The position numbers and the translations under genes were made by a program. The notes beneath the pieces were generated by a model. The model searched no databases. It was not told the origin of the DNA and was given only the letters and a program-made list of their open reading frames with translations. A stretch of DNA of 64,000 bases from Dokdonia sp. PRO95 (lineage in GTDB: Bacteria; Bacteroidota; Bacteroidia; Flavobacteriales; Flavobacteriaceae): assembly GCF_000355805.1 (NCBI RefSeq), contig NZ_CM001837.1, positions 2,247,299 to 2,311,298 on the forward strand, in the 5' to 3' direction. Shown one piece after another: positions 1 through 64,000 of this stretch. The stretch's first letter is position 1, and each line of letters begins with the position of its first letter.

Positions 1-43
1 GCCGATGGTACTGCACTCGTGGGAGAGTAGGTCGCCGCCTTTT
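1..43 (+). rRNA. rrf: 5S ribosomal RNA, 3' end only
   Basis: The first bases read GATGGTACTGC, then GGGAGAGTAGGTCGCCGCC, which is the conserved 3' third of bacterial 5S rRNA. The rest of the gene, and presumably the 16S and 23S genes, lie upstream of the window. A strong terminator follows at once, so this is the distal end of an rRNA operon. Confidence 0.9.
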
Positions 44-46
44 TAA

Positions 47-79
47 AGCTCCAATACAACAGTATTGGAGCTTTTTTTA
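47..79 (+). terminator. Rho-independent terminator of the rRNA operon
   Basis: An 11-bp perfect stem (AGCTCCAATAC / GTATTGGAGCT) with a 4-base loop is followed by a run of T. It starts a few bases after the end of 5S rRNA. Confidence 0.92.
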
Positions 80-406
80 TGCCATAAAGTTAAGGGGATG
101 TAAGTGTTTAACCCGCTGTTCCTTAATTAAGTGGGTTGTTGGACTCGATTGGTAGCTATCTAAAATTAAATTTGCTTAATTGAAAGTTCTTGTGCTTTCT
201 ACCGACTCTTACTTTACAATTTTAAACTACAAATAAAGTATAGAGTTTCTTTCTTTCATGTTTATCTGATTGTTAGTTACAGAGTCTTTATATGATATTT
301 TATGACCTCTTGTAATTCTCTTTTCTTATATTCAGATTAATTTTATACAAGATAATGTTGTTGTGTAAATAGACTTATACCAGTAAAAAACTATAATTAA
401 GAATGT
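80..406. other. Intergenic stretch without recognised features
   Basis: AT-rich DNA between the rRNA terminator and the DinB-like gene. I looked for tRNA cloverleaf arms, small ORFs with coding character and TAnnTTTG promoters and found none that is convincing. The promoter of the next gene presumably lies in the last 100 bases. Confidence 0.5.
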
Positions 407-916
407 ATGCGAAGAGAAATCGTTAGTGTTATCAATCAAAATCTAGGAAATGCAATTACTTTAATAGATACTATATCAGAAGATACCTACATTGATAATA
501 GTGTTGGTCCCTATTATAGTAGTATAGGTTCCCATATCAGGCATGCATTAGACTTTTTTGACTGTATCATCAATGGTATACAATCTAATAATATTGATCT
601 TACAGCACGCAAGAGGGATGAAGTTATTTCAACAAATCCAGATGCTGCAAAGAATAAGATATATGAGATCCAAGAGCAATTAGTATCATTTATAGGAGTC
701 AATACAGACTACTTATTGCATGTTACAGACAACCTAGGGGCCGGTAAAGAAACAATCATGTACACACTTGAGAGTGTACTTGCTCAAGCTAATACGCATG
801 CCACACATCACTATGCAATTATAAGTTATATGTTGCAAACCCTTGGAGTAGAAACTGTGATCGAAGGTTTTGGATATAATCCATCTACGCCAGTTCCCAA
901 AAGAGAGGGTATTTAA
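407..916 (+). CDS. DinB-like four-helix protein
   Basis: 169 residues with no signal peptide, so cytoplasmic. His43 and His46 (in GSHIRHALDF) and the later cluster His131/His134/His135 (THATHHYAII) match the spacing of the metal-binding histidine triad of the DinB/YfiT superfamily, whose members are helical bundles, often bacillithiol- or mycothiol-dependent transferases, or of unknown function. The substrate cannot be read from the sequence. It stands alone, in a tail-to-tail arrangement with the gene that follows on the minus strand. The fold assignment is good; a specific enzymatic role would be a guess. Confidence 0.72.
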   Translation: MRREIVSVINQNLGNAITLIDTISEDTYIDNSVGPYYSSIGSHIRHALDFFDCIINGIQSNNIDLTARKRDEVISTNPDAAKNKIYEIQEQLVSFIGVNTDYLLHVTDNLGAGKETIMYTLESVLAQANTHATHHYAIISYMLQTLGVETVIEGFGYNPSTPVPKREGI

Positions 917-923
917 AATCTAT

Positions 924-1154
924 TTAATCATTAAATAATGCCTTCATAAGCATTTTTATTCCCTTGAATCCAAAATAAATAGCAGCTACAAATAGTATTA
1001 TCCCTATGCCTAGAATAGGAATAAACATCGGGTGATCCTGATTTTTAAAGGAAGAGTTAAGAATTATAGGTGCTGTAACTAATAATAAAAGGGTTCCTCC
1101 CATAAGCTTAACACCTTTGGCAAGCTTTTCTTTATTTGTGTGCATGATATTCAT
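924..1154 (-). CDS. Small two-helix membrane protein (DUF6095-like)
   Basis: 76 residues with two hydrophobic segments, about residues 17-32 and 44-66, separated by a short loop (SSFKNQDHPMFIP). This layout and the loop resemble the flavobacterial family DUF6095, which usually sits beside murQ; the family name is from memory. The start overlaps the 3' end of murQ by about 20 bases, or about 14 if the internal Met4 is used, so the two are probably translated from one mRNA. The function is unknown; an inner-membrane location is inferred from hydropathy. Confidence 0.65.
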   Translation of the reverse strand: MNIMHTNKEKLAKGVKLMGGTLLLLVTAPIILNSSFKNQDHPMFIPILGIGIILFVAAIYFGFKGIKMLMKALFND

Positions 1155-1950
1155 TTATTGCTTTACGTACGCTGCCGTGGGTTAATAATAAAGTATTCGC
1201 TTCTTTTTCAGGTATATTTAGTGAGGACATTATCATATTAGTTCCTCGTTGTACTAACTTCTCATTACTGAGTTGCATATCTACCATTTTATTTCCTTTA
1301 ATATGTCCTAGCTTAATCATGGTAGCTGTAGATATCATATTGAGGACTAACTTTTGAGCTGTTCCTGCCTTCATGCGTGAGCTTCCCGTAACAAATTCTG
1401 GACCCACAACTGGAACTATTGGATATATAGCAGTTAATGCTAGAGGACTTCCTTCATTACATGTTATACAGCCTGTAGTTATTCCTCTATTATTACATTC
1501 TTTAAGAGCACTAATAACGTATGGAGTAGTTCCTGAGGCCGCAATGCCAATTACAACATCCTTTGCAGAAATATTATGTGAATTTAGATCTTCCCAGCCC
1601 TGATTACTACTATCCTCTGCAAATTCTACAGCATTTCTTATTGCATCATCTCCACCCGCAATTAACCCAATTACCATTTCTGGTGATACACCAAAGGTAG
1701 GAGGGCACTCACTTGCATCTACAACACCTAGGCGACCGCTGGTTCCCGCTCCCATATAGAAAAGTCTTCCACCTTTTTCTAATTTTGATACAACAATATC
1801 AACTAATTTTTCAATCTCTGGGATTACCCTCTCAACTGCGTTTGGAACAGTTTTATCCTCGTTGTTAATATTTGAGAGCAGCTCTGTGGTAGTCATCTTT
1901 TCAAGATCATCGTAGTGCGAGTCTTGTTCTGTTGTTCGTGTAAATGTCAC
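1132..1950 (-). CDS. murQ: N-acetylmuramic acid 6-phosphate etherase
   Basis: MurQ cleaves the lactyl ether of MurNAc-6-phosphate to GlcNAc-6-phosphate and D-lactate in cell-wall recycling. The SIS domain is clear: GAGTSGRLGVVDASECPPTFG, the GIAASGTTPYV loop and the EFVTGSSRMKAGTAQK signature. The open frame runs upstream to 2079, but the family N-terminus starts near TEQDSxYDDLEKM, so I place the start at a GTG at 1950. A TACCTTTA near-promoter lies just upstream of it, inside the longer frame. Starting at 2079 would add 43 residues unlike the family. It pairs with the DUF6095-like gene. A NamZ-like muramidase at 55-56.6 kb could supply its substrate pathway. Confidence 0.92.
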   Translation of the reverse strand: MTFTRTTEQDSHYDDLEKMTTTELLSNINNEDKTVPNAVERVIPEIEKLVDIVVSKLEKGGRLFYMGAGTSGRLGVVDASECPPTFGVSPEMVIGLIAGGDDAIRNAVEFAEDSSNQGWEDLNSHNISAKDVVIGIAASGTTPYVISALKECNNRGITTGCITCNEGSPLALTAIYPIVPVVGPEFVTGSSRMKAGTAQKLVLNMISTATMIKLGHIKGNKMVDMQLSNEKLVQRGTNMIMSSLNIPEKEANTLLLTHGSVRKAINEYHAHK

Positions 1951-2112
1951 TGTGTGTGGTTTTGTCTTATGTAAAGGTACAGTGTTTCTTTTTATTTGCT
2001 CTTCATGTATAGTTAATTGTGCTACTACGCTATCAGATAATAGATTGACAGTGGTTAAATCATGTTTTCGCGTAAGCATAATTTATATCCAATAAAATTT
2101 AACTCGTATCCA

Positions 2113-2143
2113 TTGTATGAGTATCTTTCAAATGTTAACTTTG
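2113..2143 (+). promoter_or_regulatory. Promoter of the zapA locus
   Basis: TTG at 2113-2115, a 20-base spacer and TAACTTTG at 2136-2143 fit the Bacteroidota sigma factor consensus TTG-N17-23-TAnnTTTG. Transcription would begin about 20 bases before the first gene. Confidence 0.7.
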
Positions 2144-2169
2144 TGTAACGTAGTAAATGCAGACATGTT

Positions 2170-2460
2170 ATGAGTAGTCTTTCTAAAGTTGTGGATTCTC
2201 TTGAGTATAGAGTCGCTACTTTGTTGAAAAAATACGAAGATGTTAAGCAAAAGCGGATAGATCTAGAAATAGAACTTACCGCAGTGCAACAAGAAAACAA
2301 ACAACTGAGAGACGCCATTATGGCGAGTGAACAGAAGGTGAAGACTCTTAAAACGGCAAATGCATTGCTAGGCAGTAACGATTATAAAAGGGAAACCAAA
2401 CTGAAGATAAACGCTCTTGTACGTGAGATTGACACGTGTATTGCGTCACTGGCTGAATAA
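2170..2460 (+). CDS. Short coiled-coil protein upstream of zapA
   Basis: 96 residues, nearly all predicted coiled coil (residues 10-70, with heptads in the LIELTAVQQENKQLRDAI region), and no signal peptide. It is separated from zapA by 2 bases and shares its promoter, so a cell-division role is likely. It has the look of the ZapB/FtsB-type helper proteins but no sequence feature proves either. Conserved hypothetical proteins of this size precede zapA in Flavobacteriia, as far as I recall. Confidence 0.75.
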   Translation: MSSLSKVVDSLEYRVATLLKKYEDVKQKRIDLEIELTAVQQENKQLRDAIMASEQKVKTLKTANALLGSNDYKRETKLKINALVREIDTCIASLAE

Positions 2461-2462
2461 TT

Positions 2463-2753
2463 ATGGCAGACAAACTTAAAATCAAATTGTCTATTGCAGA
2501 TCGCGTATACCCGCTTACAATTGATCCAGCTCAAGAGGAAGGATTGCGTAAAGCGACTAAAGAGATTGAGGCAATGGTGAAGCAATTTGAAGAGAGTTAT
2601 GCCGTTAGAGATAAACAAGATGTTCTTGCCATGTGTGCATTGCAATTTGCCTCAAAGGTTACCCAAAAAACTATAAATGAGGACTCTCTGAGTGATGAGA
2701 CTGCGGCTAGATTACAAAAGCTGGCTGTACTTCTTGATGAGAGCTTAACATAG
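2463..2753 (+). CDS. zapA: Cell division protein ZapA
   Basis: 96 residues, matching the usual ZapA length. The N-terminal half (KLSIADRVYPLTIDPAQEEGLRKATKEIEAM) is the ZapA beta-hairpin and helix domain and the C-terminal half is a helical dimerisation segment. ZapA binds and bundles FtsZ at the division ring. It follows the coiled-coil gene by 2 bases. It is followed by a structured RNA and then rny, an arrangement that recalls the zapA-6S RNA linkage of gammaproteobacteria. Confidence 0.9.
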   Translation: MADKLKIKLSIADRVYPLTIDPAQEEGLRKATKEIEAMVKQFEESYAVRDKQDVLAMCALQFASKVTQKTINEDSLSDETAARLQKLAVLLDESLT

Positions 2754-2782
2754 ACGTTCTTTACATACAACAGCATATTACT

Positions 2783-2963
2783 GCCTGCATTGGATATTTT
2801 TTTGATAAACTCAACAGTTATTTTTTATAAAGAGTGACTCTAAGTTGTAAAAGCATGCCGTTACTAGACTCGTTCTAGGTAGACGGAACCTTGATCAGCT
2901 TTCTAGCTCTAATCCTTACTATTAGGAGTTTATACAAAATGCACTTCTAATGCAGGCTTTTTT
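2783..2963 (+). ncRNA. ssrS: 6S-like RNA between zapA and rny
   Basis: About 180 nt, bounded by a perfect terminal stem: GCCTGCATT at 2783-2791 pairs with AATGCAGGC at 2949-2957, and a T run follows. Inside, a central hairpin (CCGT..CTAG..CTAG..ACGG, about 2870-2895) is flanked by AAGC/GCTT and other short pairings around open regions. This gives the long, bubble-interrupted rod of 6S RNA, which mimics an open promoter and binds RNA polymerase. The position after zapA matches 6S RNA elsewhere, and a 6S-Flavo family is known. No covariance model was run. The alternative is a structured rny leader. Confidence 0.68.
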
Positions 2964-3053
2964 ATATCTCATCGTGAGATGTTAAGGTTGTAAAACCTTA
3001 TAAATCAACCATTAGTATTGCTCTTTAGGGCATTAAAAATATTTACTAGAATT

Positions 3054-4619
3054 ATGGAACATAACGCACTCTTGTTTATCGTAGGTGTGATTGCACTAGC
3101 TTTAGGTTTTCTAATAGCAAAAATGCTAGAACGCAATAATGCATCGCAGATTATCAAACGCGCAAAGAAAAGTGCTCAGGGTATCTTAAAAGAAGCTAAG
3201 TCTGAGGGCGAGTCTATTAAAAAAGACAAAATACTTCAAGCCAAAGAAAAATTTATCGAGCTTAAAGCAGAGCACGAAAAAGTAATTCTAGGAAGAGATA
3301 AAAAAATGAACGATGCAGAGAAGCGCACTCGTGACAAAGAATCTCAAGTAAGTGGTGAGCTTTCGCGAAATAAAAAATTAAATCAATCTCTTGAAGATAG
3401 AATTAAAGATTACGATAAGCGTTTAGAATACGTTGATAAGAAAAAGGCCGAAGCTGAAAAAATGCACCAGAGTACGGTGCAGCAACTTGAGGTAATCTCA
3501 GGACTTTCTGCCGAAGAAGCAAAAAGTCAACTTGTAACTACTCTGAAGGACCAAGCCAAGGCAGATGCTATGAAGCACGTGCAAACTTCTATCGAAGAGG
3601 CAAAAATGACCGCAGAGCAAGAAGCCAAAAAGATTATCATTAACACCATACAACGCATAGGAACAGAGGAAGCAGTAGAAAACTGTGTATCTGTTTTTAA
3701 CTTAGAAAGTGACGATGTAAAAGGTAGAATTATAGGTAGAGAGGGTCGTAACATACGTGCTATAGAAGCAGCAACTGGTGTTGAGATTATTGTAGATGAT
3801 ACTCCAGAGGCAATTATACTTTCTTGTTTTGACAGTGTGCGTCGTGAGGTGGCTCGTTTATCACTACACAAACTTGTAACAGATGGTCGTATACACCCAG
3901 CAAGAATTGAAGAAGTTGTACAGAAAACAACGAGACAAATTGAGCAAGAGATTGTAGAAGTAGGAAAGCGCACAGTAATCGACTTAGGAATACACGGTTT
4001 ACACCCAGAGCTTATTAAAGCGGTAGGGCGTATGAAGTACCGTTCTTCTTATGGTCAAAACCTACTACAACACAGTAGAGAAGTTGCAAAACTTTGTAGT
4101 GTGATGGCAGCAGAGTTAGGCGTAAATGCAAAACTTGCTCGTAGAGCTGGACTTTTACACGATATAGGTAAAGTGCCAGATACAGAGACAGAAACACCAC
4201 ACGCAATCTTAGGAATGCAATGGGCAGAGAAGTATGGAGAGAAGCCAGACGTGTGTAATGCTATAGGTGCTCACCACGATGAGATTGAGATGACAAGTTT
4301 ACTTTCTCCTATTGTACAGGTTTGTGATGCTATAAGTGGAGCGAGACCAGGTGCACGCCGTCAGGTATTAGATTCATACATACAACGTCTCAAAGATCTT
4401 GAGGAAATAGCTTTTGGATTCCAAGGTGTTAAGAAGGCTTATGCTATTCAAGCAGGACGTGAACTACGTGTTATTGTAGAGAGTGAGAAAGTTAATGATG
4501 ATAAAGCTTCATCACTATCTTTTGAAATTTCTCAGAAAATTCAAACAGATATGACCTACCCAGGTCAAGTAAAAGTTACCGTAATACGAGAGACCAGAGC
4601 GGTCAATATTGCTAAGTAA
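3054..4619 (+). CDS. rny: Ribonuclease Y
   Basis: Membrane-anchored endoribonuclease that starts mRNA decay. In order: an N-terminal transmembrane helix ([17 protein letters not shown]), a long charged coiled coil up to about residue 200, a KH domain ([19 protein letters not shown]), and an HD domain with the metal ligands in [11 protein letters not shown] and HHDE. The frame is open from 3018, but Met at 3054 matches the family N-terminus directly before the helix, giving 521 residues. The preceding 300 bases carry the 6S-like RNA. A copy of the window-wide palindrome is read as ELSRN in the coiled coil. Confidence 0.95.
3361..3370. repeat. Palindrome copy 1 (core only), in rny
   Basis: Core TTTCGCGAAA with the left flank GC also matching the long form. 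Read as LSR in the coiled-coil region. Confidence 0.8.
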
Positions 4620-4646
4620 CTGTAAGATTTAGTTATTATTTTTATA

Positions 4647-4682
4647 AAGAGGCTAGCGTATTATGCGCTAGCCTCTTTTGTT
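4647..4682 (+). terminator. Terminator after rny
   Basis: A 12-bp perfect stem (AAGAGGCTAGCG / CGCTAGCCTCTT), a 7-base loop and a T-rich tail. Confidence 0.9.
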
Positions 4683-4809
4683 TTAAACGCCTTACGTTGA
4701 GTATTTCACAATCTAAAACCCATTAAGTAAGATTCTTATAGTAAAGTCTAAAAATCTTATTTAATTATATAAAAAAGGTAGTTTTTATATAATTAATTCT
4801 AAAAGTGTA

Positions 4810-4838
4810 TTGCTAGCTCAAATAAGTTGCTACCTTTG
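4810..4838 (+). promoter_or_regulatory. Promoter of the arginine operon
   Basis: TTG at 4810-4812, an 18-base spacer and a perfect TACCTTTG at 4831-4838. Transcription should start around 4842-4846, only a few bases before the leader-peptide ATG at 4849, so the leader would be translated from an almost leaderless mRNA. Confidence 0.8.
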
Positions 4839-4848
4839 ACCCATTAGT

Positions 4849-4959
4849 ATGAATAGAATAATTGCACATATCTCAAATAGCCTTACAGCACTTCTTGCTG
4901 CAAGACCTGCTATGCAATTACTTCCTGTTCCTGTACGACGCTTCCGCCGCCGCCCGTAA
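4849..4959 (+). CDS. Arginine-rich leader peptide (putative attenuator)
   Basis: A 36-codon ORF starts about 10 bases after a consensus promoter. It ends in VRRFRRRP: five of the last seven sense codons are Arg (CGA, CGC, then three CGC from 4936 to 4953), before a TAA at 4957-4959. It lies directly upstream of the whole arginine biosynthetic operon and upstream of pairable RNA, which is the layout of classical amino-acid leader peptides (trp, his, leu). The peptide itself probably has no function; ribosome stalling at the Arg cluster under arginine shortage would be the signal. I do not recall this leader being described. A longer frame on the opposite strand over the same bases lacks a promoter and protein character. 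Confidence 0.75.
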   Translation: MNRIIAHISNSLTALLAARPAMQLLPVPVRRFRRRP

Positions 4960-5005
4960 GGGTAGCTCATTAATGAGGGATGGTAGGTGAGTCCTATCCC
5001 GTTTT
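4960..5005 (+). promoter_or_regulatory. Candidate attenuator hairpins of the arginine operon
   Basis: Two mutually exclusive pairings can be drawn. A hairpin at 4977-5000 (GGGAT...TAGG with CCTATCCC) is followed by GTTTT and could terminate. Alternatively GGGTAG at 4960-4965 pairs with the same CTATCCC. A ribosome that reaches the stop codon would mask 4960-4965 and allow the first hairpin; one stalled at the first Arg codons would leave it free. A 12-bp palindrome CTCATTAATGAG sits between. No folding energies were calculated. Confidence 0.5.
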
Positions 5006-5058
5006 CCACAAAAGGAACCGTCACATTTTCAATATACATTTTAACTTAAATCATCGCT

Positions 5059-5676
5059 ATGCAAATTGTTGTAGCCACGATTTCGCACACACCATATGCT
5101 CAGATTATCTGTGATACCATCGCAGAGTCATCTAAGGTGCGTGGTACAGGAATCGCTCGTAGAACTCCAGAATATGTCATCTCAAAGATGGAAGCAGGTA
5201 ATGCTGTCATCGCTTTAGAGGGAGATGTTTTTGCGGGCTTCTGTTATATAGAAGCCTGGGGACACGAAAAATTTATTGCCAACTCTGGACTTATTGTTCA
5301 CCCAGACTTCAGAGGACAGGGACTTGCCAAAAAAATTAAAGGAGAAATATTTACGCTTTCGCGAAAGCGTTATCCAGATGCAAAAATCTTCGGAATCACT
5401 ACGGGTCTTGCCGTGATGAAGATTAATAGTGACCTAGGTTATAAACCCGTCACGTTTTCTGAACTCACAACAGACGAAAGCTTCTGGAAAGGTTGCCAAA
5501 CCTGTAAGAACTTTGATGTACTCACACGTACAGAGCAAAAGATGTGCTTATGCACAGGGATGCTCTATGATCCATCAAAAGAATCCAAATCCACAGAAAA
5601 AAATACTGTAAAGGCACCTGTTTTTAACAGGCTAAAACAAATAAAGGAAAAGCTATTCCTTAAAAAAAATAAGTAA
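5059..5676 (+). CDS. GNAT acetyltransferase at the head of the arginine operon (candidate N-acetylglutamate synthase)
   Basis: 205 residues. The GNAT domain covers about residues 1-140, with the acetyl-CoA loop in VHPDFRGQGLAKKIKGEI. The C-terminal part carries four cysteines (GCQTCKNF and KMCLCTGM) arranged like a small metal-binding knuckle. It is the first gene of an operon holding every other step from glutamate to arginine through acylated intermediates, yet neither argA nor argJ is present. It is therefore the best candidate for the first acylation. Its stop overlaps the argG start (TAATG). A palindrome copy is read as TLSRKR at about residues 99-104. Substrate and acyl donor (acetyl or succinyl) are inferred, not shown. 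Confidence 0.75.
   Translation: MQIVVATISHTPYAQIICDTIAESSKVRGTGIARRTPEYVISKMEAGNAVIALEGDVFAGFCYIEAWGHEKFIANSGLIVHPDFRGQGLAKKIKGEIFTLSRKRYPDAKIFGITTGLAVMKINSDLGYKPVTFSELTTDESFWKGCQTCKNFDVLTRTEQKMCLCTGMLYDPSKESKSTEKNTVKAPVFNRLKQIKEKLFLKKNK
5353..5370. repeat. Palindrome copy 2 (18 bp perfect), in the GNAT gene
   Basis: ACGCTTTCGCGAAAGCGT, read as TLSRKR immediately after the acetyl-CoA-binding helix. Confidence 0.92.
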
Positions 5677-6857
5677 TGAAAAAATTAATCTTAGCATATT
5701 CAGGAGGACTCGATACAAGCTATTGTGTAAAATATTTCACTGCAGAAATGGGGTATGAAGTACACGCTGTAAGTGTAAATACAGGTGGATTTACAGATCA
5801 AGAAATCGCAAATAACAAAGAGAAAGCGCTTGCCCTAGGAGCGACATCATATACTAATATAGATGCTATAGCTACCTTTTATGATACGGTGGTGAAGTAT
5901 CTAATTTTTGGTAATGTACTTAAGAACAACAGTTATCCACTTTCTGTAAGTGCAGAGCGTATCGTGCAAGCCATAGAGATTGCAAAATTTGCCAAAGCTC
6001 AAAACGCAGATGCTATTGCTCACGGTAGTACGGGTGCAGGTAATGATCAAGTACGTTTTGATATGACGTTCCAGACTATTGTGCCAGAATTAGAAATAAT
6101 AACGCCGATAAGAGATCAAACGCTTTCGCGAAAACAAGAAATCGATTATCTACAGAGTCACGGTATTTCTTGGTCTTGGGAGAAAGCACAATATTCTATA
6201 AATCAAGGTTTATGGGGTACAAGTGTAGGAGGTGCTCAAACCCTAACCTCACATCAAACACTGCCTGAGGATGCATATCCTAGTCAGCTAGAGGCTAGTG
6301 ATTCTCAAACCTTAAAAATTGGATTTACACAAGGAGAACCTACTTCGCTTAATGGAAAGCAAGGTTCACCAGTGGAGATTATAGAGCAACTAGAAGACAT
6401 TGCAAGTAAGTATGCCATAGGTCGCGGGATGCACGTGGGAGACACCATCATTGGTATAAAAGGAAGGGTAGGTTTTGAAGCTGCAGCTCCTATAATTATA
6501 CTAGAAGCACATCGTACTCTTGAAAAACACACACTTTCAAAATGGCAATTACAACACAAAGAAAACATCGCGTTGTGGTATGGTACTCACTTACACGAGG
6601 GATTATACCTAGAGCCTGTAATGAGAGACTTTGAAGCATTTTTACAAAGCAGCCAGAATACGGTGACTGGAGAAGTAGAAGTAGTATTACATCCATATAG
6701 ATTTGAGGTAGTAGGCATCACATCAGATTATGACCTTATGCAATCTAAGGTAGCGAGTTATGGAGAAGAAAACCAAGGATGGACCGCCGCCGAAGCAAAA
6801 GGGTTTATAAAAATACTAGGTAACCAGTCTAGAATCATAGCAAACCAAAACAAATGA
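5676..6857 (+). CDS. argG: Argininosuccinate synthase
   Basis: ArgG joins citrulline and aspartate with ATP to form argininosuccinate. The PP-loop nucleotide motif AYSGGLDTSYC is at residues 6-16 and the HGSTGAGNDQVRF citrulline/aspartate-binding segment is near residue 110. The length of 393 is typical. Its start overlaps the GNAT stop by one base and its TGA overlaps the argC ATG (ATGA), so the genes are translationally coupled. A palindrome copy is read as TLSRKQ near residue 150. Confidence 0.95.
   Translation: MKKLILAYSGGLDTSYCVKYFTAEMGYEVHAVSVNTGGFTDQEIANNKEKALALGATSYTNIDAIATFYDTVVKYLIFGNVLKNNSYPLSVSAERIVQAIEIAKFAKAQNADAIAHGSTGAGNDQVRFDMTFQTIVPELEIITPIRDQTLSRKQEIDYLQSHGISWSWEKAQYSINQGLWGTSVGGAQTLTSHQTLPEDAYPSQLEASDSQTLKIGFTQGEPTSLNGKQGSPVEIIEQLEDIASKYAIGRGMHVGDTIIGIKGRVGFEAAAPIIILEAHRTLEKHTLSKWQLQHKENIALWYGTHLHEGLYLEPVMRDFEAFLQSSQNTVTGEVEVVLHPYRFEVVGITSDYDLMQSKVASYGEENQGWTAAEAKGFIKILGNQSRIIANQNK
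6121..6133. repeat. Palindrome copy 3 (left-extended), in argG
   Basis: CGCTTTCGCGAAA, with the core at 6124-6133; the right arm is degraded (AC instead of GCG). Read as LSRK. Confidence 0.85.
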
Positions 6858-7828
6858 AAAAAATAGGAATCATAGGTGGTGCAGGTTATACTGCTGGGGA
6901 GCTCATTAGACTGCTTATTCATCACCCAGAAGTTGAGATAGATTTTATATATAGTACAAGTAATGCTGGTAATGCAGTAGGCGTGGTGCATCAAGATCTT
7001 GCTTATGTAGATCTTGCTTTTACAAGTGATGTAAACACAAAGGTAGATGTAGTTTTTTTATGTTTAGGTCACGGTAACTCTGGTAAATTTCTGGAGCAAT
7101 ATAGCTTTTCTTCAAGTACGAAGATCATTGATTTGAGTAATGAGTATAGACTTAAAAGTGATGTCACTTTTAAGGATAGAACATTTGTTTACGGCTTGCC
7201 AGAAATCAATAAAGAGAAAATTAAAAACGCGCAAAATATTGCAAATCCTGGATGTTTTGCAACTGCTATTCAGCTTGCATTATTGCCGCTGGCAAGCGCT
7301 TCTTTACTCAGCCAAGATGTGCATATTAATGCCGTAACAGGCGCTACGGGAGCCGGAGTAAAACCTAGTGCTACCACGCATTTTGGGTGGAGAGATAATA
7401 ACTTCTCACACTACAAGGCTTTTAACCATCAGCATCTTGGGGAGATAGGAGAGTCGGTTGTGCAGCTGCAAGAGAGTTTTAACAGCGAACTTCATTTCAT
7501 TCCGCAGCGTGGTAATTTTTCTAGGGGGATTTTTGCAACTGCCTACACATATTTTGAGGGTACGATTGAAGAGGCATATGCGCTTTATGAGGATTTTTAT
7601 AAGGATTCCGCTTTCGCGAAAGCGGTAAAAGCACCTTTACACCTCAAACAAGTGGTAAACACAAACTACTGCTTTATACACTTAGAAAAACACGGCAATA
7701 AATTATTGATTACCAGTGTGATTGATAATCTATTAAAAGGAGCGAGTGGTCAAGCTGTAGAAAATATGAATCTAATGTTTGGTTGGAAACAAGATACGGG
7801 ACTCCAACTCAAAGCAAGTTATTTCTAA
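6854..7828 (+). CDS. argC: N-acetyl-gamma-glutamyl-phosphate reductase
   Basis: NADPH-dependent reduction of acylglutamyl-phosphate to the semialdehyde. The N-terminal Rossmann motif is IGIIGGAGYTAGEL, the catalytic Cys is Cys134 in NPGCFATA, and the conserved His is in the HQHLGEI segment. 324 residues is normal for the short ArgC form. It overlaps argG by 4 bases. A palindrome copy near the C-terminus is read as SAFAKAVK, in a stretch expected to be variable. Confidence 0.94.
   Translation: MKKIGIIGGAGYTAGELIRLLIHHPEVEIDFIYSTSNAGNAVGVVHQDLAYVDLAFTSDVNTKVDVVFLCLGHGNSGKFLEQYSFSSSTKIIDLSNEYRLKSDVTFKDRTFVYGLPEINKEKIKNAQNIANPGCFATAIQLALLPLASASLLSQDVHINAVTGATGAGVKPSATTHFGWRDNNFSHYKAFNHQHLGEIGESVVQLQESFNSELHFIPQRGNFSRGIFATAYTYFEGTIEEAYALYEDFYKDSAFAKAVKAPLHLKQVVNTNYCFIHLEKHGNKLLITSVIDNLLKGASGQAVENMNLMFGWKQDTGLQLKASYF
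7608..7625. repeat. Palindrome copy 4 (18 bp perfect), in argC
   Basis: CCGCTTTCGCGAAAGCGG, read as AFAKA about 70 residues before the C-terminus. Confidence 0.92.
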
Positions 7829-7846
7829 TAGTTAAGATATAGACAT

Positions 7847-8635
7847 ATGAAAATAGCAATCATAGGAACGGGGAATTTAGGTCTTGCCATCGCAAAAGGA
7901 CTCATCACAAATAATGCGGTGACTAGCTTATATCTTACGAAAAGAGATATTTCTAGTATCGAAAAATGGGATGCGTACAAGGAAGTAACAACTACGAGTG
8001 ATAACCGTGAGGCTGTTGTAAAAAGTGACATTCTCATTTTTGCAGTACAGCCAGGTCATTTTGCAGGTATACTTGAGGATATTAAAGAATTGCTTACTGA
8101 GAAACACATTATTATCTCTACGATAACTGGTTTTAAAGTGCCACAAATCGCTGAAATTGTAGGAGACAATCAATTTATAATACGAGCGATGCCCAACACC
8201 GCTATTGCTGTAGGTCAAAGTATGACCTGTTTATGTAGTAATACACTAGGTGAAAAGCGCATTGCCATAGCCGAAGCCATTTTTAACAAACTAGGCACAA
8301 CTCTTATTATTCCAGAAGGACAAATGCAAGCTGCTACGGTAATCTGTGCGAGCGGTATTGCTTTTTGGATGAGATTGATAAGGGCAACTACGCAGGGAGC
8401 CATACAGTTAGGTTTTGACGCAAAAGAAGCGCAAGAACTTGCTATGCAAACCTGTCTAGGAGCTGCCACGCTCGTTATTAAATCTGGAAACCACCCAGAA
8501 GCAGAAATTGATAAAGTAACTACGCCTAAAGGCTGTACCATAGAAGGTCTCAATGAGATGGAACATTCAGGTTTAAGCTCTTCTCTCATAAAGGGAATCG
8601 TGGCTAGTTATCAAAAAATTAATAGCATCTCATAG
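7847..8635 (+). CDS. proC: Pyrroline-5-carboxylate reductase
   Basis: Last step of proline synthesis, P5C to proline with NAD(P)H. N-terminal Rossmann motif IAIIGTGNLGLAIAKGL; C-terminal P5CR dimerisation domain with TTPKGCTIEGLNEME, the family signature. 262 residues. It sits inside the arginine operon between argC and argD, 18 bases after argC. The semialdehyde of glutamate or ornithine links the two pathways, so co-expression makes sense. Confidence 0.93.
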   Translation: MKIAIIGTGNLGLAIAKGLITNNAVTSLYLTKRDISSIEKWDAYKEVTTTSDNREAVVKSDILIFAVQPGHFAGILEDIKELLTEKHIIISTITGFKVPQIAEIVGDNQFIIRAMPNTAIAVGQSMTCLCSNTLGEKRIAIAEAIFNKLGTTLIIPEGQMQAATVICASGIAFWMRLIRATTQGAIQLGFDAKEAQELAMQTCLGAATLVIKSGNHPEAEIDKVTTPKGCTIEGLNEMEHSGLSSSLIKGIVASYQKINSIS

Positions 8636-8653
8636 TGCAAAAAAATAGAGAGT

Positions 8654-9778
8654 ATGAAATTATTTGATGTATATCCACTTTATGATGTTGCTCCTGTTAA
8701 GGCACAGGGATGCTATGTGTATGATCAAAGTGGTCAAGAGTATCTTGATTTATATGGCGGTCACGCGGTGATCTCTATAGGTCACGGGCATCCTCATTAT
8801 ATAGAGAAATTAAAAACGCAGATGGATGCCATAGGGTTTTACTCTAACGCAGTTCAAAATCCGCTGCAGGTGGAGGTTGCTCAGAAATTAGGAGCGCTTT
8901 CTGGTTGTGATGATTATGATTTGTTTTTCTGTAACTCAGGAGCAGAGGCAAATGAGAACGGATTAAAACTAGCGTCATTTGACACAGGTAAAAGTCGCGT
9001 GCTAGCGTTTAAAAACAGCTTTCACGGGAGAACATCTGCCGCCGTAGCAGCTACTGATAATCCTAACATCGTGGCACCTATAAATGCACAACACAAAGTA
9101 TCCATACTTGATCTGGGCAATACAGAGCAACTAGAGGAAACTTTGCAACAAGGAGATTGCTGTGCAGTGATTTTAGAATTTATACAAGGTGTAGGAGGTT
9201 TAGATCAATCTACAGAAGTGTTTTATCAAGATGTTGCCGCGCTTTGTAAAAAGTATGATGTAAAACTCATTGCAGACGAGGTGCAATCTGGTTTTGGTAG
9301 ATCTGGAGAGTTTTTTGCTTTTCAGAAATATAATATCACGCCAGACATTATCACCATTGCAAAAGGAATGGGTAACGGTTTTCCTGTGGGCGGTGTGCTG
9401 GTGCATCACTCTATTGAGGCGCGATATGGGATGCTGGGAACGACCTTTGGCGGTAATCATCTTGCTTGCGCTGCTACACTGGCAGTTCTCGAAGTGATTG
9501 AGAAGGAGCATTTGATGGCACACGCAAAGGAAATAGAAACCTACTTTAGGGAGAAAGCACTTGCATTTGGCAATCGGGTGACTGTTAAAGGTCGCGGACT
9601 AATGCTAGGGCTAGACTTAGGCTACGATGTAGGAGCATTACGCAAAAAACTAATCTACGAGTACCACATTTTTACGGGAGGGGCAAAAAACAAACACGTG
9701 CTCAGAATACTTCCACCACTTACGATTCAAAAACCACAGATAGATTTACTATTTGAAGCATTACACAAGGAGTTATGA
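8654..9778 (+). CDS. argD: Acetylornithine (or succinylornithine) aminotransferase
   Basis: Class III PLP aminotransferase, 374 residues. The PLP phosphate-binding segment is NSGAEANE (about residue 94), the PLP-ring Asp is Asp208 in ADEVQSGFGRSG, and the Schiff-base lysine is Lys237 in IAKGMGNGFPVGG. It converts acylglutamate semialdehyde to acylornithine. Its stop overlaps the start of the transcarbamylase gene by 4 bases. Whether the natural acyl group is acetyl or succinyl is open; Bacteroides uses succinyl. Confidence 0.92.
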   Translation: MKLFDVYPLYDVAPVKAQGCYVYDQSGQEYLDLYGGHAVISIGHGHPHYIEKLKTQMDAIGFYSNAVQNPLQVEVAQKLGALSGCDDYDLFFCNSGAEANENGLKLASFDTGKSRVLAFKNSFHGRTSAAVAATDNPNIVAPINAQHKVSILDLGNTEQLEETLQQGDCCAVILEFIQGVGGLDQSTEVFYQDVAALCKKYDVKLIADEVQSGFGRSGEFFAFQKYNITPDIITIAKGMGNGFPVGGVLVHHSIEARYGMLGTTFGGNHLACAATLAVLEVIEKEHLMAHAKEIETYFREKALAFGNRVTVKGRGLMLGLDLGYDVGALRKKLIYEYHIFTGGAKNKHVLRILPPLTIQKPQIDLLFEALHKEL

Positions 9779-10740
9779 AGAACTACATATCTATAAATGA
9801 TATCCCAAATTTAGAAATGGCGATTAAAGAAGCGCTGTATATGAAGGAGTATCCGTACGCTTTCGCGAAAGCGGGAAAACAAAAAACCTTAGGTCTTCTA
9901 TTTTTTAACTCGAGCTTACGTACAAGATTAAGCACAGAAAAGGCTGCCAAAAACCTTGGGATGGAAACAATGACACTCAATGTAAATAGTGATAGCTGGC
10001 AACTAGAGTTTGAAGATGGTACTGTGATGGATGGCACAAAAGCAGAGCATATTAAAGAGGCTGCGCAGGTGTTATCGCAATATTGTGATGTGCTTGCCGT
10101 GAGAGCTTTTCCTGGGCTGGTAGATAAAAGTCAAGATGAGCTAGAGGTCGTACTTTCTGCATTTATGCAATATGGGAGTGTGCCGGTTGTAAATTTGGAG
10201 AGCAGTACGGCGCATCCGCTACAAGGCTTTACAGATGCAATCACGATTTACGAACTCACCGAAAGTTTACGTGCAGTAAATAAAAAACCTAATGTCGTGT
10301 TGACCTGGGCGCCACACCCTAAAGCCTTGCCGCACGCAGTTGCAAACTCATTTGTACAGACTATGCAAAAGGCAAATGTAAATTTCACAATTACTAATCC
10401 AGAGGGTTATGATCTTAACCCAGAGATACGTGGTGAAGTACCGGTGATTCATAACCAGAAAGAAGCCTTTGCAAATGCTGATATCATTTATGTAAAAAAC
10501 TGGAGCAGCTATGAAGATTATGGTAAGGTGCAATCGCAAGACAGTAACTGGATGATTAATGCCGAAAAACTTAAGGGAACCAATCAAGCCAAAGTAATGC
10601 ATTGCCTACCTGTGCGTCGTAACGTTGTCATTGCAGATGATGTGCTAGACACCGAGTCAAGCGCTGTAATCGAGCAAGCTGGTAATAGAACGTGGGCTGC
10701 ACAATGGGTGCTTAAAAACATACTCGACAATGATGAATAA
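9775..10740 (+). CDS. argF': N-acylornithine carbamoyltransferase (SOTCase/AOTCase family)
   Basis: Transfers carbamoyl from carbamoyl phosphate to acylornithine, the route used by Bacteroides (succinyl) and Xanthomonas (acetyl). The carbamoyl-phosphate loop is SSLRTRLS (residues 47-54) and the C-terminal HCLPVRRN is the family's ornithine-side motif. The specificity loop reads MDGTKAEH, with Ala90 where the Bacteroides enzyme has Pro90 (succinyl) and the Xanthomonas enzyme has Glu92 (acetyl), aligned from memory. 321 residues. It overlaps argD by 4 bases and argB by 11. A palindrome copy is read as YAFAKAG at residues 28-34. Confidence 0.92.
   Translation: MKNYISINDIPNLEMAIKEALYMKEYPYAFAKAGKQKTLGLLFFNSSLRTRLSTEKAAKNLGMETMTLNVNSDSWQLEFEDGTVMDGTKAEHIKEAAQVLSQYCDVLAVRAFPGLVDKSQDELEVVLSAFMQYGSVPVVNLESSTAHPLQGFTDAITIYELTESLRAVNKKPNVVLTWAPHPKALPHAVANSFVQTMQKANVNFTITNPEGYDLNPEIRGEVPVIHNQKEAFANADIIYVKNWSSYEDYGKVQSQDSNWMINAEKLKGTNQAKVMHCLPVRRNVVIADDVLDTESSAVIEQAGNRTWAAQWVLKNILDNDE
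9858..9873. repeat. Palindrome copy 5 (16 bp perfect), in argF'
   Basis: CGCTTTCGCGAAAGCG, read as AFAKA near the N-terminus, apparently replacing rather than lengthening the sequence relative to the Bacteroides homologue as I remember it. Confidence 0.92.
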
Positions 10741-11515
10741 ACAGCAACTTACCGTAGTGAAAATAGGTGGAGACATTGTAGATTATGATGAGCTACTCAC
10801 CTCATTTTACACGCATTTTAAGGCAATTTCTGGTCCAGCTATAATCATACACGGTGGAGGAAATAAAGCATCTACTTTACAAGAGCAGCTGGGTTATGTT
10901 CCAGTAAAAGTAGACGGGAGAAGGGTAACAGATGAGACTACGCTGGAGGTTGTGACAATGGTGTATGCTGGACTTCTCAACAAGAAACTTGTCGCTGGCC
11001 TGCAGGCAAAAGGTAAAAACACCATAGGACTTTCTGGAGCAGATGGTGATGCCGTGAGAGCGCATAAACGCGAAGTGACGACGGTAGATTATGGTTTTGT
11101 AGGAGATATTAATAGAGTGAATGTGAGTTTTATAAATGACCTCCTTTCTGATGGTAAAGTACCTGTGTTTTCTGCAATTACGCACGATGGTAATGGGCAA
11201 TTACTCAACACCAATGCAGATACACTCGCTGCCAAAATTGCGGTAGCAATGAGCTCTCTCTACAACGTTCAGTTGTTTTATTGTTTTACAAAACCAGGTG
11301 TTCTTGAAGATGTAAACAATGATGAATCGATAGTAACGCGCATAGATAAAGGGCTTTATAAAGAGATGAAAACAGCAGGACAAATATTTGAAGGTATGAT
11401 TCCAAAACTAGATACTGCTTTTGAGGCGCTAGATCAAGGCGTTATGAGAGTGCATCTGGGCGAGGTTGATATACTGAGTGATAACACTATAAAACACACG
11501 ACACTATGTCTTTAA
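10730..11515 (+). CDS. argB: Acetylglutamate kinase
   Basis: Phosphorylates N-acylglutamate. The amino-acid kinase fold is shown by VVKIGGDIVDY at the N-terminus, the IIHGGGNKAS glycine loop (about residue 40), and the DGRRVTDETTLEVV segment. 261 residues, close to the E. coli-type ArgB. It lacks an obvious N-terminal extension of the arginine-inhibited hexameric type, which suggests it is not the main allosteric target (inference). It overlaps the upstream gene by 11 bases and argE by 10. Confidence 0.93.
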   Translation: MMNKQQLTVVKIGGDIVDYDELLTSFYTHFKAISGPAIIIHGGGNKASTLQEQLGYVPVKVDGRRVTDETTLEVVTMVYAGLLNKKLVAGLQAKGKNTIGLSGADGDAVRAHKREVTTVDYGFVGDINRVNVSFINDLLSDGKVPVFSAITHDGNGQLLNTNADTLAAKIAVAMSSLYNVQLFYCFTKPGVLEDVNNDESIVTRIDKGLYKEMKTAGQIFEGMIPKLDTAFEALDQGVMRVHLGEVDILSDNTIKHTTLCL

Positions 11516-12576
11516 AAACTCAAATAGATAGCGCCGTAGGACTACTGCAATCACTCATTGAGACCCAAAGTTTTTCTAGTGAAGAAGATGGCACAGCTCT
11601 ACTTATCATAAACTGGCTAGAGGAGAAGGGGATTACGCTTTCGCGAAAGCGTAACAACATCTATGCATTTAATAAACATTATGACGCATCAAAACCGTTA
11701 TTGCTTCTCAACTCGCATCACGATACGGTTAAGCCAAATAAAGGATACACAAGAGATCCTTATAATGCCGAAATTAAGGACGGAAAATTGTACGGTCTAG
11801 GAAGTAACGATGCAGGTGCAAGTCTTGTAGGGTTGCTTACTGCGTTTGTACATTTTTATGAGCGTGAGGATTTGTCTCATAATATTGTAATTGTAGCTTC
11901 TGCCGAAGAAGAATCAAGTGGTCCTAATGGTCTTAATAGTATGCTTGCGCATCTGCCAGAGATAGATGTTGCCATTGTAGGCGAGCCTACACTAATGAAC
12001 CTCGCCATTGCCGAAAAGGGGTTGGTGGTTTTTGACGCCGTAGTAAAAGGAACGGCAGGTCACGCAGCTCATATAAAGGAGAATATGGCTATTTATAATG
12101 TGATAGAAACCCTGCAGTGGTTTGAAAATATAACTTTTGATAAAGTGTCTGATACGCTGGGAGCTACTAAGGTTACAGTTACTCAAATTAATGCAGGTAG
12201 TCAGCATAATGTAGTGCCTAGTCAGGTAGAGCTCGTTATAGATGTGAGAGTAAATGAACATTACAGCAATCAAGAAATCGCCGATTATATGGTGGCAAAT
12301 GTGCCGTGTGACACGATACAACCACGGTCATTGCGGCTAAATAGTTCGCGTATCCCAAAAGAGCACAAGCTCGTACAAGCAGGAATAGCGTTAGGCAGAG
12401 AGACCTATGGATCACCTACCTTATCTGATCAAGCCTGCTTGTCTTGCCCATCTTTAAAACTAGGTATAGGTGACAGCACTCGCTCTCATATGGCAGATGA
12501 GTTTGTCTATGTACACGAGATAGAGCAGGGGATTCCATTATATATTGATCTTCTAGAAAAATTTTTAACCGCATAA
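11506..12576 (+). CDS. argE: Acetylornithine deacetylase family M20 amidohydrolase
   Basis: Removes the acyl group from acylcitrulline (when the transcarbamylase acts on acylornithine, as here) or acylornithine. Two-zinc M20 motifs are present: LLLNSHHDTVKP (His72, Asp74 region), GSNDAGAS (bridging Asp102), SAEEESSG (general base Glu134 and Glu135) and VGEPT (Glu160). The dimerisation domain TAGHAAH follows. 356 residues. It overlaps argB by 10 bases. A 22-bp palindrome copy, the longest in the window, is read as ITLSRKRN at residues 43-50. Confidence 0.92.
   Translation: MSLKTQIDSAVGLLQSLIETQSFSSEEDGTALLIINWLEEKGITLSRKRNNIYAFNKHYDASKPLLLLNSHHDTVKPNKGYTRDPYNAEIKDGKLYGLGSNDAGASLVGLLTAFVHFYEREDLSHNIVIVASAEEESSGPNGLNSMLAHLPEIDVAIVGEPTLMNLAIAEKGLVVFDAVVKGTAGHAAHIKENMAIYNVIETLQWFENITFDKVSDTLGATKVTVTQINAGSQHNVVPSQVELVIDVRVNEHYSNQEIADYMVANVPCDTIQPRSLRLNSSRIPKEHKLVQAGIALGRETYGSPTLSDQACLSCPSLKLGIGDSTRSHMADEFVYVHEIEQGIPLYIDLLEKFLTA
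11633..11654. repeat. Palindrome copy 6 (22 bp perfect, longest), in argE
   Basis: The CGCTTTCGCGAAAGCG centre is extended by TTA / TAA on the two sides. Read as TLSRKR between the helix and first strand of the M20 domain. Confidence 0.93.
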
Positions 12577-12630
12577 ATAATAAGGGTTGTTGCAATAGTG
12601 TGAACAGCATAACCTTCTAATAAGATACCT

Positions 12631-13914
12631 ATGAAACTTTGGGAAAAAGGAATACCAACAGATCAAAAAATAGAAGCATTTACGGTGGGTAATGATCGTG
12701 AGATTGATATCCATATTGCTAAGTATGATTTGCTAGCCAGCAAGGCACACGCAACAATGCTTGCATCTGTAGGCCTACTTACACAAGAGGAGAGCGAGCA
12801 GTTAAATAAGCAATTAGACCTTATGCTCAATCAAGAGCAGGAAGGAGCATTTGTTATAGAAGCAGATTTTGAAGATGTACATTCTAAGATAGAAAGTGAC
12901 CTTGTAAAAGCACTGGGAGATACCGGTAAAAAAATACACACAGCGAGATCTCGTAATGACCAAGTTCTTGTGGCGTTAAACCTTTATTTCAAAGCAGAGT
13001 TATCTCAAATAACTGAAGGCGTAGAGAAGTTGTTTGACACACTTCTCAAACTTGCAGAGGCGCATAAAAACACCTTGCTGCCTGGATATACGCACCTTCA
13101 AGTGGCAATGCCGTCATCATTTGGGCTTTGGTTTTCTGCCTATGCGGAGTTACTTATAGATGATCTTTACTTACTCAAAGCAGCGCAGAAGGTAGTAGAT
13201 CAAAATCCGCTGGGGAGTGCAGCTGGATATGGATCTAGTTTTCCTATCGATAGAGAGATGACTACCGCGCAACTTCAATTTGCCGATTTGAAATATAATG
13301 TAATTGCAGCCCAACTCTCAAGAGGGAAGTCTGAGCGTACGGTAACGCAAGCAGTTGCAAATATTGCAAATACCTTGAGTCGTTTTGCAATGGATATATG
13401 TTTGTACTGCTCTCAAAATTTTGGATTCATTAAGTTTCCAGATGCACTTACTACGGGCAGTAGTATTATGCCGCACAAAAAGAATCCAGATGTATTCGAG
13501 CTTTTGCGTGGTAAGTGTAATCAGTTACAAGCAATCCCACAGGAAATGATTATGATAACAAATAATTTGCCAAGTGGTTACCATAGAGATTACCAGTTAC
13601 TCAAAGAAAATGCTATCAAGTCTGTTGAGGATCTCAAAGTAGTGCTAGATATTTTTGAGTTCTCTATTGCTCAGGTACAAGTGCAGGATGTTAATCTAGA
13701 TGATGAGAAGTATCAACACCTCTTTACAGTAGATGCTATTAATGATCTTGTAACCGCAGGAGTGTCTTTTAGAGAAGCATATAAGCAAATAGGGGAGCAG
13801 GTAGAAAATGGTTCTTTTAAAGCGGGAAATACAAAGGAGCACTCACACTTAGGAAGTATACATAACCTAGGTCTAGATAAGATACAAGCCAAATTTGACA
13901 AGGCGGTATCTTAA
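12631..13914 (+). CDS. argH: Argininosuccinate lyase
   Basis: Final arginine step, argininosuccinate to arginine and fumarate. The fumarase/aspartase superfamily signature GSSIMPHKKNPD is present (about residue 277), as are HTARSRNDQ and TVTQAVANI segments. 427 residues, slightly shorter than the E. coli enzyme. A 54-base gap separates it from argE with no clear terminator, so it is probably the last gene of the operon. No palindrome copy occurs in it. Confidence 0.95.
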   Translation: MKLWEKGIPTDQKIEAFTVGNDREIDIHIAKYDLLASKAHATMLASVGLLTQEESEQLNKQLDLMLNQEQEGAFVIEADFEDVHSKIESDLVKALGDTGKKIHTARSRNDQVLVALNLYFKAELSQITEGVEKLFDTLLKLAEAHKNTLLPGYTHLQVAMPSSFGLWFSAYAELLIDDLYLLKAAQKVVDQNPLGSAAGYGSSFPIDREMTTAQLQFADLKYNVIAAQLSRGKSERTVTQAVANIANTLSRFAMDICLYCSQNFGFIKFPDALTTGSSIMPHKKNPDVFELLRGKCNQLQAIPQEMIMITNNLPSGYHRDYQLLKENAIKSVEDLKVVLDIFEFSIAQVQVQDVNLDDEKYQHLFTVDAINDLVTAGVSFREAYKQIGEQVENGSFKAGNTKEHSHLGSIHNLGLDKIQAKFDKAVS

Positions 13915-13971
13915 TGAGTATAGAAGACTTTAGACACATAATGAGCTTGTGTAAAATAGTATCTTCGCACT

Positions 13972-14253
13972 ATGAGTAGCATTAAAACCTTTTTGCGTTC
14001 ATTACTAGAAATAGTAGAAAACGTATATGAAAACTCTCGCAAGGCAAGTAGAAAACGTACTTGGCATCAGCACGTGGTCCCCTATGAAGGGGACTGGGCT
14101 GTAAGGCGCGAGGGTAACAAGCGTATCACTTCAAAGCATCAAAAGCAGAGTACTGCCATACGTAAAGCAAAGAGTATTGCACGTAAACGCAAGGCAGATG
14201 TGATTATACACCGTGCAGGTGGTGGCATACGCGAGCGTATAAACTACGATTAA
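13972..14253 (+). CDS. DUF2188-containing small basic protein
   Basis: 93 residues, strongly basic. Residues 33-75 (VVPYEGDWAVRREGNKRITSK, followed by an Ala/Lys helix KAKSIARKRKADVIIH) match the DUF2188 pattern: a short beta sheet with conserved WxV and a helix ending in the VIIHxxxG strand. The family's function is unknown. It converges on leuB with stop codons overlapping by 4 bases. A CGATTA-AA-TAATCG inverted repeat spans the overlap. Confidence 0.75.
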   Translation: MSSIKTFLRSLLEIVENVYENSRKASRKRTWHQHVVPYEGDWAVRREGNKRITSKHQKQSTAIRKAKSIARKRKADVIIHRAGGGIRERINYD

Positions 14254-15365
14254 ATAATCGTGCTTTGTCCTGCGTGAATGTTTTTAAAATTACGGTTTGT
14301 GTCTTCTGGGTTTAAGATATAGTCTGCAATAAAATCACCCACTTTTGAAGTGCTTAATGGGTTTTCTGGTTTGAGATCTTCTGTTGTAAAACCTAGTTCT
14401 AAAGATTTTTCTACAGCGGTTTCTATGCTAGCAGCCTCGTCTTGAAGCCCTAGATGTCTCAATAACATCGCAGCAGATAAGATAGAAGCCAGCGGATTTG
14501 CAATTCCCTTGCCAGTAGCTTGTGGGTAAGAGCCGTGTATAGGCTCAAAAAGTGCATTTTCTGTACCTACAGAGGCAGAAGCTAAAAGTCCTATAGAACC
14601 TCCTATCACACTTGCCTCATCAGAAATAATATCACCAAACAAGTTTTCTGTCAAAATCACGTCAAACTGCTTTGGGTTTAAAATCATTTGCATCGCTGCA
14701 TTGTCTACAAAGAGAAAATCTACCGCTACATCTGGATATCCTTTTGCTATCTCAGTTACTGTTTTTCTCCACAGCCTTGACGTTTCTAGCACGTTTGCTT
14801 TATCTACGAGCGTCAATTTTTTTCGTCTGTTTTGAGCCTCTTTAAATGCTAGATGTGCCATTCTTGTAATTTCTTTTACAGAATATGAGCAACCGTCTGA
14901 GGCTACTTGACCATCATCACTAAGGTGTTTCTCACCAAAATAGATACCACCTGTGAGTTCGCGATAGATAGACATATCTGCGCCAGAAATGATCTCTCTT
15001 TTAAGAGGTGAATTATCTATAAGTTGCTCGTAAGCCTTCACAGGGCGTACATTACAAAAGAGTCCTAGTGATTTGCGAAGTCTCAAAAGGCCTTGCTCTG
15101 GACGAACTTTTGCTGTAGGGTCGTTATCATATTTGGGATCACCAATGGCCCCAAACAGTATAGCGTCTGATGCCTCGCAAATATCTAGTGTTTCCTCAGG
15201 AAGCGGGTTGCCCGTTGCGTCTATGGCGCAAGCACCCATCATTGCTTCTGTATATGTAAAGTGATGTCCGTATTCATCTGCTACTGCCTCTAGGGCTTTT
15301 TTTGCTTGAGCAGTAACTTCTGGTCCTATCCCGTCTCCAGGTATGATTGCAATATTAAAATCCAT
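14250..15365 (-). CDS. leuB: 3-isopropylmalate dehydrogenase
   Basis: NAD-dependent oxidative decarboxylation in leucine synthesis. N-terminal IAIIPGDGIGPEV, the Arg-rich substrate segment RPEQGLLRLRKSLGLF, the YRELTGGIYFG catalytic Tyr segment and NLFGDIISDEASVIGGSIGLLASAS (metal-binding Asp) are all intact. 371 residues. It is the last gene of leuACDB, 77 bases after leuD, with a small CGCCT-ACTA-AGGCG hairpin in the gap that has no T run. Confidence 0.95.
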   Translation of the reverse strand: MDFNIAIIPGDGIGPEVTAQAKKALEAVADEYGHHFTYTEAMMGACAIDATGNPLPEETLDICEASDAILFGAIGDPKYDNDPTAKVRPEQGLLRLRKSLGLFCNVRPVKAYEQLIDNSPLKREIISGADMSIYRELTGGIYFGEKHLSDDGQVASDGCSYSVKEITRMAHLAFKEAQNRRKKLTLVDKANVLETSRLWRKTVTEIAKGYPDVAVDFLFVDNAAMQMILNPKQFDVILTENLFGDIISDEASVIGGSIGLLASASVGTENALFEPIHGSYPQATGKGIANPLASILSAAMLLRHLGLQDEAASIETAVEKSLELGFTTEDLKPENPLSTSKVGDFIADYILNPEDTNRNFKNIHAGQSTII

Positions 15366-15442
15366 AGTGTGTGTTTGAATTATGTACTAAATCCCCGCCT
15401 TAGTAGGCGAGGATCTGGTAACCATTTATATATTGTGTTTTC

Positions 15443-16057
15443 TTAAAACACCATTCGTTCTTTTTCAAAGGCTTCTATTTCGGCCTTTTTACTTAGTAGA
15501 AAGTCGATATCATCATATCCATTAATCATACAAACCTTCTTGTAAGGATCTATTTCAAATTCCGCTTTCGTACTTCGACCTTGCTCAGCATAAACTCCGG
15601 CCATCTCAACTACCTGATTTTCTAGATCTATTGTAATAGGTAACTCAGGGTTTGCTTCTATACCTGCTAGTAATTCCTTAAGATACTTCGGCGTCACCTG
15701 AATAGGAAGCAAGCCGTTGTTAAGTGCATTACCTTTAAAAATATCTGCAAAAAAACTTGAGATCACGACCTTAAAACCATATCCTACAATTGCCCAGGCA
15801 GCGTGCTCACGGCTAGACCCACAACCAAAGTTATCTCCAGCTACCAGAATTTTTGCTCCAGCATATTGTGGTTTATTAATAGGAAACTCTGCATCCAGCG
15901 TTCCATCTTTTTTAAAGCGCCAGTCTCTAAAGACGTTATCACCAAATCCTTTTTTATCTGTCGCCTTCAGGAAGCGCGCAGGGATAATCTGGTCTGTGTC
16001 TATGTTTTCTATAGGTAGCGGTACCGCTGTGCTTATGAGTTTTGTGAATTTTTCCAT
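15443..16057 (-). CDS. leuD: 3-isopropylmalate dehydratase small subunit
   Basis: 204 residues, the swivelling small subunit that completes isopropylmalate isomerase with LeuC. Diagnostic segments are [14 protein letters not shown] near the N-terminus and [17 protein letters not shown], the substrate-binding loop. Its ATG abuts the leuC stop with a one-base overlap, so the subunits are made stoichiometrically. Confidence 0.95.
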
Positions 16058-17442
16058 TAGGCTACAGCTTCTTTTGTGACGTCTACTATTTTTCCTGCAA
16101 TGGCAGTTGCGGCAGCTACAAGGGGAGAAGCGAGTATTGTTCTCGCACCTTGACCTTGGCGGCCTTCAAAATTTCTATTTGAGGTAGAAACACAGTACTC
16201 TCCAGCGGGAATTTTATCATCATTCATCGCTAGACAGGCTGAACAGCCAGGCTGCCGTAAGGCAAACCCAGCCTCTTCAAACACCTCTTTAAGCCCCTCT
16301 TCTTCGAGTTGCTTTGCTACTTGTTGTGAGCCAGGTACGAGCCAGGCGTTCACATTTGCAGCTTTATGTTTTCCGCGCACGTATGATGCGGCTATTCTAA
16401 AATCTTCTATTCTTGAGTTTGTACAACTTCCTAAAAACACATAATTAATCGGCGTGTCTAGTAATTGTGCTCCACCTTTGAAGTTCATATACTCCAGCGC
16501 TTTCTCAAAGGTCATATCGCCTTTTTCAGGTATGGCGCCGTTTATTTTTATTCCCATTCCTGGGTTTGTGCCGTAGGTGATCATAGGTGCTATATCTTCG
16601 GCATCAAAGTGATATTCTTTGTCAAAAGTGGCGTCTTGATCTGTAGGGAGTGTTTTCCAGTAGGATACCGCTTTCGCGAAAGCGTCACCCTGCGGAGCAA
16701 ATTTGCGTCCTTCTACATAATCAAAAGTGGTTTGATCTGGGGCAATCATACCGCCACGAGCACCCATCTCGATACTCATATTACAAACCGTCATACGACC
16801 TTCCATACTCATCTCCTCAAAAACATTACCCGCATACTCACAGAAGTAACCTGTACCGGCATTAGTGCCAATTTTTGAAATGATGTACAAAATCACATCC
16901 TTAGGAGAAACGTGTGGTGCAAGTGTTCCATTTACAGAAACGCGTAAGCTTTTAGGCTTGTTAAGTAACAAGCTCTGACTCGCAAATACTTGTCCCACCT
17001 GACTCGTCCCGATACCAAAGGCAATAGTGCCAAAAGCTCCGTGCGTTGAGGTGTGACTATCGCCACAAACCATAGTCATACCTGGTTGTGTGATGCCCAG
17101 TTCTGGTGCCATCACGTGTACAATACCATTGTACTTGTGACCTAGACCATAGAGGGTGATGTTGTGTTTCTCACAGTTTTCTGTGAGTTGTTGTAATTGC
17201 TTGCGAGACATCTCATCTCTAATAGGTAAATGCTGATCTTGAGTTGGGGTATTATGATCCGCCGTGGCAACTATTTGATCTGGACGCGCTACAGCAATGC
17301 CACGTTCCTCAAGCTCATTAAATGCCTGCGGACTTGTCACTTCGTGTATCAAGTGCTTGTCTATATATAAGATTTGGGGTCCGTTATCTACCGTGTCTAC
17401 CACGTGTGCATCCCAGACTTTATCAAATAGTGTTTTTCCCAT
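16057..17442 (-). CDS. leuC: 3-isopropylmalate dehydratase large subunit
   Basis: Aconitase-family subunit with a [4Fe-4S] cluster. The cluster cysteines lie in FLGSCTNSR (about residue 334) and in the [10 protein letters not shown] segment near residue 395. The [12 protein letters not shown] motif is intact. 461 residues. A palindrome copy is read as [10 protein letters not shown] in a surface-type region near residue 257. Confidence 0.95.
16669..16684. repeat. Palindrome copy 7 (16 bp perfect), in leuC
   Basis: CGCTTTCGCGAAAGCG, read on the minus strand as AFAKA. Confidence 0.92.
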
Positions 17443-17492
17443 TGCTATGTATGCTCTCGTAAATTACGTGTGTAATTATGATTTTTTATAAG

Positions 17493-18674
17493 TTATGCTA
17501 CGGCTCCAGCTTTGCACTGTATGTGTTGCATAATCATATGTATGTCGTTATCTTTTACTTCCTTTTGTCTATCTGCCACATTAAGAAACTGCTCATAAGC
17601 AGCATCTAGTTGAAGTTTTGTTAGTTCGTATCCTACTTTTTTTGATCTGTAGGCGAGTGCTGCTCTACCGCTTCTTGCTGTAAGCACGATAGATGTCTCG
17701 TTTACTCCTACATCTTTAGGATTCATAATCTCGTAGGTCTCTCTATTTTTAATCATACCATCCTGATGGATTCCTGAGCTGTGTGCAAAGGCATTTGCAC
17801 CTACAATGGCCTTGTTAGGTTGTACGACCATTCCCATTTTATCGCTCACCATACGGCTCGTATCAAAAAGGAGTTGGGTATTTATATCTGTATGAAGATT
17901 AAGTGTGGGGTGTTGTTTAAGGATCATTACTACTTCCTCTAGGGAGGTGTTACCAGCACGCTCTCCTATACCGTTTATGGTACATTCTATCTGTCTTGCT
18001 CCGTTTATAACACCTGCAATACTGTTTGCAGTGGCTAGACCAAGGTCATTGTGACAGTGGCAAGAGAGGGTTACGTTTTCTATACCCTTCACATTTTCAC
18101 GTAAGTATTTAATTTTTGCTCCATACTCTTCAGGTAAACAATAACCTGTAGTATCTGGAATATTAAGAACGGTTGCCCCAGCTGCGATTACTTGCTCAAG
18201 CACCTTTGCAAGAAATGCATTATCTGTACGACCCGCATCTTCTGCATAGAACTCTACATCATCAACAAAATTTTTAGCGTAGGCGGTTGCTTTTACAGCG
18301 CGCTCTATAATCTGCTCAGGAGTGGCGTTAAATTTATACTTCATATGCGACTCACTAGTACCTATACCCGTGTGGATTCTAGGTCTAACGGCATATTTTA
18401 AAGCTTGTGCGGCAACCTCAATATCCTTCTCTACTGCGCGAGTGAGACCACATACGGTTGCATTTTTTACGAGTTTTGAAATCTCCTCTACAGAGCTAAA
18501 ATCTCCAGGAGAGGAAATAGGAAAACCGGCTTCAATAACATCTACGCCTAAAACATCGAGACGCTCTGCTATAGAGAGTTTTTCTTTTTTGTCTAGTTTA
18601 CAACCAGGTACCTGCTCTCCATCACGAAGAGTCGTATCAAAAATCTGAACTTTGTCGTTTTGCATAGCTTTCAT
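17493..18674 (-). CDS. leuA: 2-isopropylmalate synthase, short form without regulatory domain
   Basis: Condenses acetyl-CoA and 2-oxoisovalerate. The TIM-barrel motif [10 protein letters not shown] with the metal Asp is at residues 14-23; the second metal motif [15 protein letters not shown] and [14 protein letters not shown] are present. At 393 residues it ends shortly after the linker, so the C-terminal leucine-binding regulatory domain of the 510-residue enzymes is absent. Leucine feedback through that domain is therefore not expected. First gene of leuACDB. The start could be Met1 or Met4. Confidence 0.92.
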
Positions 18675-18783
18675 TTCTACACGAATTTATACCTTGCTTA
18701 TTCTTTGAGAATCTTTCAAATGAGAGGTCTTACGATATCAAGGTTAATTTTAGTCTAATCAAATAACTGTATTTCAATTAGTT

Positions 18784-20346
18784 ATGAGAAAAATCATTAC
18801 AACGCTTAATGATCATAATGACTCTTTATTTATTTTAATAAAGTCATTATCTAAGAGTGAAAAGCGACAGTTCAAGCTGTACGTAGGCCGACTAGTGGGA
18901 AATAGCGAGGCAAAATTTTTACAACTTTTTGAATTTTTAGACAAAGAGAAAACATACAATGAGGCTGCTATTTTAAAGTCTGGAATTGTTACCAAAACAC
19001 AACTATCTAACCTCAAAGCGCATCTTTATAGACAACTTTTAATAAGCCTGCGGCTTACTCCTGCACATCAAAATATACGTGTGCAAATACGAGAGCAGCT
19101 AGACTTTGCAACCATACTATATCAAAAGGGGTTGTATAAGCAAAGCCTTAAAATTCTAGATAAAGCTAAAAGTATGGCACTAGAGAATGAGGAGAAAAAT
19201 GTTGCCTACGAGATTGTAGAGCTAGAAAAAATCATAGAAACCCAGTATATCACTAGAAGTATAGCAACTCGAGCAGATGAGCTTGCTGTGCAGGCCAAAA
19301 GCCTGAGTGAACAAAACGTGATGGCGAGCAAGCTATCTAACTTGTCGCTGCAACTTTATAGCATTATGCTCAAGACGGGCTATGTAAAAAGTGATAAGGA
19401 AAAGCAAGAGCTCACAGCTTACTTTGATGGGCACTTGCCTAATTATGATTACGACTTGCTCAATTTTAGAGAGAGGATGTGGTTATATAAAGCGCATCTC
19501 TGGTACAGTTTTCTTATTCAAGATTTTCTTTCTTGTTATAAATATGCAGATCGCTATGTACGCTTATTTGATGAGAATCCTTTAATGATAAAACAGAACC
19601 CAGTTTTTTATCTCAAAGGCATACATTATTTGCTAGAGTCATTATTTTACCTCAAACACGAGTCAAAATTTAGAGAAGCGCTAGAGAAGCTCACCACGGT
19701 AAAGGAAAATCCTAATTTCCCTAAAGGTGATAACCTGGATACACTCCTGTTTTTATATACGAGTAGTAACCGCTTTAATCATCGCTTTATGATAGGCGAG
19801 TTCAAAGATGGTGAAGATCTCGTTAAGGAGGTGCTCAACGGATTAAAATCACCCAAATATCGTATAGATGAGCATCACGTGATGATCTTTTATTACAAGA
19901 TGGCGAGTCTATATTTTGGGGCGGGTGATAACATAAAATGTATCGAGTACTGCCAGAAAATTATAAATAACCACAGCCTTAAGAGCCGTGAGGACTTGAT
20001 GTGCTTCTCACGTATTCTTAATCTCATCGCTCATTATGAAGCTGGCAAAGATTACCATCTTGAGTCATTGTTAAGAAGCACCTATAAGTTTCTTATTAAG
20101 ATGGATGATATGCACGAGGTACAAAAGGAGATGATTAAATTTGTGCGCAACCTGGGAGATATCTATCCTCACGAACTTAAAGCCGAGTTTAAAAAACTTC
20201 ACAGTACGCTCAAGCAATACGAAGACGATCCGTATGAGCGCAGAGCCTTCTTATATCTAGATGTGTTGTCTTGGCTAGAGAGTAAGATAGAAAACAGACC
20301 CGTTGCAGATGTGATTAAAGAAAAAGCGCAAAAATTAATAAGGTAA
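18784..20346 (+). CDS. TPR-like helical protein, conserved in flavobacteria
   Basis: 520 residues, almost entirely alpha-helical. Several helix pairs with TPR-like spacing lie between about residues 100 and 450 (for example ILYQKGLYKQSLKILDKAKSMA). No signal peptide or membrane segment is seen, so it is cytoplasmic. The N-terminal 70 residues (SLFILIKSLSKSEKRQFKLYVGR) look like a separate small helical domain. It is divergent from leuA, with about 110 bases between them. I do not recognise a named function; a scaffold or interaction role would be consistent with the repeats. Confidence 0.7.
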   Translation: MRKIITTLNDHNDSLFILIKSLSKSEKRQFKLYVGRLVGNSEAKFLQLFEFLDKEKTYNEAAILKSGIVTKTQLSNLKAHLYRQLLISLRLTPAHQNIRVQIREQLDFATILYQKGLYKQSLKILDKAKSMALENEEKNVAYEIVELEKIIETQYITRSIATRADELAVQAKSLSEQNVMASKLSNLSLQLYSIMLKTGYVKSDKEKQELTAYFDGHLPNYDYDLLNFRERMWLYKAHLWYSFLIQDFLSCYKYADRYVRLFDENPLMIKQNPVFYLKGIHYLLESLFYLKHESKFREALEKLTTVKENPNFPKGDNLDTLLFLYTSSNRFNHRFMIGEFKDGEDLVKEVLNGLKSPKYRIDEHHVMIFYYKMASLYFGAGDNIKCIEYCQKIINNHSLKSREDLMCFSRILNLIAHYEAGKDYHLESLLRSTYKFLIKMDDMHEVQKEMIKFVRNLGDIYPHELKAEFKKLHSTLKQYEDDPYERRAFLYLDVLSWLESKIENRPVADVIKEKAQKLIR

Positions 20347-20392
20347 TCTTCTACTTTATCTTTTTACAACATACATACCCTAACACCATTTA

Positions 20393-21253
20393 ATGTCAAA
20401 TAACACCACCCGCCATATATTAGAAATTAACCTAGCAATGCTTTTTGTAAGCACCTCGGGAGTACTAGGTAGATACATTGATTTGCCACCAGCCGTAACC
20501 ATCGGTATACGCTCATTTCTTGCAATGTTACTACTGGGACTATTCGTAAAGTGGAAAGGTTTTTCTTTTACGCTTGCGCGAAAAGATATACTCGGAATTG
20601 CGCTATCTGGAGTTTTTATGGGGCTACACTGGATTACCTATTTCTACTCATTACAATTGTCTAACGTGGCAATAGGGATGCTGTCATTATTTACATATCC
20701 TGTGATGACAAGCTTACTCGAGCCTGTATTTTTAAAAACACAGTTTTCAAAAATGCACTTGCTACTAGGAGTACTTGTCTTGATAGGTATTTACTTTCTT
20801 GCGCCTTCTTTTGATACAGAAAACGACTACTTCCTTGCGATATTAATAGGTTTGCTGTCGGCATTATGTTTTGCAATACGTAACCTCTTGGTAAAAACAA
20901 AAATAGGCTCCTACAACGGGTCTGTAGTGATGTGGTATCAAACGCTGGTGATAGCAATAATGCTTATACCTGCATATTTCATTTTTGATGCCCAAGGATT
21001 TGTAAAAGAGCTTCCTTATATAGGGATGCTTGCCCTTATAACTACTGCTTTGGGACACACGATGTTTCTCTTTAGTATTAAAAGGTTTTCTGTGACGGCT
21101 GCTAGTTTAATGGGAAGCGTACAACCTATTTACGGAATCATCCTTGGTATTATTTTTCTTAACGAAATACCTGGATGGCGTACCGTTTTGGGAGGTTCTC
21201 TTATTTTATTTAGTGTAGTGGTAGAGAGTTTAAGATCGTCTCGAAATAAGTAG
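20393..21253 (+). CDS. EamA/DMT-family transporter
   Basis: 286 residues with ten hydrophobic helices in two homologous halves, the layout of the drug/metabolite transporter superfamily. The first EamA repeat covers about residues 8-135, the second about 145-280, each ending in the family-typical glycine-rich helix (for example PIYGIILGIIFLNEIPGWRTVLGGSLI). An inner-membrane exporter or importer of a small metabolite; the substrate is not predictable. It converges on the pseudouridine synthase gene 7 bases away. Confidence 0.88.
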   Translation: MSNNTTRHILEINLAMLFVSTSGVLGRYIDLPPAVTIGIRSFLAMLLLGLFVKWKGFSFTLARKDILGIALSGVFMGLHWITYFYSLQLSNVAIGMLSLFTYPVMTSLLEPVFLKTQFSKMHLLLGVLVLIGIYFLAPSFDTENDYFLAILIGLLSALCFAIRNLLVKTKIGSYNGSVVMWYQTLVIAIMLIPAYFIFDAQGFVKELPYIGMLALITTALGHTMFLFSIKRFSVTAASLMGSVQPIYGIILGIIFLNEIPGWRTVLGGSLILFSVVVESLRSSRNK

Positions 21254-21260
21254 GAAATCC

Positions 21261-21950
21261 CTAATTACAGGCCTTCCACACAGCATCTCCTTCGGGCACT
21301 TGAGCTACAAAGGTCATTTCTTCCTTTTTTACCGGGTGGGTGAGGGTAAGCTTTCGCGAAAGCAAACTTATACTACCATCAGGATTACTGCGGTCAAAAC
21401 CATATTTAAGATCTCCCTTTATAGGGCAGCCTATGGCGGTAAGCTGGGCGCGTATCTGGTGATGTCTCCCAGTGTGTAAGTCTATCTCAAGAAGATAAAA
21501 TGTCTTAAGCTTTTTAATCACTCTGTAATCTAGAATAGCCTTTTTACTGTCTGGCACCTCGTGTTTGTGAGCGTAGCTTTTGTTTTGTTTTGGGTTGCGT
21601 TTTAAAAAGTGTGTAAGCGTGCCACTCTCTGCCGGAGGCGGATTTTTTACAAGTGCCCAGTATGTTTTTTTAGTCTGTCGCTCAGAAAACATCTTGTTGA
21701 GACGTGGTAACGCCTTGCTGGTACGGGCAAAAATAACAATGCCAGAAGTAGGTCTGTCTAGCCTGTGTACCACACCTAGATAAACCGCTCCTGGCTTATT
21801 ATATTTTACGGCAATGTATTTTTTTACAACTTCACTCAGTGGCAAGTCTCCCGTTTTATCTCCCTGGACAATATCACCACTACGTTTATTAACCACGATA
21901 ATGTGGTTATCTTCATATATAACGTTGAGGTTTTCTGGCGTGGAGTGCAT
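21261..21950 (-). CDS. RluA-family pseudouridine synthase
   Basis: 229 residues. The catalytic Asp lies in VVHRLDRPTSGIVIFARTS (HRLDRxTSG motif, about residue 65) and the second conserved block is ILEIDLHTGRHHQIRAQLTAIGCPIKGD. No S4 domain precedes the catalytic domain, which fits the short RluA/TruC-like types that modify 23S rRNA or tRNA; the exact uridine cannot be told. A palindrome copy near the C-terminus is read as LLSRKLTL. Confidence 0.88.
   Translation of the reverse strand: MHSTPENLNVIYEDNHIIVVNKRSGDIVQGDKTGDLPLSEVVKKYIAVKYNKPGAVYLGVVHRLDRPTSGIVIFARTSKALPRLNKMFSERQTKKTYWALVKNPPPAESGTLTHFLKRNPKQNKSYAHKHEVPDSKKAILDYRVIKKLKTFYLLEIDLHTGRHHQIRAQLTAIGCPIKGDLKYGFDRSNPDGSISLLSRKLTLTHPVKKEEMTFVAQVPEGDAVWKACN
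21350..21363. repeat. Palindrome copy 8 (14 bp), in the pseudouridine synthase gene
   Basis: GCTTTCGCGAAAGC, read as LSRK about 30 residues before the C-terminus. Confidence 0.9.
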
Positions 21951-21963
21951 TGTGGGTGGTTAC

Positions 21964-21979
21964 CGCTTTCGCGAAAGCG
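21964..21979. repeat. Palindrome copy 9 (16 bp), intergenic panB / pseudouridine synthase
   Basis: CGCTTTCGCGAAAGCG fills half of the 34-base gap between two co-directional genes. It is not followed by a T run on either strand. Confidence 0.92.
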
Positions 21980-21984
21980 TACTA

Positions 21985-22803
21985 TTAATACTGCTCATCT
22001 TCATTAGGAAAGTCCTGTGATTTTACGTCTGCGCTGTACTTCTCAAAAGCAGAGGTCATCTCAGTATGCATATCTAGATAACGACGTAAAAATCGTGGGT
22101 TGAACTCGTGGGTCATACCCAGCATATCGTGTGTTACCAGTACTTGACCATCTACGCCACCACCAGCGCCTATACCTATAACAGGGATTGTTAAGCTATC
22201 TGCAACCTCCTTTGCAAGTTGTGCCGGTACTTTTTCAAGCACAAGGGCAAAACAACCTGCTTTTTGAAGCATAAGGGCATCTTCTTTAAGTTTTTGAGCT
22301 TCTTCTTCTTCCTTAGCTCGTACTGTATATGTACCAAATTTATAGATACTTTGTGGTGTAAGTCCTAGGTGACCCATTACCGGGATACCTGCGTTAAGGA
22401 TACGCTTTATGCTTTCTTTTACTTCTTTACCACCTTCAAGTTTTATAGAGTGACCTCCAGATTCTTTCATAATACGTATGGCAGATCTTAGCGCTTCTTT
22501 AGGGTCACTTTGATAACTACCAAAAGGTAGATCTACAACTACTAGCGCGCGGTTTGCCGCTCTTACAACAGAAGAGGCGTGGTAAATCATCTGGTCTAGA
22601 GTGATAGGTAATGTAGTCTCGTGACCAGCCATCACATTTGATGCACTATCACCTACAAGAATCACATCTATGCCTGCACCATCTACAATTTGAGCCATTG
22701 TATAATCATAGGCTGTGAGCATTGATATTTTCTCTCCTCGAGATTTCATCTCAGTAAGAGACTTTACGGTTACTCTTTTGTATTCTTTTTTGGCTGTAGA
22801 CAT
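21985..22803 (-). CDS. panB: 3-methyl-2-oxobutanoate hydroxymethyltransferase
   Basis: First step of pantothenate synthesis: adds a hydroxymethyl group from methylene-THF to 2-oxoisovalerate. Typical blocks are [38 protein letters not shown] (metal Asp), GHSIKLEGG, and [24 protein letters not shown]. 272 residues. Its substrate is the branch-point keto acid also used by LeuA. A TACTTTTG element lies about 20 bases before the start. Confidence 0.95.
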
Positions 22804-22822
22804 TTGTTTATTTTTTCTGTTA

Positions 22823-22830
22823 CAAAAGTA
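22823..22830 (-). promoter_or_regulatory. -7 element of a probable panB promoter
   Basis: TACTTTTG on the minus strand fits TAnnTTTG and lies about 20 bases before the panB ATG. No clear TTG box is found upstream. Confidence 0.45.
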
Positions 22831-22863
22831 GTAAATTAGATACCTATGTGTTAAACATTATAG

Positions 22864-23373
22864 ATGCGACTCAAATATCTTTTTATTCCTATGATTGCGG
22901 TGTTCTTATTATTTGCCTTTGTAAAGGCAGATAAAGATTACTACAGGACTGCAAATCAAGATGTTTATAGTGAGAAGGTTGTAAAGGAGGTGGTGCAAAC
23001 TTTTTTTGAAGGCTTTCATACACAAGACTCAATTTTGATAAAAAAAGTAGTGCATCCAGATGTGATGATGCAATCTATAGGAAAGGGAGAGCTAGGCGAG
23101 GTACAACTGAGCAAGCAAGATTTTAGCGGATTTTTAAAGTCTATTTGTAGTATACCTGCGAGTACAACGTTTGAAGAGCGTATAGATAGCTATGAGATAA
23201 AAATGGATGGCAAGATGGCAAATGTCTGGACGCCATATTCATTTTACATAAATGGTAGTCTAAGTCATTGCGGGACTAATAGTTTCCAACTTTTTAAGCG
23301 CAACGGTGTCTGGAAGATATTTTATATAGTAGATACTCGTGATCGTGAGGGCTGTGGCGAGAAGCGAGGGTAG
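22864..23373 (+). CDS. Exported NTF2-like protein
   Basis: 169 residues. An N-terminal hydrophobic segment (residues 5-18, LFIPMIAVFLLFAF) acts as a signal peptide or anchor. The remainder has the cone-shaped NTF2/SnoaL-like pattern: a helix (VVKEVVQTFFEGFHTQD), then strands ending in GVWKIFYIVDTR. Such proteins bind small ligands, or act in enzymes or folding; nothing in the sequence identifies a ligand. It is divergent from panB and convergent with the next gene. Confidence 0.65.
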   Translation: MRLKYLFIPMIAVFLLFAFVKADKDYYRTANQDVYSEKVVKEVVQTFFEGFHTQDSILIKKVVHPDVMMQSIGKGELGEVQLSKQDFSGFLKSICSIPASTTFEERIDSYEIKMDGKMANVWTPYSFYINGSLSHCGTNSFQLFKRNGVWKIFYIVDTRDREGCGEKRG

Positions 23374-23386
23374 CGATAGGGACTCT

Positions 23387-24136
23387 CTAGTCTAGCTTGT
23401 AAATTAATCTAAAATCCATATTAAACTCAACACCGGTAGAGAATCCCTCATCACGTCGCGGATTTGTATCATTAAATAAAAAGTTGTCTTCAAAATCAAA
23501 TCCTCTAAAGCTTGGATTTTCGATATTACTATATCTGTTATCCTTAAAACGAACGCCTAGCCCAAAGTTTACACGGAGCATAAGTTTATTTGATAATCTA
23601 GTATACTCTCCAAAGTTTACTAAAACCCCATTCTTTACACGTTGATAGTCTGCACGGTCAAAAGCTATGAGCTCTACGGTGCCGTTTGCATCATTTACAG
23701 GATTAAACGTGTCAAAAAGTAGTGTTTCTTTACTGTTTATGTAAAACAACTCTAGCCCTATATAATTTGTGTATTTTTCTCCTTTGCCTATAAAGTAAAG
23801 TACTTCTGGACGTATTTCATAAAGGCTATAATTGTTTGAGTCTTCATTTGTGTAAGGTAAGCCTTGAAAACCTACTCCCAGGCTACCTCCCACAGACCAG
23901 TGACTGTTAAGAGATCTCGTGTACCCTACATTTATTCTAGGAAAAGGTGTGATAGGACTTACTAAACTAAGACTCACATATGATTTTACAGGTACTCTTG
24001 AGATACTATCCCTACGCTCAATTTTCTTTATACGTTTTTCTACGCGTATTGCTTTCTTTTCTTCACGGGTGGTCTGTGCCTGTAGGTTTTGAAAACAACA
24101 TAAAATGATAACGAGGGCAGTTGTAGTAATTCTCAT
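23387..24136 (-). CDS. Outer-membrane beta-barrel-like hypothetical protein
   Basis: 249 residues with a cleavable signal peptide (residues 1-20, ending LQAQ). After a short basic linker (EEKKAIRVEKRIKKIERRD) come alternating hydrophobic/polar strands with aromatic ends (SYVSLSLVSP, NVGYTRSLNSHWSVGGSLGVGF, VLVNFGEYTRL, LRVNFGLGVRF) and a final strand ending in YKLD. This is the look of an 8-10 strand outer-membrane barrel. I do not recognise a family; no binding or enzymatic motif is visible. Confidence 0.62.
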   Translation of the reverse strand: MRITTTALVIILCCFQNLQAQTTREEKKAIRVEKRIKKIERRDSISRVPVKSYVSLSLVSPITPFPRINVGYTRSLNSHWSVGGSLGVGFQGLPYTNEDSNNYSLYEIRPEVLYFIGKGEKYTNYIGLELFYINSKETLLFDTFNPVNDANGTVELIAFDRADYQRVKNGVLVNFGEYTRLSNKLMLRVNFGLGVRFKDNRYSNIENPSFRGFDFEDNFLFNDTNPRRDEGFSTGVEFNMDFRLIYKLD

Positions 24137-24215
24137 TTAAGGTAGGATTTAGTGAGGATTCTATATCAAGATACATTCTCTATCAGAAGGTTGCGTGATA
24201 AGTGGCTTTATATTT

Positions 24216-25652
24216 TTAACAATCTGACATTGCAACATTTATCGCAAGGCCACCTTCTGAGGTTTCTTTGTATTTTGTATTCATATCTTGTGCTGTTTGC
24301 CACATTGTCTCTATGACTTTATCTAGTGGGACTTTTGCATTTGCAGCATCTGCATCTAGCGCCATCTCACAGGCATTAATTGCTTTTATAGCTCCCATTG
24401 CATTACGCTCTATACAAGGTATCTGTACAAGACCGCCTATAGGGTCGCAGGTAAGACCTAAGTGATGCTCCATTGCAATCTCTGCAGCCATAAGAACTTG
24501 CTCTGGAGTACCGCCCATAAGCTCTGTAAGACCTGCTGCTGCCATAGCACTAGAGACTCCTATTTCTGCTTGACATCCACCCATTGCGGCAGAGATGGTT
24601 GCTCCTTTTTTAAAGAGGCTGCCTACCTCTCCAGCTACAAGTAAGAACCTTTTGATATCTTCAAAATTTGCATCGTGATTTTCGATAACGATGTAGTACA
24701 TAAGCACAGAAGGGATTACGCCTGCGCTCCCGTTAGTAGGAGCGGTCACGACACGTCCTAGTGATGCATTTACCTCATTTACTGCTAGGGCAAAGCAGGA
24801 TACCCATTTCAATATTTCGCGAAAGCGTACTTCTTGCCCACGTATAGCTTCTATCCACTCGTGCTTATCTGTGTATGCTGTGTTTTTTTGTAAGCGTAAG
24901 TGCGTGTCAAAAGCTCGTCTTCTCACATTGAGACCACCTGGGAGCGTTCCCTCGGTGTGACAGCCTGTGTACATAGAGTCAAGCATTACATCCCAAATCT
25001 GTCTAAAACGCTCATCAATCTCCTCTTGAGTATTGAGGTACAATTCATTTTCTAAAATAATTTCAGAAATGGACTTGCCTTCTTGCTTACAGAATTTAAG
25101 TAATTCGGTTGCTTTTTCTATAGGCCTAGGGAAACATTCAAAGGCTATCTTCTTGCGCTGTGCTCTCTTTCTTTCTTTTTGAATTACAAAACCACCGCCT
25201 ATGGAGTAGTACACCTCTCTTACTTTCTTGCCGTTTGTAAGTGTTGCTGTAAAGCGTATTCCGTTAGGGTGAAAAGGGAGAAATTTTCTATTAAAAATAA
25301 TATCCTCTTCTGGGTCAAAACTAAAGGTGAGTGACCCATCTAGCTCTAACCTTCTAAAGAGTTTTATGTGTTCTACCGTAGTCGGGATGTCTTCTATACT
25401 GCAGGTTGTAGGGTCTGCACCCGTAAGTCCCATAATAACGGCAACATCTGTGGCGTGCCCCTTACCGGTGAGAGATAATGAGCCGTATAGGTCTACTTTT
25501 AAACTCTCTATAAGCTCAAAGTTACCTTTGGTCTTAAGTTTTTCAATAAATCTAATGGCCGCTCTCCACGGTCCTAGCGTATGAGAACTAGAAGGTCCCA
25601 CACCTATTTTAAGCATATCAAAAACAGAAATAGCCTCTATTTGCTTGTTCAT
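24216..25652 (-). CDS. sdaA: L-serine ammonia-lyase (serine dehydratase)
   Basis: Single-chain iron-sulfur serine dehydratase making pyruvate and ammonia from serine. The N-terminal beta domain begins VFDMLKIGVGPSSSHTLGPWRAA, and the catalytic alpha domain holds TNGSAGVIPSVL, GGCQAEIGVSSAMAAAGL and TCDPIGGLVQIPCIERN, which carry the cluster cysteines. 478 residues, the usual size. It overlaps the GNAT gene upstream by 4 bases. A palindrome copy is read here as VRFREIL, the only use of that third frame in the window. Confidence 0.94.
   Translation of the reverse strand: MNKQIEAISVFDMLKIGVGPSSSHTLGPWRAAIRFIEKLKTKGNFELIESLKVDLYGSLSLTGKGHATDVAVIMGLTGADPTTCSIEDIPTTVEHIKLFRRLELDGSLTFSFDPEEDIIFNRKFLPFHPNGIRFTATLTNGKKVREVYYSIGGGFVIQKERKRAQRKKIAFECFPRPIEKATELLKFCKQEGKSISEIILENELYLNTQEEIDERFRQIWDVMLDSMYTGCHTEGTLPGGLNVRRRAFDTHLRLQKNTAYTDKHEWIEAIRGQEVRFREILKWVSCFALAVNEVNASLGRVVTAPTNGSAGVIPSVLMYYIVIENHDANFEDIKRFLLVAGEVGSLFKKGATISAAMGGCQAEIGVSSAMAAAGLTELMGGTPEQVLMAAEIAMEHHLGLTCDPIGGLVQIPCIERNAMGAIKAINACEMALDADAANAKVPLDKVIETMWQTAQDMNTKYKETSEGGLAINVAMSDC
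24815..24829. repeat. Palindrome copy 10 (right-extended), in sdaA
   Basis: TTTCGCGAAA plus GCGTA; the left arm is degraded. Read on the minus strand as RFRE. Confidence 0.85.
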
Positions 25653-26158
25653 AGATCAAGTCGCATTATATAATCGGTTTGAATCTCTGCAATCATATCA
25701 TAATCGTGAGTGCCTACTATCTTAAAACCGTGTCTTTTATAAAATTTTATGGCTTCTGGGTTTTCTTCCCAAACGCCCAGCCAAATGTAGTTTTTTTCTA
25801 ACTCCTTTGCTTTAGAAATCGAAAATTCTATAAGCTCGCTTCCGTAGCCTTTTCCTAAGTAGGGGATATCTATGTAGATACGTTCTACTTCTAATCCATT
25901 TTCTTCTTGAAATTCTGTTTGGGCGTTGCCTGTATTGAGTTTTAAATAGCCTAGAATTTCATCCTTCTCTTTATAAAAATACCAGTATGAATCTGGGTTG
26001 GATAGTTGTTTGTTGAGGTTCGCTTTCGCGAAAGCGTCTTCATAATACCTCTCAATCACACCAGGTGCATTTTTTGAAGCAAAAGCTGCCGAGTATGTGC
26101 GCATAGCAAGATCACGTAGGGTAGAAAGATCGTTTAATGTGATAGGAGTGAGACGCAT
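25649..26158 (-). CDS. GNAT-family N-acetyltransferase
   Basis: 169 residues. The acetyl-CoA-binding motif A is ERIYIDIPYLGKGYGSELIEFSISKAKE (residues 94-121) and motif B ends in NPEAIKFYKRHGFKIVGTHDY. It overlaps sdaA by 4 bases. The substrate is unknown. A palindrome copy is read as EDAFAKANL near residue 43, before the first strand of the core sheet. Confidence 0.88.
   Translation of the reverse strand: MRLTPITLNDLSTLRDLAMRTYSAAFASKNAPGVIERYYEDAFAKANLNKQLSNPDSYWYFYKEKDEILGYLKLNTGNAQTEFQEENGLEVERIYIDIPYLGKGYGSELIEFSISKAKELEKNYIWLGVWEENPEAIKFYKRHGFKIVGTHDYDMIAEIQTDYIMRLDL
26021..26036. repeat. Palindrome copy 11 (16 bp), in the second GNAT gene
   Basis: CGCTTTCGCGAAAGCG, read as AFAKA in an N-terminal helix. 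Confidence 0.92.
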
Positions 26159-26164
26159 ACTGAT

Positions 26165-26689
26165 CTAGCTTGTTGTGGTGCGAGAAATAATTAAAATAAT
26201 GATTACAAAACCGTTATTCATCGCGTGGAGTGCCATAGGCCAAACGATGTTTTTATTTTTGATTTTAAGTAATCCCATCATAAATCCTGAAATTATTCTA
26301 GGTATAATAAGCGCAATAAGCGCTGCATTAAGGACAAAAGTATCTACATAATTATTAATATGTACCATACCAAAAAGTAGCGAACTCACAATAAGAACAA
26401 CCGTAGAATGTCGTGATAAGAAGTTGCGTATTTTGAGGGTGCTTTGCTCGGGTATAAGCTGTTTGAGAATCGTAAACACGGTAAATAAGAATACGGCTAT
26501 AAACCCAAGTTTTACAGCCCAATGCACATCTGTAGGGATAAATTTATTTGAGTAAAAAAGTGGCCAAGAGCATAAAAGCAATATCACATCTGCGTGAGAA
26601 GGTTTTATAAGCGTGCGGAACATCATCTCCTCGATAATGGGAGCAAATATTACCGCGAGTACAAATAACTTAAGCGGGTTGTCTTGCAA
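26165..26689 (-). CDS. CPBP-family intramembrane protease, start unclear
   Basis: Membrane protein with the Abi/CAAX protease motifs: EEMMFR (residues 20-25, the EExxxR motif), FGMVHINNY (second motif His) and LHAMNN. These metalloproteases process membrane substrates or prenylated peptides. The coordinates start at a TTG because no ATG or GTG exists further upstream. The same frame stays open to about 26887 and encodes a plausible first membrane helix (YYLYLWALYIVFFIAFGIV), so the true protein is probably about 50-65 residues longer and uses an unusual start codon, or has lost its start. It is co-directional with the GNAT and sdaA genes. Confidence 0.7.
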   Translation of the reverse strand: MQDNPLKLFVLAVIFAPIIEEMMFRTLIKPSHADVILLLCSWPLFYSNKFIPTDVHWAVKLGFIAVFLFTVFTILKQLIPEQSTLKIRNFLSRHSTVVLIVSSLLFGMVHINNYVDTFVLNAALIALIIPRIISGFMMGLLKIKNKNIVWPMALHAMNNGFVIIILIISRTTTS

Positions 26690-26844
26690 GAGTTCCTTTA
26701 AGAAACTTTGCTCATATTGCTCTTCAAATAGATCTGGAAACTGAGTCTTTACAATGCCAAATGCAATGAAAAATACGATGTATAACGCCCAGAGATAGAG
26801 GTAATACCTTACGAGATTTGAGGTCTTATTGATAATTGTGTGTT

Positions 26845-26890
26845 TTAAACAGCCCTTGAGTGGTGTTTCAAGGGCTGCTGTTTTTTTATA
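26845..26890 (-). terminator. Hairpin downstream of the S10 peptidase gene
   Basis: AGCCCTTGA / TCAAGGGCT, 9-bp stem with an 8-base loop. The longer T run (7 T) lies on the plus-strand side; on the minus strand only GTTT follows, so termination there is less certain. It overlaps the possible N-terminal extension of the CPBP protease. Confidence 0.55.
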
Positions 26891-26916
26891 TTATGAGAGT
26901 GACTTATCGGATTTCT

Positions 26917-28413
26917 TTAATGTTTTGCTCCATTTTCAATACCCACAGAAGATTTTTTGATAAAATCACGTAAATCATCATTTGCATTGATAAGATCTTC
27001 ATTGCGTAAGTACATCATGTGTCCAGACCTATATCCTTTAAAGCTTAATCTGTCAGCCAACTTGCCACTTGCGTTAAGTTGCCACATCACATATTTTGCA
27101 TTAAAGTAGGTGGTTGCGCCATCGTAATAACCGCTTTGTATCATTACGTTGAGGTTAGGGTTAACACCCATTGCTTTACGAAGACTTGCTCCAGCATTGT
27201 TGTTAGAGCGATCCCATGGACGCACAGGGCCAAACATATTATAACTAAGGTCTGTTTTCAATCCTAACTCTTGATTGTAATAATAGTTAATGGCTGGAGT
27301 AAAGGAATGTAGCCATGATGTGAGTTCGCTATTGTAATCTGGTCTATCACCAGCTTCTTTTACGTCTAATCCTTTATAACGAGAATCAAGACGTCCTATG
27401 GTAAGTCCGTCGCGGTTTCTTAATAAATCTTTCCAGAAGTAATTAAAAGGAACTTCAAGGTTGTTTTGTCTTATGGTAGTTTCTGAGAGTCCAGAGTAGT
27501 AGGCCATTTTTTTGGTAGCAGCCTCTTTTTTATCTGCTTCTAGATAGCCAGATTTCACCAGTAGTGGTAAGAGTTCGTTTACGGCATAGTGTTCACTTTC
27601 GGCGAGTACTTCTGTTAGATCTTTTTGCTGTAGGGCTGGAGGTAGCATATTGTGGTACCAAGCAGCAGCCGTAAAGTAAGGAAGGCGGTTTGCAACCTCT
27701 ACGGGGCCATCAAAAGCAAAACCTATCTCTGTAGGTGATACGAGCACAACGCCATTTATGAACATCCATTTATTGTCTTGAAGTTCGGCGGCAAGTCCAG
27801 ATACGCGGGTGGTACCATAACTTTCACCAATTAAAAACTTAGGAGAGCGCCAGCGATTATTTCTTGTTACAAAAGTATTTACCCAGTCGGCTAGATATTT
27901 AATATCTGCATTTACTCCAAAAAACTGTTTAGAGTCTGGCATTTCTCCTTTTTCATTAGACAGCATTCGGCTATATCCAGTATTTACAGGATTTACAAAG
28001 ACGATATCTGCTACGTCTAAGATTGAATTAGGGTTACTTTTTATGCCGTAAGGTTGTACTGGATAACCTTCGTCGTCTATTTTAAGGATGCGTGGTCCTG
28101 TATATGCAATGTGCATCCATACAGATGCAGATCCTGGACCACCGTTAAAAGAAATAACTAAAGGTCTAGTCTCATCATTTTTAATGTCAGAACGTTTGTA
28201 GTAGGTGTATAATAAACTCGCAACAGGCATTCCTTTATCATCCCAGACTGGTTGAAAACCAGCTGTAGCTGTATAAGGAATCGATTTTCCCTTAATAGTG
28301 ATAGAGTGATTTGTTACGATGGTCGTGTCTATTGGTACAGAGACTTTTTGAGAATACGCTTTCGCGAAAGCGGAAACAACAATTATACCCGTCAGAATGT
28401 GTTTGAAATACAT
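26917..28413 (-). CDS. S10-family serine carboxypeptidase-like protein
   Basis: Exported alpha/beta-hydrolase peptidase. The oxyanion/N-terminal block ISFNGGPGSASVWMH and the nucleophile elbow FLIGESYGTTRVSGLA (Ser in GESYG) are intact; a C-terminal MIQSGYYDGATTY and SGHMMY supply the Asp and His regions. The open frame reaches 28530, but the signal peptide starts at Met 28413, giving 498 residues. A palindrome copy codes for SAFAKAYSQ, the end of the signal peptide with its likely cleavage site. Probably periplasmic; substrates unknown. Confidence 0.85.
   Translation of the reverse strand: MYFKHILTGIIVVSAFAKAYSQKVSVPIDTTIVTNHSITIKGKSIPYTATAGFQPVWDDKGMPVASLLYTYYKRSDIKNDETRPLVISFNGGPGSASVWMHIAYTGPRILKIDDEGYPVQPYGIKSNPNSILDVADIVFVNPVNTGYSRMLSNEKGEMPDSKQFFGVNADIKYLADWVNTFVTRNNRWRSPKFLIGESYGTTRVSGLAAELQDNKWMFINGVVLVSPTEIGFAFDGPVEVANRLPYFTAAAWYHNMLPPALQQKDLTEVLAESEHYAVNELLPLLVKSGYLEADKKEAATKKMAYYSGLSETTIRQNNLEVPFNYFWKDLLRNRDGLTIGRLDSRYKGLDVKEAGDRPDYNSELTSWLHSFTPAINYYYNQELGLKTDLSYNMFGPVRPWDRSNNNAGASLRKAMGVNPNLNVMIQSGYYDGATTYFNAKYVMWQLNASGKLADRLSFKGYRSGHMMYLRNEDLINANDDLRDFIKKSSVGIENGAKH
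28357..28372. repeat. Palindrome copy 12 (16 bp), in the S10 peptidase signal peptide
   Basis: CGCTTTCGCGAAAGCG, read as AFAKA at the C-region of the signal peptide. Confidence 0.92.
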
Positions 28414-28495
28414 GGATTGTAAATTTTGGTTGTACTTATAAAAATAGTGTGTAGTAGTTAAACATAAGGGAATAAAGACCTTTTTAACGAATATG

Positions 28496-29212
28496 CTATG
28501 GCGCGATAAAGAGTGTGTATAATAATGCACAACCTATGGCAATGGCAAAACTCAGCATGGTGCCTATGAGTACATACTCCGTTTTAAGATAGTCTCCATC
28601 TTTGAATCTCAAAATGGATTTTGCAGTAATCAAAAACCCTACTGCGCTGAACTGCCCCACGATGATAAGCACGAGTACCAGCCACCTCTCTGTAATACCT
28701 ATGAGTCTGCCAGCATTAGGTAAGTCTTGTGATTTTTCTGTAAATGAAACAGAGAATAGGTTGAAAATTTCTTTAATAATAATATTTGCTGGCTTTGTAC
28801 AAAGTAAAAACATAGCAATAAGGCATATTAGAGGAAAGTAGGAGGCATCTAGTACAAGTGGTTGCCACCCCAAGATATTTACATAAAGAATACTTGCTAC
28901 CACATAAGTGATGATGTGAAGTAATTGGTCAATAAAGAATGCACCTTTATGTAGCCATTTGTTGTTAAGTAATTGAGGTTTTAAGCCGTCAATAATCCAG
29001 TGTATGCCTGCGATTACTATTACCCAAGGAAGAAACCTATAATCTAGAGATGTGATAAAAGAAGCAATAAACACGGTGAGGATATGCCACTTGAGATGCT
29101 TGCTTTTGAAGCCTTTTTTTGCCTTTGACTTTGCAGTTTTCTTAGATTGAAAAGTGTAATCTGCAAGCAGATGACCTATGGTTTGTAGGGCGATAAGAGT
29201 TGCTATGTCCAT
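28496..29212 (-). CDS. DUF3307 membrane protein
   Basis: 238 residues with about six hydrophobic helices. The N-terminal HLLADYTFQSKKTAKSKAKKG and the HWIIDGLKPQL block match the DUF3307 domain as I know it. The polar HxxxDxxxQ and HWxxD residues inside membrane helices suggest a catalytic or metal site, but the function is unknown. It starts at the same base where the SatD-like gene ends (TAATG-type one-base overlap), so the two form a tight operon. The SatD/DUF3307 pairing occurs in distant bacteria, as far as I recall. Confidence 0.75.
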   Translation of the reverse strand: MDIATLIALQTIGHLLADYTFQSKKTAKSKAKKGFKSKHLKWHILTVFIASFITSLDYRFLPWVIVIAGIHWIIDGLKPQLLNNKWLHKGAFFIDQLLHIITYVVASILYVNILGWQPLVLDASYFPLICLIAMFLLCTKPANIIIKEIFNLFSVSFTEKSQDLPNAGRLIGITERWLVLVLIIVGQFSAVGFLITAKSILRFKDGDYLKTEYVLIGTMLSFAIAIGCALLYTLFIAP

Positions 29213-29904
29213 TATGAAATCTTGCTTAAGGTGTGATTAAAATACTTGATGGCTTTGTCCATTCCATTCCATCCAGAGGCTGTGGAGTGCTGATTAATAG
29301 AAGACTGACTTACGCCTAGTTTTTTTGCAATAACCTTCTCGCTATTACCCATAATTTTTAAAAACAAGACCTCACTCTGTCTGCTAGTTGCTCGTGCTAG
29401 TAAGTGATCTAGTAATGAGATAATAGCATCTATGTTGAGGTTTAGCTCTTCGTTTATTGAGCTAAAGAATAGCGTGTTTTTTATAACCATACGCTCCTTG
29501 TTGTGGGTGCTCTCACTACTTATGGCGCGACCACTTCTATAAATGGCGTCCCCATCTATAATATTTTCTTCTCTATTGAATCTATCTAGCCTACCTAAAC
29601 CCATGGCAAGGCGTATGCTATAAGTTTGAAAAACTCTTGTTCTATTATTCTCTACCTTTTCCTCAATTTCTAAGGACTTTATGAATGTTTTGATAGCTAG
29701 CGCCACAGCAAGCCCATTTTCAGGATCAGGAACCACACACTCAAGATAATCTCCTTTGATGAGCCTAGAGAACGTATTATATTTAGCCTCTAGTTGTTTA
29801 AATAACTGCAATAGTTGTACTTCGAGCGTTTTCTTTTCGTCCGTGCTTAAACTTGTGTAGGCAATAAAATCGCCAGAAATTACTATATGATTGGTATAAT
29901 CCAC
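29212..29904 (-). CDS. SatD-like protein with cyclase-like and HTH regions
   Basis: The N-terminal ISGDFIAYTSLS and the later KGDYLECVVPDPENGLAVALAIKT and IRLAMGLG blocks match SatD-family proteins. They also resemble the palm of class III nucleotidyl cyclases, including two Asp residues 40 apart. The C-terminal 60 residues (ATSRQSEVLFLKIMG, EKVIAKKLGVSQSSINQHS) form a sigma-4-like helix-turn-helix. I choose a GTG start at 29904 because a TATATTTG promoter element lies at 29925-29932; the alternative TTG at 29937 is upstream of that element. Four 29-bp palindromic repeats precede the gene, suggesting autoregulation by its own HTH. Biological role unknown. Confidence 0.68.
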   Translation of the reverse strand: MDYTNHIVISGDFIAYTSLSTDEKKTLEVQLLQLFKQLEAKYNTFSRLIKGDYLECVVPDPENGLAVALAIKTFIKSLEIEEKVENNRTRVFQTYSIRLAMGLGRLDRFNREENIIDGDAIYRSGRAISSESTHNKERMVIKNTLFFSSINEELNLNIDAIISLLDHLLARATSRQSEVLFLKIMGNSEKVIAKKLGVSQSSINQHSTASGWNGMDKAIKYFNHTLSKIS

Positions 29905-29924
29905 TTTTTGAATACTTTGAAAAT

Positions 29925-29932
29925 CAAATATA
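29925..29932 (-). promoter_or_regulatory. -7 element of the SatD-like/DUF3307 operon
   Basis: TATATTTG on the minus strand overlaps the first 29-bp repeat, so a protein bound to the repeats would block it. Confidence 0.5.
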
Positions 29933-30044
29933 AGCAAATATGCTTATAGAATACATTTATAAGTAAATAAGCTTATAGAGTATATTTATAAGTATATATG
30001 CTTATAAAGTGTATTTATAAGTGAATAAGCTTATAAATCTATTT
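29929..30044. repeat. Four 29-bp tandem palindromic repeats (operator-like array)
   Basis: Units start at 29929, 29958, 29987 and 30016, exactly 29 bases apart. Each holds a 20-base near-palindrome of the form TATAAGC-N6-GCTTATA (unit 1 has perfect 7-base arms) and a 9-base tail like GAATACATT. The array fills the whole space between the amidohydrolase stop and the SatD-like gene. There are no unique spacers, so it is not a CRISPR. It looks like a set of phased binding sites for one dimeric regulator. Confidence 0.9.
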
Positions 30045-31412
30045 TTCAGTATGTACGATAGTACCATCCTTAATTACCGTGTTTATATCTTGCGTAGCGC
30101 TTATGTCTAGTAGCGGATTACTATTAAGAAGTACTAAGTCTGCTTTGTTACCTACGGCTAGATGGTAGCCTTTCTTATGTAAAAAATTTGCGCCTTGATA
30201 CATTGTTGCAATTGCATTTGCTGGAGTAATCCCAGCTTTTACCATTTCTTCTAACTCTCCATGTAACGATGGTCCTGGGTAAGTATATGAATTGTAAGCG
30301 CCACTATCTGATCCCGAAAGGAGATTAACCCCAGCTTTATTTAATGAAATTACCAGCTTTAGAAAAAATTGCTGTAGCTCTTTTCTATCTTGCTTAGCTT
30401 TTGGACTTGCATTCAGAGCGCCTTTATTCCTTCCTTCATAAGTGGCTATAAAATCTGCATCTAGCGTTTTTAAATAGGCATCATCACTATGATTTACTTC
30501 GTCCATATAGCTCAGCACATCGCCTATGTATAAAGTAGGAGTGACGTACACATTGTTACTTTTTAATTTTTTAAAAGTTTGTTGTGCTGTTTGCTCATCA
30601 TAACTTGCTATAAGCTGTTCCATACTTCCCCAGAACCCTAGCTTTCCATCTCTTATGTTTTGAGTAATCTCTTTTTCACGAGAAGAGCATCCTTTTAAAA
30701 TGTAATAAAGGTGTTCAATATTATCAATTCCAGCAGCGATGGTTTCATCTAGTGTCACGGTAAAAGGCATGTGCCCGGAGGTAATCATTCCGCGCTCTTC
30801 GGCTTGTGTTATTATGGATAGGTAAGTCTCTCTAGCGATTGTACTATCATAAAGTTTTACATAATCGACGCCTAGTTGCTGCAAAGAATCTAGGGCTTTA
30901 CTTATCTCATCGTCTGTAGTAACACCTATAGAGCCTGCCCATCGAGCGTTCTTTCCATCTAGTTTAGGTCCAGATGTATAAATAGTAGGACCTGTGCGCT
31001 TTTTATTTTTTATTTCTTCATTCCATTGCTGTACTTGGGTAGTGAGATCGCCTCCAGCATCGCGTACCGTTGTAATTCCATATTTTATAAATTGTTCAAG
31101 AAATTTTTCATTCTGCGGAATAAGAGCTTCGCCTCCGCGAAAATGAGTATGATTATCCCAAAACCCAAGAAGTAAAAACTTACCAGTGCCGTCTATTTCA
31201 TGACCCTCCTTAGTGTCTGAAGGTGTTCTGACTTCTTCAATTTTGTAAATCGAATCATTGCTTAGGTACACGTTTTTATTAGTGCTTAGTACTCCATTTT
31301 CGTCTATAATGGAGACATTGCTTATCTTGAGATCATATGCTGGCTTTGTGTCCTTAGGCTTACAGCCTACAAGTAGTAAAAGTATCGCTATGATTGAGTA
31401 TGTGTGCTTCAT
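30039..31412 (-). CDS. Exported amidohydrolase lipoprotein
   Basis: 457 residues. A lipoprotein signal (LLLLVGCKPK, lipobox Cys17) is followed by the amidohydrolase barrel: metal HxH in FWDNHTHFRGG, Lys in VDYVKLYDS, His in TSGHMPF and IEHLYY, and the catalytic Asp in LLSGSDSGAY. The enzyme probably hydrolyses an amide or a peptide-like bond of an imidazolonepropionase/prolidase-type substrate in the periplasm; the exact substrate is unknown. Its stop codon lies in the last 29-bp repeat. A TAGCTTTG promoter element lies about 65 bases upstream. Confidence 0.85.
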   Translation of the reverse strand: MKHTYSIIAILLLLVGCKPKDTKPAYDLKISNVSIIDENGVLSTNKNVYLSNDSIYKIEEVRTPSDTKEGHEIDGTGKFLLLGFWDNHTHFRGGEALIPQNEKFLEQFIKYGITTVRDAGGDLTTQVQQWNEEIKNKKRTGPTIYTSGPKLDGKNARWAGSIGVTTDDEISKALDSLQQLGVDYVKLYDSTIARETYLSIITQAEERGMITSGHMPFTVTLDETIAAGIDNIEHLYYILKGCSSREKEITQNIRDGKLGFWGSMEQLIASYDEQTAQQTFKKLKSNNVYVTPTLYIGDVLSYMDEVNHSDDAYLKTLDADFIATYEGRNKGALNASPKAKQDRKELQQFFLKLVISLNKAGVNLLSGSDSGAYNSYTYPGPSLHGELEEMVKAGITPANAIATMYQGANFLHKKGYHLAVGNKADLVLLNSNPLLDISATQDINTVIKDGTIVHTEK

Positions 31413-31452
31413 ATAATTGATATTGTCTGTTTGTGGGAGTTTTACTGTTACA

Positions 31453-31467
31453 CTTTCGCGAAAGCGT
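31453..31467. repeat. Palindrome copy 13 (12 bp plus right extension), intergenic
   Basis: CTTTCGCGAAAG with GCGT on the right. It lies between the amidohydrolase promoter and its start codon. Confidence 0.88.
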
Positions 31468-31474
31468 AGTTCCT

Positions 31475-31507
31475 CAAAGCTAAGTCTTAAAATTACAAAA
31501 TAGCCAA
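31475..31507 (-). promoter_or_regulatory. Probable promoter of the amidohydrolase gene
   Basis: On the minus strand, TTG (31505-31507), a 22-base spacer and TAGCTTTG (31475-31482). The spacer is at the long end of the accepted range. Confidence 0.5.
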
Positions 31508-31571
31508 CTATTTATAGGAGGGATGTCGCTCGCTCTAAATTATCAATTACATTGCGCTTTAAAGAAATACT

Positions 31572-31967
31572 ATGAACACTGAAAATCTCCAAATTATATC
31601 TGATATGTTACTCATGGCAAAAGCAGATAATAAATTACATGAACGTGAGTATAATTTCATACTTCAGGTGGCAAAGCGTATGAATGTCTCAAAAAAAGAG
31701 GTTGATGCGCTTGTAGAAAACCCTCAGAGTAAGATGGTTTTTAAAACAGAAATGCAGCGTCTCACACAGTTTCATAGGCTACTCTTAGTAATGAATGTAG
31801 ATGAAGAAACTCAATTTGTAGAAATTGACACCTTACGCAATTATGGTTTAAAGCTAGGAATACTTGCAGAGGCCGTGCAGCAAATACTAAGCGAAATGGC
31901 AGATTATGAGCACAAAATGATACCTTCAGAACGTCTTGTAGAGATTTTCAAACGCTTCTATAATTAA
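31572..31967 (+). CDS. TerB-like protein
   Basis: 131 residues, all helical and without a signal peptide. ISDMLLMAKADNKLHEREYNFILQVAKRMNVSK is the TerB/tellurite-resistance-like pattern in which an acidic metal-binding loop (ADNKLHERE) links two helices. A second half repeats the helix-pair pattern. The role is unknown; TerB-like domains occur in stress and membrane-associated systems. It is a single gene followed 120 bases later by hsp20. Confidence 0.68.
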   Translation: MNTENLQIISDMLLMAKADNKLHEREYNFILQVAKRMNVSKKEVDALVENPQSKMVFKTEMQRLTQFHRLLLVMNVDEETQFVEIDTLRNYGLKLGILAEAVQQILSEMADYEHKMIPSERLVEIFKRFYN

Positions 31968-31982
31968 TGCAAAGCGTCAAAA

Positions 31983-32011
31983 TGACAGTGTAAACTATAT
32001 TAAAACTGTCA
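31983..32011. promoter_or_regulatory. Inverted repeat upstream of hsp20
   Basis: TGACAGT at 31983-31989 and ACTGTCA at 32005-32011, 15 bases apart, about 75 bases before the hsp20 start. The arms are perfect and it may be a regulator site. No CIRCE element is seen. Confidence 0.45.
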
Positions 32012-32087
32012 AAAAGTCATAAAATTTATATTGGAACTGAATTTGCCTAATCCATAACAGAATCAGTTAAACTTTAAATTTATAATT

Positions 32088-32537
32088 ATGACTTTAGTTA
32101 GAAAAAATACAGCTCCATATTTACCATCAGTTTTTGAAGAATTATTAAATACTGACTGGCTAGGAGGAAGAACAAACACATTTGCCACAGCAACCCCTTC
32201 TGTAAATATTATAGAGGCAGATGATTCATTTGCTTTACAAGTAGCTGCCCCAGGACTTAAGAAAGAGAATTTCAATATCCAATTAGATAATGATTTACTC
32301 ACAATCTCTTCTGAGATTAAGAAAGAAGCAGAGAGTCAGGATGCTCAAGCAGCAGAAAATCAGAAATTTACGAGAAGAGAATTTAATTACACTTCATTTA
32401 AACGCTCGTTTAATTTACCTGAATCTGTAAATACAGCAAAAATCACTGCCGAATATGTAGATGGTATTCTCACAATAGGATTGCCTAAACGTGAGGAAGC
32501 ACGTGTGCAGCCATCTCGATTAATCGAGATAGCATAA
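32088..32537 (+). CDS. Hsp20/alpha-crystallin small heat shock protein
   Basis: 149 residues. The alpha-crystallin domain begins PSVNIIEADDSFALQVAAPGLKKENFNIQLDNDLLTISSE and ends FNLPESVNTAKITAEYVDGILTIGLPKRE, with the conserved GxLxIxxP-type motif and a short C-terminal tail carrying the oligomer-forming IxI-like RLIEIA. An ATP-independent holdase that binds unfolding proteins in the cytoplasm. A perfect inverted repeat upstream may control it. Confidence 0.93.
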   Translation: MTLVRKNTAPYLPSVFEELLNTDWLGGRTNTFATATPSVNIIEADDSFALQVAAPGLKKENFNIQLDNDLLTISSEIKKEAESQDAQAAENQKFTRREFNYTSFKRSFNLPESVNTAKITAEYVDGILTIGLPKREEARVQPSRLIEIA

Positions 32538-32563
32538 CAATTTAAGTTGGTTAGTTTGAGATT

Positions 32564-32590
32564 GGGTTTCCGTAAGGAGACCCTTTCTTG
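32564..32590 (+). terminator. Terminator between hsp20 and uvrB
   Basis: GGGTTTCC-GTAA-GGAGACCC stem-loop, 8 pairs including one G-T or mismatch, followed by TTTCTTGTTT. It serves the convergent hsp20 and perhaps uvrB. Confidence 0.65.
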
Positions 32591-32591
32591 T

Positions 32592-34592
32592 TTATGCGAG
32601 TTCCTTAAGCTTTTCTTGATAGACCTTAATTTGATCTCTCAGTTTTGCGGCCTGCATGAAGTCTAGTTCCTTTGCTGCGGCTTCCATGGCTTTACGAGTG
32701 CTTCTTATTTTCTTTTCAAGCTGAGGTTTTGTCTCATACTCTTGAGCATCTTCGGCCGCTAGGTTTACGAGTTCTTCAGCTTCTATTTTGTAAGCTTCTT
32801 TCTGTGTGATTGCATTATCAAGTGATTTTTTTATTGCCATAGGGCTCAAGCCGTGCTTGGTATTGTAATCTATTTGCTTTTGCCTGCGGTAATTACTGTC
32901 GTCTATGGTTTCTTGCATAGAGCGAGTAATTTTATCTGCATACATAATCGCCTTACCGTTTATATTACGGGCAGCACGACCTATCGTTTGTGTGAGTGAT
33001 CTGTTACTACGTAAAAAACCTTCTTTATCTGCATCTAGAATTGCTACAAGTGACACTTCAGGAAGATCTAGACCTTCTCTTAGTAAGTTTACACCCACGA
33101 GGACATCGTATAATCCTTTACGTAAATCCTGCATGATTTCTACGCGCTCAAGCGTATCCACATCAGAGTGTATGTAGCGGGTTCTTATGTCTATTCGCGT
33201 TAGGTACTTTGTGAGTTCTTCTGCCATACGCTTGGTAAGTGTAGTGACTAGAATGCGTTCATCACGTGCAGTAACTTTTGTGATTTCCTCTATAAGATCA
33301 TCTATCTGGTTAAGTGATGGGCGTACTTCTACTATAGGATCAAGTAAACCTGTAGGTCTTATAATTTGCTCCACATAGGCGCCTTCGGTTTTTTGTAATT
33401 CATAATCTGCTGGAGTTGCAGATACGTAGATGACTTGGTTCTGCATCGCTTCCCATTCCTCAAATTTAAGAGGTCTGTTATCCATCGCTGCGGGAAGTCT
33501 AAAACCGTATTCTACTAGGTTTTCTTTTCTGCTTCTATCACCACCATACATAGCGCTTACTTGAGAGACTGTTACGTGACTTTCATCTACTACCATTAAA
33601 TAGTCGTCTGGAAAGAAGTCTAATAAACAGAACGGTCTTGTACCTGGCTCACGCCCATCAAGATATCTTGAGTAATTCTCTATTCCTGAACAATAGCCCA
33701 GCTCGCGTATCATCTCAAGGTCAAAATTTGTTCGCTCATCAAGGCGTTTTGCTTCTAGGTGTTTGCCTACGCCTTCAAAAAAGCTAACTTGCTTTGTAAG
33801 ATCTTCACCTATTTGATTAATCGCTCCTTGAAGTACATCTTGCGAGGTTACAAACATATTTGCAGGGTAGATGCGCAATTGTGAGTACTTCTCAATCACC
33901 TCTGCAGATGTAGGGTCAAAGGCTTCAATCTCTTCAATCTCATCACCAAAGAAGTGAATTCTAAACGCCATATCTGCATACCCAGGAAAAACCTCTACAG
34001 TATCTCCTTTGATTCTAAAATTCCCATGATTAAACTCACTTTCTGTTCTGGAGTATAAGCTTTGTACTAGCTTTTTGAGAAGCATCGTACGCGCGATAAC
34101 TTGATCTTGCTTAATCTCAATGATGTTTTTTTGAAACTCGGCAGGGTTTCCTATACCGTATAAACAAGAAACCGAAGCAATTACAATCACATCTCGCCTA
34201 CCTGAAAGTAGGGAAGTGGTGGTGCTTAATCGCATTTTTTCTATCTCCTCATTTATAGAAAGATCTTTTTCAATATAAACTCCAGAGGAAGGAATAAACG
34301 CTTCTGGCTGGTAGTAATCATAGTAAGAAACAAAATACTCTACGGCGTTATTTGGAAAAAACGATTTAAACTCACTGTATAATTGGGCGGCAAGTGTTTT
34401 GTTATGCGCTAGTACTAATGTGGGTTTTTGCGTTTCTTGAATCACGTTTGCCACGGTAAATGTCTTTCCACTTCCGGTCACACCGAGAAGTGTTTGATAT
34501 GCTTCGTTAGCATTAACGCCGTCTACTAGTGATTTAATAGCAGTGGGTTGATCGCCAGTAGGTTTAAAGGGTGATTCAAGTTTAAATTTCAA
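32592..34592 (-). CDS. uvrB: Excinuclease ABC subunit B
   Basis: Helicase-like damage-verification subunit of UvrABC nucleotide excision repair. Walker A LLGVTGSGKTFT (about residues 36-47), the beta-hairpin segment VSYYDYYQPEAFIPSSGVYIEKD, the DExH-type VVDESH motif, helicase motif VI QTIGRAARN, and a C-terminal UVR motif that binds UvrC (LEKKIRSTRKAMEAAAKELDFMQAAKLRDQI). 666 residues, standard length. A palindrome copy lies just upstream of the start. Confidence 0.96.
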   Translation of the reverse strand: MKFKLESPFKPTGDQPTAIKSLVDGVNANEAYQTLLGVTGSGKTFTVANVIQETQKPTLVLAHNKTLAAQLYSEFKSFFPNNAVEYFVSYYDYYQPEAFIPSSGVYIEKDLSINEEIEKMRLSTTTSLLSGRRDVIVIASVSCLYGIGNPAEFQKNIIEIKQDQVIARTMLLKKLVQSLYSRTESEFNHGNFRIKGDTVEVFPGYADMAFRIHFFGDEIEEIEAFDPTSAEVIEKYSQLRIYPANMFVTSQDVLQGAINQIGEDLTKQVSFFEGVGKHLEAKRLDERTNFDLEMIRELGYCSGIENYSRYLDGREPGTRPFCLLDFFPDDYLMVVDESHVTVSQVSAMYGGDRSRKENLVEYGFRLPAAMDNRPLKFEEWEAMQNQVIYVSATPADYELQKTEGAYVEQIIRPTGLLDPIVEVRPSLNQIDDLIEEITKVTARDERILVTTLTKRMAEELTKYLTRIDIRTRYIHSDVDTLERVEIMQDLRKGLYDVLVGVNLLREGLDLPEVSLVAILDADKEGFLRSNRSLTQTIGRAARNINGKAIMYADKITRSMQETIDDSNYRRQKQIDYNTKHGLSPMAIKKSLDNAITQKEAYKIEAEELVNLAAEDAQEYETKPQLEKKIRSTRKAMEAAAKELDFMQAAKLRDQIKVYQEKLKELA

Positions 34593-34624
34593 GAGCAGAA
34601 TTTTTTATAAAATTACGAGTTTTT

Positions 34625-34642
34625 ACGCTTTCGCGAAAGCGT
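34625..34642. repeat. Palindrome copy 14 (18 bp), upstream of uvrB
   Basis: ACGCTTTCGCGAAAGCGT, 33 bases before the uvrB start and within the gap after the aminotransferase gene. No T run follows on either side. Confidence 0.92.
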
Positions 34643-34687
34643 GACACTCCCAATGAAATGTTAGAAAAAAAATGAAACTGATGTTAT

Positions 34688-35881
34688 TTATAGAGAAAGG
34701 GCCTGATGAGCTTCATTCAAAGCGCCTAAAAGAATCTCACAACCTTCCTTGATTTCATCTGTAGAAATGGTGAGTGGAGGTGTGATTCTTATGGCAGTAC
34801 TTTCAAAAAGTAGCCAGAATAAAATCAATCCGCGATCTTGGCATTTAAGGATAACTTCAGAAGCAATCTCTGCCGAAGGTGTCATGGCAGCTAGCATGAG
34901 TCCGCGGCCACGTATTTCTGTGATAAGCGGGTGAACTAGTAGTGATCTGATTAATTGTTCTTTTTCTAATGCTTCTTGCATTAGGCTACTCTCGGTAATT
35001 TCTTGAAGTGTAGCCAGTGCTGCAGCTGCAATTACTGGGTGACCGCCAAAGGTGGTAATATGACCAAGTTTTGGGTTGTCTGAAAGCAAAGACATGATTT
35101 CTCGTGAGGCAGTAAACGCACCTATAGGCATGCCTCCTCCTAGTCCTTTGCCAGTGACAAGAATGTCTGGAACTACATCGTAATGTTCAAAACCAAAGAG
35201 CTTACCAGTACGACCCATTCCTGGTTGAATTTCGTCCAAAATAAGTAGGGCACCTACTTCCTGACATCTCGCTTTTACTTTTGTTAAAAAATTATGTGTA
35301 GGTTCTATAAAGCCAGCTCCGCCTTGAATTGTCTCAAGGACAACTCCTGCTGTTTTTTCTGTAATACGCTCAAGATAGCGCTCGCAATTAAACTTAATAA
35401 ATGCGACATCACCTATCATAGGGCGGAAGGGTGCTGTACGCTCTTCATTACTCATCAAGCTTAACGCTCCATAACTATTGCCGTGATAAGCATCTACCGC
35501 AGCAATAATTTGGGTTCTGCCTGTTGCTCGTCTTGCTAGTTTTATCGCACCGTCTATGGCTTCTGTGCCACTGTTTACAAGATATGTGCTTTCTAGTTTT
35601 TCAGGGAGGTGTTGTGCAAGAAGTTTTGTGAGTTGTACGGCAGGAGATTGTGCATATTCTCCATAAACCATAACATGTAGGTATTTATCAAGCTGGTCTG
35701 TAATTGCTTTTTTTACTCTAGGATGTTGATGTCCTAAGCTGCAGGCAGAAACTCCAGCAACAAAATCTAAATACTTTTTATCTGCAGTGTCATATATATA
35801 ACTTCCTTTTGCACGAGCTACTTCCATCGCTAGTGGATGCGGAGTGGTTTGCGCTTGGTAGGTGAGGAAATCTGATTTCAT
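34688..35881 (-). CDS. Class III aminotransferase (acetylornithine/4-aminobutyrate type)
   Basis: PLP enzyme. NSGTEAIDGAIKLARRATGR (phosphate loop), LILDEIQPGMGRTGKLF (PLP-ring Asp) and VTGKGLGGGMPIGAF (Schiff-base Lys) are intact. The open frame starts at 35911 but Met at 35881 gives the family N-terminus (MKSDFLTYQAQTTPHPLAM), 397 residues. It is the second class III aminotransferase in the window. Being outside the arginine operon and having different specificity segments, it may act on another amino donor; the true substrate is unknown. Confidence 0.85.
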   Translation of the reverse strand: MKSDFLTYQAQTTPHPLAMEVARAKGSYIYDTADKKYLDFVAGVSACSLGHQHPRVKKAITDQLDKYLHVMVYGEYAQSPAVQLTKLLAQHLPEKLESTYLVNSGTEAIDGAIKLARRATGRTQIIAAVDAYHGNSYGALSLMSNEERTAPFRPMIGDVAFIKFNCERYLERITEKTAGVVLETIQGGAGFIEPTHNFLTKVKARCQEVGALLILDEIQPGMGRTGKLFGFEHYDVVPDILVTGKGLGGGMPIGAFTASREIMSLLSDNPKLGHITTFGGHPVIAAAALATLQEITESSLMQEALEKEQLIRSLLVHPLITEIRGRGLMLAAMTPSAEIASEVILKCQDRGLILFWLLFESTAIRITPPLTISTDEIKEGCEILLGALNEAHQALSL

Positions 35882-35913
35882 ATAATAGTTGATGACACTG
35901 GAAAATCTCAAAT

Positions 35914-35926
35914 TTTCGCGAAAGCG
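35914..35926. repeat. Palindrome copy 15 (core plus right arm), intergenic
   Basis: TTTCGCGAAAGCG, about 33 bases upstream of the aminotransferase start; the left arm is degraded. Confidence 0.85.
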
Positions 35927-35967
35927 AAATCAAATACACTTTTTTCTAAAGAATAATAAGGATGATG

Positions 35968-36549
35968 TTATCTCCCTTGTCTTCTTCCAGCGCGTGCAGA
36001 TGTGCGCTGTCCGTACTGGTGCTTAGGCTGGTTTCCAGCACGCTTCATGTTTTCCTTCATCATTTTGAGTTGTTCACCTAGCATATTGTGCTTGTCGTGA
36101 GACTCTGCTTCTTTCATGAGAACTTGTGCTTCTCGCTTGCGGTTTTTACTCATAGCTATACCTGCAAGGCTCAGTTTTGCCATAGCAAGATCTGCATCCA
36201 TAGATAAACCTAATTCAATAGCCTTTTTAAAATACTTTTCAGAAAGACTCATATTGGTTTGTGATACCATCAGGCCTTGTAAGTAATTATAGTAGCCTTC
36301 TTGTTTTTGGACGAGTGCTGTGCTCGGGTTTTTAATCTTTTTGAGCCATTTTTGTGCTCCAGGGAAGTCTTGTTTACGTAAACGTAAGAAGGCTAGGAGT
36401 ATAATTTCGTTCTTAAAGTATAAGAATATAAATATTCCCATTAAAAGTAAGAGCATGATGCCGTTACCTATTTCATTCTCTATAAACTGCCATACAGCAG
36501 CGGCTAGTGTAGCTAGGGCAAGAACAAGTTTGATGTTTTTATTGAACAT
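35968..36549 (-). CDS. Membrane protein with TPR-like region and Arg/Gly-rich tail
   Basis: 193 residues. Two hydrophobic helices (about residues 7-22 and 30-45), then TPR-like helix pairs (YYNYLQGLMVSQTNMSLSEKYFKKAIELG, DLAMAKLSLAGIAMSKNRKREAQVLMKEAE), then a basic tail of Gln, Arg, Gly and Ala that could contact nucleic acid or be disordered. The gene is divergent from rpmH across 199 bases. I do not recognise a named function; DUF2892-like membrane segments are possible. Confidence 0.65.
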   Translation of the reverse strand: MFNKNIKLVLALATLAAAVWQFIENEIGNGIMLLLLMGIFIFLYFKNEIILLAFLRLRKQDFPGAQKWLKKIKNPSTALVQKQEGYYNYLQGLMVSQTNMSLSEKYFKKAIELGLSMDADLAMAKLSLAGIAMSKNRKREAQVLMKEAESHDKHNMLGEQLKMMKENMKRAGNQPKHQYGQRTSARAGRRQGR

Positions 36550-36605
36550 ATATTGTATTTAGGTCGAATGATTTGTTATTTTTGCCTCACTCTGCAAGGC
36601 GATTG

Positions 36606-36613
36606 CAAAGGTA
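36606..36613 (-). promoter_or_regulatory. -7 element upstream of the TPR-like membrane protein gene
   Basis: TACCTTTG on the minus strand, about 57 bases before the start codon. No clear TTG box. Confidence 0.45.
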
Positions 36614-36647
36614 TACAAAAGGAGATAAAATATTTTCATTTTTCCAT

Positions 36648-36677
36648 TTGCAGAAGTAAAAACTTCTCGTATATTTG
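36648..36677 (+). promoter_or_regulatory. rpmH promoter
   Basis: TTG at 36648-36650, a 19-base spacer, and TATATTTG at 36670-36677. Transcription should start about 65 bases before rpmH. A further TATTTTTG at 36577-36584 may be a second, weaker start. Confidence 0.75.
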
Positions 36678-36748
36678 CGCCCAGCTTAGAGAGCTGTAAT
36701 AAAAAGAAATTAAAGGCGGTCTTAGAAAGACCTTAAAGAAGATACAAA

Positions 36749-36910
36749 ATGAGCAAGAGAACGTTTCAGCCATCAAAAAGAAAAAGAAGAAACAAACACG
36801 GTTTTAGAGAGCGTATGGCTTCTGTAAACGGTCGTAAAGTTTTAGCACGTCGTCGTGCTAAAGGAAGAAAGAAAATCAGTGTATCTTCTGAAACTCGTCA
36901 CAAAAAATAA
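36749..36910 (+). CDS. rpmH: Ribosomal protein L34
   Basis: 53 residues, very basic ([20 protein letters not shown], then [20 protein letters not shown]), the exact pattern of L34 in the large ribosomal subunit. It has its own promoter and a terminator after the stop. rnpA, usually next to rpmH, is not here, which is common in Bacteroidota. Confidence 0.96.
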
Positions 36911-36933
36911 TGCATCTTTAAGATGTATATATA

Positions 36934-36966
36934 AGGTGTTGCTTTTTTTAAGTAACACCTTTTTTT
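36934..36966 (+). terminator. Terminator after rpmH
   Basis: AGGTGTTGCT / AGTAACACCT stem (one G-T pair) with an 8-base loop of mainly T, followed by six T. Confidence 0.9.
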
Positions 36967-37016
36967 ATACCCTGTAAGTTCCTAATTTTAGAAAACATTA
37001 GAAAAATATTAAGTAA

Positions 37017-39869
37017 ATGCCTAAAAATCAAAACTTAAAATCGATTCTGCTTATAGGCTCAGGGCCTATAGTCATTGGTCAAGCGTGTGAATTTGATTAT
37101 GCTGGATCTCAATCTTTACGTTCTTTAAGAGAGGATGGAATTGAGACTATTCTTATTAATTCTAACCCTGCAACCATTATGACTGATCCGACAATGGCGG
37201 ATCATGTGTATTTATTACCATTAAATACAAAATCAATTGTTCAAATACTAAAAGAACATCCTCAGATTGACGCAGTACTCCCTACAATGGGTGGACAGAC
37301 TGCGCTTAACCTTTGTATTGAGGCAGATGAAAAAGGAATTTGGAAAGATTTTGGTGTAGAACTCATAGGGGTTGATATTGATGCGATTAACATAACAGAA
37401 GATCGAGATCAGTTTAAGAACCTAATGCGCAACATAGGTGTACCAATGGCACCACAAGCAAGTGCAAACTCTTTCTTAAAAGGAAAAGAGATTGCTCAAG
37501 AGTTTGGTTTTCCGTTAGTAATACGATCTTCATTTACACTAGGTGGGGCAGGAGCTTCATTTGTATTTGAAGAAAAAGATTTTGATAAATTACTTTCTCA
37601 TGGTCTTGAAGTATCGCCTGTACATGAGGTGATGATTGATAAGGCTCTTTTAGGCTGGAAAGAATATGAGCTAGAATTATTACGTGATGCAAATGATAAC
37701 GTAGTAATAATCTGTGCGATAGAGAATATGGATCCTATGGGAATCCACACTGGAGATTCAATAACAGTAGCTCCAGCAATGACACTTTCTGATGTTACTT
37801 ATCAAAAAATGCGTGATATGGCTATCCATATGATGCGTAGTATAGGTGATTTTGCAGGAGGATGTAACGTACAGTTTGCAGTAAACCCAGATAATGAAGA
37901 GGAGATTATTGCAATTGAAATTAACCCACGTGTGTCAAGATCATCTGCACTTGCATCTAAAGCGACTGGATATCCTATTGCAAAGATTGCAACTAAGCTA
38001 GCAATAGGTTACCACCTTGATGAACTTGATAATCAAATCACTAAGTCAACATCGGCACTTTTTGAGCCTACACTAGATTATGTGATTGTAAAAATCCCAC
38101 GTTGGAACTTTGATAAGTTTGAAGGAAGTGATCGTACCCTTGGCTTACAGATGAAATCTGTAGGAGAAGTAATGGGAATAGGTCGTTCTTTTCAAGAGGC
38201 ATTACATAAAGCGACGCAATCTCTTGAGATTAAGCGTAACGGATTAGGAGCAGATGGTAAAGGCTATAAAAGCTATGATCAGATTATAGAGAAGCTTACA
38301 AACGCGAGTTGGGATCGTGTATTTGTGATCTATGATGCCATCCAGATGGGTATTCCATTAGCTCGTATCCATGAGATTACAAAAATTGATATGTGGTTCC
38401 TTAAACAATATGAGGAGCTATATGCAATGGACAAAGAAATATCTACGTATAAATTAGATACGCTTCCGCGAAATTTATTGATGGAAGCAAAGCAACGTGG
38501 TTTTGCAGATCGTCAGATTGCCCACATGTTAGGATGTTTAGAGAGTGAAGTTACGCACAGACGTGACGAGCTTAGAATAAATCGAGTTTATAAGTTAGTA
38601 GATACTTGTGCAGCAGAATTTGTTGCAAAAACTCCTTATTTCTACTCTACTTTTGAGAATGATATGCAGCTTGCAGATGGAACATTAACTACTCATAATG
38701 AGAGCGTTGTTTCAGATAAGAAAAAGATTATAGTATTAGGTTCAGGTCCCAACCGTATAGGTCAAGGAATAGAATTTGATTACTGCTGTGTGCATGGGGT
38801 AATGGCAGCTGCAGAGTGTGGTTATGAAACAATCATGATTAACTGTAATCCAGAAACGGTATCTACAGATTTTGACACGGCAGATAAGCTTTACTTTGAG
38901 CCTGTATTCTGGGAACACATTTACGACATTATCCGTCATGAAAAACCAGAAGGAGTCATTGTTCAACTAGGAGGTCAAACTGCACTTAAGTTGGCTGAAA
39001 AGCTAGATCGTTATGGTATCAAAATTTTAGGAACTAGCTATCAAGCACTGGATCTTGCAGAAGATAGAGGAAGTTTTTCTTCGCTATTAAAAGATCTTAA
39101 TATCCCTTATCCAGAATTTGATGTTGCCGAAACAGCAGATGAAGCACTAGCAGTAGCAGCAAAACTTGATTACCCTATTCTTGTAAGACCATCATATGTA
39201 TTAGGAGGTCAAGGAATGAAGATTGTAATCAATGATAATGAACTTGAAGAGCACGTAGTAGACTTACTGCGTAAAATTCCTAATAATAAACTGTTACTAG
39301 ATCACTACTTAGATGGAGCAATAGAGGCAGAGGCAGATGCTATTTGTGACGGAGAAGACGTTTATATAATAGGTATTATGGAGCATATAGAACCTTGCGG
39401 AATTCACTCTGGAGACTCTAATGCAACCTTACCTCCTTTTAATCTAGGAGACCTTGTCATGGAGCAAATAAAAGACCATACTAGAAAGATAGCATTAGCT
39501 CTTGATACTGTAGGTCTCATTAATATCCAGTTTGCAGTAAAGGATGACAAGGTATATATCATTGAGGCAAACCCTCGTGCATCTCGTACGGTTCCATTTA
39601 TTGCAAAGGCCTATAAAGAGCCTTATGTGAATTATGCTACAAAAGTGATGCTAGGTGCTAAGAAGGTAAAAGATTTTAATTTTAATCCGCAGCTTGAAGG
39701 GTATGCAATTAAGCAACCAGTGTTCTCTTTCAATAAATTTCCTAATGTAAATAAGAATTTAGGACCAGAAATGAAGAGTACAGGAGAAAGTATACTGTTT
39801 ATTGATAACTTAAGAGATGATGCATTTTACGATCTATATGCTCGTAGAAAAATGTATTTGAGTAATTAA
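37017..39869 (+). CDS. carB: Carbamoyl-phosphate synthase large subunit, no allosteric domain
   Basis: Makes carbamoyl phosphate from bicarbonate, ATP and ammonia delivered by CarA; this feeds both pyrimidines and the transcarbamylase encoded at 9.8 kb. Two homologous ATP-grasp halves are clear: KSILLIGSGPIVIGQACEFDYAG at the N-terminus and KKIIVLGSGPNRIGQGIEFDYC near residue 567. At 950 residues it ends at about the point where the MGS-like regulatory domain (about 130 residues, binds UMP and ornithine in E. coli) would begin. carA is not in the window. The end of rpmH is 107 bases upstream. Confidence 0.95.
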   Translation: MPKNQNLKSILLIGSGPIVIGQACEFDYAGSQSLRSLREDGIETILINSNPATIMTDPTMADHVYLLPLNTKSIVQILKEHPQIDAVLPTMGGQTALNLCIEADEKGIWKDFGVELIGVDIDAINITEDRDQFKNLMRNIGVPMAPQASANSFLKGKEIAQEFGFPLVIRSSFTLGGAGASFVFEEKDFDKLLSHGLEVSPVHEVMIDKALLGWKEYELELLRDANDNVVIICAIENMDPMGIHTGDSITVAPAMTLSDVTYQKMRDMAIHMMRSIGDFAGGCNVQFAVNPDNEEEIIAIEINPRVSRSSALASKATGYPIAKIATKLAIGYHLDELDNQITKSTSALFEPTLDYVIVKIPRWNFDKFEGSDRTLGLQMKSVGEVMGIGRSFQEALHKATQSLEIKRNGLGADGKGYKSYDQIIEKLTNASWDRVFVIYDAIQMGIPLARIHEITKIDMWFLKQYEELYAMDKEISTYKLDTLPRNLLMEAKQRGFADRQIAHMLGCLESEVTHRRDELRINRVYKLVDTCAAEFVAKTPYFYSTFENDMQLADGTLTTHNESVVSDKKKIIVLGSGPNRIGQGIEFDYCCVHGVMAAAECGYETIMINCNPETVSTDFDTADKLYFEPVFWEHIYDIIRHEKPEGVIVQLGGQTALKLAEKLDRYGIKILGTSYQALDLAEDRGSFSSLLKDLNIPYPEFDVAETADEALAVAAKLDYPILVRPSYVLGGQGMKIVINDNELEEHVVDLLRKIPNNKLLLDHYLDGAIEAEADAICDGEDVYIIGIMEHIEPCGIHSGDSNATLPPFNLGDLVMEQIKDHTRKIALALDTVGLINIQFAVKDDKVYIIEANPRASRTVPFIAKAYKEPYVNYATKVMLGAKKVKDFNFNPQLEGYAIKQPVFSFNKFPNVNKNLGPEMKSTGESILFIDNLRDDAFYDLYARRKMYLSN
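38461..38473. repeat. Degenerate palindrome copy in carB
   Basis: CGCTTCCGCGAAA differs from the left-extended form by one base (T to C). It may be a decayed or pre-formed site; not counted among the 22. Confidence 0.4.
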
Positions 39870-39892
39870 GTACAATCTCAGTAATAATTCTT

Positions 39893-39922
39893 AAAAGCCT
39901 ACTACTAAAGTAGGCTTTTTTT
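39893..39922 (+). terminator. Terminator after carB
   Basis: AAAAGCCTACT / AGTAGGCTTTT perfect 11-bp stem with a 5-base loop and a T run. Confidence 0.93.
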
Positions 39923-40117
39923 AATACTAAAACCCTGCTCAATTTAAAACTAACAATCTGTAGATTAGCGTTTAATGTTTATCTAATTCCTGTAAATTTG
40001 TTAAAAAATATGCGCTTTAACGTGCTATTGTAATATAATTGTAGGTTTATTCTTTCAAACATGAATTTTTTAAAAAATCAATCTTATATTGTAAACACAT
40101 TCAATTAATTTCCCCCA

Positions 40118-40459
40118 TTGATGATTAAAAAATTACTCTTATTGAGCTTCTTTTTCCTTTCTGTAGGATCGATTATGGCTCAAAATAATGACTATAAAGG
40201 TGATAGTAAAGATCAGACTTCACTAGCAGAAGAGGTTTCTATTTACCCTAATCCCGCGATAGATAAAGTTCAAATCTCTAATGATGGGAAAAATAAACTA
40301 AAGGTTGTTGTCTATAATATTTTGGGAGATCCGATGTTGGACAAAAACATCACTGGAAATGATGATTATTTGGATATTACGAGACTACAGGCGGGTATCT
40401 ATATTGTTTCTTTTACAGATGGTAAACGAACTACTACTAAGAGACTAGTTAAAAATTAG
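40118..40459 (+). CDS. Minimal T9SS sorting-domain protein
   Basis: 113 residues. A signal peptide (residues 1-22, ending IMAQ) is followed after only about 20 residues by a complete type A type IX secretion sorting domain: SIYPNPAIDKVQIS, VVVYNILGDPML, DITRLQAGIYIVSFTDGKRTTTKRLVKN. In larger proteins this domain directs export across the outer membrane and is cut off. Here there is essentially no cargo. It may be a free-standing tail, a remnant of a larger protein, or a small secreted protein. The gene is single, with a terminator. Confidence 0.85.
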   Translation: MMIKKLLLLSFFFLSVGSIMAQNNDYKGDSKDQTSLAEEVSIYPNPAIDKVQISNDGKNKLKVVVYNILGDPMLDKNITGNDDYLDITRLQAGIYIVSFTDGKRTTTKRLVKN

Positions 40460-40477
40460 CACTAAATCATACTCATA

Positions 40478-40506
40478 AAAAAAGCCGCAAATTGCGGCTT
40501 TTTTTA
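40478..40506. terminator. Bidirectional terminator between two convergent genes
   Basis: AAGCCGCA-AAT-TGCGGCTT stem with an A run before and a T run after. It overlaps the stop of the minus-strand gene. Confidence 0.88.
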
Positions 40507-40872
40507 TTGTCTATTGAAATGTGGCGATTGTTCCGGTACTACTTTTGTGACAAAGTATTTTGAATCTCCCCAAAAGGAAAACGTTCCAAACCGCTCTATA
40601 TATTCAAGCTTTACATATTGACCTTGATATTCTTGAAGTGCTTCAATAGCTTCTTTTTCTTGGTCTAATACCGAGAAACTAAATATTTGTGCACCACTTA
40701 TACCTTGGCTTATTTCTCCTTCCCAAGTTTTAAACACTACTCCTTTATTTGAAAACTTTATGAGTTCGCCAGCGCGAGTTCCTTTACTATAAGGCACGTA
40801 GTATATAAATGCAAACCATCCGGCAGCCATAAGAAATATGGTGGTTAACACTACAAATAATATTTTTTTCAT
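40504..40872 (-). CDS. Membrane-anchored hypothetical protein
   Basis: 122 residues. One N-terminal hydrophobic helix (ILFVVLTTIFLMAAGWFAFIYYVP), then a small beta-rich domain (TRAGELIKFSNKGVVFKTWEGEI, YVKLEYIERFGTFSFWGDSKYFVTKV). The GTRAGxLxKFSxKGxxFKTxEG pattern is one I associate with a conserved flavobacterial family that is often misannotated as 6-phosphogluconate dehydrogenase; it has no dehydrogenase features. It lies 7 bases after rmuC on the same strand. Function unknown. Confidence 0.7.
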   Translation of the reverse strand: MKKILFVVLTTIFLMAAGWFAFIYYVPYSKGTRAGELIKFSNKGVVFKTWEGEISQGISGAQIFSFSVLDQEKEAIEALQEYQGQYVKLEYIERFGTFSFWGDSKYFVTKVVPEQSPHFNRQ

Positions 40873-40879
40873 AATTGAT

Positions 40880-42289
40880 TTATTCGATTAAAGTTATATC
40901 GTCGTCACTCGTAATAGCGCGGTTAACGATGTTTTCTGGAAGTTGCTTCTTTGCTTTTGCTCCCATTTTTTTTAGTTTTTCAACGCGTGTAATTAGGTTT
41001 CCGTTTCCTTCTACAAGTTTATTCATTGCTGCCGAATATCCTGTCTTAGCATCGTCCATTTTTTTGCCTACAGCAGTTAGATCGGTCACTAAGCCATGAA
41101 ATTTATCATATAATCCTCCTGCTTGCCTCGCAATCTCTAGCGCATTTTGTTGTTGTTTCTCATTATTCCACATAGAGTCTATAGTGCGTAATGTGGCTAA
41201 GAGCGTAGATGGAGTGACTATCACAATATTCTTTTCAAATGCCTGATTGTATAATTGATTATCATAATTAATTGCAACTGCAAATGCTGGCTCAATCGGG
41301 ATGAAAAGTAATACAAAATCTGGACTTTCAATCTGGTAAAGATCGTGGTAATTTTTATCACTGAGCTGTTGTATGTGACGTTTTAGAGCAGCAACATGAT
41401 CTTTTAAATGCGTGTCACGTAGATGTAATTCTTCCTCATTTACAAATCGCTCATAAGCGCGCAGCGAGACTTTACTATCTACAATCATTTTTTTATTATC
41501 GGGAAGGTTTATTACCACATCTGGTAATACTCGGTTACCTTCTTCTGTTGTAAAGCTCTGCTGTATAAAGTACTCTCTATCTTTTTCTAGACCAGATTTT
41601 TCAAGGACTCTTTCTAGCACAAGTTCTCCCCAGTTACCTTGCATTTTACTGTCTCCTTTGAGTGCCTTGGTTAGATTATTTGCCTCCTTTGTCATTTGCT
41701 CATTTAGAGCGGTAAGACCTTTTATTTGCTCGTGTAAAGCAGAGCTCCTGTGTATTGCTTCCTTGTTAGTAGACTCTACTTTGAGTTCAAATTTTTCTAT
41801 CTTTTCTTGTAGAGGTTTTAATATACTATCAATATTTTTTTGATTCTGTAAGGTGAATTTATTTGACTTTTCGTCAAGTATTTTATTAGCTATAATTTCA
41901 AAATCCTTGGTAAATTTTTCTTGGAGTTGCTCAAGCTCTTTCGTTTTCTCGTCCATACGGAGTTTGAGATTCTCATAGGCAACGTTGCGTGCTGTGAGCT
42001 CATTTTGAAATTGATCCTTTTCTTCTCTTATGTAAGCTATTTGCTTGTCACTTTCAAGTCGCAACTTTTGAAGTTGATTGCTGTTTTCTTGTCTAAGCTG
42101 GGTGTTTTCTTGTTGCGCTTTCGCGAAAGCGGTCTTACCCTCAACTACCTTTTCTTGTTCGTTATGCAGTCGTTCCTGTAAACTAATGAACTGTCCTTTC
42201 TTCTTAAGATTTGCAATGTAAAAACCCAAAAATCCACCCACGAGAATGCCCAGGCAACCAATGATAATAAGAAGAAGTGTATTGTCCAT
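40880..42289 (-). CDS. rmuC: DNA recombination protein RmuC
   Basis: 469 residues. A single N-terminal membrane helix, a coiled coil from about residue 30 to 200 (ENTQLRQENSNQLQKLRLESDKQIAYIREE), then the RmuC PD-(D/E)XK nuclease-like domain with GNWGELVLERVLEKSGL, DVVINLPDNKKMIVDSKVSL and the QIESPDFVLLFIPIEPAF block. RmuC limits recombination at inverted repeats. A palindrome copy in the coiled coil is read as KTAFAKAQQEN. Confidence 0.93.
   Translation of the reverse strand: MDNTLLLIIIGCLGILVGGFLGFYIANLKKKGQFISLQERLHNEQEKVVEGKTAFAKAQQENTQLRQENSNQLQKLRLESDKQIAYIREEKDQFQNELTARNVAYENLKLRMDEKTKELEQLQEKFTKDFEIIANKILDEKSNKFTLQNQKNIDSILKPLQEKIEKFELKVESTNKEAIHRSSALHEQIKGLTALNEQMTKEANNLTKALKGDSKMQGNWGELVLERVLEKSGLEKDREYFIQQSFTTEEGNRVLPDVVINLPDNKKMIVDSKVSLRAYERFVNEEELHLRDTHLKDHVAALKRHIQQLSDKNYHDLYQIESPDFVLLFIPIEPAFAVAINYDNQLYNQAFEKNIVIVTPSTLLATLRTIDSMWNNEKQQQNALEIARQAGGLYDKFHGLVTDLTAVGKKMDDAKTGYSAAMNKLVEGNGNLITRVEKLKKMGAKAKKQLPENIVNRAITSDDDITLIE
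42116..42131. repeat. Palindrome copy 16 (16 bp), in rmuC
   Basis: CGCTTTCGCGAAAGCG, read as AFAKA in the coiled coil. Confidence 0.92.
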
Positions 42290-42334
42290 ATTACTAAAAG
42301 GTAAAACGTTTTTTAAAGGATAACTTTATACTAT

Positions 42335-43570
42335 TTAATCAATTTGTGTGTCTGGTAAATCGAGCACGGCAGATGTCTCAAGTGCATTACCAGCAATTCC
42401 CTTGATAGATCCAAATAACGCCGAAATATTTTCTTGAACCACCCAGATTTGCTTCTCTCGGGAAGCCCAAATCCTGTGCATTGCCTTTTTCTCAGAGTTG
42501 AGCTGATTGATCATACCATCGTAATTCTCAACAATACGCTTTATATTTTGCACAAACTCATTACTGGTGAGGTAGCCATAAAGAAGTTCCATTTTATCTC
42601 CTTTATTCTCATCAGATGATTTTACAGATTGCGTTTTAATGAGCATTTCCCTAAGAACAAATGAGACGCTTTTTACCTCATGAAATCCACAAATCCATAC
42701 ACCATCTTTCTCCCCAAAACGGTCCATATCGCTAGGAAATGTTTCTGTAACAATAACAGCAATATCTGCCTTACATTGTACTTGGTCTTGCTTAAGTTTT
42801 TCTATCCAGTCGTTTGAGAAATTCTTGGTACGTTTACTTTCATAAACGATAGAGCCGCATGATTGCTGGAGTCTATTCATTACATTTTGAATACAGTCTG
42901 CACCTCGTATTCCTTTACCTACTTCCGTAATATTATCAAAAGGGTAGGAGTGTGCGAGTAGCTCTTCGAGTGCAAGTTCTTGCACTTCTCCTTGCATTTG
43001 CATGCTTCCTTGCTCTGCCTTGCGCTTCATCTCATCAATAAGCTTTTTTTGATCGTTAAGCTTTTTTTCAAATTCCTTTTCTTTAAGGAACATAGCTTCA
43101 CGTTCTTTGGCGCGAGCTTTGTCTTCTATGGCTTTTTGACTTTCTAGAAGCTGCTTTTGCATAGTGAGTTGTAACTCTTCTGCTTGCTCTTTTAGCTGGT
43201 TTTCACGTTTTAGTAAATCTATCTCAGCCGATTTTAATGCGCGGTTTTCTTCCTTACGCTTTTCATTTTCAGACTGTAGTGATTTTAATTGCTGCTCAAA
43301 AGCTTCTTGAGTTGACTTTTCAATTTTTTCCTGCTCTTTGACTAGGCGCTGCTCTAGTTTTGCCTTAAAAAGCTCATTTTCACGCTCCTTCTTTTCTTCA
43401 AAGAGTGCTACTTCCTTTTCAAGCTTTGCACGTTCTGCATTGAATTTTTCAGCTTGTTCGGCTACTTTGCGCTCATATTGCGCTTTAAATTGCGCCTGTA
43501 ATTTTCCTGATAACGCCTCTTCTACGTCAAAGTTGTGAGCACAATTAGGGCACTGTATTTTATCAGTCAT
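42335..43570 (-). CDS. DUF2130 coiled-coil nuclease-like protein
   Basis: 411 residues. An N-terminal zinc-finger-like CPNCAHNF opens the protein, followed by a coiled coil over about residues 28-200, rich in Glu, Lys and Gln. The C-terminal domain (LLAHSYPFDNITEVGKGIRGADC, SIVYESKRTKNFSNDWIEKL, ADIAVIVTETFP) has the E-x-K and D pattern of a PD-(D/E)XK nuclease, as in DUF2130. It is next to rmuC, a second coiled-coil plus nuclease fusion. A role in DNA handling is inferred. Confidence 0.82.
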   Translation of the reverse strand: MTDKIQCPNCAHNFDVEEALSGKLQAQFKAQYERKVAEQAEKFNAERAKLEKEVALFEEKKERENELFKAKLEQRLVKEQEKIEKSTQEAFEQQLKSLQSENEKRKEENRALKSAEIDLLKRENQLKEQAEELQLTMQKQLLESQKAIEDKARAKEREAMFLKEKEFEKKLNDQKKLIDEMKRKAEQGSMQMQGEVQELALEELLAHSYPFDNITEVGKGIRGADCIQNVMNRLQQSCGSIVYESKRTKNFSNDWIEKLKQDQVQCKADIAVIVTETFPSDMDRFGEKDGVWICGFHEVKSVSFVLREMLIKTQSVKSSDENKGDKMELLYGYLTSNEFVQNIKRIVENYDGMINQLNSEKKAMHRIWASREKQIWVVQENISALFGSIKGIAGNALETSAVLDLPDTQID

Positions 43571-43716
43571 CGATTTTATTTTTGATAGTAATTCCTAATA
43601 TTTGGAAATATGCTATAAAGATAGGAGAAGTAGCAAACATACACTCGGTTTACTACTTTGCTTTTTCAACAAAAGCTTGTGATATTATCTCCACAGAAAG
43701 ATTGTGATTTATCTAA

Positions 43717-44511
43717 TTACGGTTTAAAAAAAAAGATACCCTTTTCTTTATCAAATCCCACATGCTCAGAAGGAAACAATGTGTCAAAAACTCCATCACT
43801 TACCAATCTAGAAGGCGTGTTAAAGTGCGTTGTACCGCTTTTCATTACTATCATTTTGTCACAAGCATTTAGCGCATATGGGATGTCATGTGTGGAAAAT
43901 AATATTGTTTTACCATGTTCATGAGCAATAGAAGTAAGCAGTTTTAATAACGAAGCTTTGTGATGTAAGTCGAGATGAGTCATGGGTTCATCAAGCAAAA
44001 TCACATCTGTATCTTGTGCTAGTGCTCGTGCAATTAAAACACGCTGTAGTTGACCATCACTAAGCTGGTAACATTTTTTATCCTTTAGGGCGAAGGTCTC
44101 CGTGTTTTTAAGTGCCTCGATAATTACTTCTTTATCACTATCAGCGATGGTTCCTAGCCAGTTCGTGTAGGGTTGTCTTCCTAATGTTACAAGTTCGGCA
44201 ACAGATAGATTTTTTGAGATAGGTTGGTTCGTTAGTACAACACTCAATTGTTGTGCGAGTAGGGAAGGAGTAATGTTTTTTATTTGCTTTCGCGAAAGCG
44301 TAACCTCACCACTCACAGTAGGTTGTAATCCTGATAATGTGCGAAGTAATGTGGACTTTCCTGCGCCATTAATTCCCACAATACCTACGAGTTCACCTTG
44401 ATTAATATCTAGGTTTATGTCGTTAGCAATGACAGTGTTTGCTGACGATGCCAGATAGCCTATAGAAAGATCTCTAGTTTGTAAAATGCTATGTGAACTT
44501 GAATTATTCAT
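43717..44511 (-). CDS. btuD: Cobalamin ABC transporter ATPase
   Basis: 264 residues of the FecCD/BtuCD ATPase type. Walker A GINGAGKST (about residues 44-52), signature LSDGQLQRVLIARAL, Walker B VILLDEPMTHLD and the H-loop LFSTHD. It drives BtuC-mediated import. A one-base gap separates it from btuC. The B12 substrate is inferred from the divergent cobalamin riboswitch and BtuB-like receptor; siderophore import would be the alternative from sequence alone. A palindrome copy is read as TLSRKQ. Confidence 0.85.
   Translation of the reverse strand: MNNSSSHSILQTRDLSIGYLASSANTVIANDINLDINQGELVGIVGINGAGKSTLLRTLSGLQPTVSGEVTLSRKQIKNITPSLLAQQLSVVLTNQPISKNLSVAELVTLGRQPYTNWLGTIADSDKEVIIEALKNTETFALKDKKCYQLSDGQLQRVLIARALAQDTDVILLDEPMTHLDLHHKASLLKLLTSIAHEHGKTILFSTHDIPYALNACDKMIVMKSGTTHFNTPSRLVSDGVFDTLFPSEHVGFDKEKGIFFFKP
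44286..44299. repeat. Palindrome copy 17 (14 bp), in btuD
   Basis: GCTTTCGCGAAAGC with G following, read as LSRK shortly after Walker A. Confidence 0.9.
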
Positions 44512-45537
44512 CTAGAAAAGTAATTTCTTTTTACGCACTAATAACCAAATTACAACAGGAGCTCCTACCATCGCAGAAATTGCGTTGATGGGAAGTGTGA
44601 ATTCGCTAAAAGGTACTTGCGCAATCGTGTCACAAATAAGCATTAAAATGGCGCCTCCCATGATTACCGCTGGTAATAATATAATGTGTTTTGTGGTTTT
44701 TATCACCTGACGAATAAGATGCGGAACTGCAAGCCCAATAAAAGCAATAGGACCTGCAAAGGCAGTGATACTACCTGCTAGTAGGCTAGTTGCGATGATA
44801 ATAAGTAATCTTGAACGTGAGAATCTAGTACCTAATGTTCTTGCGTAAGCATCGCCAAGTAAAAAGCTATCGAGTGATTTTATACTTGTGATGGATAAAA
44901 CTAATCCTGCACTAAAGCAAAGTGCCAAAATCCCAACGCCATTCCATGATAAATCACCAAGACTCCCGAAAGACCAAAAGACAAAGCGCTGTAATTCCTC
45001 TGCTTTACTAAAGTATGCTAGAACACTCACTACGGCGCTAGTAAGGCTGCCTACCATAAGACCTATAATGAGCAGTGCCATGGTGTCTTTTACACGTGTA
45101 GCGACTCCTATAACCATGAGTAATACCAAAAAACTACCTGCGCTTGCGGCGATTATAAGACCCCATTTACCAGAAAGAAGTGCTGTAGAAAGTCCGAGAG
45201 CAGTACCTCCCAGAATGTACAAAGCAACCCCTAAACTTGCTCCACTACTAATACCTAATACAAAAGGACCAGCCAGCGGATTACGAAAGAGTGTTTGCAT
45301 GAGCAATCCAGATACCGCAAGTCCAGATCCGGCAATAATCGCTGTGATTGCTTTGGGTAACCTATAATCTACAATAATATATTCCCAAGAAGATTTTGAA
45401 ACCTCAGAACCTGTAAGACTCGCAATAACATCCTTTATAGGGATAGCAACAGATCCTAGACTGAGATTTGCTAGTACACATACCAGCAACACTAGCGTAA
45501 GAATGAGAAATGTAGGGATGTAGCTCGTGTTATTCAT
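44512..45537 (-). CDS. btuC: Cobalamin ABC transporter permease
   Basis: 341 residues with about ten membrane helices, FecCD/BtuC family: GLLMQTLFRNPLAGPFVLGISSGASLG (second helix block) and FAGPIAFIGLAVPHLIRQ near residue 270 are the hallmark segments. It forms the inner-membrane channel with BtuD. It overlaps btuF by 8 bases. Confidence 0.87.
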   Translation of the reverse strand: MNNTSYIPTFLILTLVLLVCVLANLSLGSVAIPIKDVIASLTGSEVSKSSWEYIIVDYRLPKAITAIIAGSGLAVSGLLMQTLFRNPLAGPFVLGISSGASLGVALYILGGTALGLSTALLSGKWGLIIAASAGSFLVLLMVIGVATRVKDTMALLIIGLMVGSLTSAVVSVLAYFSKAEELQRFVFWSFGSLGDLSWNGVGILALCFSAGLVLSITSIKSLDSFLLGDAYARTLGTRFSRSRLLIIIATSLLAGSITAFAGPIAFIGLAVPHLIRQVIKTTKHIILLPAVIMGGAILMLICDTIAQVPFSEFTLPINAISAMVGAPVVIWLLVRKKKLLF

Positions 45538-46711
45538 CTAGTGTGTCAAAAAAAGTAAAGGCTTCTGTGATTATTTCTGGATGTAAGATTTTGGCAAGAT
45601 CTCGCAATACTAAATCAGGTCTGTTAGGTGCTAGTTCATAATATAACAATCCGCCAGTTTCTCCTTTATATTTTGCAAATGTGTAAACTTTCTTGTTTTT
45701 AAATGCGTCAAACTGAGCATAAGCAGGGTTATCACTCGCAAGCTTATTATAACTCGTGTACTGTCCTGGTGCTATCCAGAAGTCGGCTTGCTGTCCTTTT
45801 TCTAGCACAGATTCTATACTTAGTGCGATACTTCCAGCTCCCTCAGTCTCAGACCACAAGTAATTACCGCCAGCATCTTCAAGTACTTTTGCCTGCCAGC
45901 TGTCACCCTTAGGTAGATACCAGATATCTTTAAACATACCTCCACTTAAAACTGTTGGCTTATTTTCTATAGCCGCTATTTGCTCTTTTAATAGGTTGTA
46001 GTCGGTTTCTATGTGATTAAAAATGCTATCTGCCTCGCGCTCTTTGCCATAAAGTGCGCCAAAAAACTTAATCCATTCTGCTTTTCCTAGTGGGTCTTTC
46101 TCTACCCAATCTCCATTATATAGTACAGGAATTCCAGCTCGTTCTACACTGTTAAGCGACTTGTTTTCTCCCTCTACACCAAAGCTTATAATTGCTTCTG
46201 GACGCAGCTCGATAGTGAGTTCTGTATTGAGTGATTCATTTTGACCAAGGTCAATAATTTCTTTGTTTGCAATACGCTTTCGCGAAAGCGGACTAGAGAT
46301 ATAATCAAGGTTAGGAAAACCTTTTAGCGTCTCTGCTACACCCAGCATTTCTAACGAAGGGATATGTGTGGTGGAAGTAACGACAACAGTGTTTAACGGT
46401 GTTTTTAGAATGGCATCTACACCCTGTGATTTAAGAGTTTGCTCTAATACGTTTAATTGCTCCTCATCTGTGTTATTTCCAGAAGAATCTCTCGGTATTA
46501 GTGCATATTTAAACTCCTTTTGCGCTCCAGGAAATGCTTCTGTAACTGTTATAATTGTATGATTTGAGTATAGTTTTATAGAGAATCCATTTGCATAATC
46601 TATAGACAATGAAGTGCCTTGGCCATCGCTGTTTTTAACATCTTTTGATTTCTCCTTACATGAAATGAAAAGTGATAATAAAGTAACTAGAAATAGGGTA
46701 GTATTCTTCAT
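45530..46711 (-). CDS. btuF: Cobalamin-type substrate-binding lipoprotein
   Basis: 393 residues. Lipoprotein signal (LLSLFISCKEK, Cys18), then a two-lobe class III binding protein with the interlobe blocks DAILKTPLNTVVVTSTTHIPSLEMLGV, RPEAIISFGVEG and KVYTFAKYKGETGGLLYYELAPNRPDLVLRDLAKILHPE. The protein captures ligand in the periplasm and hands it to BtuCD. Its promoter sits almost on the start codon, so the mRNA should be nearly leaderless. A palindrome copy is read as PLSRKRIANK. Confidence 0.85.
   Translation of the reverse strand: MKNTTLFLVTLLSLFISCKEKSKDVKNSDGQGTSLSIDYANGFSIKLYSNHTIITVTEAFPGAQKEFKYALIPRDSSGNNTDEEQLNVLEQTLKSQGVDAILKTPLNTVVVTSTTHIPSLEMLGVAETLKGFPNLDYISSPLSRKRIANKEIIDLGQNESLNTELTIELRPEAIISFGVEGENKSLNSVERAGIPVLYNGDWVEKDPLGKAEWIKFFGALYGKEREADSIFNHIETDYNLLKEQIAAIENKPTVLSGGMFKDIWYLPKGDSWQAKVLEDAGGNYLWSETEGAGSIALSIESVLEKGQQADFWIAPGQYTSYNKLASDNPAYAQFDAFKNKKVYTFAKYKGETGGLLYYELAPNRPDLVLRDLAKILHPEIITEAFTFFDTLDE
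46275..46290. repeat. Palindrome copy 18 (16 bp), in btuF
   Basis: CGCTTTCGCGAAAGCG, read as LSRKR in a lobe-1 loop. Confidence 0.92.
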
Positions 46712-46715
46712 CTGT

Positions 46716-46747
46716 CAAAAGTAGCATTAAAATAATCAATGCGACAA
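46716..46747 (-). promoter_or_regulatory. Promoter of btuFCD
   Basis: On the minus strand, TTG (46745-46747), a 21-base spacer and TACTTTTG (46716-46723) just 4 bases before the ATG. The start codon would lie at or next to the transcription start. Confidence 0.65.
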
Positions 46748-46830
46748 GCGCTCATTTAAGATTACAAATGACCGACTTGAGCTTGTGATTAGTTTTTAAA
46801 TATTTATAGATAGACTGAAACTTAGTTGTG

Positions 46831-46838
46831 TATATTTG
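46831..46838 (+). promoter_or_regulatory. -7 element of the riboswitch-btuB transcript
   Basis: TATATTTG fits TAnnTTTG and sits about 10 bases before the riboswitch begins. No well-placed TTG box. Confidence 0.65.
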
Positions 46839-46848
46839 TGCCGAATTT

Positions 46849-47055
46849 TGGTTCTAATGTGCTACACGAGCACGGAGGATTAATAGGGAATTCCGTTAAA
46901 AACGGAAGCTGTTCCCGCAACTGTAAGCTAAGCCCTTTATGGGTTTGTTACTACTACAAAGCCACTGTCACAAGGTGTTGTGATGGGAAGGTGTAACAAA
47001 AGCAAGCCAGGAGACCTGCCACAATTCTTAATTAAAATCAAGCGACTCTCGGGTA
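46849..47055 (+). promoter_or_regulatory. Cobalamin riboswitch
   Basis: The adenosylcobalamin riboswitch core is clear: ATAGGGAA (46884-46891), CTGTTCCCGCAACTGTAA (about 46910), GCCACTG (46961-46967), GGGAAGG (46985-46991) and the B12 box AAGCCAGGAGACCTGCC (47004-47020). After it, CTCTCGGGTAAAGAG forms the likely P13 hairpin used in the kissing-loop expression platform, only about 15 bases before the btuB start, so B12 binding probably blocks translation. Confidence 0.95.
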
Positions 47056-47070
47056 AAGAGGCGGTAGATA

Positions 47071-48927
47071 ATGAGACATATTTTCCTTTTTATTGCAGTG
47101 ATGCTGTATGCACACGCGTCTGTTGGACAGATAGATACACTTCAAGTTTTACCTGAGGTGATTTTGAGTGACGTAAAGTTACGAGAGCATAGCGTGGGGA
47201 TTGCAATTCAAAAAGTATCTGATAGTATATTACAGCAATCTAGAACATCACTTACTGATGTTTTGAAGAATAACACAAGTATATATTTTAGAGAAAATGG
47301 TCCTGGAGGTGTTTCTTCGGCGTCTTTTAGAGGGACAAATGCTTCTCAAACAGCTGTGGTGTGGAATGGTATCAACATAAATAGTCAGCTCACAGGTCAA
47401 ACCGATTTTAATACCATTTCCACTAATAATTACGATAATCTTGATGATCGTGCAGGCGGTGGTAGCATCATTTATGGTTCAGGAGCAATAGGAGGGAGCG
47501 TCCACCTTAATAATGAAATCCAGTTCTACAAACGTGCTGAGACTAATATTTCTGCGGGTTATGGAAGTTTTGATACGCAGGTAGCACATGCAAAAACAAG
47601 ATTTTCTACAGACAAATTTTATGTGGACGTAGGAGCCGATTTCCAGCAGTCTGAAAATGATTTTGACTATCTGGATACAGATAATTTGTTCAATGCTAAC
47701 GGTCAATACGAAAATCTAGATCTCAATCTCAATGCGGGATACCTATTATCCAGTAATGGTGATAAGACTCATATTTTAAAATTACACCATAACACATACG
47801 TAGGCAATCGTAATTTTTCTGGTACCCTTACCGCACCCTCTAATGATGCTTATGAGGATCGCAACACGAGAACCTTAGTAGCTTGGGAAAATCTAAGCAA
47901 GCGCTATGATGGAACTTTAAGACTAGCTCATATTTATGAGCAATTCAGATATTTTGCAAACAATGAGTCAGACCTTAATGATTTAGGCAAAGCCGCTCGT
48001 TACCTAGCAAACTATGAGGGAACTTTAAAAATAGATTCGTCCAAGAGACTTACGTTTTTGGGAGAAATAAACACCATATCGGCAGCGGGAGCTTCTATTG
48101 AGAAGGCATCTAGAACAAGCGCGGCTGCTGTGGGATTATGGAAACATCAAGTGCTATCGGCATTAAGTTATGAAATACAGGTAAGGCAGGAAGTTGTTGA
48201 AGATTATCGTAGTCCATTCTTACTAGGGGTTGGTTTGGATTACGCTTTCGCGAAAGCGTATAAAGTTTCATTCAACGCTTCCCGCAATTACCGTGTACCT
48301 ACATTTAATGATACCTACTGGGCGGGACCTGGAGCTATGGGGAATCCAGATATTCAACCAGAAACTAGTAAACAAGCCGAGCTAGGGATTGCTAGAAGTA
48401 AGAACAACGTCTCTTTAGGTTTAAGAGGTTTTTATATAGATACAGACGATCTTATTAAATGGCAACCTAACAGTGCAGGAATATGGAGTGCCGTAAACAT
48501 TGCAGACACACAACACTATGGAGCCGAATTGTCTTTTAAACTTGATAAGAAATTGGGACAACATCAATTTACAGCTACTGCAGCATACGCTTATACCATT
48601 GCAGAGAACACAGAAACTAATAAACAACTTATTTATGTGCCTAAAAATAAGGGTACTGTTGGTGTGAGTCACAATTATAGTTGGCTTAGTTCATATGTGC
48701 AGGGTATTTATAATGGAAGTGTTTTTACTACAACAGATAATACATCAACAGTAGAAAGTTCTTTTGTTGCAAATGCAGGCTTAACTGCGGAACTTTTTAA
48801 GAGTGGAAATCATAGAATGATATTATCCGCACAAATAAATAATGTCTTAAATACAAATTACCAAACGGTCGCTTTTAGGCCTAATCCTGGGCGCAACTTT
48901 TTAATACAAACAACGTATACCTTTTAA
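47071..48927 (+). CDS. btuB: BtuB-like TonB-dependent cobalamin receptor
   Basis: 618 residues. Signal peptide (ends VGQ at about 20), then a plug domain (LQVLPEVILSDVKLREHSVGIAIQKVSDSILQQSRTSLTDVLKNNTSIYFREN) and a 22-strand-type barrel ending in a terminal strand FLIQTTYTF. The size matches BtuB, not the larger SusC type. It lies directly behind the cobalamin riboswitch, which is strong evidence for a corrinoid ligand. A 20-bp palindrome copy is read as DYAFAKAYKVSFNA in a barrel strand. The next gene, 8 bases later, encodes a surface beta-propeller. Confidence 0.92.
   Translation: MRHIFLFIAVMLYAHASVGQIDTLQVLPEVILSDVKLREHSVGIAIQKVSDSILQQSRTSLTDVLKNNTSIYFRENGPGGVSSASFRGTNASQTAVVWNGININSQLTGQTDFNTISTNNYDNLDDRAGGGSIIYGSGAIGGSVHLNNEIQFYKRAETNISAGYGSFDTQVAHAKTRFSTDKFYVDVGADFQQSENDFDYLDTDNLFNANGQYENLDLNLNAGYLLSSNGDKTHILKLHHNTYVGNRNFSGTLTAPSNDAYEDRNTRTLVAWENLSKRYDGTLRLAHIYEQFRYFANNESDLNDLGKAARYLANYEGTLKIDSSKRLTFLGEINTISAAGASIEKASRTSAAAVGLWKHQVLSALSYEIQVRQEVVEDYRSPFLLGVGLDYAFAKAYKVSFNASRNYRVPTFNDTYWAGPGAMGNPDIQPETSKQAELGIARSKNNVSLGLRGFYIDTDDLIKWQPNSAGIWSAVNIADTQHYGAELSFKLDKKLGQHQFTATAAYAYTIAENTETNKQLIYVPKNKGTVGVSHNYSWLSSYVQGIYNGSVFTTTDNTSTVESSFVANAGLTAELFKSGNHRMILSAQINNVLNTNYQTVAFRPNPGRNFLIQTTYTF
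48241..48260. repeat. Palindrome copy 19 (20 bp perfect), in btuB
   Basis: TA is added to the outside of ACGCTTTCGCGAAAGCGT on both sides. Read as YAFAKAY. Confidence 0.93.
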
Positions 48928-48935
48928 ACACAATT

Positions 48936-50009
48936 ATGAAAAAAACAATTTATTTATTATCCGTAGTATCGCTATTTGCCTTTTCTTGTGAAAGTGATGA
49001 TGACTTTACAGAGCCAATTATAGAAGTAGAAGTAGAAGATGAGGCTTATGAGAATGGATTTTTAGTGACTAATCAGGGACCTTTTAATAATGGTTTTGGT
49101 ACGGTGTCGTTTATCGATGAAGGATTTAGTGCTATCGAAAATGATATTTATCAGACGGTAAACAATGACAATCTAGGTAACATTGTGCAATCTATAGGGT
49201 TTACAGAGGATAATGCCTATGTGGTTGCAAATATTGGGAATAGACTTACGATAGTAGACAGATTTACCTTTGAAGAAATAGCTCGTATAGAGACTGGTTT
49301 ATCTAATCCAAGATTTTTTGCAAGTGTTGACGGTAAGGGATATTTGACTAACTGGGGAGATGGAGCAGATGCAACAGATGATTATATTGCTGTTATAGAT
49401 CTAGCCACTAATACAATCACAAATACTATCGCAGTAGAAGAAGGACCTGAAGAAATACTTTACAACGGGACTTATCTTTATGTTACAAATCAAGGTGGTT
49501 TTGGTGTAAATGACATTGTTACTGTAATTGATCCTGCTACAGATACTGTGGTTACAACAATACCAGTAGGTGATGCACCTAATGGATTAGAGTTAGATAG
49601 CGCAGGTAATTTATGGGTGCTTGCTGGAGGTTCTCCTGCATTTACAGGCACAGAGACTGCAGGAAGTCTATCTGTAATCAATACAACTACAAATACAGTA
49701 TCTGCTTCATTTGATTTTGGAGCGACAGATCACCCTAACTCTATTAATATAGAAGGCCAAAATCTTTATTACTATTTAAATGGAGAGGTTTTTGTGTCTT
49801 CTACCACAGACTTTGAAATACCTACGACTCCAGAATTAACTGGATTATCACTATTTAATATGATTGTAAGAGGGGATGTATTAATAGGCGCAAATCCAGG
49901 GGATTTCTCTAGCAATGGAACTATAGAGGTTTATGATCTTACATCTGGGTCTATTATCACTTCACTTAGTGCCAGCTTAGGAACAGATCAGATATATTTT
50001 AATGAATAG
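48936..50009 (+). CDS. Surface beta-propeller lipoprotein, BtuG-like
   Basis: 357 residues. Lipoprotein signal peptide, Cys18, then ESDDDFTEP, which matches the acidic lipoprotein export signal (SDDFE-type) that sends lipoproteins to the cell surface in flavobacteria. The rest is a repeated YncE/DUF5074-like beta-propeller (for example VIDLATNTITNTIAVEEGP, VIDPATDTVVTTIPVGDAPNGL, VINTTTNTVSASFDF). It is co-transcribed with btuB behind the riboswitch. BtuG of Bacteroides is such a propeller and binds B12 with extreme affinity, so I infer a BtuG role. Sequence identity to BtuG was not measured. Confidence 0.82.
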   Translation: MKKTIYLLSVVSLFAFSCESDDDFTEPIIEVEVEDEAYENGFLVTNQGPFNNGFGTVSFIDEGFSAIENDIYQTVNNDNLGNIVQSIGFTEDNAYVVANIGNRLTIVDRFTFEEIARIETGLSNPRFFASVDGKGYLTNWGDGADATDDYIAVIDLATNTITNTIAVEEGPEEILYNGTYLYVTNQGGFGVNDIVTVIDPATDTVVTTIPVGDAPNGLELDSAGNLWVLAGGSPAFTGTETAGSLSVINTTTNTVSASFDFGATDHPNSINIEGQNLYYYLNGEVFVSSTTDFEIPTTPELTGLSLFNMIVRGDVLIGANPGDFSSNGTIEVYDLTSGSIITSLSASLGTDQIYFNE

Positions 50010-50035
50010 TATTCATTGCTCTAATGAATTATATT

Positions 50036-50068
50036 AAAAAAGGGGTAACTATATGTTACCCCTTTTTT
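50036..50068. terminator. Bidirectional terminator between the propeller gene and the S41 gene
   Basis: AGGGGTAAC / GTTACCCCT stem with a 5-base loop, A run before and T run after. Confidence 0.93.
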
Positions 50069-50087
50069 GTTACTCTTAAATTACTAT

Positions 50088-51527
50088 TTATAAATCGATA
50101 CGATCTACCATCATACGTTGATATAATGGATCTTCTTGTTCTGAATCGTAAATAGAGCGCTGAATATTAGTATTGTAGTTCGTACTACTTCTACCATTAA
50201 GAATAACGTCTATAGCCGCATCTAGTAATGGCTCTCCTTGTTCTCCTAGTTGTCCAAAGTTTTCAAAATCTTCGGCAATTAGTACATCTGGTGTAAAACC
50301 ATCAAAGTAGTCTGTTAATCCATCTGCATTTACAGATTTTAATACTAATGGCAACATTACATAACGATGATTAGGGTTTGCTTCTGAACGACGGAAATTA
50401 GGTGCAGGGGCATCATATAATAAAAATGAACCTTCAAATTTACCTACGGTATTAGTTCCTATTTGAATTACCTCAATGTAAGGATCAAGACCGCTTAGTA
50501 TCAGTTCACTCGCACTTGCACTTCTACCTGTTGTAAGAACAAAAACTCTGGTTAAGCCTAAGCTATTTATGGCTGGTCCATCATCTCCAGAGCCAAGATT
50601 GTTATTAAATCTTCTTACGAATTCATTTGCTTGATTTCTATCTGCATTATACTCTTGGGTTATGAATTCTTCACCATTAAACTGTCCAGTTATCATAGTA
50701 GAAAGATCGTTTGCACTTTCTATAGATCCGCCTCCATTATATCTTAAGTCAAGAACAAGATCTGTAACACCCGCACTTTGAAATTGCGCAAAGGCAGCGT
50801 TTAGTTCGCTATCAAATTCATTTGTAAAACCTGTGTAGTGTAGATATCCTATTTCGTTACCTCCCACGCTCAGTACGTTTACCGTATGAACAGGGTTTAT
50901 AGTGAGTTCTGTTTTATTAATTACAATCTCTTCTCCTGTTACAGTAAAGTCTGTTCCATCATAGGTCGCGAGACCTATAGTGTAACTTTCTGGAGCAAAA
51001 AAGCTATTAAAGTTTGTACTTCCATCTATTGCTTGTCCATCAGCACTTGCGAGAGGTTGTCCATCTACTAGTGTAAATATCATTCCTCGTTCTGCTCCTG
51101 CAAGATCTGCCGGGCTGTCATTTACTACATAGCGCACAATACCAAAAGCGGTAGTAGGATCATTAGGCATAATAAGTAAAGAAATATTTAATCCAGAAGA
51201 AGTACGTATACCTGCGAGAGAGTTTTCAAGAGCAACATAGTCATCTCTTAATATACTAAAACGATCTCTTGTAGATGTGAGCGCATCAAAAGCTGCTTCT
51301 GGCGATGAGAACTGACTTAAGTAGTCAAATCTAGCGGCGTCGTTCTCAAAAAAGTCATTTGCTAGTTCTGGAACGTCTTCTTTGTACAGTGACCAATAAT
51401 TTAAACCTCGATATACAAAGTCTGAGATTTCAATATTTTCTGCTGGTATTAAATTATCATCAAGGTCATCATCACAAGAACTTAAAAAGGCAAGAAGTAA
51501 AAGTGATAGGAGTGCTACGTTTTTCAT
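50088..51527 (-). CDS. S41-family C-terminal-processing peptidase, lipoprotein
   Basis: 479 residues. Lipobox FLSSC with Cys18 followed by DDDLDDN, an acidic signal that suggests a cell-surface location. N-terminal helical segment, a PDZ-like region (YVVNDSPADLAGAERGMIFTLVDGQPL), then the tail-specific protease core with YLHYTGF, DLVLDLRYNGGGSIESA, the nucleophile Ser in TTGRSASASELI and the catalytic Lys in NTVGKFEGS. Substrates unknown. It is convergent with the B12 locus and has no partner genes. Confidence 0.87.
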   Translation of the reverse strand: MKNVALLSLLLLAFLSSCDDDLDDNLIPAENIEISDFVYRGLNYWSLYKEDVPELANDFFENDAARFDYLSQFSSPEAAFDALTSTRDRFSILRDDYVALENSLAGIRTSSGLNISLLIMPNDPTTAFGIVRYVVNDSPADLAGAERGMIFTLVDGQPLASADGQAIDGSTNFNSFFAPESYTIGLATYDGTDFTVTGEEIVINKTELTINPVHTVNVLSVGGNEIGYLHYTGFTNEFDSELNAAFAQFQSAGVTDLVLDLRYNGGGSIESANDLSTMITGQFNGEEFITQEYNADRNQANEFVRRFNNNLGSGDDGPAINSLGLTRVFVLTTGRSASASELILSGLDPYIEVIQIGTNTVGKFEGSFLLYDAPAPNFRRSEANPNHRYVMLPLVLKSVNADGLTDYFDGFTPDVLIAEDFENFGQLGEQGEPLLDAAIDVILNGRSSTNYNTNIQRSIYDSEQEDPLYQRMMVDRIDL

Positions 51528-51620
51528 TAATTATGAGGGTTTAATGTGACTTACTGTAAATATAGTTAAACGTAATTGTACGGCAAAGATTACAAAGGAT
51601 TGTATAATTTCATAAAAAAA

Positions 51621-51653
51621 GCCTCTCTATACATAAATATAGAGAGGCTTTTA
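51621..51653. terminator. Terminator between the TonB receptor and the S41 promoter region
   Basis: GCCTCTCTAT / ATAGAGAGGC 10-bp stem with an 8-base loop; A run before (7 A) and T run after. It ends the TonB receptor transcript on the minus strand. Confidence 0.9.
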
Positions 51654-51669
51654 TGAAGTAATCAGATCC

Positions 51670-54495
51670 TTAGAACTGGTAGTTAAGAGATAAGTTAAAC
51701 ATCGTACCTAACTGGCTAAAGTGATAACCGTCATACGTCATTTGAGAATAGCGCTGATTGAAAGTTATTAAATTAGATTGGTTTTGCGTTGCTGCTGCAT
51801 CTGCTAAAATAGCTGATCCTGCAGCATTTTCTGCTTTAAATTCCCACTCTGGTAATACATTCAATAAATTGTTTACGTTAAGGGCAAGCGTGATCTTTTC
51901 TGTTACGTTATAGTTGATACCAAGATCTGTAACAATCTTAGGGATAAACTCTGTGCGTAGGTTATCATCAAGTCCTTGCTGCTTAAATGTAGTCTTCCCG
52001 AAATAGGTGTTGTTTAATGAGAAAGCAAACTTTCCAATATCATAGTTACCACCCAAAATCCATTTAGTTCTAGGTCTAGAAGTAAAGAATAGCGCTTCTT
52101 GGGTAGCATTTACTACAGATTGTCCAGAATCCTCCACAAGTTGTGGATTTTTTACAGCACCATCACGTTCATTTGTAATTGTATAATTACCAGATAGATT
52201 AAGTCCAAGCTTACCGTTACCTAACTCGATATTTCTTTTACTAATAACTACGTCAAGTCCAGAAGTTCTTGTATCAATAGCATTAGAGAAGAAACTTACA
52301 TCACTCAAGTTATTGTCTCTTAGAATATCATCTAGTGGAGTAGTACCTATATTATTACCATCATCATCAAATTCAGTTCCTGTAATTTCAGATCCTAAAA
52401 CGATACGATCTTTTACAGCAATGTTGTAATAATCTACTGTAAACGTAAGATTGTTTGCTAGTTTACCACCAAAACCTATGGTGAAGTTATTTGATGTCTC
52501 TGCATCTAGTTCATCAATTCCTAATAATTGGGCTTGTGTAGACACGTTATTTACTAAACCTCCCACTTGAATACCTTGACCTGGGATAAAGCTATATTGT
52601 GCTTTTTGTGTATAAATCTGGTGTAATGTAGGAGCTCTAAATCCAGTAGATAATGAACCTCTTACTGTGAGATTGTCTGTAAGCTTATAGCGTGAGCTAA
52701 ATTTATAAACAAATGTATTACCAAAATCAGAGTAATTTTCTGTTCTAACTGTTCCGCTTAATAAGAAAGCATCAGTAACGTCATAATCTAAAGAGAAATA
52801 CCCTCCAAAGTTGTAACGGTTAAACTTTCCAGAGTTTTCAGGGCTGTTACCTGCAAAAGAATCTGCTCCACCACCATCATAAGAATCAAGCTTTCCTTCA
52901 ATTACCTCAAATACCTCATTTCTAAACTCAGCACCAAATCCAATACTTACTTTGTCTGAAAGTACTCTAGAGATATCAATGTTACCTACATTATGAGTAA
53001 ATTTTGTTCCACCTGGATCAAATTGGCGTGCGCTATTTTCTCTGTATAATTGAGATCCTTCAGTAATTTCACCATCATCTACAGTTCCATTCCCGTTTGC
53101 ATCAACAAAAACAGATGGGGAGAATACAACGTTTCTATTGTGAGAGTCACTTACGCGGTATGTTTGTGTGTTTCCTCCGGTAGTGTAACTAGCGTCCACA
53201 TTCCATTCATTGATGCTAGTTCTAATTCCAATCGTACCATTATAATCGTTAAGAAGACCTTCAAACGTAGGTACATAACCATCATAACCACCTGGATTAT
53301 TAGGGTTATCACCTGGAAAGAAATCGGCTAAATAAGGGAAGTCTGTAATAGTTCTCCAATATGGAGTTCTATAATTTGCAAAACTGTTAACCTTTTTATA
53401 GACATAAGCGGTATTGAAATACAACTCAGTATTATCACTTAGGTCAAAACCTCCATTTACTAGAAATTTAGAAGATGCCGTCTCTGGTGATCCGTTAATG
53501 TTATTTGCATCTGGATTACGAGATAAAAACTCCTCTACCTCACCTAAAGTGATTGGAACAGCGGCTTCATCATCAAAAAAGTCTCCAAATTCGCCAGCAG
53601 CATCCACTTTACCTGGTCTATTTGCAAGATTTACTTTAGAGAAGTCTACAGTATAATTGATAAACCCTTTATCATCGCCAATTGTGTTTCCATTGTTCAC
53701 ACTGATTCCTACCATCTCACCATCACCCTCAGAAGTAATCCCAGTTCTTAGCGTTGCCGATCCTTGATTATCATTATCTTTTAAAATAACGTTCATTACA
53801 CCAGCTATTGCATCAGAACCATATTGTGCAGATGCACCATCACGTAATATTTCAACGCGCTTGATTGCATCTGTAGGGATTGCAGAGATATCTGCACCCG
53901 TCTCTCCACGTCCTGGAGAAGTTTGAGTATAAAGAAGTGCACTTAGGTTTTTTCTTTTACCATTAACTAATATTAATGTTCTAGAAGGACCCATATTTCT
54001 GATTTCATATGGATCTAGAAGAGAAGTTGCATCATTTACAGGAGTTTGTACGGTATTAAATGATGGTATCTTATACTGTAACGCTTTGTCAAAGGTTACT
54101 TGACCAGTAGTTTGTAGCTCTTTGGCAGATACTACATCTACAGGTACAGCCGTGTCTACCTGACTTCTAGGGGCAGTTCTTGATCCTACAAGTACCACCT
54201 CACCAAGGCCTACGCCTTCTTCAAGTGTAACATTAATAGATGATTGGCCATTTACAGCTACGCGCTTGGTATCAAAGCCTAAGTAGCTTATTTCTAAAGT
54301 ACCGTTACTTTGAACTGTAATATTGTAATTACCATCAAAATCTGTGATAGCACCATTTGAAGTTCCTTTTTCAATGACGTTTGCACCAGAGATGGGAACG
54401 TTGTTTTTATCTGTCACAGTACCTGTAACAGTAACTTGAGAAAATGAGGTCACACCAATTAATAGACCTAAAATAGTTAACGTGAGTTTAAACAT
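51670..54495 (-). CDS. TonB-dependent receptor with CarboxypepD_reg-like domain
   Basis: 941 residues. Signal peptide (ends TSFSQ), an N-terminal beta-sandwich (VTVTGTVTDKNNVPISGANVIEKGTSNGAITDFDGNYNITV), plug domain (SRTAPRSQVDTAVPVDVVSAKELQTTGQVTFDKAL, with VEILRDGASAQYGSDAIAGVMNVIL), then the barrel ending in a terminal phenylalanine (LSLNYQF). No SusD gene is adjacent, so it is not a classical SusCD polysaccharide system. The ligand is unknown. The upstream 195 bases are AT-rich and hold no clear regulator site. Expressed alone. Confidence 0.9.
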   Translation of the reverse strand: MFKLTLTILGLLIGVTSFSQVTVTGTVTDKNNVPISGANVIEKGTSNGAITDFDGNYNITVQSNGTLEISYLGFDTKRVAVNGQSSINVTLEEGVGLGEVVLVGSRTAPRSQVDTAVPVDVVSAKELQTTGQVTFDKALQYKIPSFNTVQTPVNDATSLLDPYEIRNMGPSRTLILVNGKRKNLSALLYTQTSPGRGETGADISAIPTDAIKRVEILRDGASAQYGSDAIAGVMNVILKDNDNQGSATLRTGITSEGDGEMVGISVNNGNTIGDDKGFINYTVDFSKVNLANRPGKVDAAGEFGDFFDDEAAVPITLGEVEEFLSRNPDANNINGSPETASSKFLVNGGFDLSDNTELYFNTAYVYKKVNSFANYRTPYWRTITDFPYLADFFPGDNPNNPGGYDGYVPTFEGLLNDYNGTIGIRTSINEWNVDASYTTGGNTQTYRVSDSHNRNVVFSPSVFVDANGNGTVDDGEITEGSQLYRENSARQFDPGGTKFTHNVGNIDISRVLSDKVSIGFGAEFRNEVFEVIEGKLDSYDGGGADSFAGNSPENSGKFNRYNFGGYFSLDYDVTDAFLLSGTVRTENYSDFGNTFVYKFSSRYKLTDNLTVRGSLSTGFRAPTLHQIYTQKAQYSFIPGQGIQVGGLVNNVSTQAQLLGIDELDAETSNNFTIGFGGKLANNLTFTVDYYNIAVKDRIVLGSEITGTEFDDDGNNIGTTPLDDILRDNNLSDVSFFSNAIDTRTSGLDVVISKRNIELGNGKLGLNLSGNYTITNERDGAVKNPQLVEDSGQSVVNATQEALFFTSRPRTKWILGGNYDIGKFAFSLNNTYFGKTTFKQQGLDDNLRTEFIPKIVTDLGINYNVTEKITLALNVNNLLNVLPEWEFKAENAAGSAILADAAATQNQSNLITFNQRYSQMTYDGYHFSQLGTMFNLSLNYQF

Positions 54496-54690
54496 ATTTG
54501 ATTTGTTAGTTAATAAATTTTAATAGATATTGAATATCTGTTAATTAATGTTAAAACTAATACAAAATCGCAATGTAAATAACTGTTTAGCGCTTAAATT
54601 TCAGATAAATACAATTTTTAAGATATTTATTATTAACTGAAAGTTTGTGAGTAGCCATTATCACTGGCCTTAGAGGGAAATCTGTAATTT
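54496..54690. other. AT-rich upstream region of the TonB receptor gene
   Basis: This gap between two minus-strand genes holds the receptor promoter region. I see an imperfect GATATTGAATATC inverted repeat near 54524 but no promoter box close to consensus. Confidence 0.4.
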
Positions 54691-55353
54691 TTAACCTATC
54701 ATGTTGATTAACAATGCGATATCGTTGTAGATGCGAGTGTATGTCTCTTTGCGGGTTCTATAACCTAGAAAAGAGGAACAATATATTAAGGTTTCTAGTT
54801 CAGTTATATTATATAAGTCATCAATCTTCTCAAAATGAGATGCGTCTGGCACTCGTTGTTCTAATGTGTAACCAATCCACTCTTGAGAAAAGAATGTCGC
54901 TCCTTTTCTATTAAAAAGTAAGATTAGTTCGGGTGAAACATGCTCAATAACCTCTCTGGTGATTTTTAATTGGCTTTTTAAGAAGTTGCGGCCTTTCTCA
55001 TCTTTAAGGAAATATTCTATTTGTTTTTGCTCTGTATGACGCTGATAAAATAAATCACAGTAGGTAATTCCCAATCCCTCAAGGCCTTTAAGTAATGTGG
55101 AGAATTTTTTAAAATAACGATCAGAACTTAAGTGGTCATAGTTGTAGCTATATCCATTACTCCCTACAAAATCATTTCTTAGAGAGGGATTAATACCCAT
55201 TACTAGTATTTTGGCTGTAGGGTTTACTTCGGAGAATACAAATCCTTCTTCAGCTATAGCTAGTTGCTCTGCCGTTATAGACTGACTTTTAAATTGAGTG
55301 AAAACCTGTTCAATTTTCGCTTTAAGCGCACTATTAAAAGAATCGTTATTCAT
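54691..55353 (-). CDS. Uracil-DNA glycosylase-like fold protein
   Basis: 220 residues, cytoplasmic. TAKILVMGINPSLRNDFVG resembles the GINPS-type motif I of uracil-DNA glycosylase superfamily proteins, followed by ITYCDLFYQRH and PELILLFNRKGATFF, typical alternating alpha/beta of that fold. The usual motif II (HPSPL-like) is not obvious, so catalytic activity is uncertain. It overlaps the NamZ-like gene by 8 bases and is probably co-transcribed. Alternative: a flavobacterial family of unknown function. Confidence 0.6.
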   Translation of the reverse strand: MNNDSFNSALKAKIEQVFTQFKSQSITAEQLAIAEEGFVFSEVNPTAKILVMGINPSLRNDFVGSNGYSYNYDHLSSDRYFKKFSTLLKGLEGLGITYCDLFYQRHTEQKQIEYFLKDEKGRNFLKSQLKITREVIEHVSPELILLFNRKGATFFSQEWIGYTLEQRVPDASHFEKIDDLYNITELETLIYCSSFLGYRTRKETYTRIYNDIALLINMIG

Positions 55354-56608
55354 ACATAAGGTACTGCTTACGTATGTTTTTAAAGTTTTCTATATCCTTT
55401 ATCCAGTCACGTTTAATCTCTTTGAAGTTATATCCATCTTGGATTTGCTGCTGTAGTTTTTTATTTCCAGCATGAAGTGTAAAACTAGCAGTTTTAAAGA
55501 AGTTCTTCTTATCAGCGCTTGCAGTGTAAGCCTCTATGAGCCACTCTAGATTAACGTGATTCATGTACTCTTGTGTGCGCAAGTCTACACCATAGCACAG
55601 CTGCCCATTATGTTTAGGGTTTTTTGACCCAAAATTAGGCTCTGGAGTGTAAGAGTATGCAAAGTTGCTAGGTGAAAAATCTGGAGCGCCAAAGATTTGA
55701 AACTGCATTTCTGTTCCTCTTCCCGCATTAATGGTAGTTCCTTCAAAGAAGCCTAGGCTAGGGTAGAGGTTAATACTTTTATCGTTAGGAAGGTTAGGAG
55801 ATGGGCGGGTAGGTAGTGAGTACGGCGTAGAGTATGTCCAGTTTTTTAACGGTATTACTGTAAGGTCACACTGCATGCTGCCTTTAAGCCAGCCCTCACC
55901 ATTCACCATCATAGCATATTCTCCTATAGTCATACCGTATACTAAGGGTACTTCATGCATCCCTAAAAAACTTGAGTGCTCCTTTTCCAGCGTAGGACCG
56001 TCTATATAATGAGCATTAGGATTTGGTCTATCTAGCACAATCACGGGAATTTCTTTTTCGGCAGCGGCTTCCATCACGTAGGTGAGTGTAGAAATATAGG
56101 TGTAAAATCGAACACCCACATCTTGTATGTCAAAGAGGATTATATCGAGACCTTCTAATTGCTCCTGGCTAGGCTTTTTATTTTTACCATAAAGGGAAAT
56201 AATATCGAGTCCAGTTTTTGGATCTTTTCCATCTTTTACTTGCTCCCCAGCATCTACATCACCGCGAAACCCATGTTCTGGTGAGAAAACACGTGCTATA
56301 TCAATTCCGCTTGAGACAAGAGAATCTACGAGATGTGTACTTTCCTTTTCGGTGTGCGGAGTACTTTTAAATATGAGTCCGCTTTTGTTTGTGACTACAC
56401 CTATCTTTTTACCTTTTAATAATGGTAAGTATAAGGATGTTCTGTTTGCGCCTGTAATAATGTTTTTCTGAGGTAAAGTTTCCTTTATGAGTGGTTGAGT
56501 ATTAGATTCCGCTTTCGCGAAAGCGTTACTATCTCCACCACTATTTGCACAAGAAATTAAGAGTGTGAGCGTTAAAAAAAGGGTATTTTTGAAGAAAATG
56601 AGACGCAT
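55346..56608 (-). CDS. namZ: NamZ-like exo-beta-N-acetylmuramidase (DUF1343), lipoprotein
   Basis: 420 residues. Lipobox Cys20 (TLLISCANSGG), then DUF1343: KKIGVVTNKSGL, VFSPEHGFRGDVDAGEQV, DIILFDIQDVGVRFYTYISTLTYVMEAA, VLDRPNPNAHYIDGP, GMTIGEYAMMVNGEGW, RPSPNLPN and GRGTEMQFQIFGAPDF are the family blocks. Such enzymes release MurNAc from the non-reducing ends of muropeptide chains. MurQ at the start of the window acts on MurNAc-6-phosphate downstream. The ATG is directly adjacent to the start codon of the divergent lolE-like gene. A palindrome copy encodes NAFAKAES just after the lipid anchor. Confidence 0.9.
   Translation of the reverse strand: MRLIFFKNTLFLTLTLLISCANSGGDSNAFAKAESNTQPLIKETLPQKNIITGANRTSLYLPLLKGKKIGVVTNKSGLIFKSTPHTEKESTHLVDSLVSSGIDIARVFSPEHGFRGDVDAGEQVKDGKDPKTGLDIISLYGKNKKPSQEQLEGLDIILFDIQDVGVRFYTYISTLTYVMEAAAEKEIPVIVLDRPNPNAHYIDGPTLEKEHSSFLGMHEVPLVYGMTIGEYAMMVNGEGWLKGSMQCDLTVIPLKNWTYSTPYSLPTRPSPNLPNDKSINLYPSLGFFEGTTINAGRGTEMQFQIFGAPDFSPSNFAYSYTPEPNFGSKNPKHNGQLCYGVDLRTQEYMNHVNLEWLIEAYTASADKKNFFKTASFTLHAGNKKLQQQIQDGYNFKEIKRDWIKDIENFKNIRKQYLMYE
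56510..56525. repeat. Palindrome copy 20 (16 bp), in namZ
   Basis: CGCTTTCGCGAAAGCG, read as AFAKA in the linker after the lipid anchor. Confidence 0.92.
56584..56591 (+). promoter_or_regulatory. -7 element of the LolE-like gene, inside namZ
   Basis: TATTTTTG lies 17 bases before the TTG start codon, within the signal-peptide codons of the divergent namZ gene. Confidence 0.5.
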
Positions 56609-57841
56609 TTGAATTTAGAGTATTTTATAGCCAAACGCCTAAGTAGCGCGACATCGTATAAAAGTAGTGCTTCCAGTACGATAATTAAAATTGCTATCGT
56701 AGCAATTGCGATTGGTATGGTGATGATGCTTATATCTATTGCTACAGGATTAGGACTCCAGCGAGAAATTAGACAAAAAGTATCTGCTTTTTCTGGAGAT
56801 ATTGTGGTGTCAAATTTTGACGGAAATAACAGTGAAGAAACTCCAAATCCAATTTCTATAAATCAAGATTTTTACCCAGATTTTAATGCAGTACCAGAGG
56901 TAACACATGTGCAGGCAATTACTGTAAAAGCGGGTGTAATAAGGACTGCCGAGACCTTTGAAGGAGTAATTTACAAAGGTCTAGGTGACGATTATGACTG
57001 GAATCGTATAGAGGAATACATAGTTGAGGGGAGAAAACCAGCACTTACGGGAGCGCTTAATAATGAGACTATCTTTAGTACTTATCTTGCAAATCGCTTA
57101 GGCTTTAAAGTAGGCGATAAAGCAATCATACAATTTGTAAATAAAGATAACACGCGTTTTAGACCAAGGGCTTTAGAGATTGTAGGGCTTTATGAAAGTG
57201 CATATCAAGAATTTGATAAAGTGTACATCATGGGTGATCGTCGTCACCTCGCTCGCATAAATAACTGGGAGAAAGACGAGGTAGGGGCTTTTGAGGTTTT
57301 TGTAGATGATTTTGATAACCTAGAGGCACTTAATAATAAAGTGTATGAAAATTCTGGTTCTACGTTGAGGTCTATCTCTGTGATACAGAGTAATTACAAT
57401 ATTTTTGAATGGATTAAATTATTCGACTTCAATATCATTTTGATTATTGTTATCATGATATTGATTGCAGGTATTAATATGATTGTGGCGTTGCTTGTAC
57501 TAGTACTGGAGCGTACAAAAATGATAGGCGTGCTTAAGGCGCTCGGAGCGTCAGACTGGAGTGTACGTAAGATTTTTATCTATAATGCCATGTATCTTAT
57601 AGGCCTTGGACTCTTCTGGGGTAATCTAATAGGTCTAGGAATTCTGTATGCTCAGAAAATATTTGGATTTGTGAAGTTAGACCCATCTACTTATTATGTG
57701 AGTGAGGCGCCAGTGCTCATAGACTTCTGGCATATTCTCTCTCTTAATGTAGGCGTGTTTGTGGTGTGTGTACTTATACTCCTTATACCATCTTACATCA
57801 TAACAAAAATAAGCCCGGTAAAGGCAATACGTTTTGAGTAA
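56609..57841 (+). CDS. LolE/FtsX-like ABC transporter permease
   Basis: 410 residues with a TTG start; the family N-terminus (MNLEYFIAKRLSSA) begins exactly there. Membrane helices at about residues 28-48, 275-300, 320-345 and 375-400 enclose a large periplasmic domain (MacB/FtsX fold, residues 50-270). The cytoplasmic segment ERTKMIGVLKALGASDWSVRKIFIYNAMYLIG carries the ATPase-contact motif. It resembles lipoprotein-releasing LolC/E permeases; the LolD ATPase is not adjacent. The TTG abuts the ATG of namZ. Confidence 0.87.
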   Translation: MNLEYFIAKRLSSATSYKSSASSTIIKIAIVAIAIGMVMMLISIATGLGLQREIRQKVSAFSGDIVVSNFDGNNSEETPNPISINQDFYPDFNAVPEVTHVQAITVKAGVIRTAETFEGVIYKGLGDDYDWNRIEEYIVEGRKPALTGALNNETIFSTYLANRLGFKVGDKAIIQFVNKDNTRFRPRALEIVGLYESAYQEFDKVYIMGDRRHLARINNWEKDEVGAFEVFVDDFDNLEALNNKVYENSGSTLRSISVIQSNYNIFEWIKLFDFNIILIIVIMILIAGINMIVALLVLVLERTKMIGVLKALGASDWSVRKIFIYNAMYLIGLGLFWGNLIGLGILYAQKIFGFVKLDPSTYYVSEAPVLIDFWHILSLNVGVFVVCVLILLIPSYIITKISPVKAIRFE

Positions 57842-57854
57842 GTAGTAATAGCGT

Positions 57855-58352
57855 TTAGTTAGATTGAAACCCTTGTTCCCATTCGCTATTAATTATAGTT
57901 GCTCCGTAGACGAGCTTGTGGCCAAAGGTCCAGGCAGCCATTGTAAAGTCTTCTTTAATGATGGAAGGTTCCATACGCCATTCCTCGTTGTTATTAGGTT
58001 TACCCATTAGCGATTCGGCAAGGGATCGTACGGTGCTCATGTCTTTATATGCAATGGAGATAGCATATAATAACGGCTCTTTATCTTTTGTAAATAAATA
58101 GCTATACGATGTAATAGAGCTATCACTTACAGCTTCCATATATTCTATTTTAAACTCCGACTCTTTATCTAAGCGTGTCGCTTTGGGAGCCTTTTTTTTA
58201 AACTTTTTTAGAGTCATGCCTAGATATAGCTGCTTCTTTTTAAGTTCTTTTGGGAAGTGTTGTTGCTGTTTTCCTTTTGAAAATTCATCTAAGCTCACTG
58301 AAGGCGCAGTAATGAATAAGCATAAGAAGAGTAAACTCCATTTTAATAGCAT
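57855..58352 (-). CDS. Exported hypothetical protein
   Basis: 165 residues with a signal peptide (residues 1-20, FLCLFITAPSVS), a basic segment (GKQQQHFPKELKKKQLYLGMTLKKFKKKAP) and a beta-rich C-terminal part (TSYSYLFTKDKEPLLYAISIAYKDM, FTMAAWTFGHKLVYGATII). The LYLGMTLKKFKKKAP block recalls the start of small BLIP/OmpA-like SmpA folds (LGMTxxevxxxlG), but this is only a likeness. Convergent with the LolE-like gene. Confidence 0.6.
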   Translation of the reverse strand: MLLKWSLLFLCLFITAPSVSLDEFSKGKQQQHFPKELKKKQLYLGMTLKKFKKKAPKATRLDKESEFKIEYMEAVSDSSITSYSYLFTKDKEPLLYAISIAYKDMSTVRSLAESLMGKPNNNEEWRMEPSIIKEDFTMAAWTFGHKLVYGATIINSEWEQGFQSN

Positions 58353-58401
58353 GTGATAGGTGGTTGCTCATTATAAAGCAACATTGTGTTGTTGTGACTA
58401 A

Positions 58402-60021
58402 TTATCGTTTTCTTGTATGTATGTAGAAATCCGCTGGAATACTTAAATCATTTATTTTCTTAGGCATTTTAAGCTCTTGCCACTGATCTGTAGGCTTTAT
58501 TGACTTTGTTTTACCATTTATCGTTATAGAAAGTGGCATAGAGAAATCGCTTATCACATTTGTGTAGCGATAACTCAGTTTCTTTTTATTCACTTTATAT
58601 TCAAAGGTTGGGATATTTACCGTTCTTAGGTATTGGTCAAATATAGGAGCAAGATTTTTATTCAGTTTTCTAGACATAAAATCTTCTACCATTGCGCTTG
58701 TAGTGGTTTTATGGTAAAACTCTTTATTAAGTCCACGTAAAGTCTCTCGCCACAGCTCATCGTTATCTACAATGGTGCGTATGGTGTGTAGCATATTTGC
58801 ACCTTTATAGTACATATCGCCACTTCCAGAACGATTTACATCGTAAGTACCTATGATAGGTCTATCATTTCTAATGTTTTTACGCAGTCCAATTACGTAC
58901 TCACTAGCAGCATCTTTTCCAAAATGATAATCTAGATAAAGATTTTCTGAGTAATTAGTAAAGCTCTCGTGAATCCACATATCTGCAACATCTTTATTTG
59001 TAATGTTGTTTGCAAACCATTCGTGACCAGATTCATGTATGATTATAAAGTCAAATTTAAGTCCTTGTCCTGTGCCAGATAAATCTCTTCCTAAATAGCC
59101 ATTTGCAAACTTGTTTCCGTAAGTTACAGAGCTTTGATGTTCCATCCCTAAGTATGGAGCTTGCACGAGTTTAAAACTATCCTCATAAAATGGATAAGGA
59201 CCAAACCAATGTTCAAAAGCTTCCATCATCATAGGGGCTTGTGTAAACTGAGCTCTCGCTTTTTCCTCATCTTCACGAAGCACCCAGTAGCTCATATCCA
59301 GTGGTCCTTTCTCTCCTTTATATACCTCTGAGAAGTTTACATAATCTCCTATATTAAGGTTAACTCCGTAATTATTTATAGGATTTCTTACTGCCCAGTG
59401 ATATGTTTTTGAAGATGCTGTGCTGTCTATGCCCACGAGTCGTCCATTAGATACATCTACTAGATCTTTAGGAACGGTAACATGCATGTCTAAACTATCT
59501 ACCTCGTCTGCTGGGTGATCACGATTAGGCCACCAGACACTAGATCCTATTCCTTGATTAGAAGAGGCAATGAAATGTTTTCCATTAGTGTCTTGTTGCC
59601 AAGTAATACCGCCGTCCCATGGTGGGTTTACGGCTATTTGCGGCTTTCCTTCAAAACTTAAACTTATACTTTTTATAGTTCCTTCTGGTTGAGGGTCTTC
59701 TAGTTGTATAAAATGAGCAGCACCTTCAGAGCGTACATCAAGAGAGTGTCCATCTTGCATTACAGCAGTGAGTTCCATAGGGGCTTGAAGATCTATTTGT
59801 AACTCGGTCACGCCTTCTTCTAGCACCCGATAGGTCATTATATTAGTGCCTATTAAAGATTTTGATTCTGGCATCACCGTGACAGAAAGATCATAGTGAA
59901 CAAGATCCCACCAGGCTCGTTGTGGAGTGATTGATCCTCGAAGGCTATCTTGACGAGTAACTTCTTGAGAAAATACAGATAATGTGATAAAAGAAAATAC
60001 TAATGTAAAGAGTAAGCGCAT
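58402..60021 (-). CDS. M1-family metallopeptidase
   Basis: 539 residues. Signal peptide (ends SVFSQ), an N-terminal beta-sandwich, then the gluzincin domain with substrate motif YLGMEHQSSV (GxMEN-like) and zinc motif IIHESGHEWF, the HEXXH pair followed 18 residues later by Glu in WIHESFTNY. The C-terminal helical domain of larger M1 aminopeptidases is short here. Probably a periplasmic or outer-membrane-associated aminopeptidase that trims peptides. Single gene; its start lies 48 bases after the DsrE gene end on the same strand. Confidence 0.9.
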   Translation of the reverse strand: MRLLFTLVFSFITLSVFSQEVTRQDSLRGSITPQRAWWDLVHYDLSVTVMPESKSLIGTNIMTYRVLEEGVTELQIDLQAPMELTAVMQDGHSLDVRSEGAAHFIQLEDPQPEGTIKSISLSFEGKPQIAVNPPWDGGITWQQDTNGKHFIASSNQGIGSSVWWPNRDHPADEVDSLDMHVTVPKDLVDVSNGRLVGIDSTASSKTYHWAVRNPINNYGVNLNIGDYVNFSEVYKGEKGPLDMSYWVLREDEEKARAQFTQAPMMMEAFEHWFGPYPFYEDSFKLVQAPYLGMEHQSSVTYGNKFANGYLGRDLSGTGQGLKFDFIIIHESGHEWFANNITNKDVADMWIHESFTNYSENLYLDYHFGKDAASEYVIGLRKNIRNDRPIIGTYDVNRSGSGDMYYKGANMLHTIRTIVDNDELWRETLRGLNKEFYHKTTTSAMVEDFMSRKLNKNLAPIFDQYLRTVNIPTFEYKVNKKKLSYRYTNVISDFSMPLSITINGKTKSIKPTDQWQELKMPKKINDLSIPADFYIHTRKR

Positions 60022-60068
60022 GTGGGTGTAATTATCTAATGGTTTAGATTTATGAAAGCAAAATATCT

Positions 60069-60608
60069 TTAAAAGGCGATGAGCGTGTATCCTTCCATTT
60101 GCGATTGACTTAAAACCGTCATTGCTGAAAGTCCTACGTCTATCATTTCTAGTCTTCGTTCTTTAGTGATATTGCGCGCTCCAGCAGTTTGACCACAAAG
60201 TATGAGTGATACGTTTGCTTCTTTCAATGCTTTTAGTAACTCAATGTTCGGATTATTTACGCCAAATTTTTCTTTGTATAATTCATTAGTGAGCATACCA
60301 TAAGCTGCTTGTCCATGAATAGCGGCACGTATATTCATATTTGCTACAGGAACACCTGCTTTTTCTTGCATGTTGAGAAAGCGCGCCATAGTCTCAATAT
60401 ATGGATTACGCTGGCTTGGATTTTCAGGTGCCTTTGCTACATCAAACACTACTTTGAAAATAGCGCTAGTATCTGTTTTAAAATCAGGGGTGTCTACCTC
60501 ATAGGTTTTACCAAAATCCTTTATCACATTTCCAGAAGTTGATACAGGTTGTTGTGCATACGCTTTCGCGAAAGCGAGACTTAAAACAAGTAAGAAAGTA
60601 TATTTCAT
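60069..60608 (-). CDS. Exported DsrE-family protein
   Basis: 179 residues. A signal peptide carries a palindrome copy (SLAFAKAYAQQ, with cleavage probably after AYA). The mature part has the DsrE fold: FKVVFDVAKAP, MARFLNMQEKAGVP, IRAAIHGQAAYGML, VSLILCGQTAGARNIT (Cys at the DsrE active-site position), and ALTVLSQSQMEGYTLIAF. DsrE proteins bind or transfer sulfur species; many exported ones have unknown function. It lies 1 base after blh on the same strand, so it may be co-transcribed with it. Confidence 0.83.
   Translation of the reverse strand: MKYTFLLVLSLAFAKAYAQQPVSTSGNVIKDFGKTYEVDTPDFKTDTSAIFKVVFDVAKAPENPSQRNPYIETMARFLNMQEKAGVPVANMNIRAAIHGQAAYGMLTNELYKEKFGVNNPNIELLKALKEANVSLILCGQTAGARNITKERRLEMIDVGLSAMTVLSQSQMEGYTLIAF
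60561..60576. repeat. Palindrome copy 21 (16 bp), in the DsrE signal peptide
   Basis: CGCTTTCGCGAAAGCG, read as AFAKA right at the cleavage region of the signal peptide. Confidence 0.92.
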
Positions 60609-60609
60609 G

Positions 60610-61515
60610 TTAATGATTTTTAGTGTTATTGTTTTTCTTTTTGAACATCAATGATATTATCAATGAATGTGGAAATGTAACTGCGGCGATAAAGGAAAAG
60701 AAAATTGCAAAGAAAAGCACACTTTCCTGAAGCCAAAAGTAGCTTAAACCAATACCTATAATTGAAATAATCCAATAAGGCAGTGCATTTTTTATATAAA
60801 ACCAAATGGTTTGATTTGTAAATCTACCGTATATAAAGTGTATTTGTTCAAAAAGAGATGGAAGACTATGCCACAATACGAAGTATATAGTAAAACCCCA
60901 GATGAGAGATGACATTTTGAAGATTACAATAAGCAAGCCTAAAAAGAAGAGTTCTTTTAATACTAGTTTTTTAAAACTATCACTTTTAAAAGTTAGTATG
61001 GCTCCTGTTATGATAAATACTGTGAGCACAATGTATAAGGTGTATAAGAGAAATAAATGAGGAAAAGTTACTCCAGTAATTGCCAAGACAATATCCTCCA
61101 CTTGCTGCTCATTAAAATAGAATAATATCATGAGTATAAGCGCACCATAACTGAGTTGTAGTATAGCAGATAATAACTTGTGTTGTGCATCAACTTTAGA
61201 CTCCCAATGTTGCTCGCCAAAATGATATGCACTAAAAAGAACAAATAAGATTACAGTAATAGAGGGTATGGTATAAAATGCAATAAATGTAAGTAGCACT
61301 GTAAGTACATAAAAGAAGAGCGATTTAATGAAGCTCCGTTTTTTCTCTTTAGTAAATAACTTCTTTATTAATAATAAATCATTTGAGCCGTGAATAATTC
61401 CAAAAGTTAGAATGAGTAAAAAACCCAAAACCAATTCAGCTTTAGTAGAAAATAGTGTGGCAACCCATAATCCTGCAAAACTGCCTATAATTGTGATATT
61501 ATGAATTTTTGTCAT
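60610..61515 (-). CDS. blh: Blh beta-carotene 15,15'-dioxygenase
   Basis: 301 residues, about eight membrane helices. Conserved histidine motifs of Brp/Blh: GIIHGSNDLLL, FSAYHFGEQHW, LWHSLPS and TFPHSLII, placed in membrane helices and expected to bind iron. It cleaves beta-carotene to two retinals, the chromophore of the rhodopsin encoded divergently 114 bases away. The carotenoid genes themselves are not in the window. The shared gap carries TGTTTAA / TTAAACA repeats that may coordinate both genes. Confidence 0.9.
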   Translation of the reverse strand: MTKIHNITIIGSFAGLWVATLFSTKAELVLGFLLILTFGIIHGSNDLLLIKKLFTKEKKRSFIKSLFFYVLTVLLTFIAFYTIPSITVILFVLFSAYHFGEQHWESKVDAQHKLLSAILQLSYGALILMILFYFNEQQVEDIVLAITGVTFPHLFLLYTLYIVLTVFIITGAILTFKSDSFKKLVLKELFFLGLLIVIFKMSSLIWGFTIYFVLWHSLPSLFEQIHFIYGRFTNQTIWFYIKNALPYWIISIIGIGLSYFWLQESVLFFAIFFSFIAAVTFPHSLIISLMFKKKNNNTKNH

Positions 61516-61573
61516 TAATGATTTTTGTATTGATAATTTTAAGTAAAAAATTATGAGAAAATAATTATTTATT

Positions 61574-61612
61574 TGTTTAACATTATTTAAATTTACTTAA
61601 ACAAATGTTTAA
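61574..61612. promoter_or_regulatory. TGTTTAA/TTAAACA repeats between blh and proteorhodopsin
   Basis: Half-sites TGTTTAA at 61574-61580, TTAAACA at 61597-61603 and TGTTTAA at 61606-61612; the last two form a perfect 16-base inverted repeat with a 2-base centre. The position in the only gap between the divergent blh and rhodopsin genes suggests a site for a light- or redox-responsive regulator (for example a MerR/LitR-type protein). This is an inference. Confidence 0.5.
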
Positions 61613-61629
61613 TTAAAAATATCAATGCT

Positions 61630-62370
61630 ATGAAATTTTTATTACAATTACTATTACTTGCCGACCCTACAAAACTAGATCCAAGTGATTATGTAGGATT
61701 TACATTTTTTGTGGGTGCGATGGCTATGATGGCAGCTTCTGCTTTCTTTTTTCTATCCCTCAACCAATTTAACAAGAAGTGGCGAACCTCAGTGCTGGTT
61801 TCCGGATTAATTACGTTTATTGCTGCAGTGCACTACTGGTACATGCGAGATTATTGGTTTGCTATTCAAGAGTCTCCTACCTTTTTTAGATACGTAGACT
61901 GGGTACTTACCGTTCCATTAATGTGCGTTGAATTCTACTTAATACTAAAAGTAGCTGGTGCAAAACCTGCACTTATGTGGAAACTAATTGTGTTTTCTGT
62001 AATTATGCTCGTAACAGGGTACTTTGGAGAAGCTGTATTTCAAGATCAAGCAGCATTATGGGGAGCTATCTCTGGAGCCGCATATTTCTATATCGTGTAT
62101 GAAATCTGGTTAGGAAGCGCAAAGAAAATAGCTGTAGCCGCAGGTGGAGATATTCTCAAAGCACATAAAATATTATGCTGGTTTGTACTTGTAGGTTGGG
62201 CGATTTATCCACTAGGATATATGTTAGGTACAGACGGATGGTATACGAGCATCTTAGGAAAAGGAAGCGTAGATATCGCTTATAATATTGCAGATGCTAT
62301 CAATAAGATAGGATTTGGACTAGTGATTTATGCACTAGCTGTTAAGAAGAATGAAGTTGAGGTTGTTTAA
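61630..62370 (+). CDS. Proteorhodopsin, green-absorbing proton pump
   Basis: 246 residues, seven helices. Proton-pump motif in helix C: Asp90, Thr94 and Glu101 (DWVLTVPLMCVEF), equivalent to Asp97/Thr101/Glu108 of proteorhodopsin, so DTE-type outward proton pump. His68 pairs with Asp90. Met98 at the spectral-tuning site (position 105 in proteorhodopsin) indicates green absorption. The retinal Schiff-base lysine is Lys226 in ADAINKIGFGL. The N-terminal 11 residues look like a short signal sequence. Light drives proton export across the inner membrane. Divergent partner blh makes the retinal. Confidence 0.97.
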   Translation: MKFLLQLLLLADPTKLDPSDYVGFTFFVGAMAMMAASAFFFLSLNQFNKKWRTSVLVSGLITFIAAVHYWYMRDYWFAIQESPTFFRYVDWVLTVPLMCVEFYLILKVAGAKPALMWKLIVFSVIMLVTGYFGEAVFQDQAALWGAISGAAYFYIVYEIWLGSAKKIAVAAGGDILKAHKILCWFVLVGWAIYPLGYMLGTDGWYTSILGKGSVDIAYNIADAINKIGFGLVIYALAVKKNEVEVV

Positions 62371-62405
62371 GTTTGATTAGTAAAAGGTGAAAACACTCAA
62401 TTGGA

Positions 62406-62436
62406 AAACGCAACCAGTAATGGTTGCGTTTTTTTA
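62406..62436 (+). terminator. Terminator after proteorhodopsin
   Basis: AAACGCAACCA-GTAA-TGGTTGCGTTT perfect stem and T run. Confidence 0.95.
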
Positions 62437-62474
62437 TGTTTACTCAATTATTAGATTGTATAGTGGGTTAATAA

Positions 62475-62487
62475 CGCTTTCGCGAAA
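62475..62487. repeat. Palindrome copy 22 (left-extended), intergenic
   Basis: CGCTTTCGCGAAA, in the gap after the rhodopsin terminator; the right arm is degraded. Confidence 0.85.
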
Positions 62488-62590
62488 ATAATCTAGTTGA
62501 CTAAATAGTAAGCAAAACTTTATGTGTCATCATTTATGCATTCATCTCTAATGATGGAGTTCTATATGTTGAGATATTTACAACTAAATT

Positions 62591-62941
62591 TTACTCTTCC
62601 TCTTCTTGAAAAGTCTCTCTTGATAATAATTTGCTAGAAACCTTATATGTTCCAGCATACGTAAGACCAGCCTGACTCTTTCTAGAAGTTAAAAATGCTT
62701 TTTTATACCACTTGGCATCTGTAGCTTTCTTTCTGAAGTCCTCGTGCTTGAATACTTTATAAGAACTTCCATTGTGCCATGATTCCACGGTAAAGACACC
62801 TAAACCAAAGTGCTCTGCACGTTGAAGTACAATCTCAAAATCTGCTTCAGAGAACTGGTAAGAGTCATCTGCCTCAGATTCTTTGTTGAGATTAGTCAAA
62901 CCATTAAATAAGTGCTGTTCTAAAAATTCTGTTTTTTCCAT
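62591..62941 (-). CDS. Small acidic hypothetical protein
   Basis: 116 residues, no signal peptide or membrane helix. A helical N-terminal part (FLEQHLFNGLTNLNKESEADDS), a central FEIVLQRAEHFGLGVFTVESWHNGSSYKVFKHEDF region, and a very acidic tail (TFQEEEE). The pattern is not familiar to me; likely cytoplasmic. It is 121 bases from the oxidoreductase gene on the same strand. Confidence 0.6.
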   Translation of the reverse strand: MEKTEFLEQHLFNGLTNLNKESEADDSYQFSEADFEIVLQRAEHFGLGVFTVESWHNGSSYKVFKHEDFRKKATDAKWYKKAFLTSRKSQAGLTYAGTYKVSSKLLSRETFQEEEE

Positions 62942-63062
62942 AGTGGCGGTGAAGGTACTGTTTAAAAGGGAAAAGTATCACTTTTTTGTTAGCACGAAGA
63001 TGATTTTTAACGCTTACGGCATTTAAAAATGTTTAAGGTAGGCCCTCAAAGTACACTTTGTT

Positions 63063-64000
63063 TTATTGCTTGTTTGGTATACGATGCATCGCTCTTTCTG
63101 CAATAGCCGTAATGGTAAGTGAAGGATTCACACCAGGATTTGCCGAAATCATAGAGCCATCAACCACAAGCATGTTTTTATAGCCAAAAACGTTGTTGTC
63201 TTTATCGATTACTCCATGCTCTGCGTTTTCTCCCATAACTGCACCACCTAGTATGTGGGCTGTAGATGGTATTCCAGCCAGTGTCTCTAAAGCAAAAGAG
63301 GTACTTACACCTTTTATAGCCTTACTGTATGATTTAACAAGCGCTATAGATTCGGGTATAAATGGAGTAGGAGCCTTTCCAGAACTTACCGTAGATGTCA
63401 TCTTACCAAATATATTTCTTTTAAAGCGCAATGTGCTGTCTAGCGTTTGCATGAATAATAAAACAACAGTGTTCTTTGCCCAGCCATTAGTAATGTAGAT
63501 TTTAAAATAATCTTTAGGGCTTTTAATTAATTTGATAGCTGTTTTAAAAAGGCGTGAGAATATATTAGAGCCCGTAACATATGGTAAGTGAGCGAGCTTC
63601 CAAGCGTTAGAGCCTTCTCCATATCTACATATTTCTAGATGGCTATTTTCATCGGTATCGAGTATGCTTCCTATGGCAACTCCTTTTGAGAGGTTTTTGT
63701 CTTTCTCAAGTGTAGAGACACTTATAAGTGTTTCATTATTACTTCGTATGTCTTTTCCAAGATGATCTGAAAGCTGAGGTAGGGATTTGGTTTTTAAGTG
63801 TAATAAAAGCTTTACCGTCCCTAGTACACCACCAGAAAAGATAACGCCTTTGGTCGTTATTTTTTGACGTTTGCCCAGAATGCGAGTACTTCTTTTTATA
63901 GAGACCTCGTAGCCTAGAGCACTATTATTTTTATCTAATGGTTGTACGTCATAGACTTCATTTTCGGCAAGTATGGTAGCTCCTTGTTTTTGAGCAAGAT
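63063..64000 (-). CDS. GMC-type oxidoreductase, C-terminal part (runs off the window)
   Basis: The reading frame is open without stops from 63065 to the window end, about 311 codons, so this is the C-terminal part of a larger flavoenzyme whose N-terminus (with the FAD dinucleotide motif) is beyond 64000. The remaining part has VIFSGGVLGTVKLLLHLK (a loop of GMC/cholesterol oxidase-like enzymes), HILGGAVMG with the catalytic His, and GVNPSLTITAIAERAMHRI with the conserved Asn-Pro. The substrate, perhaps a sterol or alcohol, is unknown. No frameshift is seen. Confidence 0.85.
   Translation of the reverse strand, partial: LAQKQGATILAENEVYDVQPLDKNNSALGYEVSIKRSTRILGKRQKITTKGVIFSGGVLGTVKLLLHLKTKSLPQLSDHLGKDIRSNNETLISVSTLEKDKNLSKGVAIGSILDTDENSHLEICRYGEGSNAWKLAHLPYVTGSNIFSRLFKTAIKLIKSPKDYFKIYITNGWAKNTVVLLFMQTLDSTLRFKRNIFGKMTSTVSSGKAPTPFIPESIALVKSYSKAIKGVSTSFALETLAGIPSTAHILGGAVMGENAEHGVIDKDNNVFGYKNMLVVDGSMISANPGVNPSLTITAIAERAMHRIPNKQ

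Follow-up and report, generated by a model that had tools for sequence, protein, structure and literature searches.

Introduction

In leaders of the trp/his type, codons for the amino acid of the pathway lie in an ORF immediately after the promoter, and in TnaC the nascent chain senses tryptophan. The speF leader of Salmonella (orf34/SpeFL) contains Arg codons and is followed after its stop codon by a hairpin, with Rho and RNase G acting together (PMC6386406). In Staphylococcus aureus, the arginine-sensing uORF rbfL covers the ribosome-binding site of the next gene (PMC13009471). A paper on Flavobacterium psychrophilum remarks in general terms on leader-peptide attenuation ahead of amino-acid operons, and its main text names neither an arginine leader nor the RNA described below (PMC9723704). 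No arginine leader of Bacteroidota was found among the open-licence papers searched. This agrees with an earlier reading of the present locus from its letters alone (the sequence-only reading), which had claimed that no Arg leader of this kind was described in Bacteroidota; the general remark in the F. psychrophilum paper came nearest (PMC9723704).

Here we describe an Arg-codon leader and two RNA hairpins, H1 and H2, ahead of the arg operon of Dokdonia sp. PRO95 and other Flavobacteriaceae. As in trp/his-type leaders, codons for the amino acid of the pathway stand in an ORF directly behind the predicted promoter; unlike in those leaders, a U-tract terminator and a covarying antiterminator are lacking, and the loop of the downstream hairpin is nearly fixed. 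The locus resembles speF orf34/SpeFL in having a short ORF near the predicted transcription start, with consecutive Arg codons that would transmit the arginine level, and a hairpin downstream of the stop codon, where speF uses Rho and RNase G and not an intrinsic attenuator (PMC6386406). However, the speF leader controls ornithine decarboxylase instead of arginine synthesis (PMC6386406). The two RNA structures have no known relationship, and the leader peptide, examined for DUF2618 (PF10940), gave no Pfam match, a result whose sensitivity is limited by the 36-residue query. As with rbfL, pausing at Arg codons of a short uORF would report arginine availability (PMC13009471); unlike in rbfL, at least 49 nt separate the H2 tip from the start of the next gene (GNAT) at the named loci. 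The remark on F. psychrophilum concerns the same family and claims leader-peptide attenuation in general (PMC9723704), and the Flavobacterium-like genomes examined here (g143) were without the element. We class the Arg leader with its hairpins as a form of amino-acid leader control outside the classical attenuator family.

The Arg leader and its operon

The window, that is, the whole stretch of 64,000 nucleotides that was analyzed, contains the following features.

4810 to 4838, plus strand: predicted promoter of the sigma-A type (Bacteroidota), read in the sequence, with TTG at 4810-4812, an 18-nt spacer and the -7 box TACCTTTG at 4831-4838
4849 to 4959, plus strand: Arg-rich leader ORF of 36 codons, encoding MNRIIAHISNSLTALLAARPAMQLLPVPVRRFRRRP and ending in a stop codon, with conserved frame, length and C-terminal Arg cluster
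4936 to 4953, plus strand: Arg codon cluster, the proposed sensor (CGA CGC TTC CGC CGC CGC, codons 30-35)
4951 to 4964, plus strand: hairpin H1, a GCCC-GUAA-GGGU core over the last Arg and Pro codons and the UAA stop, part of the covariance model
4977 to 5000, plus strand: hairpin H2, with the stem GGGAU/AUCCC (4977-4981 with 4996-5000), a 5' bulge and the tip GG-UGAGU-CC at 4986-4994
5001 to 5058, plus strand: spacer between H2 and the GNAT gene, G-poor and A/U-rich, with no U-tract directly after H2
5059 to 13914, plus strand: putatively regulated operon of GNAT, argG, argC, proC, argD, argF', argB, an argE/dapE-like gene and argH

The promoter elements read earlier (TTG, N18 and TACCTTTG) were all found at 4810-4838, and the ORF at 4849-4959 translated as claimed, ending in RRFRRRP before the stop. 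The TAnnTTTG box and the start of the leader ORF are 10 nt apart, leaving a 5' UTR of nearly nil, with a few nucleotides at most between the predicted promoter and the leader ATG. The leader ORF lies 100 nt upstream of the GNAT-argG operon. The -7 box and its position, just upstream of the ORF, were kept in the close relatives L003-L008. The ORF and its Arg cluster, whose lack of conservation would have told against the sequence-only reading by its own account, were retained as well.

The downstream genes had been taken for a complete arginine operon, and NCBIfam assigned them to arginine biosynthesis: argG, argC, proC, argB, argH and argF', the N-acetylornithine carbamoyltransferase, scored above the curated cut-off, and argD, a best match, and the argE/dapE-like gene scored below it. 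The GNAT gene gave two weak GNAT matches in Pfam and no NCBIfam family. The gene directly upstream of the leader encodes RNase Y (3018-4619), and its terminator at 4646-4678 was the sole terminator-like site in 4600-5200. Of 119 Flavobacteriaceae genomes, none contained the C-terminal ArgR domain (PF02863), and 8 of 14 control genomes, one Bacteroides included, were positive for it; the repressor by which an ArgR-controlled arg operon would be recognized was therefore missing from all 119.

Conservation of the leader and hairpins in Flavobacteriaceae

A search of relatives with the GNAT protein yielded 22 loci, 17 in Flavobacteriaceae and 5 in other families. At each of the 17 loci of the family, a short ORF whose C-terminal end carries an Arg cluster occupied the same position, a hairpin lay over or adjoining the end of the cluster, and the string GGTGAGTCC followed about 30 nt further downstream. 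In the other families, an Arg-rich ORF was present at four of the five loci and the string at none. Of 397 Flavobacteriaceae genomes searched for the pattern of two hairpins, 157, belonging to 103 of 237 genera, contained it, nearly always as one copy; the backwards control of the pattern gave a mere handful of matches. Because the pattern search fixed the loop sequence, we examined 40 loci that had the GNAT gene and lacked the strict pattern: in most of them the element was present, either with GGUGNGUCC (N = A, U or C) or with other pairs in H1, and nearly all of the remainder were recovered by the covariance model. When named Flavobacteriaceae loci were collected with no query other than the GNAT protein, the same model found the element upstream in each of the 80, among them Maribacter, Zobellia, Gelidibacter, Tenacibaculum, Winogradskyella, Polaribacter and Leeuwenhoekiella. 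The genus g143 (probably Flavobacterium) has kept the GNAT gene, and there the element is absent.

In the genome of the window the model gave one match, and the motif is single-copy and arg-specific there. Order-wide, two weak matches outside the family were judged from their neighbours to be chance. Rfam returned no match at the gathering score for the leader RNA. Elsewhere in the window, Rfam identified a cobalamin riboswitch at 46832-47037 (RF00174, 89 bits).

Conservation had been proposed as the check on the short ORF and its Arg codons, and the ORF frame, the Arg cluster and the hairpins recurred in hundreds of relatives. On this count the recurrence of the frame, the cluster and the two hairpins is far beyond chance, and the comparisons indicate that the Arg leader with its two-hairpin RNA is real, widespread and not in Rfam.

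Codon usage of the leader and compensation in H1

In the 10 codons that precede the H1 codon, 220 distinct loci showed 3.1 Arg in the ORF frame, compared with 0.5 and 0.3 in the two alternative frames, and no in-frame stop. The N-termini of the leaders varied freely beyond the genus. Outside H1, 91% of the leader Arg codons were CGY (CGT/CGC) compared with 29% in the GNAT genes of the same loci, in which AGA made up 39% of the Arg codons (Fisher p about 5e-35 for CGY/CGA versus other codons in leaders versus GNAT genes, the counts not being phylogenetically independent). These data indicate that the leader ORF is under selection. The Arg-rich peptide that it encodes is genuine and conserved, and it is linked to the arg operon.

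In H1, positions 4952-4955 pair with 4960-4963, and compensatory GCAC/GUGC variants were present among the loci. The loop held the stop codon in 199 of 220 loci; in the other 21 the frame ran through H1 and stopped 9-30 nt later. In seven loci, a C-G pair of the stem was replaced by A-U, which changed the last residue from Pro to Thr (RRT before the stop). Compensation of the stem at the cost of this residue points to selection on the RNA at H1.

We considered whether the peptide itself might be the sensor, the C-terminal RRRP and stop responding to arginine in the exit tunnel or at termination in the manner of TnaC. Leaders that stop within H1 did nearly always end in Arg-Pro-stop. However, Pro gave way to Thr where the H1 stem was compensated, the peptide continued in 21 of 220 loci, and the rest of it was not conserved beyond the genus; the conserved residues expected of a TnaC-type arrest were not seen among these variable and read-through peptides. 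The strong bias among synonymous codons also points to tRNA: a peptide sensor has no need of a CGY bias, and a sensor of the charged CGY-reading tRNA does. The bias (91% versus 29%) therefore suggests that charged tRNA, not peptide identity, is probably read, and nascent-peptide arrest appears highly unlikely.

Covariation and layout of H2

H2 consists of a variable stem, a bulged A on the 5' side, two G-C pairs and a UGNGU loop. The tip, GG-UGNGU-CC (GGUGNGUCC; N = A, U or C), was nearly invariant, and the stem covaried freely. The arms of a locus paired at -6.3 kcal/mol with each other and at -3.4 ± 0.14 kcal/mol when swapped between loci. In an alignment of 33 loci, six of the eight pairs showed two-sided changes, 95% of the cells were paired, and the covariation score was reached by none of 500 shuffles. 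A second alignment, of 86 further loci, showed two-sided changes in 8 of 13 pairs, of which one belongs to H1 and another to the tip; this alignment was fitted to the covariance model and leans towards it. The folding energy of the single sequence was unremarkable (z -0.7). Taken with the changes in H1, the covariation indicates that H1 and H2 are RNA under selection.

The arms of H2 form an inverted repeat, which could also be a DNA site for a transcription factor, with the ORF incidental. G-U pairs, which are mismatches in DNA, were abundant in the covarying stem (e.g., UG 41 and GU 19), and this favours RNA over a DNA palindrome. Furthermore, H2 lies about 140 bp inside the predicted transcript and ArgR is absent, so that a DNA operator is scarcely credible.

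The layout of H2 instead suggests recognition by a factor. In outline it resembles the operators of phage coat proteins. A sharper version of the sensor reading set out below would make H2 the operator of a dedicated RNA-binding protein, possibly one responsive to arginine or an arg enzyme, with the leader ribosome doing no more than gating access to it. The near-invariant UGNGU loop of GGUGNGUCC and the bulged A beside two G-C pairs on a freely drifting stem favour such an operator, as does locus L286, whose tip, GAUGUGUUC, retains UGNGU and has a compensatory change in the closing pair. Against it stand the lack of a candidate protein and the loop GGUGCGCCC found at the edge of the family, and the likeness to phage operators is only an analogy of layout. 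We regard a dedicated protein as a tentative possibility.

Two other functions were considered for the tip and rejected. Mimicry of a Shine-Dalgarno sequence (AGGUGA against the 16S 3' end) was weakened by the variable base, which is A, U or C, and a GUG start inside H2 had no conserved frame when read by eye. Elsewhere in the genome, the other 19 GGTGNGTCC sites had no comparable stem; the best had five pairs and lay beside a palindromic repeat. A short palindrome (GCTTTCGCGAAAGC and near forms), possibly a repeat family, recurs in this genome near the centre of L331, at about 2985-3000 of L316 and at 5357-5370 of the window, where the copy is inside the GNAT gene.

Pairings and terminators downstream of the leader

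The sequence-only reading had placed two mutually exclusive pairings around 4960-5000. This was not borne out: H1 and H2 have no base in common, and the MFE structure of 4945-5005 contains both. The single competing hairpin in the window (4966-4969 with 4974-4977) has only base 4977 in common with H2. A scan of segment pairs downstream of the ORF revealed a large excess for H2 only. An antiterminator between the linker and an H2 arm (UUCUAU...AUAGAA) was convincing by eye and was rejected, its energies being -1.91 kcal/mol for own, -1.88 for swapped and -1.86 for shuffled segments. The H2 tip could also pair with the Arg codons (GGUG with CGCC), and the energy was good on average because both partners are nearly invariant; several H1 variants of the GCAC type and the GAUGUGUUC variant weaken this pairing, and we do not propose it.

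The terminator scan of 4600-5200 found no intrinsic terminator after the leader, and the consensus of 220 loci had no U-tract after H2. In the consensus, H2 was followed on the 3' side by GC, three to four pyrimidines, an A-rich run and then a U-rich stretch in which G is scarce as far as the GNAT start. G and C made up 6% and 19% of the last 50 nt ahead of GNAT; ahead of 24 other genes in the window they made up 12% and 15%. The same scan did detect the terminator of the his operon in this genome, where a hairpin of 14 pairs and a U-run come after the textbook His leader MKLNKTHHHHTTAIAQAR (HHHH) upstream of hisG (L315:1200-1316). Leader control of amino-acid operons thus exists in this cell, as far as sequence can tell. 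No leader was seen ahead of ilvD in the same genome.

Classical attenuation of the trp/his type, in which H2 would be the terminator and a stalled ribosome would permit an antiterminator, has in its favour a leader directly behind the predicted promoter in which codons for the operon's amino acid are clustered, a hairpin between the leader and the first gene, and a his operon that by sequence works in this way. However, no hairpin with a U-tract was found before the first gene by a scan that detects the his one, GC, U/C and an A-rich run follow H2 at the 220 loci, and the putative antiterminator showed no covariation and no excess over swapped or shuffled segments. Because these two defining features were tested and not found, we do not file the element as a classical attenuator, and the lack of a U-tract argues for an output other than classical intrinsic attenuation, which we consider unlikely here. 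Of the earlier interpretation, the Arg leader peptide conserved with the arg operon held, and the attenuator with exclusive hairpins did not. The two conserved hairpins are compatible with each other, which does not support the stall-switched, exclusive pair that had been claimed. H1 and H2 covaried in the aligned RNAs, a comparison that had been proposed; no antiterminator or other alternative pairing did so.

Proposed mechanism

We therefore favour, as likely, a reading in which the leader is a cis-acting arginyl-tRNA sensor for the arg operon and H2 is not an intrinsic terminator. Transcription would start beside the leader ATG, and a ribosome would translate the ORF behind RNA polymerase. 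When arginyl-tRNA (mainly the CGU/CGC isoacceptor) is scarce, the ribosome would stall on the CGY cluster, on top of H1 or immediately ahead of it; when the last Arg codons (4936-4953) are in its A site it would cover or abut H1, which would therefore be held open. When arginyl-tRNA is plentiful, the ribosome would reach the stop in the H1 loop and leave, and H1 would re-form. With the A site on the stop (4957), the leading edge, estimated from the ribosome footprint at about 4970, would fall short of H2, which begins at 4977, about 20 nt past the stop, and completed translation would let H1 and H2 stand together in the interval between ribosomes. The state of H1 and H2 would set read-through, stability or translation of the operon, and the two standing together would presumably lower its expression. 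The output of H2 is probably through a bound factor, Rho or RNA decay, and the G-poor RNA past H2 would suit the entry of Rho or a nuclease, much as Rho and RNase G act at speF (PMC6386406). The sequences themselves show the ORF, the Arg cluster, the codon bias, both hairpins, their linkage to the arg operon and the lack of ArgR and of a U-tract; stalling, the direction of the response (starvation turning the operon on) and the output step are what we infer from this arrangement.

The tRNA-sensor reading is supported by the RNA upstream of all 80 GNAT-fetched loci, its occurrence as a variant in nearly all of the 40 loci without the strict pattern, the covariation of H2, the compensation in H1, the CGY bias and the lack of ArgR (0/119), as well as by the HHHH his leader with its terminator in the same genome and the single-copy, arg-specific motif. 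Against it, no alternative pairing covaries, the single-sequence z is -0.7, g143 keeps GNAT without the motif, and in the 21 of 220 read-through leaders the terminating ribosome would be nearer to H2 or on it.

A broader claim, to which we give somewhat less than an even chance, is that of a family-wide class of cis-regulatory RNA, in which the ribosome on an Arg-codon leader, sometimes one of two in series, would control a hairpin with a bulged A and a UGNGU loop that is read by a factor. It would provide arginine control in Flavobacteriaceae without ArgR by neither intrinsic attenuation, T-box, riboswitch nor repressor. The element is a concrete candidate for the control of arginine synthesis in a large bacterial family without the arginine repressor. 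It also adds a covarying RNA that Rfam does not contain; the usual terminator half of a leader attenuator is replaced in it by a hairpin whose loop is nearly fixed. A protein, Rho, a nuclease or the ribosome may be what reads this hairpin.

Tandem and divergent Arg leaders

A second, tandem Arg-rich leader ORF was observed further upstream in 76 of 156 loci, about half, some 230-310 nt before the GNAT start (e.g., MNTSKNKTRIITIAPPVRRRR and a stop codon; L011, L013, L014, L016, L026-L031 and others). Its distribution was consistent within genera: it was present in Gelidibacter, Tenacibaculum and Christiangramia and absent from Maribacter, Allomuricauda, Zobellia and Dokdonia. A hairpin at the stop of this upstream leader was not above shuffles. 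In tandem loci, a U-rich stretch lies just before the start of the second leader.

At L019, in another family of Flavobacteriales, the Arg-rich ORF upstream of GNAT ends in TRRCAMILYRRRPVRV and a stop codon, followed by the hairpin AAUGGU-UACGU-ACCAUU and UUUUAUUU, which together resemble a terminator of the more classical kind. Arg-rich ORFs were also seen at L018, L022 and L313, where different sequences follow them, and the output of the arg leader may have changed between families. At L289 and L295, a different Arg leader, ending in RRRIRE or RRRRCRE before the stop and without the GGUGNGUCC hairpin, lies upstream of GNAT.
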